Below, in pieces: positions 1 through 29,237 of a stretch of 29,237 nt of DNA. Within the stretch, counting starts at the first letter, position 1; every line of letters starts with the position of its first letter. The notes below the pieces were generated by a model. The model worked only from the letters and a program-made list of their open reading frames with translations. It did no database searches and had not been told where the DNA came from. The DNA comes from a virus, in the IMG/VR virus record IMGVR_UViG_3300042345_000385, positions 1-29,237 of that record; one strand, written 5' to 3'. Both the position numbers and the translations under genes were made by a program.

Positions 1-3000
1 GGTGTTGATGGCCGCGCTGGCAGCCCCGGCCCCGGCCTGCACCAGTGCGTTGCCGACGGCCTTGGCAATCGGGACGATGACCTTCTCGATGACGTACTTG
101 ACCAGCGCGTCGATGACGATCTTGAGGATGCGGATGCGTTCCTCGGCGGCGGCTTCCTCGCTGGTGGAGCTGCGGTCGGTCAGACCGGAGGTGTCGTTGC
201 GCAGCCGACCGGCGGCGTCGAACGCCTTGAGCTCGCCCCGGAAGGCCCGTGTCTCCTCCGACATCTGCACCAGGGTGTCGCGCTGGTCGATCTGCACGCC
301 CAGCACCTTGAGCAGCACCTGCACCAGCAGGTTGACCACGGCACCCAGGATCGGTATCTGGGACACGCCCAGCAGGTCAGCGCCGACGGTGGCGTTGGCG
401 TTCTTGTTGCCGACGTTGCCGCCGGTCGCGTAGAACCGCAGCCCGTTGTTCTGCAAGAGCGCGGAGCGGAACGCCTCCACGCCGGAGAAGCCGCCCATGC
501 GGGACACGTCGGCACTGGTGAGGACGTACTCGCCGGGCATGAGCATGGCCGGAACGGAGTCTCGGCCCGGCGTGCCGCCGGTGATCCCGCCACCCTCGGC
601 CAGGCCGGGCAGCGGCAGCCCGGCCAGGATGCCACCGCCGCCACCGCCGCCGCCGGTCGAGTTGATGGCAGCGGCCACCCGGTCGGCGATGATCGGCCCG
701 GCGGCGTTGCCGATCTCGGTGCCAACCGCCGTCCAGTCCCCGCCGGTCAGCCCCTGGATGCCGCTGGTGACGCCGTCGCTGAGCACCGGACCCAGGACCT
801 CGCCGCCCAGGCGGGCGTTGACCTCGTTGAGCACGGCCATCGTCTGGTCGTGCCTGGCCTTGTCGGCGGCGTCGGCGTTGGTGAACGTCCGGTCGATCAG
901 CGCGGCGGTGTCGGAGTAGATGCGCCCTTGGGCATCCGGTGCGAGCTGGCCCTTCTGGATGTTCTCCGCACCGGCGTCGAAGCCGCCCTCGCGGGTGTAG
1001 TCGGGCACGTCGATCCCGGCGGCTTGCGCCAGCGCCAGCGGGTTGCGCTCCTCCACCAGGGTGCCCAGGTCGGTGGACGGGGCCGTCGGGGTCGAGGCGT
1101 AGCCCAGCGGGCCGGGCAGCGGCACCGACGTGGCGGCGGCGACCGCGTCACCGGCCACCGCGCCCAGCGGCCCGGCGGCAGCCCCGCCCAGCATGGTGGT
1201 GATGTCCATCGGTGTCGCGCCCAGCGACGCCAGCGCGGCGGCGGCAGCCCGGCGCGGGTCGCCCATCGGCAGCGAGTCGTAGTCAAACGGTTCCTGCTTT
1301 TTCTCGCGCGCCTCCTTGGCGGCGTCGTTGGCCTGCCGCCGGTTGGCGATCTGATCGTTGAGGGTGTCGGTGCGCTGCCCGCTCAGCAGTTCGGTCTGGG
1401 CATCCTGGGCCTCGGTCAGCGCCTTGAGCGAGTCCTGATAGTCGGCCTCGGCCTTGGCCTTCTCAGCGTTGGTGACGGTCGCCGTCTGGTCGTTGATAGC
1501 AGCGTTGCGGGCGGCGAGTGCGGCATCCACGTCGGCCTGGGCGTCGGCGATCCTCTGCGCGGCATCGGTCGCGGCCTTGTTCGCCGCAGCTTGGCGCTCC
1601 CGGTTGTTGGCGTCGTCGGCTTGGCGCTGGAGCGCGTTGAGCACCGGGTCGTCAGTCGGCTCGGTGAACAGCGGGACGATGGGCACCGTGACCGGCTCCA
1701 CGGTGACGGCGACCGGCGGCGCGGGAGGTGTACCCGGCGCGGGCGGCGCGACGGTGGGTGTGGTCGGTGACGCGGGCATCCCCGGCGTCTGGACGGGAGT
1801 CGGGGCTGGGGTCGGCGCGGGCGTCGGCGTCGGCCGGGCGGCGGCACCGACACCGTCGCCACCCGCACCAAACAGCGGGGCGTCCAGCGCAGGCGTGGCG
1901 GGCACCGGAGCGCCGTTGGCACCGCTGCCTAAGCCGAGGCTTGACGTGGACGACTGCGGCGTGAGGGCCGCAGCGCCGGGAAGGTTGGGAGTGTTGACCG
2001 TGTGGGCATGGACGTGGTCCATGTGGTTGTCGGTCGGGTTGCCTAGGTCGCCCATCGGTGACGAGCTGCCGTCAGGGTTCCACTGCTTCTGCTGCCAGAG
2101 GACGTAGTCCACGCCGAGGGCAGCAGAGTTGTCCAGCAGGTACTTGGCGACGCTGTCGCCGTATGCCTTCCCGCTGGGGCTTCCCCAGTTGGGGATCATT
2201 ACGTCGATGGCCTCGCCACGGAAGTGCTCGTTATAACCGTCGGGCTCGCGCCAGCCGCCGATGGTGGTGATCTCGGGGAACGCCTGCTCCACCGCAGTCT
2301 TGGCCTGGACGGTGTTGGGGTTGAGACCGGCGTTGGAGCCGGTGCGCCCGACAGGTCCTCCGGTGCCCCACGCCGCCGGGTTGGGACCGCCAGCGGCCCC
2401 GTTGCCGCCAGGACCAAACAGCGACACGCCCACCGGCAGCTCGCGGTACTTCTTGAAGAAGTCGTCCATCGCGGTCTCGGCGGCGGGGATGCCGGTGACC
2501 GCAATCGGGACATCGACGCCGTTTTTCGGCAGCGCGCCCAGCTCGGTGTTGAACGCGGAGGTCTCGCCGGTCGCGGCCTTGGCCTTCTCGGCGGCGTCGT
2601 TCAGTGCGTCGTGGAGCTTGGTGGCGTCGAAGTTCGCCATGCTCTCGCCGACGGCGGTCAGACCCTCGCCGAAACTGAACGCCGCCTCGGACTGCTTGCG
2701 CAGCTCGGCGGCGGTCGCGCTGTCGCCCCGCAGGTCGGCCTGCCACGCCTGGAACTTGAGGACGGCACCCTGGATGTTGCCCAGCCCGCCGCCCAACTGA
2801 CCGACGGCCTTGATGATCTCGCCGATGCCACGGACGGCGAACGCCCCGGCGTCGATGGCGACGCGGCCCAGGCTGATGAAGAAGTCGGTGATCTGCTCGC
2901 GGTTGTTGATGATCCAGGTGCTGAGCTTCTCCATCGCTGGACCGGCGACCTCGGCCAGCGACATCTGGACGCTGTTGGCGGCGACCTCGATGCTGCGCTT

Positions 3001-4350
3001 GGCCTGCTCCCACCGGGCGGCGGCGGTCTGGCTAACCGTGTCCGACGCCTTCTGCGCCGCCCCGGCGACCTCGCCGAACTCGCTGGCGGCGGTGGACAGG
3101 TTCATGCTGTTGAGCGCGTCGCCCAGGTCCTCGGACTGGGTGCCGAACAGGGCCACCTGGATCGCGGCTTTCTTAACCGGGTCCTGTATCCCGGCGATCT
3201 TGTCGATGACCTGCTGGAAGGTGTCGCGGGCGGTCTGCCCGCCTTGGGCGAAGGCGGCGGCGGTGTCCTTGGCTGACAGGCCCAGGTTCTCGTAGGCGGC
3301 GGTGGACAACTTGGAGCCGTCGATCGACCGGATCGAGAACTCCTTGAGCGCGTCGGCAGCCTTGTCGGTGTCGCGGGCACCGCCGCGCACCGCCTGCTGG
3401 ATCAGCCCGAAGGCGTCAGCACCGTCGAGGCCGATCTTGCGAAACTGGGTGCCATATTCCGTAATCGTGTCGAACAGGTCGCCGCTGGTGTTCAGACCCC
3501 GCTGCTGGGCGGCGGTGATGAGGTCGAACGCCTCGGTCACGTCGTCGGCCAGCCCGGTGCGCACCGCCTGCTGCGCCGCGCGCACCGCCGCCGGTATTTC
3601 CTCGCCGGTTACCTGGGCGACGGTGTTGAGCTGACCGACGATCTTCTCGGTGTCGGCGGCGTTGGCGTTGGGGTCGAGGATGCCGCCCTGGACCGCCGCG
3701 CGCACGGCGTCGAGGTTGCCCGCGACCGACTCCCCAAACCCGGCGGCGTATGCCTCTGAGGCACCCGCGCCCAGCAGGCGCATCTGCTCGGGTTCCAGAC
3801 CCAGCTTGGCCGCGACGTTGGCCTGCTCCTGAAGCTGGCCCATCCCGGCGATGATGTTGTCGGCCAGCACCTTGCCCGCCAGCAGTCCGATCCCGGCCGT
3901 CGCCGCCAGGGCGATACCGATCGGCCCGGCCTTGCTGCCCAGCGCGGCGATCGGCCCGCCGAAGCCCTGGACGAACCCGGCCCCGGCGGCAGCACCGGCG
4001 GCTGCCGCCCCGGCACCGACCTCGCCGACCCTGGTGGCGAAGCCGCCGACCGCCGCCGACACGGCGACGCCGATGTTGGACAGCTCCGACTGCATGGATG
4101 CGACCGACGCGCTGACAACGTCCTCGGCCTGCTCCAGCTCGGGGCGCAGCTTGGACGCGACGGCGATACCGCTGACGCCGGAGTCGATCTCCTTGAGCGA
4201 GGAGCGCATGTTGGCGACGGAGCGGTCGACCTCGCGCTCGGCCTTAGCCAGCGCAGGCTTGATGTCACTGGTGACGGTGCGGTTCAGCGTGGACGGTATG
4301 TCGCTGGCGTCAAGCTCGACCTTGACCGTTACCTTACCGGCGTCCACCAC
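1..4350 (-). CDS. Tape measure protein with embedded M15-like peptidase domain (partial, C-terminus off the left edge)
   Basis: The minus-strand frame is open for 1450 codons and continues beyond base 1. The tape measure protein sets tail length and is threaded through the tail tube. The N-terminus is helical and rich in Ala, Gln and Glu, with a hydrophobic stretch near residues 140-170. At about residues 690-785 lies a D-Ala-D-Ala-peptidase-like segment with HFRGEAID and MDHVHAH motifs, which supply the His/Asp zinc ligands of the M15/VanY type. It is followed by a Pro/Thr-rich linker (PTPAPTPAPT), an Ala/Gln-rich coiled region, a Gly-rich run and a segment with GEYVLTSADVSRMGG, common near the end of phage tape measures. 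The start is GTG at 4350 because TAA lies in frame just upstream; a second GTG follows directly. A TAATCT hexamer ends 6 bases before the start and no ribosome binding site is visible, so the mRNA may be leaderless. Length and position after the chaperone make the call firm. Confidence 0.93.
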   Translation of the reverse strand, partial: MVDAGKVTVKVELDASDIPSTLNRTVTSDIKPALAKAEREVDRSVANMRSSLKEIDSGVSGIAVASKLRPELEQAEDVVSASVASMQSELSNIGVAVSAAVGGFATRVGEVGAGAAAAGAAAGAGFVQGFGGPIAALGSKAGPIGIALAATAGIGLLAGKVLADNIIAGMGQLQEQANVAAKLGLEPEQMRLLGAGASEAYAAGFGESVAGNLDAVRAAVQGGILDPNANAADTEKIVGQLNTVAQVTGEEIPAAVRAAQQAVRTGLADDVTEAFDLITAAQQRGLNTSGDLFDTITEYGTQFRKIGLDGADAFGLIQQAVRGGARDTDKAADALKEFSIRSIDGSKLSTAAYENLGLSAKDTAAAFAQGGQTARDTFQQVIDKIAGIQDPVKKAAIQVALFGTQSEDLGDALNSMNLSTAASEFGEVAGAAQKASDTVSQTAAARWEQAKRSIEVAANSVQMSLAEVAGPAMEKLSTWIINNREQITDFFISLGRVAIDAGAFAVRGIGEIIKAVGQLGGGLGNIQGAVLKFQAWQADLRGDSATAAELRKQSEAAFSFGEGLTAVGESMANFDATKLHDALNDAAEKAKAATGETSAFNTELGALPKNGVDVPIAVTGIPAAETAMDDFFKKYRELPVGVSLFGPGGNGAAGGPNPAAWGTGGPVGRTGSNAGLNPNTVQAKTAVEQAFPEITTIGGWREPDGYNEHFRGEAIDVMIPNWGSPSGKAYGDSVAKYLLDNSAALGVDYVLWQQKQWNPDGSSSPMGDLGNPTDNHMDHVHAHTVNTPNLPGAAALTPQSSTSSLGLGSGANGAPVPATPALDAPLFGAGGDGVGAAARPTPTPAPTPAPTPVQTPGMPASPTTPTVAPPAPGTPPAPPVAVTVEPVTVPIVPLFTEPTDDPVLNALQRQADDANNRERQAAANKAATDAAQRIADAQADVDAALAARNAAINDQTATVTNAEKAKAEADYQDSLKALTEAQDAQTELLSGQRTDTLNDQIANRRQANDAAKEAREKKQEPFDYDSLPMGDPRRAAAAALASLGATPMDITTMLGGAAAGPLGAVAGDAVAAATSVPLPGPLGYASTPTAPSTDLGTLVEERNPLALAQAAGIDVPDYTREGGFDAGAENIQKGQLAPDAQGRIYSDTAALIDRTFTNADAADKARHDQTMAVLNEVNARLGGEVLGPVLSDGVTSGIQGLTGGDWTAVGTEIGNAAGPIIADRVAAAINSTGGGGGGGGILAGLPLPGLAEGGGITGGTPGRDSVPAMLMPGEYVLTSADVSRMGGFSGVEAFRSALLQNNGLRFYATGGNVGNKNANATVGADLLGVSQIPILGAVVNLLVQVLLKVLGVQIDQRDTLVQMSEETRAFRGELKAFDAAGRLRNDTSGLTDRSSTSEEAAAEERIRILKIVIDALVKYVIEKVIVPIAKAVGNALVQAGAGAASAAINT

Positions 4351-4380
4351 CGGCTCAGATTAGCCCAACGAAGTGCGGGG

Positions 4381-4704
4381 TCAGGGCAGGTCGACCACGC
4401 CGCGCATCAGTTCCCCGATGGTCTCGATGGTGTAGTCGGGGTCGTCGGGGTCCATCAGCCGGGAGAACACCTGCTCGTAGGACTCCGGCGACAGGTGGCG
4501 ACTGATGAACAGGCCGGTCATATCGTTGCGCATCGTCGTGCTGACGTACTTGGACGTTGCCAGGGTGAACGCCGCCAGCGCCTGCTGGGTCGGCTTGCGG
4601 GCGTGCAGGGTGTCGCCCTTGAACTCCAGCTCCTGAAACTTGGTCTCGTCGGTGTCGGCGTCGATGACCTTGGGAGCTGCCTTGTCGGCCTTGCTGGCTG
4701 TCAT
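4381..4704 (-). CDS. Tail assembly chaperone (lambda gpG-like)
   Basis: This 107-residue acidic protein lies directly before the tape measure gene, the usual place of the siphophage tail assembly chaperone that coats the tape measure during tail assembly. The N-terminus is charged and low in complexity (TASKADKAAPKVIDADTDE). It is followed by a compact helical domain ending in a segment rich in Asp, Pro and Glu (LMDPDDPDYTIETIGEL), typical of such proteins. No second overlapping frame and no slippery heptamer could be seen near the stop, and only 30 bases separate it from the tape measure, so the usual frameshifted longer form seems absent here. TATTGT ends 7 bases before the ATG, suggesting a leaderless transcript. 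The assignment rests on position, size and composition rather than on a diagnostic motif. Confidence 0.75.
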   Translation of the reverse strand: MTASKADKAAPKVIDADTDETKFQELEFKGDTLHARKPTQQALAAFTLATSKYVSTTMRNDMTGLFISRHLSPESYEQVFSRLMDPDDPDYTIETIGELMRGVVDLP

Positions 4705-4728
4705 GCCGAGGACAATAACACCTTTGCG

Positions 4729-5133
4729 TCAGTTCAGATCGCGCAGCACGCGCGCGACGGCGTTGGTGAGGAACGGCCGGGGCCGGGTGCCGGGGTGGTT
4801 GACCGACATGGCGAACACCGTGCGGCTGCCGACGGGGAAGCGCAGCGCGGCGGCGTTGCGCGGCCGGATGACGTGCGGCCGGGTGCCCTGGTGGACGAAC
4901 CGGGAGTACGGCGCGTGGGAGGTGACCCCGCCGATGACGCGGAACGGTCCCAGCGCCAGGATCGGGTCCTCCTTGATGGCCTGGGCCATGCGGCCGGTAT
5001 CGACCGGGGCGTTGGTGCGGGCGTCGGCGGCGACCAGCCGGATGATCTGGCGCATTCTGGTCTGGAGGATCGCACCGACCTCGCTGCCCATACCGCTGCC
5101 GTTGGGCTCAAAGTCCCCGGTCACTTTCGCCAT
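4729..5133 (-). CDS. HK97 gp10-like tail completion / minor capsid protein
   Basis: This 134-residue protein has the hallmarks of the HK97 gp10 family, which sits at the head-tail joint: APVDTGRMAQAI near residues 42-53, then SHAPYSRFVHQGT (an A-Y-x-x-F/Y-V-x-x-G-T motif), a His-rich stretch and a C-terminal RPFLTNAV segment. It follows the connector genes and precedes the chaperone, as in other siphophages. A four-gene rightward island (5205-6022) separates it from the connector genes. TAGGGT ends 7 bases before the ATG at 5133 and no ribosome binding site is visible, so this may be the first gene of its own leaderless unit, divergent from the rightward gene at 5205. Confidence 0.85.
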   Translation of the reverse strand: MAKVTGDFEPNGSGMGSEVGAILQTRMRQIIRLVAADARTNAPVDTGRMAQAIKEDPILALGPFRVIGGVTSHAPYSRFVHQGTRPHVIRPRNAAALRFPVGSRTVFAMSVNHPGTRPRPFLTNAVARVLRDLN

Positions 5134-5140
5134 GTCAGCG

Positions 5141-5146
5141 ACCCTA
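5141..5146 (-). promoter_or_regulatory. Putative leaderless -10 element for the gp10-like gene
   Basis: The minus strand reads TAGGGT, then 7 bases, then ATG. The TAnnnT match and spacing put the transcription start at or next to the start codon. No convincing -35 is seen. Confidence 0.4.
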
Positions 5147-5170
5147 TCAACACGCCGGACGGGGTGGAGT

Positions 5171-5198
5171 TTGACAATACCTCCGTCTACGGTATTCT
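5171..5198 (+). promoter_or_regulatory. Rightward sigma70-type promoter with palindromic spacer
   Basis: TTGACA (5171-5176) and TATTCT (5193-5198) are separated by 16 bases. The element contains AATACC and GGTATT as inverted halves, the recurrent pattern of this genome. ATG follows 6 bases after the -10, so the first gene is probably translated from a leaderless mRNA. Confidence 0.75.
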
Positions 5199-5204
5199 AG
5201 ACGT

Positions 5205-5438
5205 ATGACCAAGACCGAAGCCGCCGAAACCATCGCCCTCCGCGTTGTCGTCAACGCCCGCAAGACCGGCCAGGTCATCACCAAGACCGCCGTCGAGGAG
5301 ACCATGAGCGAGCTGGGCGGCGGGCACCACGGCGCGTTCCTCGCCGAAGCCGCTAAGAACACCAACTGGCGCACCGCGCTCCGCATCGCCACCGCCCTAG
5401 CAAAGGGCACCGGCGACTACCACCTCATCGCCCGATGA
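5205..5438 (+). CDS. Small accessory protein of unknown function, first gene of rightward island 1
   Basis: This 77-residue protein is mostly helical by composition, with a central GGGHHGAFLAEAAKNTNWRTA segment and no recognised domain. It is transcribed against the surrounding head-tail genes from the promoter at 5171. The ATG lies 6 bases after the TATTCT -10, so translation is probably leaderless; no ribosome binding site is present. Its TGA overlaps an in-frame upstream ATG of the next gene, although that gene has a better start 21 bases later. I do not recognise the family. Confidence 0.75.
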   Translation: MTKTEAAETIALRVVVNARKTGQVITKTAVEETMSELGGGHHGAFLAEAAKNTNWRTALRIATALAKGTGDYHLIAR

Positions 5439-5455
5439 CCCAAAAGGAAACGACT

Positions 5456-5710
5456 ATGACCACCCTCACCGCCGCCGCGTCTCGCATCCTCAACGAGCTG
5501 GCTTGCGTTGACGGCAACGCGACCTTCACCCCGCAGAGCAACAACCTTCCACCGCGCACCCGTGTCTACGGCTCGCGTCAGGTCAGAACCATCCGTGCCT
5601 TGGAGGATGCAGGTCTGGTGACCGTCACCGAGAACCAGTGCTGGGACGGCAGCCGCTCAGTTCATCGTCGGGGCTTCAAGACCTACACCGTCAGCCTCGT
5701 CACCGCGTAA
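5456..5710 (+). CDS. Small protein, possibly winged-helix-like, unknown function
   Basis: The start is placed at ATG 5456 because AAAAGGAAA lies 5 bases upstream. An in-frame ATG at 5435 overlaps the preceding stop and would add seven residues. The product has 84 residues. Its middle, with SRQVRTIRALEDAGLVTVTE, looks like the recognition helix and wing of a small winged-helix protein, followed by a basic strand (SVHRRGFKTYTVSLV). It is the second gene of a rightward island and is likely co-transcribed from 5171. DNA binding is an inference from the shape of the sequence. Confidence 0.7.
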   Translation: MTTLTAAASRILNELACVDGNATFTPQSNNLPPRTRVYGSRQVRTIRALEDAGLVTVTENQCWDGSRSVHRRGFKTYTVSLVTA

Positions 5711-5732
5711 CTACAGCCGAAAGGACCACACC

Positions 5733-5909
5733 ATGCGCCGTTTCCGCGCCCCCGGCTCCCGCATCGAGCACTTCACCGCTGACGACACCGTAACCCTGTG
5801 CGGCATCGGTGCCCGCGCCGGTGCCCGCTACGGCGGCCCCGGCGACCCCGCCGGTATGGACATCAAGCCCCGCCCGATCTGCGGCAAGTGCCGCGACGCC
5901 CGGCCATGA
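5733..5909 (+). CDS. 58-residue Cys-containing small protein
   Basis: This short gene follows the island-type leader CCGAAAGGACCACACC directly before its ATG. The 58-residue product is basic and glycine-rich, with one Cys in TLCGIG and a CGKC pair near the C-terminus (ICGKCRDARP), consistent with a small zinc-binding knuckle. It has no recognised family. Its TGA overlaps the ATG of the next gene (ATGA), indicating translational coupling. Leader, coupling and position in the island support a real gene despite its size. Confidence 0.65.
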   Translation: MRRFRAPGSRIEHFTADDTVTLCGIGARAGARYGGPGDPAGMDIKPRPICGKCRDARP

Positions 5910-6022
5910 CCGCCACCTGCGCCGAGTGCGGGCAGCCCGCCGAACACGTCTACTGGGGCGGCATCTGCTCCGCGTGCTACGCCGTGTGGGCTACGGAAGA
6001 ACCTCACGCGCCGTCACAGTGA
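5906..6022 (+). CDS. 38-residue zinc-ribbon-like protein
   Basis: This tiny protein has two CxxC pairs (CAEC near the N-terminus and CSAC about 20 residues later), the layout of a minimal zinc ribbon. It starts by ATGA overlap with the preceding gene. Its 3' end overlaps the convergent leftward gene (5991-6155) by 32 bases. No hairpin terminator is visible at this junction, so transcripts from the two strands probably run into each other. The function is unknown. Confidence 0.6.
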   Translation: MTATCAECGQPAEHVYWGGICSACYAVWATEEPHAPSQ

Positions 6023-6155
6023 CGTATCCCCGGTCGATGAGTCGTTGCACCGTCGGCGTCAGCCTGACCGTGCGCTGCACCCCACGGGCCAGCACCACGC
6101 TGGGCGTTGCGCTGCCCTGAATGGTCACCACGACCACCGGATCAGAACTCGACAT
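5991..6155 (-). CDS. Small connector-region protein of unknown function
   Basis: This 54-residue protein begins MSSSDPVVVVTIQGSATP and is rich in beta-branched residues and Arg. The ATG at 6155 lies inside the end of the upstream gene (14-base overlap), which suits coupled translation. It sits among head-tail connector genes and may be a small neck component, but no family is recognised. Its 3' end overlaps the convergent rightward gene. Confidence 0.6.
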   Translation of the reverse strand: MSSSDPVVVVTIQGSATPSVVLARGVQRTVRLTPTVQRLIDRGYVTVTAREVLP

Positions 6156-6663
6156 AGATGGTCCCCGTCCAGGCCACCACGCCGCCCTCCGGCCCATAGG
6201 GCGCGATGGCGTCAGTGGCGCAGTTGTATCCCAGCTTGCGGTTCAGCGCGGCGGCGTAGCACAGCGCCTGCTCGATGCGCCAGGAGTCGTCCAGGCTGAT
6301 CTCGGCCTCGGCGGCGTACTCCTGCCACGTTGGGTCGGCCTCCACCGTGGCGCACCGGCCGACGCCCATCTCCAGGGCGATGGCCCGGCTCAGCCCGCAG
6401 GCGGTGGTGTCGATCATCGGCGTGGGCAGAGCGTTGGTCCGGTAGCGGCGCAGCACCCGCACCCACAGGAACGGTAAGTCGCAGCCCTCGCCGGTGGTGT
6501 GGGCGTTCCACGCCGCCATCGGAATGCCGTCGCCGCCGAAGAACCGCACCACCGCGCTCTTGGTCTCGCCGATGGGCGGGCACGGGCTGGCCGGGTCGAA
6601 CGCGGCCCGCAGCGCCTCCATGACGGCGCTGACGATCTCGCTTGCCGGGTCGGTGCAGTCCAT
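6142..6663 (-). CDS. Head-tail connector-like protein (stopper or tail terminator candidate)
   Basis: This 173-residue protein begins MDCTDPASEIVSAVMEAL. The start at 6663 is chosen because its ATG overlaps the TGA of the upstream adaptor gene (TGATG); an in-frame upstream start would extend deep into that gene. The sequence mixes helix and strand and ends with WTGTIYVEF, a strand-rich end often seen in connector or tail terminator proteins. Its place after the adaptor and before gp10 favours a neck role, but no diagnostic motif identifies which one. Confidence 0.7.
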   Translation of the reverse strand: MDCTDPASEIVSAVMEALRAAFDPASPCPPIGETKSAVVRFFGGDGIPMAAWNAHTTGEGCDLPFLWVRVLRRYRTNALPTPMIDTTACGLSRAIALEMGVGRCATVEADPTWQEYAAEAEISLDDSWRIEQALCYAAALNRKLGYNCATDAIAPYGPEGGVVAWTGTIYVEF

Positions 6664-7421
6664 CAGTACACCGACGGCGCTGACATGACGGCGTGCGGGT
6701 TGACCGCTGAGAGCCACAGGTCGATTTCGGGGATGCCGGTCTTGCCCGCCGAGTAGATGTCGTTGGGGTCATACATACGGTGCGTCACGCCCTGGCGGCT
6801 GACCTCGGTGACGGTGCGCGGCAGTCGGCACTTGCCGCCGGTGCAGGCCATGTAGAACTCGTTGACCAGAAGGCCGGTCAGCCGGGCCACACCCTTGGGC
6901 ACCGGGACGCCGCGCATGTAGGTCACCGACCAGGTGCCCTCCTCGTCCAGCGGGCGCGACAGGTCTTGGTAGGGCCACGGCGCGCCGTTGCGGTAGAGGA
7001 TGTTGCGCTCCAGCTCGTACTCCGACGGGCTGAGCACGGTCCCGGCGATGTTGACCTCGATGATGGACTGCACCGGGCCGGGCAGGTGAACCATGCGCGG
7101 GCCGGACAGGCGGCAGCGCCCGGCGCAGCCGCAGGACTCATTCGCCCACTCGCCGCCGTTGCGCACCAGGGACAGCCCGCCGGAGCTGAACGGGGCCGAC
7201 AACCGGCCACTGTTCAGCGACGGCAGCGGGCACGGCCGGGCCAGCGCCGGGCACACCCCGTACTGCCGTCCAGACAGCGCCCACAGCACGTCAATCGCCA
7301 GCGACGCCGCAGCGTCCAGGGCGTCCTGCTCCTGCGGCGTGGTGGCCGTTGGCAGGCATGACGTGTCGATGGGCCACTCGCACAGGGATGCGGGCAGCGG
7401 GGTCGCGGGCATGGGCACCAC
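6663..7421 (-). CDS. Head-to-tail adaptor (gp6-like connector)
   Basis: This 252-residue protein has an N-terminal helix with ALDAAASLAIDVLWALSGRQYG followed by a Cys/Pro-rich insert (CPALARPCPLP and CGCAGRC), a pattern I associate with actinophage head-to-tail adaptors that bind below the portal. The C-terminal half has YMRGVPVPKGVARLTGLLVNEFYMACTG, the helix that usually ends the adaptor fold. GTG 7421 is used as start because CTGGAG lies 7 bases upstream; GTG 7418 and ATG 7412 are in-frame alternatives. Several Cys pairs might stabilise the neck. It is coupled to the next gene by TGATG. Confidence 0.75.
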   Translation of the reverse strand: MVPMPATPLPASLCEWPIDTSCLPTATTPQEQDALDAAASLAIDVLWALSGRQYGVCPALARPCPLPSLNSGRLSAPFSSGGLSLVRNGGEWANESCGCAGRCRLSGPRMVHLPGPVQSIIEVNIAGTVLSPSEYELERNILYRNGAPWPYQDLSRPLDEEGTWSVTYMRGVPVPKGVARLTGLLVNEFYMACTGGKCRLPRTVTEVSRQGVTHRMYDPNDIYSAGKTGIPEIDLWLSAVNPHAVMSAPSVY

Positions 7422-7451
7422 GGTATCGCTCCAGGGTGCCCGAAACGTAGA

Positions 7452-7483
7452 ACCGCCCCGCCGTGGGGGGACGGCGGGGCGGT
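7452..7483. terminator. Perfect 13-bp hairpin after the major tail protein gene
   Basis: ACCGCCCCGCCGT and its exact complement flank a 6-base G/C loop, 16 bases past the major tail protein stop. A short T-containing tail (TTCTACG) follows on the minus strand. It probably ends or attenuates the abundant major tail transcript before the adaptor gene. Confidence 0.7.
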
Positions 7484-7498
7484 GCTACTAGCGGTGGG

Positions 7499-8473
7499 TT
7501 AGACGGTGGGGTCCACCGCAGGCTTGGTGGTGCCGGTGGGCGACGCCGTGCCCGGCGCGGTGACCGCTCCCGAAGGAGCCGTACCCGGAAGGTTCACGGC
7601 GGGCTTGGACGGTGACGCCGTGCCCGGCACGGTGACTGCGCCTTCCTCCTTAGGTGCCGGTGCATCCGGGGTCACGCCGTCGGGCGCGACCTCGGCGGCG
7701 GGAGCTCCGCTGGGGCCACCGAAGTAGAAGTCGGGGTCCACGAACACGGTGCTGATTTCCAGCGCGACCGGCTCGTGGCCCTCGGTGATCTCCGGCGGCT
7801 CGACCGACGTGCGGAAGAAGGTGTAGTGGCTGTCGTCGTTGAGCGGAGCCAGCAGGCGACCGGGCGTGCCCTTGTCGTCAATGGCGGCGACGTTGTACGG
7901 GCCACGGCCCCACTGCGGCATCGCCAGGGAGATGCCCGACAGCATCAGGGTGGAGACACCGGAGGTGACGGCGATGTCGCCGACGGTGAACTCGTACACA
8001 CCGATCAGCAGGTAGCCGTACTTCTTGCCGGTGGACCCGGCGGCGGTGGTGGAGAAGATCGCGTCTTCCTCCGGCACTGGGCAGTCATCGTCAGACCGGC
8101 CACCCGTCCAGACCTCCAGGGCCACCCCGTACTCGGAAGTTTCGGTCTGGTCGCGGAAGCCGACCGACTCGCCGTTGTAGTCCAGCACCTGCTCCCACTC
8201 GGTGAACAGCGAGATCAAGCCGGTGTTGACGTTGCACAATTCCAAATCGACTTTGTAATGCTTGCGCTCCGGCGGGGTGCGGTCCTGCACGCAGACGCGG
8301 CCCTCGGCGTTGAGCTGCTCCAGCTCCTTGGCCTCGTTCATCACCGCCGTCATTTTCACGCTGACGTAGCCGTCAGTGACGATGCTGTTGGCGGGTCCGG
8401 CGATGGGCAAGCCGCAGGAGTTTATGCGAGTTGCTCTCAAACGGACCCCCTTCACGATGGGGAAAGTAGCCAC
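7499..8473 (-). CDS. Major tail protein (tail tube subunit) with Ala/Pro/Thr-rich C-terminal extension
   Basis: This 324-residue protein begins with the tail-tube-type sequence KGVRLRATRINSCGLPIAG, followed by strands typical of actinophage major tail subunits (VSVKMTAVMNEAKELEQLNAEGR, then YKVDLELCNVN). Residues 1-250 form the tube domain. The last 70 or so residues are a low-complexity arm with repeated PGTASP, KPAV and LPGTAPSGAV units, presumably exposed on the tail surface. The GTG start at 8473 is set by a strong AAGGAGG 6 bases upstream, fitting high expression. A perfect hairpin follows the gene. The identification is firm from N-terminal pattern, size and position. Confidence 0.88.
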   Translation of the reverse strand: MATFPIVKGVRLRATRINSCGLPIAGPANSIVTDGYVSVKMTAVMNEAKELEQLNAEGRVCVQDRTPPERKHYKVDLELCNVNTGLISLFTEWEQVLDYNGESVGFRDQTETSEYGVALEVWTGGRSDDDCPVPEEDAIFSTTAAGSTGKKYGYLLIGVYEFTVGDIAVTSGVSTLMLSGISLAMPQWGRGPYNVAAIDDKGTPGRLLAPLNDDSHYTFFRTSVEPPEITEGHEPVALEISTVFVDPDFYFGGPSGAPAAEVAPDGVTPDAPAPKEEGAVTVPGTASPSKPAVNLPGTAPSGAVTAPGTASPTGTTKPAVDPTV

Positions 8474-8594
8474 GGTGGTCCTCCTTGTAGGTCCCTGGTA
8501 GGTCTGGTTCTAACCGTAGATGGCTCCGGTGCAGCGGGGCGGTGCTATCAGCCCTGCACAGCGCCGGGCGCGGAAGCCGTGATACGCGGAAGTG

Positions 8595-8795
8595 TCACCC
8601 GTCGAGCAGACCGGCCTCGCGGGCGTTGCCCTCGGGCACCCGGTAGGTGCGGCGCAGCCCGCCGGTGCTGATCTCGATGGTCTCCGGCCCGCCGATGTCG
8701 AGCAGCACGCCCAGCGCGGTGGCCCGCAGCCGGTTGTCGGTGAACTCCAGCGTGGCGAAGCCGTCCTCCACGATGGCGTTGACGCCGTAGGGCAT
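8595..8795 (-). CDS. 66-residue head-region protein of unknown function
   Basis: The ATG at 8795 overlaps the TGA of the upstream 302-residue gene (TGATG). The product is strand-rich (FATLEFTDNRLRATALGVLLDIGGPETIEIST) and ends in GGLRRTYRVPEGNAREAGLLDG. That C-terminal pattern resembles short proteins found between capsid and tail genes in other actinophages. It may be a head accessory or connector, but no function can be assigned from sequence. Confidence 0.7.
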   Translation of the reverse strand: MPYGVNAIVEDGFATLEFTDNRLRATALGVLLDIGGPETIEISTGGLRRTYRVPEGNAREAGLLDG

Positions 8796-9703
8796 CAGCA
8801 GCAGGGGCCGTAGGACAGGATGCGCGCGGCGGCAACGGCGTGCTCGTAGCCGACCACCACTGAGCGCTCCGCGACGGCGATGCGCTTGTTGTGCGCGGTG
8901 TCGATGGACTCGCGCACCTGGACGGCGTCGCGCCAGCCGTAGGTCGGGCTAGTGCCGACCATGACGTTCTCCAGCCCCTTGACGTAGCCGCCGCCGAACA
9001 CCCAGGTGTGGCCCAGCGGTGTCTTGAGCGCGGAGCCCGACCGGGTGATGAGGTTGTTGCGGGCCGCATACGCTGCCCACTGCGCCCCGGCGTGGATGAC
9101 GCCGACGGTGTTGGTCATGGCGAACTCGGCCTCGATGCGCGAGACCGCCGACACGATGTCGGGCACGTCGGTGATCTCGTCGCCGCCGGTGGCGTACAGG
9201 TTGGGGTCGACCTCGGTGGAGAAGGGCTCGTACAGCTTGGACCCGTCGCCCGGCTGCTCCAGCGGCGGGGCGTACAGGCCGCTGGTGCCACCACCGGCGC
9301 TCCCGGCGTCGATGAGCAGCCGCTCGGCCAGCTCACGCTCGACCGCCGTCTGCTCCAGCAGGCGCAGGTTCTGCTGCACCCGCTCAAGGATGTCGGTGCG
9401 GGTCTGGGCGGTCAGGTCGCACTCGTCGTATGCCCACACGGTGATGGGCGCGAACGGGTCGAGGTGGCCCGGCCGCTCGCCGGTCTTGAGTTGGCCGTCG
9501 GGGTCGACGCACCACTGCGACTCCCACACGCCGAACGCGCTCTCGCCGCCGTAGTTGTGGCTGCGGAACCGCACGCCCTGGCCCAGGAACCGGGACGGGC
9601 CGGTGACCTCGGTCCACGTCGTGGCGGTGTAGAGCCCCGACGGTGACGGGTTGACCAGCGGGACATCCCACTCCAGTGCGGGGATGACGGCGGGTGTGGT
9701 CAT
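8795..9703 (-). CDS. Second capsid-region structural protein (possible capsid paralogue or minor capsid protein)
   Basis: This 302-residue protein lies directly after the major capsid gene. It begins with ALEWDVPLVNPSPSGLYTATTWTE and continues with GQGVRFRSHNYGGESAFGVWES, a long helix (TRTDILERVQQNLRLLEQTAVERELAERLL) and a C-terminal region with VGVIHAGAQWAAYAARNNL and GHTWVFGGGYVKG. The order E-loop-like strand, long helix and C-terminal alpha/beta region is compatible with an HK97-like coat fold, so it could be a second shell protein such as a pentamer or minor subunit. That is inference. It starts at ATG 9703 with GAGAGGAAG upstream and is coupled to the next gene. Confidence 0.7.
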   Translation of the reverse strand: MTTPAVIPALEWDVPLVNPSPSGLYTATTWTEVTGPSRFLGQGVRFRSHNYGGESAFGVWESQWCVDPDGQLKTGERPGHLDPFAPITVWAYDECDLTAQTRTDILERVQQNLRLLEQTAVERELAERLLIDAGSAGGGTSGLYAPPLEQPGDGSKLYEPFSTEVDPNLYATGGDEITDVPDIVSAVSRIEAEFAMTNTVGVIHAGAQWAAYAARNNLITRSGSALKTPLGHTWVFGGGYVKGLENVMVGTSPTYGWRDAVQVRESIDTAHNKRIAVAERSVVVGYEHAVAAARILSYGPCC

Positions 9704-9730
9704 CTGGGCTTCCTCTCGATATGGGAGAAG

Positions 9731-9762
9731 GCGGGCAACGGGGGGATCAACCCGTTGCCCGC
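9731..9762. terminator. 12-bp hairpin after the major capsid gene
   Basis: GCGGGCAACGGG and its exact complement flank an 8-base loop, between the capsid stop (9788) and the next start (9703). On the minus strand it is followed by CTTCTCCC. It is likely an attenuator that lets capsid transcripts exceed those of downstream genes. Confidence 0.65.
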
Positions 9763-9787
9763 CTCCTTACTGCTAGGTGGAACGCTA

Positions 9788-11554
9788 CTACTTGGCGGTG
9801 GGCTTGGCCGGAGCCTCGACCGGGGCCACGATGGGCTCCGGTCCCGCGCCAGCCGGACCTGCCGGAACACCCGGTGTCAGGTACGGACCAACCTCGGCAG
9901 GCTGGCAGGTGATCTCCTTGCGAGCACCGACGCCGCCGCTGACGCACAACGGGATGCGGACCACGATGGACTTGTTGCACCTCTTGCCTACGGCAATTGC
10001 GTCCTCCGTGAAGAACCTCGTATACCTGTTGACCTGGAGCTGCTCCTTGGGGTACATGACGCCCAGCTCGATGACGTTGCTCATCGCGCGGAACCACGTC
10101 CCGGCCGGGTAGAGGACGATGTCCACCGCTCCCGGCCAGGCCAAGGTGTTGAGGTTGCCCGGCTGGTTGGCCCCACGGGTCTGCCAGTCACCGACGAACT
10201 GGAGCGCGATGTTGCGCGCCGACAGCCACGAGCCGATCTCGGCGTCGGACACGTTGCGCCCGCCGTCCCCGCCCATCATGGCGAGGTCGGCGCGGAGCAC
10301 CTCGTGCAACCACGACGGCGCGATGCCCTCGATGGTCGCGGTGCGGGCCAGACCCTTGTCCAGGCGCAGGTTGGTCGCCGCCAGCGCAAGGCTGTTGAGG
10401 ACCGAACTGGTTGCGCCGACCTGGCTGTTGGGGTCGACCACCAGCGGGGTGCCGGAACCATTGACAACGTCGAGGATGGTGCGGCGGCTGATGGCCCGCA
10501 GGTGCTCTTGGGCGAGCGACTGCATGAACCACTGGATCAGCTCCGGCCAGCCTTGGGTCATCAAGATACCGGCCTCGACGCAGTAGCCCACGACCTGGAG
10601 CCGCAGCTCCTCAAACTCATCGGCGCAGGGAATGTCGACGCACTCCTTGACCGCCGTCGGCTGACCGTCGGGGCCGACCGCTTCCAGTTCGGTCTCGGTG
10701 AAGAAGAACTGGAAGCTGTCGAAGATGCCCGACAGGTCGGGCTCGACCGGCCAGCGCACGCCACCCCGGTTGATGGTGATTTCGGGGAGCGAGAGCAGGT
10801 CGGTTGCGTTGGGCACGTCGCAGAAGTCGTACAACTGCTCCGACGGGGCGCACCAACCACCGGCTGCCGTCAGCGAACCACCGGGGAGCTTGCGCTCGTC
10901 GGTGGCGGCTTCAATGGCGGCGACCAGCGCGTGGCTTTCACCGATCAGCGGCACGTCGCGCTTCAGCCGGGCGAAGCTCTGGGCGAAGTAGCTACCCCGG
11001 GCGACAGCGTTGGACGACCGCGCCTTGCGTGAGCCGGTGCCAACGGAGTCGATGGCACGGGCCAGCTCAGCGAAGCCGATGCGACCGGCCTGGTAGCCGG
11101 GCGCGCCGGGAACCATCTCCCAGCCCGGGCCTTCCGGGGTGGCGGGTGCCTCGACGGTGCCGACACCGGCGAAGTTCACCGGAGCAACCTCGACAGCGGC
11201 GGCGACGGTCTCGGGAGCCTTGACCTCGACCTCGGCGGCGACATCGTCGTCACTGTCGGCTTCGGTCTCCTCCGGTGCGGTGGCGACCTCGGTGGCGGCG
11301 GTGGCCCGCGTCAGCAGGTCGGCCACGTCGGTGCGGTGGGCTTCCTCTTCGGCGGCGGCAGTCGCGGCGGCGGCGTTGATCTGGTCCACGGAGTCGAGGA
11401 GCACCCGCAGGGCTTCCACGTCGTCCTTGGACAGTTCCTCACCGGCTTCCGCACGGGCCTGGATGACATTGATGGACCGCTGCGCCTGGGTGCGAAGCTC
11501 GGCGAGCTCGGCACTGGTGGCGGGCAGTTCCTCTGGCAGAGTGAACACGGGCAC
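9788..11554 (-). CDS. Major capsid protein with fused N-terminal scaffolding domain
   Basis: This 588-residue protein forms the icosahedral shell. Residues 1-190 are charged, Ala/Glu-rich and probably coiled coil (AELAELRTQAQRSINVIQARA, then a long AEVEVKAPETVAAAVEVAP stretch). This matches the delta or scaffold domain removed by the maturation protease in HK97-type heads. Residues from about 230 carry the coat fold: GGWCAPSEQLYDFCDVP, a hydrophobic spine helix, ISRRTILDVVNGSGTP and a C-terminal strand region FTEDAIAVGKRCNKSIVVRI. A Pro/Ala-rich tail ends the protein. GTG 11554 is the start, with AAGGAG 3 bases upstream; GTG two codons later is an alternative with more usual spacing. No separate scaffold gene is seen nearby. 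Confidence 0.85.
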   Translation of the reverse strand: MPVFTLPEELPATSAELAELRTQAQRSINVIQARAEAGEELSKDDVEALRVLLDSVDQINAAAATAAAEEEAHRTDVADLLTRATAATEVATAPEETEADSDDDVAAEVEVKAPETVAAAVEVAPVNFAGVGTVEAPATPEGPGWEMVPGAPGYQAGRIGFAELARAIDSVGTGSRKARSSNAVARGSYFAQSFARLKRDVPLIGESHALVAAIEAATDERKLPGGSLTAAGGWCAPSEQLYDFCDVPNATDLLSLPEITINRGGVRWPVEPDLSGIFDSFQFFFTETELEAVGPDGQPTAVKECVDIPCADEFEELRLQVVGYCVEAGILMTQGWPELIQWFMQSLAQEHLRAISRRTILDVVNGSGTPLVVDPNSQVGATSSVLNSLALAATNLRLDKGLARTATIEGIAPSWLHEVLRADLAMMGGDGGRNVSDAEIGSWLSARNIALQFVGDWQTRGANQPGNLNTLAWPGAVDIVLYPAGTWFRAMSNVIELGVMYPKEQLQVNRYTRFFTEDAIAVGKRCNKSIVVRIPLCVSGGVGARKEITCQPAEVGPYLTPGVPAGPAGAGPEPIVAPVEAPAKPTAK

Positions 11555-11581
11555 TTACTCCTTGTTAGGGGTGACGCTATG

Positions 11582-11591
11582 ACGTTATCGG
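11582..11591 (-). promoter_or_regulatory. CCGATAACGT element upstream of the capsid gene
   Basis: The same 10-mer occurs 7 bases upstream of the portal start (16580-16589). TAACGT within it could be a -10 for the capsid unit, giving a leader of about 20 bases with AAGGAG. No -35 was recognised. Confidence 0.35.
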
Positions 11592-11689
11592 CGATTGCTC
11601 CTCGGCCCGTAGCCAGTACAGGAACGCTCTGCGACGAAACACTAGAACGCCGCCGTGCAACTACGCCGGACGTGGAGTTATGCGAAGAG

Positions 11690-11719
11690 TTGACAACGCC
11701 TACCGAAGTAGGTTAAGCT
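11690..11719 (+). promoter_or_regulatory. Rightward promoter of island 2
   Basis: TTGACA (11690-11695) and TAAGCT (11714-11719) are separated by 18 bases; TTAAGC with 17 bases is equivalent. The spacer has the related form ACGCCTACCGAAGTAGG. Transcription should start near 11726, just before a hairpin. Confidence 0.65.
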
Positions 11720-11731
11720 TCACGGTGTGAA

Positions 11732-11748
11732 GGCGGGATACACCCGCC
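11732..11748 (+). promoter_or_regulatory. 5'-terminal leader hairpin GGCGGG-N5-CCCGCC
   Basis: A perfect 6-bp stem with loop ATACA lies at the predicted 5' end of the island-2 mRNA, upstream of GAAAGGG and the ATG. A similar GCGGG/CCCGC hairpin occurs in the leader at 29179. It may stabilise the mRNA or be a binding site. Confidence 0.5.
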
Positions 11749-11761
11749 AAGAAAGGGCAAC

Positions 11762-11998
11762 ATGACCGACATCATCATCACCGTCACCCGCAAGGGCGAG
11801 GACACCGGCATCTGGCACATCGGTACCGACGCTGACAACCTGATCGCCAAGGCCCAGCAGTCAGTGTCTGACGCTTTCGGCGACAGCAAGCGCGTCATTC
11901 TCATTCGCCTCGACCGCCGTAACCGCGACGACGCCAACGGCACCCTGGTCGTCAACCACACCGGCGAGAACTTCCGCTGGGAGATCGCCACCGTCTAG
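11762..11998 (+). CDS. Small accessory protein of unknown function (island 2)
   Basis: This 78-residue protein begins MTDIIITVTRKGEDTGIWHIGTD, with short strands around an Ala/Asp-rich helix (LIAKAQQSVSDAFGDSKRVILIRL). It is the only gene of a rightward island inserted between the capsid and DUF732 genes. It has its own promoter at 11690, a leader hairpin, GAAAGGG 5 bases before the ATG, and a strong hairpin terminator after the stop. I do not recognise the family. The complete expression cassette strongly supports a real gene. Confidence 0.8.
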   Translation: MTDIIITVTRKGEDTGIWHIGTDADNLIAKAQQSVSDAFGDSKRVILIRLDRRNRDDANGTLVVNHTGENFRWEIATV

Positions 11999-12000
11999 CC

Positions 12001-12047
12001 CGCACAACCGCCAGCACCCCGGCCCGCAAGGGCCGGGGTGTTGTGCG
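12001..12047. terminator. Two-tier hairpin terminator between convergent genes
   Basis: The inner stem CACCCCGGCCC (12015-12025) pairs with 12030-12040 around loop GCAA. The outer CGCACAA (12001-12007) pairs exactly with TTGTGCG (12041-12047). It lies between the convergent stops of 11762-11998 and 12048-12338 and probably works in both directions. The inner stem is nearly the same as that at 18664-18691. Confidence 0.8.
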
Positions 12048-12338
12048 TTATAGGCGCGGGCACAGATGCGTAGCGGCGGCTTGGGAGAACGGGCTGACGT
12101 TGTCGGCGTGCCGGGCGTCGCGCAGCTTCTCCAGCACCCGGCGCAGCACGCGCTCGGTCAGGCTGGCACCGGCCTGGCCGCGCATGACGCACACCGCGTA
12201 CCCGGCGCTGAGCGCGTCGGCGGGGACGGTGTAGCCCAGCGGGGCCACCGCGTCCAGAAAGGCTTGCTCGTTGCTGGCGTGGGCCGGGACGGCAGTCAGC
12301 AGCAGCATCACCACCGCCAGGACCACCGCGCGCTTCAT
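12048..12338 (-). CDS. Secreted DUF732-domain protein
   Basis: This 96-residue protein has a clear Sec signal peptide (MKRAVVLAVVMLLLTAVPAHA, cleavage after AHA near residue 21). The mature part, NEQAFLDAVAPLGYTVPADALSAGYAVCV, has the DUF732 pattern of small exported mycobacterial proteins, with two Cys that could form a disulfide (near residues 50 and 93). DUF732 has no established enzymatic role. It is unusual in the middle of the head genes and was probably taken from a mycobacterial host. Its start overlaps the stop of the upstream gene (ATGA). Confidence 0.8.
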   Translation of the reverse strand: MKRAVVLAVVMLLLTAVPAHASNEQAFLDAVAPLGYTVPADALSAGYAVCVMRGQAGASLTERVLRRVLEKLRDARHADNVSPFSQAAATHLCPRL

Positions 12339-12532
12339 GGTTGCTTACGCACCAGCTTGCGGATCGTGCCGCCACCGGCCATACGCACCTCAGCCTTGGC
12401 CTCGGCGATGGTCAGGAACGGGGCGCTCTCGGGCGAGCTGGTGCCGTCGGGGTAGGTGACGCTGTAGCCGATCAGGTCGCCGGGCTTGGCCGCGACACCC
12501 GCCGCGCGTCGTTTGGAGCAGTTGCACCCCAT
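12335..12532 (-). CDS. 65-residue CNC-motif small protein after the MuF-protease gene
   Basis: The product starts MGCNCSKRRAAG and contains a YPDGTSSPESAPFLTIAEAKAEVRMAGGGTIRKL segment, a short strand-helix unit. Short proteins with an N-terminal CNC motif often accompany capsid maturation genes in actinophages; their function is unknown. It begins 1 base after the upstream stop and couples to the DUF732 gene by ATGA. Confidence 0.75.
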   Translation of the reverse strand: MGCNCSKRRAAGVAAKPGDLIGYSVTYPDGTSSPESAPFLTIAEAKAEVRMAGGGTIRKLVRKQP

Positions 12533-12533
12533 G

Positions 12534-14762
12534 TCAGTACTTGCTCGGGTAGTTGCGGGCCTCCAGCAGCGCGGCGATCTCTTCGGCTGGTGTCGGCGGG
12601 TGCGTGATCTCAGCGGCGCGATCCAGAAGCGCAATCGCTTCGGCGGCGATGATCGCACGTTCGTTTTCGACGCGGGCGTCGTCCATAGCCTCGCGCACCG
12701 CGACCTTGATCTCGTCCAGGCTGAGCCGGGTAACCGACGCGGTGCGGTCTTCGGTGGGGCCAAGCGAGGCCACCAGCGCCAGCGGACGACCCTGGTCATC
12801 CGACCGGCCGCGTGCTGCAAAGCCCGGCGTATTGACCGACAGCGCGGCCACCAGCTCCAGGCCGGAGCCGAAGTCGCGCCAGTCGCCGGACAGCGGGGCC
12901 GACAGGCCCATCTCGACCTGCTCGGGCGTGGCCCACGGGGCGGCGACGCCGGAGAACCAGATGCCGTGCTTGTCCTCGCCGACGCGCACCAGGGCGAAGC
13001 AGGTGCCGGTGTTGTCGTAGTGCGCCGCCGCCGGGCGGGCGCTGAGCCGGTCGGAGGCGTGGCCGGTGCCGACGGTCAACCGGCCGACCGGCAGCCGGGC
13101 ACCGTTGTCCAGCCGCACCGCCGGGCTGGTGTGGAAGTGGGCGTAGTCGGTGGCGCTGCGCGGGACCACGACGCACTCGCTCTGGATCGAGCGGTGGCAT
13201 TGGCCGAAGCACGCCAGGTGGCCGTAGATGCGCCCGTCGTCACCCATCGTGGGCAGCGTCGGGCCGGTCAGGTTCGGGTTCTCAAACAGGCGGTGATCGT
13301 AGACACGGGGCCGGAAGTCTTCAGCGGCCCCGGCCACCAGCGCCACGTCGCGGCTTTCGCGGTCGGCGTTCAGGCTCAGCGTGGTGTCTCCGAAGGCCGG
13401 AGTCGCGACCAGCGTGGTGCCGATCAGCTCGGCCTTGGTGATGGTCTGGTACAGCTCCAGCATGGCGTCGGGGTCATCCAGGGCGTCGGCGGTGGGCTCC
13501 GCGCCGGTGATGTCGGTCAGGACCCACTCGGCGGCGGCGAGGTCGACGCTCGGCCCGGTGACGCCGTGGGCGATATGGTCGGCGGCTTCATCGGCCTCGG
13601 AGCTGTTGAGCAGGTAGCCCGACGCCATCACTCGGCCGTCCTCCACCCGCGCGTCCTCAAGGACTCCCACCGTGTAGGCGTCCAGGTGGCCCTCGGTGGA
13701 CTGCCGGGTCCACATCAGCGGCAGCGGGAAGCTACGGAAGCTCAGCTCGATGTCGCTGCTCAGCATCCGGCCGTCGGAGGTCGGGGTGCCGGTCAGCGCG
13801 ATCACCGCGTCGGTGAAGGTGCGGAACGTCTGCTCGTCCATCGTGGTCTCCTGTCCACTCGCCGCCAGGGCGTTGGTGTTGTTGCTGGTGTAGCCCGGCA
13901 ACATCTCGTCGTCCATCAGCACCGTGACCCGGCACCGGCAGTTGGCGACCTCCTCCGGCGAGCCGGACGGGTCGCACGGGTACTCCAGCCGGTCACTGCC
14001 CACGGTGAAATTACCGCCCAGCGGTGCGCGCTGATTGTGGGCGCGGCGGTGGGTAGGCCGAGTGCGCCCGTCGTTGGTAGCGATCCAGACCTTCTCGGCC
14101 CGGCTGCTTTCGGGAGCGCGGCGACCGGCCTCCACGATGGCGTCGTTGAGCACCGCACCGGAATGCCGCGCCCGCCACTCCTCGATCTCCTCCATCTCCA
14201 CGCTGCCGGGGCTCAGGATCAGCGAGACCGTGATCCGCATCTGCTCGGTGCTGGCGTCCGGCTGGGCGCGCATGGCCCGGTCGATGACGGTAAAGACCGC
14301 GCCGGGCACCTTGTCGGTGTCGGCGCGCATGGTGTCCAGGTGATCCCGCTGGGACTCGGCCAGGCCAGCGTCGGCGGCGACGCGGGCGGCGGCGTCGCGC
14401 ACCTCGGCGGGGTCGAGGCCCATCGAGTCGGCCACGGTCTTGACGGCGAAGTCGTCCACCTCTGGCGCGTCAGCCGACGGCTCGGGTACCGGCAGCTTCA
14501 TCCCCCGCAGCGCGGCGATGGCGGTGACCGACCACAGCAGCCCGGCACCGGCCAGCACGATCAGCTCAGCCACCGAACTCCACGCGGAACTTGAACTCTC
14601 GGCACCGGAGGGGTCCGGCGGCAGGGCGTCGGCGGTCAGCGAGGGCAGCACCGCGTCGGTCAGCGCGGGCATCCACACCCGCAGCGCCTCGGCGTACAGC
14701 TCCTCCATCGCCTTCTCAGCAGCGAGGGTGGTCTCGTCCAGGCGACTTACCGGGGGCCACAT
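12534..14762 (-). CDS. MuF-like minor head protein fused to capsid maturation protease
   Basis: This 742-residue protein joins two head morphogenesis functions. The N-terminal part (to about residue 285) ends with the MuF signature: WIATNDGRTRPTHR near 226-239, NQRAPLGGNF, YPCDPSG and ANCRCRV near 274-279. From about residue 308, SFPLPLMW and QSTEGHLDAY are followed by VTGPSVDLAAAEW (candidate catalytic Ser near 405) and ELIGTTLVATPAFGDTTL, the pattern of S78-type prohead proteases. The C-terminal 250 residues contain a GHLACFGQCH segment and AAAHYDNTGT, which I associate with actinophage maturation proteases. The protease should remove the capsid scaffold domain. It starts by TGATG overlap with portal. 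Confidence 0.88.
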   Translation of the reverse strand: MWPPVSRLDETTLAAEKAMEELYAEALRVWMPALTDAVLPSLTADALPPDPSGAESSSSAWSSVAELIVLAGAGLLWSVTAIAALRGMKLPVPEPSADAPEVDDFAVKTVADSMGLDPAEVRDAAARVAADAGLAESQRDHLDTMRADTDKVPGAVFTVIDRAMRAQPDASTEQMRITVSLILSPGSVEMEEIEEWRARHSGAVLNDAIVEAGRRAPESSRAEKVWIATNDGRTRPTHRRAHNQRAPLGGNFTVGSDRLEYPCDPSGSPEEVANCRCRVTVLMDDEMLPGYTSNNTNALAASGQETTMDEQTFRTFTDAVIALTGTPTSDGRMLSSDIELSFRSFPLPLMWTRQSTEGHLDAYTVGVLEDARVEDGRVMASGYLLNSSEADEAADHIAHGVTGPSVDLAAAEWVLTDITGAEPTADALDDPDAMLELYQTITKAELIGTTLVATPAFGDTTLSLNADRESRDVALVAGAAEDFRPRVYDHRLFENPNLTGPTLPTMGDDGRIYGHLACFGQCHRSIQSECVVVPRSATDYAHFHTSPAVRLDNGARLPVGRLTVGTGHASDRLSARPAAAHYDNTGTCFALVRVGEDKHGIWFSGVAAPWATPEQVEMGLSAPLSGDWRDFGSGLELVAALSVNTPGFAARGRSDDQGRPLALVASLGPTEDRTASVTRLSLDEIKVAVREAMDDARVENERAIIAAEAIALLDRAAEITHPPTPAEEIAALLEARNYPSKY

Positions 14763-16573
14763 CAGACGTTCACCACCGGCCGCGTCAGCTCCCGGCGCAC
14801 CGCTGCCTTGACCGCTGAGCGGATGTAGTCGCTGTCCAGGTTCAGCCGGGCCAGCACGTCCTCCTCCAGCGCGGCGTCCCAGCCCCGAATCAGGTCACCG
14901 ATGGCGTCCTCGGCGACCGGCGACATGAAGCGGTGGGTCTCATGCATGGGCACATCACGCAGGCGGTCGTAGTCGGCACGGGTGCGGCGGCGCTTGCCCG
15001 CCAGCTCCAGCGCCCGGCTGACCATCACCTCCACCACCGCCATCTCAGCCACCGAGCGGGCACGAGCGGTCACCTCCTGGTCGGCGGGCTCCTCCGGCGG
15101 TCGTTGCGGGTTCTCGGTGACCGCCGGGGCGGGCTCCGGCGCGGGCAGCTCCGGCGGCGGGACTGCGGGTGCTGTCACCACGCCCTGGAGCGGGTCCAGC
15201 AGCGGCATGAGCGCGGGCAGCAGTTTGGGGTCCACCGAGACCCTGTCCTTGGCCCACTGCTCCCAGCCGGTGATGGTGTTGAGGTCGTAGCCGGTGTCGC
15301 CCAGGTTCAGGAACTCCCTGTAAGCGTCGGCGGTGATGACGCCCCGATCGAAGGCGTTGGTCGCCGCCGCCGACAAGTCGGGGTCGGCGGTCAGGGCCGA
15401 GGCGTCGTGCCAGATGACGTACAGCGTCGGGTCGATGCCCTCGCGCTCCAGCATCGGGGCCAGCACCTGATCGGTCAGCGCGGCGCACACCACCTCCACC
15501 GGCGGGATGATGTGCAGCTTCACGTCCTCCTCGCCGATGCTCCAGGCGGTCCAGTGGTTGGAGTTCTTACCGAGACCCAGCAGGCGCTCGGGCGACACGT
15601 CCAGGCTCATCGCCAGCCGGGCGATGGCGTCGTTGCGGGTCTTGATGGCGATGTCGGTCACCGAGTTGTCGAACTTGAGGTGAGACACGTTCTTGACCTG
15701 CTCGCCGGGAACGCCCGCGAACATCGGGATCAGCGCCGCCATCGAGTCCTCGTCGTCGTAGGCGGTCTGGGCAACCTGGAACAGCAGCTCTTGAAGCTGC
15801 TGCACGGCAGGTGTTCCGGTCAGGCTTGGGCTGAACCCGCTCTCGGTCAACGGGGAGTTGGCGGCGGGAAGGCTCATCTCGTGCGGGACGAACACCACAC
15901 CGTTGCCGATCAGGCGCGACTTGCTGGCGTTGCTGATGGTCTTGGTGGTGCGCACGATCTCGTGAAGCGAATCCATCGACGCGCGCACCGGGCTGTCGGC
16001 GTCGTGCGCCCGGCGCGGGTGCGGGTTCCATACGCGGAACATCGTGTCGCTGCCCGGCGAGATGTCGTGCTTGGTGCCGTCGGGGAGCGTGACGGTCACC
16101 GCGTTGCCGCTGCTGCGCCTAATCTCGTCGCGGCTCAGCACCACCCACACGTCGCGCTCGCCGTCGTTGATGATCGCCACCCACATCTCGCCGGGGACGG
16201 TCAGACACTCCACCGCGCGCTTGATGAGTTGGCCCTGGCCGAGCGCGCCGCCCGCAATGGCGTTCACGATGGCGCTGACCCGGTCGTTGTCGCACTCGCC
16301 GGTCGGCATCCCGTCCTCGCCCAGCGCCGAGGCGACCATTCGCACCCGTGAGCAGGAATTAGACCGCCACGCGACGTAGTACCGGAGTTCGCCGACGGCG
16401 TCGAGCATGTCCCACGCCGCGTCCTGCCAGTCGCTGCGAGCATCAGACATCGTGGAGCGAAACGATGCTGACGCTTCCTCGACCGGCTGGCTCGCAGCAG
16501 TGAGCGCCGCCGTTAGTGCCCGGCGCGGTGCTGACTTCGACCGTCGAACCACGCGCACATGAGGAGCAGCCAC
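14762..16573 (-). CDS. Portal protein
   Basis: This 603-residue protein forms the dodecameric ring at the head vertex through which DNA enters. It has typical portal features: an N-terminal region with AWRSNSCSRVRMVAS, a strand-rich wing (GEMWVAIINDGERDVWVVLSRDEI), and a clip/stem region (MSLDVSPERLLGLGKNSNHWTAWSIGEEDVKLHIIPP). It ends with a long helical crown rich in Arg and Glu after a Pro-rich linker. It lies between DUF1360 and the MuF-protease gene, the expected neighbour. GTG 16573 is used: TAACGT ends 6 bases upstream and no ribosome binding site is seen, so the transcript may be leaderless. The next in-frame Met is near residue 42. Confidence 0.9.
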   Translation of the reverse strand: MAAPHVRVVRRSKSAPRRALTAALTAASQPVEEASASFRSTMSDARSDWQDAAWDMLDAVGELRYYVAWRSNSCSRVRMVASALGEDGMPTGECDNDRVSAIVNAIAGGALGQGQLIKRAVECLTVPGEMWVAIINDGERDVWVVLSRDEIRRSSGNAVTVTLPDGTKHDISPGSDTMFRVWNPHPRRAHDADSPVRASMDSLHEIVRTTKTISNASKSRLIGNGVVFVPHEMSLPAANSPLTESGFSPSLTGTPAVQQLQELLFQVAQTAYDDEDSMAALIPMFAGVPGEQVKNVSHLKFDNSVTDIAIKTRNDAIARLAMSLDVSPERLLGLGKNSNHWTAWSIGEEDVKLHIIPPVEVVCAALTDQVLAPMLEREGIDPTLYVIWHDASALTADPDLSAAATNAFDRGVITADAYREFLNLGDTGYDLNTITGWEQWAKDRVSVDPKLLPALMPLLDPLQGVVTAPAVPPPELPAPEPAPAVTENPQRPPEEPADQEVTARARSVAEMAVVEVMVSRALELAGKRRRTRADYDRLRDVPMHETHRFMSPVAEDAIGDLIRGWDAALEEDVLARLNLDSDYIRSAVKAAVRRELTRPVVNV

Positions 16574-16579
16574 GGGCTT

Positions 16580-16589
16580 ACGTTATCGG
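16580..16589 (-). promoter_or_regulatory. CCGATAACGT element with leaderless spacing before portal
   Basis: TAACGT on the minus strand is followed by 6 bases and the portal GTG. The same 10-mer lies upstream of the capsid gene. Confidence 0.4.
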
Positions 16590-16599
16590 TTGCCGGTGC

Positions 16600-16923
16600 T
16601 TAATCGACTTCAATGGTCTCGATGTCGATGTCCTCGTCGGATGCCAACGGGGCCAGCAGGCCCACGATGTGCGAGCACGCAAGCCCCACGGGGATCAACG
16701 CCCACCACGGCCACGCGAGAATCGCGATCACCGGAATGGCGAGCAGGAGTGACAACCACAGCCCCACGCACCACGGGCATCCGAGGAAGTAGCTTGCTGT
16801 CGAGTCGGACCCGTATCGACGGGCAACAACTACCCGTAGCGGGTCAAGGATGATGTCCGCGTTGACCAGTCGGGTCAGTCGGGCGACGGTCAGGACATAG
16901 ATGGCAAGGATCAACATCGTCAT
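16600..16923 (-). CDS. DUF1360-family membrane protein
   Basis: This 107-residue protein has an N-terminal hydrophobic helix (MLILAIYVLTVARLTRLV), then DPLRVVVARRYG, then FLGCPWCVGLWLSLLLAIPVIAIL with the C-x2-C-x-G-x-W motif that marks DUF1360. One or two further hydrophobic segments precede an acidic C-terminus (DEDIDIETIEVD). DUF1360 proteins have no proven function and are scattered through actinophages near portal or lysis genes. ATG 16923 is chosen because TATTGT ends 7 bases upstream; GTG 16932 is an in-frame alternative. It diverges from the HNH gene. Confidence 0.8.
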   Translation of the reverse strand: MTMLILAIYVLTVARLTRLVNADIILDPLRVVVARRYGSDSTASYFLGCPWCVGLWLSLLLAIPVIAILAWPWWALIPVGLACSHIVGLLAPLASDEDIDIETIEVD

Positions 16924-16928
16924 GGCGG

Positions 16929-16954
16929 TCACAATACCGCCCCGGTGATAGCCT
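16929..16954. promoter_or_regulatory. Divergent promoter element between HNH and DUF1360 genes
   Basis: The minus strand reads TATTGT with 7 bases to ATG 16923. The plus strand reads TAGCCT with 7 bases to GTG 16962. Between them, AATACCGCCCCGGT keeps the half-palindrome of the rightward promoter family. -35 boxes are weak on both strands. Confidence 0.5.
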
Positions 16955-16961
16955 GACCGGC

Positions 16962-17402
16962 GTGGCCGAGGTCGTGTGTAAGGACTGCATCGCCGAGGGC
17001 GTCACACGCGCCCGGCCGACGCCGCATGGCGGGCCACGGTCACCGCGCTGCGTCACCCACCACCGAGCCCGCCGCAAGAACCAACGGGACCGCTCACACG
17101 CGCGGCGCACCGAGGCGACCTACGGGATCACCACCGAGCAATACTGGTCGCTCTACGACGCGCAAGGCTGTCGGTGCTTCATCTGCCAGCGGGCGACCGG
17201 GCATCGAAAGCGCCTCGCCGTCGATCACGAGCACCATCGCGTCGGCTGCGAGCACGCCCCCGAGACCGGGTGCCCGTTGTGCGTGCGAGCTCTGCTGTGC
17301 GGGCCGTGCAACCAGCTCATCGGGCGATGGGGCGTCACCGCTCTCACGCGGGCGATCACTGTGCTCACCGACCCGCCTGCGCAGCGCGTTTTACACGGCT
17401 GA
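16962..17402 (+). CDS. Endonuclease VII-like HNH nuclease
   Basis: This 146-residue protein has the beta-beta-alpha-metal nuclease pattern of recombination endonuclease VII. YGITTEQYWSLYDAQGCRCFIC gives CxxC near 72-75, LAVDHEHH the catalytic DH at 88-89, and ALLCGPCNQLIG the second CxxC and Asn at 113-117. An extra N-terminal CKDC and a C-x3-H pair near 30-34 suggest a second zinc site. Such nucleases cut branched DNA or help terminase, and an HNH gene close to terminase is common in siphophages. The GTG start follows a TAGCCT hexamer by 7 bases (leaderless pattern). Confidence 0.9.
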   Translation: MAEVVCKDCIAEGVTRARPTPHGGPRSPRCVTHHRARRKNQRDRSHARRTEATYGITTEQYWSLYDAQGCRCFICQRATGHRKRLAVDHEHHRVGCEHAPETGCPLCVRALLCGPCNQLIGRWGVTALTRAITVLTDPPAQRVLHG

Positions 17403-17411
17403 ACTGCGGAG

Positions 17412-17440
17412 TTGTTAATACCGACTACTGTCGGTATTCT
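17412..17440 (+). promoter_or_regulatory. Rightward promoter of island 3, palindromic spacer
   Basis: TTGTTA (17412-17417) and TATTCT (17435-17440) are 17 bases apart. AATACCGAC and GTCGGTATT form a near-perfect 9-bp inverted repeat around TACT. The ATG lies 7 bases after the -10. It overlaps the last bases after the HNH stop. Confidence 0.8.
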
Positions 17441-17447
17441 GATTCAC

Positions 17448-17627
17448 ATGAGCAACCACACCACTCCACTCACTGTCTGGATCGTCACCGTCATTGACGA
17501 CGAGAGCCCGATCGTGTCGGTGTACTCGTCCGAGGCCAAGGCTCTCGACGCGGCCGACCGCGCGTACAGCGCCGCCGACGAGGGCGACCAGATTCACGTC
17601 GTCGTCAACGAGCAACCCGTTCTCTAA
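17448..17627 (+). CDS. Small accessory protein (MSNHTT start), unknown function
   Basis: This 59-residue protein begins MSNHTTPLTVWIVTVIDDESPIV and continues with a helix SEAKALDAADRAYSAADEGD and a closing strand. The start at 17448 lies 7 bases after TATTCT with no ribosome binding site. Its first 19 bases around the start codon are identical to those of the gene at 25622, while the rest of the proteins differ. The family is not recognised. Confidence 0.75.
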   Translation: MSNHTTPLTVWIVTVIDDESPIVSVYSSEAKALDAADRAYSAADEGDQIHVVVNEQPVL

Positions 17628-17631
17628 CCAC

Positions 17632-17661
17632 CCACAACCACGAAAGAGAGACACCACCATG
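17632..17661 (+). repeat. Start-associated leader repeat, copy 1
   Basis: CCACAACCACGAAAGAGAG followed by a short CA-rich spacer and ATG. The copy at 18112 is almost identical; diverged copies precede 5733, 25835, 26311 and 27534. It contains the ribosome binding site GAAAGAGAG. Confidence 0.65.
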
Positions 17662-18045
17662 AAGATCACCTACACGACCAAGCGCGGCGAGCTGGCGCGC
17701 GAGTACACCGCCATCGTGGGCGACCTGCGCGTCAGCCTGGAGAAGGTCAACCGGGAGTACCTCGGCTGGTGCATCTACATCGAGCGCATTGCCGCCGATG
17801 GCATCACCGAGTACCACAGCTACTCGCAGACGCTCGCCGAGGCCAAGCAGCTCGCCGAGCAGTTCGTCGTGTCCCGCGCGCTGCTGGCGACCGTGACGGT
17901 GACCGAGCACGTCGCCGATGTCGTCCGTGTCTACGACAACCACGGCTACCCGTTCCGCGCGGCGTGCGTGTGCGGCTGGCAGTCCAACACCTACGCGGCG
18001 GTTCACGCCGCGAAGATCATGGCCGACGATCACGTCGCCCACTAG
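17659..18045 (+). CDS. 128-residue protein with Cys/His zinc-like C-terminus
   Basis: The protein starts MKITYTTKRGELAREYTAIVGDL and forms a mixed strand/helix domain with WCIYIERIAADGITEYHSYSQTLAEAKQLAEQF. A C-terminal motif CVCGWQS followed by AAVHAAKIMADDHVAH has a C-x-C...H...H pattern, suggesting a metal site. Small actinophage proteins with this ending are known to me but carry no assigned function. GAAAGAGAG lies 8 bases upstream within the start-associated repeat. Confidence 0.8.
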   Translation: MKITYTTKRGELAREYTAIVGDLRVSLEKVNREYLGWCIYIERIAADGITEYHSYSQTLAEAKQLAEQFVVSRALLATVTVTEHVADVVRVYDNHGYPFRAACVCGWQSNTYAAVHAAKIMADDHVAH

Positions 18046-18052
18046 CTCGGGA

Positions 18053-18096
18053 GCCCCGCACTTAGCGGCGACTCGGTTGCAAGCACCGAGCGGGGC
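18053..18096. other. Intercistronic stem-loop in island 3
   Basis: CTCGGT (18072-18077) pairs with ACCGAG (18085-18090), extended by GCCCCG (18053-18058) with CGGGGC (18091-18096) across a 13-base bulge. It may be a processing or attenuation site between two island genes. Confidence 0.4.
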
Positions 18097-18111
18097 GCGT
18101 TCGACCAAACA

Positions 18112-18139
18112 CCACAACCACGAAAGAGAGACCACCATG
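18112..18139 (+). repeat. Start-associated leader repeat, copy 2
   Basis: CCACAACCACGAAAGAGAG, then ACCACC and ATG AAG. It differs from copy 1 (17632) by only two bases of spacer length. Confidence 0.65.
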
Positions 18140-18649
18140 AAGTTCAACACCGCGATCAGCGCGCTCATCGACCAGGCCCACGCACGCAGCGTGAGCCACC
18201 ACATCGCCATCCCCGGCTGGGAGAACCCGCCGACGCGCGACGAGGTGGCGACCGGCCGGGAGAACATCCGTATCGCCGCCATCGTCGGCAACGACCTCGT
18301 GAGCGACCTGCTGTACGACATCCGCGACGAGCTCGTGTTCGGCACGTTCGACAACTGCCGCGAGTACGGGATCACCGTCACCGTGGGCGGCTGGACGTTC
18401 TCGGTGTACGAGCACCGCAACAGCGACGACATCATCGTCAACGGATGCCCGACCGCCGACGTGCAGCCGTTCGGACCCTACGCCAAAGACGGCGACAAGT
18501 ACGACGTGCTGTTCAGCACTCGGTGGCGCAACTACGAGGGCGCGTCGGCGGCGTTGGCAGCGGCTATCCAGCGGGTCCGCAACGTGCCCGGCACGGGCCG
18601 CGAGAAGCTCAAGCAGGTCATCATCGAGATCGTGCGGGCGAACGCTTAG
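18137..18649 (+). CDS. 170-residue accessory protein of unknown function
   Basis: The product begins MKFNTAISALIDQAHARSVSHHIAIPGWE and has a helical N-terminal half (DLVSDLLYDIRDELVFGTFD), strands around ITVTVGGWTFSVYEHRN and a helical C-terminus (ASAALAAAIQRVRNV). No catalytic motif stands out. It is the last gene of island 3, preceded by the repeated leader and followed 14 bases later by a strong terminator. It converges with terminase. Confidence 0.8.
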   Translation: MKFNTAISALIDQAHARSVSHHIAIPGWENPPTRDEVATGRENIRIAAIVGNDLVSDLLYDIRDELVFGTFDNCREYGITVTVGGWTFSVYEHRNSDDIIVNGCPTADVQPFGPYAKDGDKYDVLFSTRWRNYEGASAALAAAIQRVRNVPGTGREKLKQVIIEIVRANA

Positions 18650-18663
18650 CCCCACCCACGACG

Positions 18664-18691
18664 ACACCCCGGCCCTTGCGGGCCGGGGTGT
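18664..18691. terminator. 12-bp hairpin terminator between island 3 and terminase
   Basis: ACACCCCGGCCC pairs exactly with GGGCCGGGGTGT around TTGC, followed by TTTGCGTTA. It lies between convergent stops (18649 and 18697) and should end both the island and the modification-terminase unit. Its core matches the hairpin at 12015-12040. Confidence 0.85.
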
Positions 18692-18696
18692 TTGCG

Positions 18697-20409
18697 TTAG
18701 CGACTGACGCGACGCCGCAGCCAGTCCGGTGATGCCATCGGCCGCTCACCCAGCGGCGCGGCCATACTGATCTGGCCCGAGCCCAACGCAGCGAGCCGGT
18801 CGTGGGCGATGAGAGCCGCAGCTACGCGGTCGGGCTGGTGCTGGCCCTGCTGCCAGTTGGCGGCTTGGTCCTCAAACACGCCGAGCTTGTACTCGACGGT
18901 TCGACACCGCTTGGTCTCCAGCGCTTGACGTAGCAGCGCCGAGCGGCCCACCGCGTCGCCCTTGGCTCTCCACTTGAAGATCGTGAACGGCATGTTCGGG
19001 TTGAGCGCGCGGGTCTCCACCGGGCTCATCATCGCCCCGGTGCGGTGCTTCTCCACCGCCTCGTCGTGCAGCGAGCGCCAGGCCCGGCGCACCACGGCCT
19101 CGTAGGTGGTGGCGCTGGCGAAGGACTCCATCGCAATCTCGCGCGCCCCGATGGTCAACGCCAGGATGACCGCCTGGCGGCTCCACTCCTCGGCGGTCAT
19201 CTGACCCGACCAGTCCTCGGCCAGCACAACGGTGCCGTCCTGGTCGAGCATGGCCCCGACGATGCCGGTCTCATCCCCCGCGCCGCTGTCGGCGGGGTCG
19301 ATGCCCACCACCGAGGCGATGGGCATCGACGGCGGGCGCTCCATCCGGGGCTCAAACCAGTCGCGGGCGAACAACCCGCCGGACGGGATGACGGGGCTGC
19401 CTTGGTAGAGCGCGTACCAGACCCGCTCGCCGACCTGGCGGCGCGTCTGCTCAAACTCCCGGCGGGTCCGGCCGCGCGCGGACACCATGACCTCGCCGGG
19501 CTTACGCCCCAGCGCGTCGGGGATACCCTCCTCGGCGATGGCCGGAATGTTGATGTGACGCCACGAGCGGTCGGCGGGGTCCAGTGCTCGCTCGCCGGTG
19601 ATGATCTTCCCCGACAGGTCCGAGGGGTGCCATCGTGTCTGGACCAGGATCACCGACGCCTCGGGGCTCAGGCGGGTCATCACCACCGACATCATCCAAT
19701 CGTCCACCTTGCGGCGGTGGCTGGCGCTGTCAGCCTCCATCATATTTTTGTAGGGGTCGTCAATAATGAAGCAGTCGGCCGGTCGGCCGGTGATTGACGA
19801 TCCCAGTCCGACGGCGACCATGCCGCCGTTGCCACCCTCGACGCGCCACGCGCTGACCTTGTTGGACTTGCCGGACAGCTTGAGGCCGATCTTGTCCTCG
19901 ACCACCGCACCGGTCACCGCGTCGGTGACGCCGGTGCCGTGGCGGGTGATGATGTCGCGGCACGCCATCGAGTGGGTCTCGGCCAGAGCGTCGCCGTAGG
20001 TCGCCAGGATGATGCGCCGGTTGGGGTTGAGTTGCAGCGCCCGGATCGGCGTCCACACCGAGCACAGGCTCGACTTGCCCTCCTGCGGCGGCATCGTCAC
20101 CAACAGGTTGCGCCGGGGCGATGCCAGCGTGCGCTCGATGGAGCGGGCAATCAGCGCCAGCGCCGGGGTGATGTTGTAGTCGGGGTCGATGGAGCGGGCG
20201 AGCTCGGCGGCGTCGGCGTACCGGCTCTTGATGTCCTTGCGGACGCGCGCGGTCTTGAGGTAGGCCAGCATCGCGGCCTTCTGCTCGGGAGGCCAGGACC
20301 GGGCGGTGGCGTAGGCGATAGCCTCGGCCTCGGTGGCTCCCGAGAGCGCGGCGAGCTCGTCAGGACCGGGCGTGGGCAAGGTGTGCCTCACGGATGGCCG
20401 AGTGCTCAT
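18697..20409 (-). CDS. Terminase large subunit
   Basis: This 570-residue protein is the ATP-driven packaging motor and headful nuclease. It has the Walker A variant MPPQEGKSS near residues 106-114, RRIILATYGDALAETHS, the Walker B FIIDDP near 214-219, and VQTRWHPSDL, the coupling motif. The nuclease domain begins with GIDPADSG (metal-binding Asp near 371) and includes AMESFASATTYEAVVRR. ATG 20409 lies inside the end of folE (50-base overlap), so terminase is expressed in the modification unit; a slightly later GTG is possible. No small terminase gene was recognised in the window. Confidence 0.95.
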   Translation of the reverse strand: MSTRPSVRHTLPTPGPDELAALSGATEAEAIAYATARSWPPEQKAAMLAYLKTARVRKDIKSRYADAAELARSIDPDYNITPALALIARSIERTLASPRRNLLVTMPPQEGKSSLCSVWTPIRALQLNPNRRIILATYGDALAETHSMACRDIITRHGTGVTDAVTGAVVEDKIGLKLSGKSNKVSAWRVEGGNGGMVAVGLGSSITGRPADCFIIDDPYKNMMEADSASHRRKVDDWMMSVVMTRLSPEASVILVQTRWHPSDLSGKIITGERALDPADRSWRHINIPAIAEEGIPDALGRKPGEVMVSARGRTRREFEQTRRQVGERVWYALYQGSPVIPSGGLFARDWFEPRMERPPSMPIASVVGIDPADSGAGDETGIVGAMLDQDGTVVLAEDWSGQMTAEEWSRQAVILALTIGAREIAMESFASATTYEAVVRRAWRSLHDEAVEKHRTGAMMSPVETRALNPNMPFTIFKWRAKGDAVGRSALLRQALETKRCRTVEYKLGVFEDQAANWQQGQHQPDRVAAALIAHDRLAALGSGQISMAAPLGERPMASPDWLRRRVSR

Positions 20410-20926
20410 GGTCGAGCAGCAGGCCGTCGGCGGCGTAGGTGGTGGTGACCGCCTCGCCCTCGCGCACCCCGCGCAGCCTCATGCAGTCATGGCGGGCGGT
20501 GATGATGCACGACGCGCCGCTGGGCTGGAGCCGCCCCATGATGGTGTCGACCACCTGGAAGCCGATCTGCTCCTGCACCTGGAGCCGCCGGGCGAAGCCG
20601 GTGACCACGCGCGACAGCTTGCTCAGCCCCACCACCCGCTGGCCGGGGCTGGGCCGGTAGGCCACCGTGGCGGTGCCGCTGAACGGCAGCAGGTGGTGGG
20701 CGCACATCGACTGGAGCGAGATGCCGGACACGATGACCAGGCCGGGATTCTTAGGTGCGCTAAACGTCACCTCCAGGTGGTCACCGGGGTCCTCGGTGTA
20801 CCCGCCCAGAATCTCGGCCCACGCCGTCGCGCTGCGCTGCGGTGTTTTGCGCGTGTGGTCGTCCTCGGGGACACCGAACGCACCGAGCAGGTTCTTGACC
20901 GCCAGGGCGGCACCGTCCACGTCCAT
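20360..20926 (-). CDS. folE: GTP cyclohydrolase I, first step of 7-deazaguanine synthesis
   Basis: This 188-residue enzyme converts GTP to dihydroneopterin triphosphate, the precursor used by QueD. Zinc ligands are visible as Cys75 and His78 in SMCAHHLLPF and Cys148 in HDCMRLRGV. GLSKLSRVVTGFARRLQVQEQ is the typical helix, and its length matches the family. The residue after Cys75 is Ala, where most family members I know have Glu (CEHH). The gene starts immediately after the queE stop (TAGATG) with AAAGGGA upstream, and its end overlaps terminase. In this context it feeds preQ0 rather than folate synthesis. Confidence 0.93.
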   Translation of the reverse strand: MDVDGAALAVKNLLGAFGVPEDDHTRKTPQRSATAWAEILGGYTEDPGDHLEVTFSAPKNPGLVIVSGISLQSMCAHHLLPFSGTATVAYRPSPGQRVVGLSKLSRVVTGFARRLQVQEQIGFQVVDTIMGRLQPSGASCIITARHDCMRLRGVREGEAVTTTYAADGLLLDHEHSAIREAHLAHARS

Positions 20927-21694
20927 CTAGGTCCCTTTCGTATCGCCCCATGCAAGCACATGCAGGCGCTGCGAGGCGTTGATCCGGTGCTGTGCGGCGG
21001 CACCGGCGATCTCGGTCCAGTCGGCCAGCAGCGCCTCGGTCGAGGTGCCCAGCGGCATCACCCACACCTGGCGCAGCGGCCAGCCGATGCCCGCCGCCAT
21101 CGTGGTCACCTGGCGCACATCCTCGGCGTTGCGCACCACCGCCTTGAGGAACACGTTGGGGTCGCCCTTGGCGAGCGTCGCCCAGGACGGGTGCAGTGCG
21201 GGGTCCTGACGGCCCCGGTGCGGCCCGGCGTGGTCGAGCTTGGGCGATACGGCGAAAGCGGTGACGTGCTGGCGCAGATGGGCACCTGGAGCCAGCGTGC
21301 CGTTGGTCTCGATGTGGACCGGGCAGCCGTGCCGGACGGCCTCGGCGAGCACGGTCTGGAAGGCGAGGTTCTTCTGGTGCATCAACGGCTCGCCGCCGCT
21401 GATGACCAGCGGCAGGTTGGGCAGTAGCCGGGACACGATCTGCTCGGCGGTCATCGGGGTCAGCTCCGCGCGCAGGTCGAATCGGTCGCTGTCCCAGGTG
21501 TACGGCGTGTCGCACCACGAGCAGGACAGGTTGCAGCCGCCGGTGCGCAGGAACTGCACGCTGGTCCCCGCGTAAGGACCCTCGCCCTGGATGGTCGGGC
21601 CGAACACCTCCGAGACCGGCAGCGTGGCGTCCGGGCCGGGACCGGCCAGGCGTGGGGTCAGCAGGTTGCTGGTCCCGTCGGGCAGCGCGCTCAC
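20927..21694 (-). CDS. queE: 7-carboxy-7-deazaguanine synthase (radical SAM)
   Basis: This 255-residue enzyme turns carboxytetrahydropterin into 7-carboxy-7-deazaguanine. VFGPTIQGEGPYAGTSVQFLR precedes the iron-sulfur cluster motif CNLSCSWCDTPYTW (C-x3-C-x2-C, Cys near 54, 58 and 61). It is followed by LVISGGEPLMHQ, a glycine-rich SAM-binding segment, and PVHIETNGT. These are the canonical QueE signatures. The GTG start at 21694 overlaps the queD stop (GTGA). It lies between queD and folE in a tightly coupled unit. Confidence 0.95.
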   Translation of the reverse strand: MSALPDGTSNLLTPRLAGPGPDATLPVSEVFGPTIQGEGPYAGTSVQFLRTGGCNLSCSWCDTPYTWDSDRFDLRAELTPMTAEQIVSRLLPNLPLVISGGEPLMHQKNLAFQTVLAEAVRHGCPVHIETNGTLAPGAHLRQHVTAFAVSPKLDHAGPHRGRQDPALHPSWATLAKGDPNVFLKAVVRNAEDVRQVTTMAAGIGWPLRQVWVMPLGTSTEALLADWTEIAGAAAQHRINASQRLHVLAWGDTKGT

Positions 21695-22098
21695 GAGTCG
21701 TACCACGTCGCGGCGTTGCGGTAGCCCTCCATGACATGCACCCGCACCGGGCGCACACCGAGAAGCTCGTATGCCTTGGCGGCGATCAGCGCGGTGATGG
21801 CCTCGGTGGTGGGCGGCTCGGCCAGGGCAACGTGGCGCAGCCCGTGCTCGCGCAGGTAGACCAGGAAGTCGTCCTGGTCGTGGACGGCGAACCCGTGGTC
21901 GAGCTCGGCGTCGATCCAGTCGCCGAGTGCGGCCTTGACCGCACCGAACTCCAGCGCGCCCGTGTCGTTGGGCAGCTCCACGTCGGCCACCCAGTTGTGG
22001 CCGTGGATGTTGCGGCACTTCTCCCCGCCGCCGGTCAGGCCGAGGATGCGGTGTCCCATCGGCCAGCGAAACGTCAGCGTGATCGAGGTCGAGCTCAC
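21691..22098 (-). CDS. queD: 6-carboxytetrahydropterin synthase
   Basis: This 135-residue protein is of the PTPS/QueD family and converts dihydroneopterin triphosphate to 6-carboxytetrahydropterin. Zinc ligands His16, His32 and His34 are visible (MGHR, NIHGHNW), and Cys28 in CRNIHGH is the catalytic Cys typical of QueD. AELDHGF, PPTTEA and VMEGYRN supply the other conserved acidic and His residues. The GTG start overlaps the stop of the upstream DUF6884 gene (GTGA), and the stop overlaps queE. Confidence 0.95.
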   Translation of the reverse strand: MSSTSITLTFRWPMGHRILGLTGGGEKCRNIHGHNWVADVELPNDTGALEFGAVKAALGDWIDAELDHGFAVHDQDDFLVYLREHGLRHVALAEPPTTEAITALIAAKAYELLGVRPVRVHVMEGYRNAATWYDS

Positions 22099-22505
22099 GG
22101 TATGACACCTAGGCTAGAAGCCAGCTCCTTGCGCAAGGTGCCCATGCCCGCGCCTGGGAACGCATCGGTAAAGGGATACCGACACCGCGCGCCTGCCTGC
22201 AAGAGTCGGCGGCGATATTCCGAGCCCATAACACCGATGAGGTCTTCATCGCCCAGTTCCGCTAGTTGGCGCGAAAGTGTCGCCGCTGATATACCCGAAC
22301 GCGGAGCCATCTTGAGATCGTAGGGCTCCACGCGCGTCAAAGGATGCAGCAACCCATGCTTTGCCGACACGATGCGAATATTGTCTACCGGCGATATGGA
22401 TGATGCCCACCGCCACGTCGCCTGGAAGTAACCGCCGGTGTACAGCTTGAAAGCTGGAGCCGCCGACTGCGACTTGGACTTCCCGCACCCTATAAGAACC
22501 TTCAT
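22095..22505 (-). CDS. DUF6884 / YaaA-like protein within the 7-deazaguanine unit
   Basis: This 136-residue protein starts MKVLIGCGKSKS and has APAFKLYTGGYFQATWRWA, then IRIVSAKHGLLHPLTRVEPYDLKM. The LYTG...F and SAK-GLL-P...PYDLKM pattern matches DUF6884 and, from memory, the core of YaaA (DUF328), a DNA-binding protein of peroxide stress. C-terminal GDEDLIGVMGSEYRRRLLQAG adds a helical end. It is coupled to queC (ATGA) and queD (GTGA), so it is probably part of the DNA modification pathway. Its step is unknown; preQ0 tailoring or DNA recognition are the two main options. Confidence 0.8.
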   Translation of the reverse strand: MKVLIGCGKSKSQSAAPAFKLYTGGYFQATWRWASSISPVDNIRIVSAKHGLLHPLTRVEPYDLKMAPRSGISAATLSRQLAELGDEDLIGVMGSEYRRRLLQAGARCRYPFTDAFPGAGMGTLRKELASSLGVIP

Positions 22506-23194
22506 CGCACCTTCTCGACCGCCTCGCGCCAGAACGTCGTGTCGGCGTAAGCGGTGGGGTCATCGACCCCGGCATCGTGGAACGCCTCGGCGCGTTCCAC
22601 GCACGTCCCGCACCGGCCACAGTGGATGTCGCCGCCCTCGTAGCAGCTCCACGTCAGGTCGTAGGGCGCGAACAGCGCGGCACCCTCACGGGCGATGTCG
22701 GTCTTGGTGGTGTGGACGAACGGGGCCACGATGTCCACGCCGCAGCCGAGCACCATTGCCGCCGACAGCGCCGTGATGAACTCCGGGCGGCAATCGGCGT
22801 AGACGGCGTGGTCCCCGGCGTGGACGGCGGTGACGACGTGGGCCAGGCCGCGCGAGGAGGCGATACCGGCGGCAGCCGAGAGCATCGTCGCGTTGCGGTT
22901 GGGCACCACGGTCTGCGCCATCGACTCGGCGGTGTAGTGGCCGTGCGGGACGCCGAGGCCGGGGCTGGTGAGCGCGCTGGCGACGCTGGCACCAAACGTG
23001 CGCAGGTCGAGCTCGGACCACCGGACCCCGTAGTGGGCGGCGACACCGATCGAGGACTGACACTCGCGGATGTGCCGCTGGCCGTAGTCGATGAACAGAG
23101 CCTCGACCGCATCCTCGGGACCGGCGACGGCGAGGGTCGCCGCGAGAGCGGTGGTGGAGTCCATGCCACCGGACAGAAGGACGAGCGAGCTCAT
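22502..23194 (-). CDS. queC: 7-cyano-7-deazaguanine (preQ0) synthase
   Basis: This 230-residue ATP-dependent enzyme converts 7-carboxy-7-deazaguanine to preQ0. The PP-loop SGGMDS (residues 8-13) binds ATP. VVPNRNATMLSAA and CRPEFI are family motifs. Four Cys of the zinc site are at about 184, 192, 195 and 198 (SCYEGG, HCGRCGTCVERAEAF). The length is normal and no extra domain is fused, so there is no amidotransferase extension. It starts at ATG 23194, overlapping the end of the downstream-facing DpdA-like gene. Confidence 0.96.
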   Translation of the reverse strand: MSSLVLLSGGMDSTTALAATLAVAGPEDAVEALFIDYGQRHIRECQSSIGVAAHYGVRWSELDLRTFGASVASALTSPGLGVPHGHYTAESMAQTVVPNRNATMLSAAAGIASSRGLAHVVTAVHAGDHAVYADCRPEFITALSAAMVLGCGVDIVAPFVHTTKTDIAREGAALFAPYDLTWSCYEGGDIHCGRCGTCVERAEAFHDAGVDDPTAYADTTFWREAVEKVR

Positions 23195-24081
23195 GGGCGA
23201 TCTCCGTTCGATGATGTGGTGAGCGAGGCATCAGTGACTCTAGCCAGATCGTAGGACGATGTGGATGCGATGTGGAGATACGGGCCGGGGTCGTCATCGG
23301 GCGAGTACCAACGGGGCGCGGGTATACCGGGCCGGTGTAGCCGCTGGAACCTCTGATCCTGGACACTGGCGCTCAATCCCGCCAGGCGCACCACAACGTC
23401 GTAGTTGGCCGGTCCCGAGGTAGCAACCTGATCGGGGTTGACCCCGTAATGCGCACGCAGCAGGTGCGCCACCTTGGGCATGTAGGTGGACCGGCCATCG
23501 AGCTCGATCGCGTAGTCGGCCATCGAATGAGGGTCGCGCAACGTAATCCGGCCAAACCTCTGAGGAGCGTTCCAGCCCGAGGAGTCCACCGAGAAGAACG
23601 GGAGCTGCAACGCTTTGGCGTGGGTCAACCCCCAACCGTGGAACCGCACCGCCGGGTGCTTGGCGCGGGCGTACTTGAACACCGCCACCAGCCACCGCAT
23701 CTGTGCCGCCGCCGATCGCCCGACCATGCCGCCGAGCCCGATGAAGTCCACGCCACGTCCGGCGTAGTAATCCATCAACGCCGGGTCGGACCCGAAATGG
23801 ATGGTGGGCACACCGGGGACGCCGTGCAGATCGACCATCTCGTGCCAATTACGCCGGGTGGCTTCCGCGTCGCCGATCACGTCCAGCGCCGCGACCCACC
23901 GCAGGCGGTGCGCCCACTGCTTGGCCCAAGCGGCTAGCTCCGGCGTGGTGATTACCGCGCCCTGGCTGTGGGCCGAGAAGGCTCCCGAGTCCCCGATCAC
24001 CCGCAAGCCTACAAAGCGGTCCAGGTTGTAGCCCTTGAAGTAGTGATAGCTGACCAGGATGTTGCGCGGCGTGGTTATCAC
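23191..24081 (-). CDS. DpdA-like DNA guanine transglycosylase, paralogue A
   Basis: This 296-residue protein belongs to the tRNA-guanine-transglycosylase-like superfamily in its DpdA form, which exchanges guanine in DNA for preQ0. DSGAFS (Asp31) corresponds to the first catalytic Asp, AALDVIGD (Asp67) to a conserved barrel strand, and FIGLGGMVG and RFHGWGLT are the glycine-rich barrel strands. FFSVDSSGW (Asp166) matches the nucleophile motif of archaeal-type TGT. GTG 24081 is used because it overlaps the upstream stop (GTGA). It pairs with a second DpdA-like gene directly upstream, and both keep both Asp residues. No C-terminal zinc motif of tRNA enzymes is visible. Confidence 0.88.
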   Translation of the reverse strand: MITTPRNILVSYHYFKGYNLDRFVGLRVIGDSGAFSAHSQGAVITTPELAAWAKQWAHRLRWVAALDVIGDAEATRRNWHEMVDLHGVPGVPTIHFGSDPALMDYYAGRGVDFIGLGGMVGRSAAAQMRWLVAVFKYARAKHPAVRFHGWGLTHAKALQLPFFSVDSSGWNAPQRFGRITLRDPHSMADYAIELDGRSTYMPKVAHLLRAHYGVNPDQVATSGPANYDVVVRLAGLSASVQDQRFQRLHRPGIPAPRWYSPDDDPGPYLHIASTSSYDLARVTDASLTTSSNGDRP

Positions 24082-24935
24082 GGAACCGCCCTGGCGAACG
24101 TGGCGACGTAGGGAGAGCCGAGCCGATGGGCGGTGGTGATGATCGGGATGTTCACCGGTTGGCACGCGAGGTACACGCGGGGCTGGCTCCCCCACCGCTC
24201 CAGCTCCATGTAGCTGCGGAGCATGGCGACGGTGTAGTCGTTGAGCAGGTCACGCCCACCCGGTCCACGGGTCGCCGTCCGCGACGACACCTGGCCGGGG
24301 TTGAGCCCGTAGGACTGGACGAGGGTGGTGTCAGTCGCCGACAATGGATTGCCACGGCTGAGCGACCGGACCCGACCGCCCTGCGACGTGAGGTACAGCA
24401 ACGGCTGGCGACGGGCGAACGACCAGCTTGAGGAGTCCACCGAGAACCACGGCAACCGCAGCACCGAAGCGCTGGTGATACCGAGACCGTGGAGCCGGGT
24501 GCCGTGCTTGGCGGCGACCCGGTGAGCCTCGACCGCCAGCCGCATCAACGGGACGGCGTGGGTGCCGACCGCACCACCGATGGCAACCAGATCGGTCGCT
24601 TCACACAACCGCTCCAGCTCGGCGAGTGGGCTGCCCAGGTGCCACGTCGGGACGAGCTCGACGTTGCTGCCGTGGAGCGACTCGCGTTGGTGGACGTAGT
24701 TACGCCACGACGCCTCGGGGTCACGGATCACGTCGAGGGCGAGGGCGAACGAGAACTGCCCGGTGCGCTCGGCGAGGAACGCGCTGTAGTTGTCGATGTC
24801 GATACGCATACCCGTCGATGCGACGGTGAACGCACCGGAGTCGATCACGATGTCGATGCCGGTCGGCAGCTCCACGTCTCGGAGGTAGGCGTAGCTCATC
24901 AACGCCCGTGGACGCTGCGGCCAGGTGCGGATCAC
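24078..24935 (-). CDS. DpdA-like DNA guanine transglycosylase, paralogue B
   Basis: This 285-residue protein is a second transglycosylase-like protein with the same motif order as its neighbour: IDSGAFTV (Asp32), ALALDVIRD (Asp68), WHLGSP, LVAIGGAVG, RLHGLGITSA and FSVDSSSW (Asp167). Apart from these motifs the two proteins differ widely, so the duplication is old or the genes had separate origins. The GTG start overlaps the stop of the ParB-like gene (GTGA), and its own stop overlaps paralogue A. The two may form a heterodimer, as in eukaryotic queuine transglycosylase, or act on different sites or bases. That is inference. Confidence 0.87.
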   Translation of the reverse strand: MIRTWPQRPRALMSYAYLRDVELPTGIDIVIDSGAFTVASTGMRIDIDNYSAFLAERTGQFSFALALDVIRDPEASWRNYVHQRESLHGSNVELVPTWHLGSPLAELERLCEATDLVAIGGAVGTHAVPLMRLAVEAHRVAAKHGTRLHGLGITSASVLRLPWFSVDSSSWSFARRQPLLYLTSQGGRVRSLSRGNPLSATDTTLVQSYGLNPGQVSSRTATRGPGGRDLLNDYTVAMLRSYMELERWGSQPRVYLACQPVNIPIITTAHRLGSPYVATFARAVP

Positions 24936-25546
24936 AGATTGAACAGGGCGAGCATGGCGGCGGTGTCGTCGTCAAAGCTCCCGCGATGGGCTTCCCACTT
25001 GGCAGCGACTTCGGGCTCCAGCACCAACCGGATGCGCGTGTGGGCATCGTCGGGCAGCGGGTCGCCAACCTCGTTCGCCAGGTCGTCCAGCGACGGCGGT
25101 CCCGACGCGAGCGCGGCGAGCATGTTGAGGTAGTCGGCGTCGTAGCCGGTGCCCTCCAGGTTCTCCCCCAGCGAGCAGATGAGCTCGTAGAGCTGGTCGG
25201 TGTCCACGGCACCGATCTCCGACGAGCGGTTGTCCACCAGCACGATGCGCGCGGCGCGGTCCTCATCGACATCGACCCAGTGGACAAGGATCGAACTCCA
25301 CCGCTCGTCGTCGGGGTGTCGCTCAGCGAGGTCGCGGAACGCCATCAGCGTGTGGTTCCCGGCCAGCACCTCGTTGGGTCGCCCGGTGGCGGTTCCCAGG
25401 TTCGCCACGATGGGCTTGTACTGGCCGTGCGCCTTGAGCGAGCCGACGATGGTCGGGATGTCCCCCCGGCGGGCGTTCTTGTAGTAGGTGGACAGCTCAC
25501 GGGGCGCGACGGCGGTGGTGGTGTTCACCAGGGTGCGGGTTGCCAT
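24932..25546 (-). CDS. ParB-like nuclease-domain protein heading the modification unit
   Basis: This 204-residue protein has the ParB/sulfiredoxin-like fold pattern. Residues 15-45 (LSTYYKNARRGDIPTIVGSLKAHGQYKPIVAN) give the N-terminal helix-strand, NEVLAGNHTLMA replaces the usual G-x-R-R motif, and ILVHWVDVDEDRAARIVLVDNR is the following strand-helix. An acidic C-terminal part contains LNMLAAL and PDDAHTRIRLVL. The start ATG 25546 lies 6 bases after TATCGT; a much longer open frame exists upstream but crosses the rightward island. In bacterial dpd clusters, DpdB (with a ParB-like domain) works with DpdA, so a similar helper role is plausible. Confidence 0.82.
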   Translation of the reverse strand: MATRTLVNTTTAVAPRELSTYYKNARRGDIPTIVGSLKAHGQYKPIVANLGTATGRPNEVLAGNHTLMAFRDLAERHPDDERWSSILVHWVDVDEDRAARIVLVDNRSSEIGAVDTDQLYELICSLGENLEGTGYDADYLNMLAALASGPPSLDDLANEVGDPLPDDAHTRIRLVLEPEVAAKWEAHRGSFDDDTAAMLALFNL

Positions 25547-25552
25547 GCGCAG

Positions 25553-25558
25553 ACGATA
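25553..25558 (-). promoter_or_regulatory. Putative -10 for the modification-terminase unit
   Basis: TATCGT on the minus strand is followed by 6 bases and ATG 25546, fitting a leaderless mRNA. Nearby AACACC...ACCGT halves resemble the rightward promoter spacer. No clear -35. Confidence 0.4.
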
Positions 25559-25584
25559 ACACCACCTACCGTTTACCCTGCGGA

Positions 25585-25614
25585 TTAGACAACACCGACC
25601 ACCGTGTGTATTGT
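25585..25614 (+). promoter_or_regulatory. Rightward promoter of island 4
   Basis: A weak -35 (TAGACA, 25586-25591) and TATTGT (25609-25614) with 17 bases between them. The spacer reads ACACCGACCACCGTGTG, the family pattern. ATG is 7 bases downstream. Confidence 0.7.
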
Positions 25615-25621
25615 GGTCTAC

Positions 25622-25810
25622 ATGAGCAACCACACCACCACCGCCGCCGAGCTTGACCGTCAGGACCGCCTCACCATCGAGGCGCGCATCTTGGACCTGC
25701 TGGAGATCGTTGAGCGGTTCGACGGCGGCGACACCACCGTCACCCTGTTCACCTACAACGACGCAATGGACGAGCTTGCCGAGCTCGACGCGCTGCCCGA
25801 GTACAAGTAA
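25622..25810 (+). CDS. Small helical protein (MSNHTT start), unknown function
   Basis: This 62-residue acidic protein begins MSNHTTTAAELDRQDRLTIEARILDLLEIVERF and is predicted to be two helices. Start and promoter repeat those of the gene at 17448: 19 identical bases span the start codon. No ribosome binding site is present, and the -10 lies 7 bases upstream. The function is unknown. Confidence 0.75.
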   Translation: MSNHTTTAAELDRQDRLTIEARILDLLEIVERFDGGDTTVTLFTYNDAMDELAELDALPEYK

Positions 25811-25834
25811 CCCAACCACCCGAAAGGGGTCACC

Positions 25835-26095
25835 ATGACCACCACCACCCGCGAGGATGTCCTCGCCACCCACGGCCTCACCGACTGCGTGAAGGCTCAG
25901 GTGCCGCCGCTGCGGGCACGCAACCACGGCGAGGCTGTCGCCGCGCTCAAGGCCCGTCGGGCCGCGCTCCTTGAGCACGCCGATCACCTGGCGTTCCTCA
26001 CGGGGGCGTTCTCCGACGTGCCCGAGGTCGTCGCCATCCTCACCGCCGACATCGCGTCGGTACTCGCGCAGGCTGACCGCTGCGGTGCCCGGTGA
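25835..26095 (+). CDS. 86-residue helical protein of unknown function
   Basis: The product begins MTTTTREDVLATHGLTDCVKAQ and consists largely of Ala/Leu-rich helices (AVAALKARRAALLEHADHLAFLTGAF, ILTADIASVLAQADRC). CGAAAGGGG lies 6 bases before the ATG within a variant of the start-associated leader. Its TGA overlaps the GTG of the next gene. No family is recognised. Confidence 0.75.
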   Translation: MTTTTREDVLATHGLTDCVKAQVPPLRARNHGEAVAALKARRAALLEHADHLAFLTGAFSDVPEVVAILTADIASVLAQADRCGAR

Positions 26096-26271
26096 AGTCC
26101 ACCTGCGGCCAGCACCGCACCCTCGGCTACGCCTGGACGTGGTCATCCGGCCGGTCCACCCTGACGTGCCGGGGCTGCGGTGCGCCCGACAGCGTCCACG
26201 AGACCCTGCGCGAGGCCGTCGAGCGCGCCGGGCGCGAGATGTACAACAACACCGACCCCGGTAGGGTATGA
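26092..26271 (+). CDS. 59-residue zinc-ribbon-like protein
   Basis: The GTG start overlaps the stop of the previous gene (GTGA). The protein has STCGQH near the N-terminus and LTCRGCGAP in the middle, giving C-x2-H and CxxC pairs suited to one zinc ion, then a helix (VHETLREAVERAGREMY). Its last codons contain the next promoter of the island. It is a short gene supported by coupling and motif. Confidence 0.65.
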   Translation: MKSTCGQHRTLGYAWTWSSGRSTLTCRGCGAPDSVHETLREAVERAGREMYNNTDPGRV

Positions 26272-26272
26272 T
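26243..26272 (+). promoter_or_regulatory. Internal rightward promoter of island 4
   Basis: TATGAT (26267-26272) follows the family spacer AACACCGACCCCGGTAGGG. The -35 (ACAACA, 26243-26248) is weak. It would start transcription near 26279, upstream of the leader of 26311. Confidence 0.6.
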
Positions 26273-26282
26273 CGTCATCGTT

Positions 26283-26313
26283 ACCACAACCACGAGAAGG
26301 GAACCACCCGATG
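26283..26313 (+). repeat. Start-associated leader repeat, diverged copy
   Basis: ACCACAACCACGAGAAGGG, then AACCACCCG and ATG. It is related to the copies at 17632 and 18112. Confidence 0.55.
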
Positions 26314-26511
26314 TACTGCACCGCTTGTAACCAGGAGTGCCGGGCCGAGGAAGTTGACCTCGGCGTCGGCGCATACGAGTACTGGGGCGCGACCGGCGTC
26401 CACCGCGACATCCACATCCTGTCGCACTGCTGCGAGGCCGAGCTGTCCGAGGTCCCGTCCAACCTGACCGAGCCGGACCCCAACCTGATCCCCGCCGGGT
26501 CGGTGGTCTGA
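26311..26511 (+). CDS. 66-residue zinc-ribbon-like protein
   Basis: The protein begins MYCTACNQECRAEEVDLG and has HILSHCCEAEL in the middle: CxxC plus C near the start and a Cys pair further on, a treble-clef or ribbon-like arrangement. The C-terminus is acidic and Pro-rich. GAGAAGGG lies 9 bases before the ATG. Its stop overlaps the next start (TGATG). The function is unknown. Confidence 0.75.
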   Translation: MYCTACNQECRAEEVDLGVGAYEYWGATGVHRDIHILSHCCEAELSEVPSNLTEPDPNLIPAGSVV

Positions 26512-26672
26512 TGACCGGCGTCATCATCGGCTGCGTGCTCGTGTCGCTGGCCGGGGTGCTGGGGCTGGCGTTCGCGCCGCCCCGGCCCCGCGCCCAGGAA
26601 GCCTGGGCGACCCTCGCCGTGGCTCCGCTGTTCACCATGATCGTGCTCGCCATGATGGTCGGGGCGCGATGA
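26511..26672 (+). CDS. 53-residue membrane protein with two transmembrane segments
   Basis: The product has two hydrophobic helices, VIIGCVLVSLAGVLGLAFA near residues 4-22 and LAVAPLFTMIVLAMMVG near 35-51, joined by a short basic PPRPRAQ loop. Small two-helix proteins can be holin-like, but the place here, among zinc-ribbon genes, gives no support for lysis. It starts on the last base of the preceding stop and overlaps the next gene by ATGA. Confidence 0.65.
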   Translation: MTGVIIGCVLVSLAGVLGLAFAPPRPRAQEAWATLAVAPLFTMIVLAMMVGAR

Positions 26673-27004
26673 GCGCCGAGGTGCTCGGCCCGGTGCTCGC
26701 CGCCGCCGCGCGGCGGCACGGGGCGCGGGCCGACATCAGCGCCATCGCCGCGTGCCAGCCGAGCGTGCTGGCGGCATACGCCAGCAGGCAGCGGGTCAAG
26801 GTGCGCAACAGCCGCACCGGCGAGGTCCGTACCGGCATCGTGTCGCGTTCGGACGGCTGGTCCCCGGTGCTGCTGCTGATCCACCGGGTCAACACGATCG
26901 GCAGCTCCGACACCCTGAACGGGTGCGATGAGGTCATCGGATGGTGGGATGGGCGCATGTATAGCGACCGGCCGTGCCCAGCAGTGCGGAGCAAGCATGT
27001 CTGA
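26669..27004 (+). CDS. 111-residue accessory protein with SH3-like C-terminal half
   Basis: An Ala-rich N-terminal helix (VLGPVLAAAARRHGARADISAIAACQ) is followed by RVKVRNSRTGEVRTGIVSRSDGWSPVLLLIH, an SH3-like barrel pattern often seen in small actinophage proteins, and DEVIGWWDG. I do not know a function. It is coupled to both neighbours (ATGA upstream, 8-base overlap downstream). Confidence 0.75.
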   Translation: MSAEVLGPVLAAAARRHGARADISAIAACQPSVLAAYASRQRVKVRNSRTGEVRTGIVSRSDGWSPVLLLIHRVNTIGSSDTLNGCDEVIGWWDGRMYSDRPCPAVRSKHV

Positions 27005-27233
27005 CTTCGACCGATGGCTGCGCGAGGGCTACGAGGCCGGGTGGATCGGCCCCGCCGTCTGCTCGATCCACGACGGGACGCCCACCAGCGCCGAGGAGGA
27101 CGAGGAGTTCGACACCGGCGGCGAGCCGTGCGTCCACGTCCTGCGGCTGTACGCCGACGCGGCCGACAAGGCCGGAGTCGAGGCCAACCACTCGCCGTCA
27201 CGCTGGCGGGCCAGCAACGCGGGGCTGACATGA
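26997..27233 (+). CDS. 78-residue small acidic protein of unknown function
   Basis: The protein begins MSDFDRWLREGYEAGWIGPAVCSIHDG and continues with PTSAEEDEEFDTGGEPCVHVLRLY. The C...H...C...H spacing (CSIH and PCVH) might bind a metal. The pattern recalls short proteins common in mycobacteriophages, all without a function. The start lies inside the previous gene, and the stop overlaps the next ATG. Confidence 0.75.
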   Translation: MSDFDRWLREGYEAGWIGPAVCSIHDGTPTSAEEDEEFDTGGEPCVHVLRLYADAADKAGVEANHSPSRWRASNAGLT

Positions 27234-27412
27234 ACGTCGGCAACGCCGGGAAGATGATCGGGCGGCGCATCCACAATCGGCTCCCGTGGTCGCAGTGTCA
27301 CTGCGGCTGCGGTGCCGGGAGCCGGAGCCGCAAAGAAGAACGCCGGTCGCAGAAGCGGTCGGAGAAGAACACGGTGCGCAAGGAATTGAACAATACCGAC
27401 ACCGTAGGGTAA
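27230..27412 (+). CDS. 60-residue basic protein with CHCGCG motif
   Basis: The start overlaps the preceding stop (ATGA). The product contains a CHCGCGAG motif and a very basic C-terminal half (RSRKEERRSQKRSEKNTVRKEL), which suggests nucleic acid binding. The 3' end of the gene carries the promoter at 27386, so its last codons double as promoter sequence. It is short but well coupled. Confidence 0.6.
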   Translation: MNVGNAGKMIGRRIHNRLPWSQCHCGCGAGSRSRKEERRSQKRSEKNTVRKELNNTDTVG

Positions 27413-27415
27413 TAT
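27386..27415 (+). promoter_or_regulatory. Rightward promoter of the DUF932 gene
   Basis: TTGAAC (27386-27391) and TAATAT (27410-27415), spacer 18, containing AATACCGACACCGTAGGG. Transcription should begin near 27422, exactly where a long stem starts. Confidence 0.75.
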
Positions 27416-27421
27416 CGTCTT

Positions 27422-27504
27422 TGTTGATCCGGTCGCGTCAAGCGCTCGGGCCGGACGTTGGCGGCATAGATTCCAACGTAGACGTAGGCGTGACCGGATC
27501 AACA
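27422..27504 (+). ncRNA. Structured 5' leader RNA upstream of the DUF932 gene
   Basis: A perfect 13-bp closing stem pairs TGTTGATCCGGTC (27422-27434) with 27492-27504. Inside, GCGTC (27435-27439) can pair with GACGT (27481-27485), and ACGTTGG (27455-27461) pairs with CCAACGT (27473-27479) around an 11-base loop. The structure starts at the predicted transcription start and ends before the leader AACGAAAGG and ATG 27534. It may be a cis-regulator, a stabilising cap or a separate small RNA. No known riboswitch motif was recognised. Confidence 0.6.
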
Positions 27505-27510
27505 TCCTCA

Positions 27511-27536
27511 ACCACAACGAAAGGCTCCACACCATG
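27511..27536 (+). repeat. Start-associated leader repeat, diverged copy before the DUF932 gene
   Basis: ACCACAACGAAAGG followed by a CA-rich spacer and ATG. It belongs to the family seen at 17632, 18112 and 26283. Confidence 0.55.
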
Positions 27537-28511
27537 ACCACACCCACCCGCGTCGATGCGTTCCACCGCCTCGGCACCGCCATCCCCGAGGGCATGACCG
27601 TCACCGAGGCCATGACCCACGCCCACATGGACAACTGGAACGTCCGCAAGCAGCCGCTGGTGGCCCAGCTCGGCGAGGTCGCCGTGCCGGTCACGGGCAA
27701 GTACGTCGTGCTGCGCGACAACCCGTTCACCGGCAAGGTGCAGCCGCTGGGCGTCGTCGGGCGCAAGTTCACGCCGTTCCAGAACGAGGCCAGCACCGGG
27801 CTGCTCGCCAACATCGTGGACGAGTCCGACGCCACGCTGACCACGCTGGGCGTGCTCGGCGATGGCCGCAAGACATTCGTCAGCATGAAGCTGCCGTCGC
27901 ACATGGAGTTCATCAGCCCGGTCACGGGCCAGCCCGACATCACCGACCTTTACCTGACGGTGTTCAACAGCCACGACGGTTCCGGGGCGATGAGCGTGAC
28001 GCTGAGCCCGGTGCGGGTGATGTGCGCCAACCAGCAGCGCATGACCGAGCGCCACGCCCGGTCGCGGTTCAGCCTGCGCCACAGCGGCAACGCCAGCGCC
28101 AAGCTCGCCGAGGTGCGCTCGATGCTGGGGCTGACGTTCAAGTACCAGGACACCTTCGCCGCCGAGTGCCAGGCGATGATCGACCGGGAGCTGGCGAACG
28201 AGGACGTGTACGCCACGCTGAGCGAGGTGTTCGGGGTCAACGCCGCCACCACCGAGGCCCAGAAGTCGCGGCGCACCGAGACCGCCGGGATGGTCTACGA
28301 GCTGTACCGCCAGAGCGACACCGTCGCCCCGTTCCGTGGCACGGCGTTCGGGGCGTACAACGCCGTCACCGAGTACGCCGACCACTACATGCGGGTGCGC
28401 GTCCGGGGCGGCGATGACGCCCAGGCTCAGGCCCGCGCGGTGCGCTCGCTGGGCTCGGGCCAGGTGGACGCGCTCAAGGGCCGCGCGTTCGACATGCTCG
28501 TCCCCGCGTAA
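27534..28511 (+). CDS. DUF932 / TIGR03299-type phage-plasmid protein
   Basis: This 325-residue protein starts with an N-terminal domain containing FHRLGTAIPEGMTVTEAM and continues with YVVLRDNPFTGKVQPLGVVGRKFTPFQNEA. LYLTVFNSHDGSGAMSVTLSPVRVMCANQQ and the following HARSRFSLRHSGNASAKLAEV complete the DUF932 signature. Proteins of this family occur in many phages and plasmids and have no proven biochemical role; links to DNA replication or recombination are suggested by context only. It has its own promoter, a structured leader and a terminator, so it is a separately controlled, probably early gene. Confidence 0.9.
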   Translation: MTTPTRVDAFHRLGTAIPEGMTVTEAMTHAHMDNWNVRKQPLVAQLGEVAVPVTGKYVVLRDNPFTGKVQPLGVVGRKFTPFQNEASTGLLANIVDESDATLTTLGVLGDGRKTFVSMKLPSHMEFISPVTGQPDITDLYLTVFNSHDGSGAMSVTLSPVRVMCANQQRMTERHARSRFSLRHSGNASAKLAEVRSMLGLTFKYQDTFAAECQAMIDRELANEDVYATLSEVFGVNAATTEAQKSRRTETAGMVYELYRQSDTVAPFRGTAFGAYNAVTEYADHYMRVRVRGGDDAQAQARAVRSLGSGQVDALKGRAFDMLVPA

Positions 28512-28524
28512 CCCGACCAGCTCC

Positions 28525-28555
28525 GACGCCCCGGCCTACACATGGCCGGGGCGTC
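28525..28555. terminator. 12-bp hairpin terminator after the DUF932 gene
   Basis: GACGCCCCGGCC pairs exactly with GGCCGGGGCGTC around a 7-base loop, 13 bases after the stop. The T-tract is weak (GTGGCGTTTCT). Confidence 0.8.
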
Positions 28556-28620
28556 GTGGCGTTTCTAGGGGTCTAGGTTGCCCTCTCCGGCACGAGACCG
28601 GCCGGGCTGGTGGGATTGTG

Positions 28621-28695
28621 TCAGGGAAGCAGCAGCGCCAGCCCGAAAAACAACACACCGATAGCGGCGACGGCGGTCAGGGCGTAGTCGGCCAT
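28621..28695 (-). CDS. 24-residue single-span membrane peptide
   Basis: The ATG at 28695 overlaps the stop of the secreted peptidase gene (TGATG). The peptide MADYALTAVAAIGVLFFGLALLLP is one hydrophobic helix. Coupling and composition support translation, but so short a gene cannot be certain. About 65 bases between its stop and the terminator at 28525-28555 show no further gene. Confidence 0.45.
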   Translation of the reverse strand: MADYALTAVAAIGVLFFGLALLLP

Positions 28696-29066
28696 CAGGT
28701 GACCGTAACGTGGATGTGGTCGTAGTGGGCGGCGACCTGCCACAGCGTGTAGCTGACGCCGAAGTTGCCCGCCTGGGCCAGGATGTCGGCGTGGATGGCG
28801 TTGCCCAGGCCGGTGTTGCCGCCCACCATGATGTCGATGGCCCGGCCGCTCGGGTGATCGGGGAGCCGGTCGGCCCGCACGCCGCCGATGGACAGCACGC
28901 CGGGGTAGTTGGCGCGGACGTAGCTGGCGAGGTTGGCGGCGTTGGGCACCAGGCCGGACCCGCCGACCAGCGGGACGGCGTGCGCCGGAGCTGTGGCGAC
29001 CAACGGAGCCGCCGCCAGCAGCGGGGCGGTCAGCAGGGCGGTGCGGAGCAGGGTGCGTCTGTTCAT
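28695..29066 (-). CDS. Tat-exported M15/VanY-like peptidase domain protein
   Basis: This 123-residue protein begins MNRRTLLRTALL, a twin-arginine signal followed by a hydrophobic stretch and an APAHA cleavage site near residue 30. The mature part, of about 90 residues, has HPSGRAID (H-x6-D zinc motif), a helix and HYDHIHVTVT, the second zinc motif of M15-like D-Ala-D-Ala peptidases. It is closely similar in order to the domain embedded in the tape measure protein. It may cut cell wall peptides from outside the membrane. The start at 29066 is chosen for the signal; no ribosome binding site is seen, and TAGGTT lies 8 bases upstream. Confidence 0.8.
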   Translation of the reverse strand: MNRRTLLRTALLTAPLLAAAPLVATAPAHAVPLVGGSGLVPNAANLASYVRANYPGVLSIGGVRADRLPDHPSGRAIDIMVGGNTGLGNAIHADILAQAGNFGVSYTLWQVAAHYDHIHVTVT

Positions 29067-29140
29067 GGGGAGCGAACCTAGCAGCCGAGGCCCATCACGC
29101 GCATATCTCGGGACCATCCCACGCTGGTCACGCCGGTGAG

Positions 29141-29169
29141 TTGAGAACACCGACACATGTGTGTATTGT
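29141..29169 (+). promoter_or_regulatory. Rightward promoter at the right edge
   Basis: TTGAGA (29141-29146) and TATTGT (29164-29169), spacer 17, containing ACACCGACACATGTGTG. It belongs to the same promoter family. It drives a gene that leaves the window. Confidence 0.75.
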
Positions 29170-29178
29170 CATGGGTGT

Positions 29179-29193
29179 GCGGGAGGTACCCGC
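29179..29193 (+). promoter_or_regulatory. 5'-terminal leader hairpin GCGGG-N5-CCCGC
   Basis: A 5-bp stem close to the predicted transcription start, with the same design as the hairpin at 11732-11748. Confidence 0.45.
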
Positions 29194-29210
29194 CAGAACA
29201 GGAGCCCGAC

Positions 29211-29237
29211 ATGATCGACACCCTCGCCGCCAAGATC
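29211..29237 (+). CDS. Start of a rightward gene cut by the window edge
   Basis: ATG 29211 is preceded by CAGGAG at 7-8 bases and by the promoter and leader hairpin upstream. Only nine codons (MIDTLAAKI) are visible, too few for identification. An ATG at 29171 next to the -10 is a less likely start because it would read through the hairpin without a ribosome binding site. Confidence 0.55.

Follow-up and report, generated by a model that had tools for sequence, protein, structure and literature searches.

The window, the whole stretch of 29,237 bases analyzed here and taken from an IMG/VR viral record, is an actinophage fragment carrying eight genes on the minus strand, from position 25546 down to 20360, all with open reading frames and located just upstream of the terminase large subunit gene. 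The first encodes a ParB-like protein of 204 amino acids (24932 to 25546; PHROG ParB-like family, 6.9e-58). It is followed by two genes with GTG start codons for TGT-like DNA transglycosylases, DpdA-a (285 amino acids, 24078 to 24935) and DpdA-b (296 amino acids, 23191 to 24081), both matching PHROG entries named 'queuine tRNA-ribosyltransferase' (1.9e-39 for DpdA-a; phrog_7068, 3.5e-136 for DpdA-b). Then come the preQ0 synthase QueC without an amidotransferase domain (230 amino acids, 22502 to 23194; PF06508, 1.6e-52), a DUF6884 protein (136 amino acids, 22095 to 22505; PF21818, 3.1e-18), QueD (135 amino acids, GTG start, 21691 to 22098; PTPS, 3.3e-15), the radical SAM protein QueE (255 amino acids, GTG start, 20927 to 21694; Radical_SAM, 1.3e-7; phrog_2076 (QueE), 3.1e-68) and the GTP cyclohydrolase I FolE (188 amino acids, 20360 to 20926; PF01227 (GTP_cyclohydroI), 2.8e-49). 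Six of the seven internal junctions, including that between the ParB-like gene and DpdA-a, are overlaps of exactly 4 bases, and QueE and FolE abut with 0 overlap. Such clustering is far beyond chance.

The catalytic motifs are present: SGGMDS and CYEGGDIHCGRCGTC in QueC, the nearest solved structure of which is QueC 2pg3, C-x3-HGH in QueD, CNLSCSWC in QueE and CAHH/HDCM in FolE. A first-pass annotation had described an eight-gene 7-deazaguanine operon, and its reading frames, order, strand, families and catalytic motifs were all confirmed. Its reading as preQ0 synthesis joined to DpdA-mediated DNA modification is supported by the family matches and motifs, and the core is almost certainly a preQ0/DpdA DNA-modification cassette of the Rosebush/Saguaro type. 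Neither QueF nor a GAT domain was matched in the window, so that the reported lack of QueF and of amidotransferase-type QueC holds there; the same is true of the reported lack of a tRNA-type zinc TGT, the CxCx2C zinc motif being absent from both DpdA-a and DpdA-b. FolE, QueD, QueE and QueC would convert GTP to the free base preQ0, the two DpdA enzymes would exchange guanines in phage DNA for it, and the modified DNA would resist host restriction.

Elsewhere in the window are genes for a portal protein, a MuF/protease, and the major head and major tail proteins. With 29 kb compared to 67-72 kb in related phages the genome is incomplete, and one contig (L017), identical to the window over 13,044 bases, extends beyond the window's end. 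The terminase large subunit (18697 to 20409, minus strand; phrog_38, 2.2e-93) adjoins the cassette but lies outside the modification pathway. It is closest to that of Gordonia phage Evaa (72.6%), then to those of Rosebush-type phages (66%), which makes an actinobacterial host likely.

The cassette as such is already known as an anti-restriction device of mycobacterial phages. That this kind of modification occurs in related phages, as the first-pass annotation had it, agrees with the mass spectrometry of Rosebush DNA, which contains dPreQ0 at ~28% of guanines and only traces of dADG, and which withstands several restriction enzymes (PMC6884629). The gene order, singled out as the notable part, is not new: ParB-DpdA-QueC-QueD-QueE-FolE-TerL, the order of Rosebush and Saguaro, is already annotated in Saguaro, Lars (Rosebushvirus rosebush), Gordonia phage Sour and others. 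In Rosebush and Saguaro (Bclasvirinae; ~70% DNA identity to the window over 60-63% of the region) the genes likewise overlap upstream of TerL, without QueF or Gat-QueC, but there is one DpdA where the window has two, and DUF6884 lies outside the operon, on the opposite strand and in a different clade. The enzymes nearest to DpdA-a are those of Knocker (54%) and Rinkes (51%), from a similar operon that differs by the presence of QueF and adenylate kinase and by a single DpdA, DUF6884 being located elsewhere. Microbacterium phage Megan resembles the window in its two adjacent DpdAs ahead of QueC and in a cassette beside TerL, whereas its QueC has a glutamine-amidotransferase domain and its record is without DUF6884. 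A Nocardia transvalensis locus (L109) shows ParB-DpdA-QueC-DUF6884-QueD-QueE-FolE with only one DpdA, and in the 12.7 kb covered no counterpart of the window's terminase, portal or head genes was found. Bacterial dpd islands (dpdA-dpdB-dpdC) also place a TGT-like DpdA, a ParB-superfamily and a DUF328-superfamily protein beside preQ0 genes, but their DpdC has an extra C-terminal half, and bacterial DpdA forms a group separate from phage DpdA (PMC6884629). Judged from sequence, the window differs from the Rosebush/Saguaro cassette in its pair of DpdAs of two lineages and in the DUF6884 gene between QueC and QueD.

The DUF6884 protein (P0005) scored 66.7 bits against PF21818 (cut-off 30), with weak matches to YaaA (PF03883, E 4e-4) and to the PADLOC model of DpdC (E 0.0012). 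The single significant PDB match of its predicted structure (pLDDT 88) was the DUF328-family protein YaaA of E. coli (5caj, E 2.8e-5), and a YaaA/DUF328 fold is accordingly predicted by the model; a PDB sequence search with the protein returned nothing useful, and a scan of the genome contigs with it found no relatives. DpdC is described as a member of DUF328 that converts dPreQ0 to dADG by hydrolysis (PMC12839542), and dpdC has been placed under DUF6884 in another paper (PMC11888242). Bacterial DpdCs were gathered using the PADLOC model; locus L118 has DpdC, a DpdB-like reading frame and DpdA beside QueD, QueE and QueC. Alignment of the DUF6884 profile with five DpdCs by hhalign gave a score of 35.3, against at most 17.9 for 200 column-shuffled controls and at most 17.5 for the seven other operon profiles compared with DpdC; the match was clear only with the five DpdCs, a single DpdC sequence being too weak (3.7% probability). 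The positions common to DUF6884 and the N-terminal half of DpdC are C-x3-K, LYxG, SAxxG-L and one Tyr. In P0005 the Cys and Lys of the first motif are C7 and K11. By these comparisons the DUF6884 protein is detectably homologous to bacterial DpdC. Since its 136 amino acids fall short of the full length and lack the C-terminal half of DpdC (~300 amino acids), we class it as DpdC-related and not as DpdC. Megan gp6 and Typha gp4, which occupy similar slots, had no Pfam match and were rejected as DUF6884 proteins.

The first-pass annotation had predicted dPreQ0 as the modified base. The preQ0/DpdA cassette on which this prediction was built stands, but the simple dPreQ0 product is uncertain because the DUF6884 protein encoded in the operon is DpdC-related, and its presence there suggests an amide end product. 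As a candidate (d)preQ0-to-ADG enzyme, it would convert (d)preQ0 to the amide, which is dADG in DNA. Its Cys may attack the preQ0 nitrile, a reasonable mechanism in the light of QueF and ArcS.

A survey set of 87 non-redundant loci with DpdA, QueD, QueE and FolE bears on this proposal. DUF6884 was found within 5 kb in 17 of them. In 12 it immediately adjoins an operon gene of the same orientation, and in eight of those 12 it sits between QueC and QueD. Acinetobacter phage HD01 is one cultured phage that has such an operon copy. Plain QueC without QueF or a Gat domain occurs in 57 of the 87 loci, including all 17 with a nearby DUF6884 (hypergeometric 2.8e-4, ignoring shared ancestry), and DUF6884 was near none of the operons with QueF, with Gat-QueC or without QueC among the 87. 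Restriction to plain QueC is what is predicted for a preQ0-consuming step. In the DUF6884 tree the copy of the window pairs with that of the Nocardia operon, its nearest relative, which has the same gene order (94/95), and those of Rosebush, Saguaro, Knocker and Rinkes, encoded on the opposite strand and not within the operon, form a separate clade (95/97), which also takes in copies from contigs without detected DpdA. The operon copies are not one clade.

The strongest alternative is that both DpdAs insert preQ0 and that dPreQ0 is the final product, DUF6884 doing another job, such as DNA binding or regulation, as in other phages. In Rosebush, which shares the core set, there is hardly any dADG (PMC6884629), although the phage itself encodes a DUF6884 protein, and DUF6884 proteins with the same C-x3-K are common in phages and plasmids outside the pathway. 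Against this, DUF6884 is fixed in one operon slot across diverged viruses, is missing from preQ1- and G+-producing operons and from those without QueC, and is homologous to DpdC. The Rosebush copy, moreover, lies outside the operon and in the other clade, so that the near absence of dADG in Rosebush says little against the operon type. A plain dPreQ0 cassette remains a serious contender, if somewhat doubtful. We give dADG, as the whole or part of the product, about an even chance, which makes it about as likely as plain dPreQ0, and the entire explanation that includes dADG falls just short of even. A correlation of reported dADG with DUF6884 found no support in phages 7-11, CP220, MED16 and nt-1, with CAjan as control: no DUF6884 or DUF328 match was obtained for 7-11, CP220 and MED16, for which dADG is reported, nor for nt-1 and CAjan (dPreQ0 control). 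In phages 7-11, CP220 and MED16, therefore, dADG can arise otherwise.

The two distinct lineages of DpdA were a point absent from the first-pass annotation. DpdA-a has 54% identity to Knocker gp3 and falls in one clade with the enzymes of Knocker, Rinkes, Sonali and L030 (SH-aLRT 100), and DpdA-b groups with Rosebush and Saguaro (support 95-100; 66% identity to Saguaro gp2). The separate clades indicate that the pair was assembled from two lineages, and a recent tandem duplication is ruled out by the tree. A tandem arrangement is not unique either, as 10 of the 87 non-redundant complete operons have two DpdAs; in the tree the pairs of Megan and L072 look like duplications and that of L031 resembles the window. 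D32, D68, H149 and D167 (DpdA-a numbering) are kept in both enzymes, which rules out one of them as a dead partner, and D68, H149 and D167 are invariant across all 84 aligned DpdAs. Both enzymes possess the features of the first phage subfamily of DpdA, namely the catalytic Asp residues and a conserved His that DpdA2 lacks; from its invariance, H149 would be the published His196. The best fold match of the predicted DpdA-a model was tRNA-guanine transglycosylase, and a PDB sequence search with the DpdA profile gave nothing useful.

CAjan DpdA is reported, in work cited in PMC8306585, to modify GA and GGC sites, and a different choice of motif would therefore be the simplest reason to have two enzymes. 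DpdA-a and DpdA-b, being of separate lineages, probably recognise different DNA motifs. That DpdA-a inserts a different base, for example preQ1 if QueF is encoded beyond the window, or that the two DpdAs form a heterodimer, is improbable: QueF stands immediately ahead of the DpdA-a orthologue in Knocker and Rinkes and the window covers only 29 kb, but it holds no QueF, the DpdA-a type enzyme of Sonali has no annotated QueF beside it, and with catalytic residues in both enzymes neither looks like a non-catalytic partner.

A bolder reading goes beyond this operon. The operon-type DUF6884 may be a phage-borne minimal DpdC, a small nitrile-hydrating family through which a subgroup of phage DpdA cassettes would yield dADG and not dPreQ0, and here the DpdAs of two lineages would widen the set of modified motifs; we advance this tentatively, as rather more apt to fail than to hold. 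The origin of dADG in phages has been described as unresolved (PMC8306585), and a small DpdC relative recurring in preQ0/DpdA operons is a concrete candidate for it. If this is true, the predicted base changes for about one seventh of the surveyed operons. The link to DpdC may also supply a function for part of the DUF6884 family, and the DpdA pair is a natural test of motif choice by such enzymes.

A ParB-like gene is located near DpdA in 59 of the 87 operons, and a DpdB role for such a gene was proposed earlier for CRB2 (PMC6392294). The ParB-like protein of the window (P0001) is possibly a DpdB-like helper that would aid targeting. It had no Pfam or PADLOC match, and a PDB sequence search with it gave nothing useful. 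It reads AGNHT where the DpdB-like reading frame of L118 reads DGQQR (the DpdB motif being DGQHR-like).

At the other end of the cassette, the terminase reading frame as called overlaps FolE by 50 bases. Homology starts only at residue 37, and the true start may lie downstream, which would abolish this overlap. In Saguaro, a small terminase gene sits between the cassette and TerL.

In the Gordonia phage Evaa (L197, 1-7000), whose terminase is the closest to that of the window, the place taken in the window by the DpdA operon, which encodes TGT-like DNA transglycosylases and the preQ0 synthesis enzymes, contains two genes for methyltransferases and one for a ParB-like protein. It looks as if the ParB-like gene stayed in place when modification cassettes were swapped beside the terminase. 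In the Mycobacterium phage Knocker, a carrier, with Rinkes, of the closest relatives of DpdA-a of the window, gp1 (L004:1-1317) is a fusion of a ParB-like protein with DUF6610, a domain of unknown function.

The gp2 proteins of Knocker (L004:1310-1702) and of the Mycobacterium phage Rinkes (L005:1299-1691) carry the annotation GTP cyclohydrolase, yet both match the QueF family PF14489 (E about 1e-15 to 1e-14), which suggests that the DNA of these two phages may contain preQ1 rather than preQ0. In the operons of Typha and Megan a small hypothetical protein of 141 aa, matching no Pfam family, is encoded immediately before QueD (Typha gp4, L023:2043-2468; Megan gp6, L022:4064-4489), and no QueC was seen within the 10 kb examined for Typha.

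Complete preQ0/DpdA operons were also found in two bacterial assemblies, Nocardia transvalensis (L109), with the same gene order as the window, including the DUF6884 gene, and Kutzneria viridogrisea (L107), where the ParB-like gene is flanked by two DpdA genes.

Elsewhere in the window, an endonuclease VII gene (16962-17402), with the portal gene on one side and the terminase gene on the other, lies on the opposite, plus strand, and a DUF932 protein is encoded, also on the plus strand, past the start of the operon (27534-28511).
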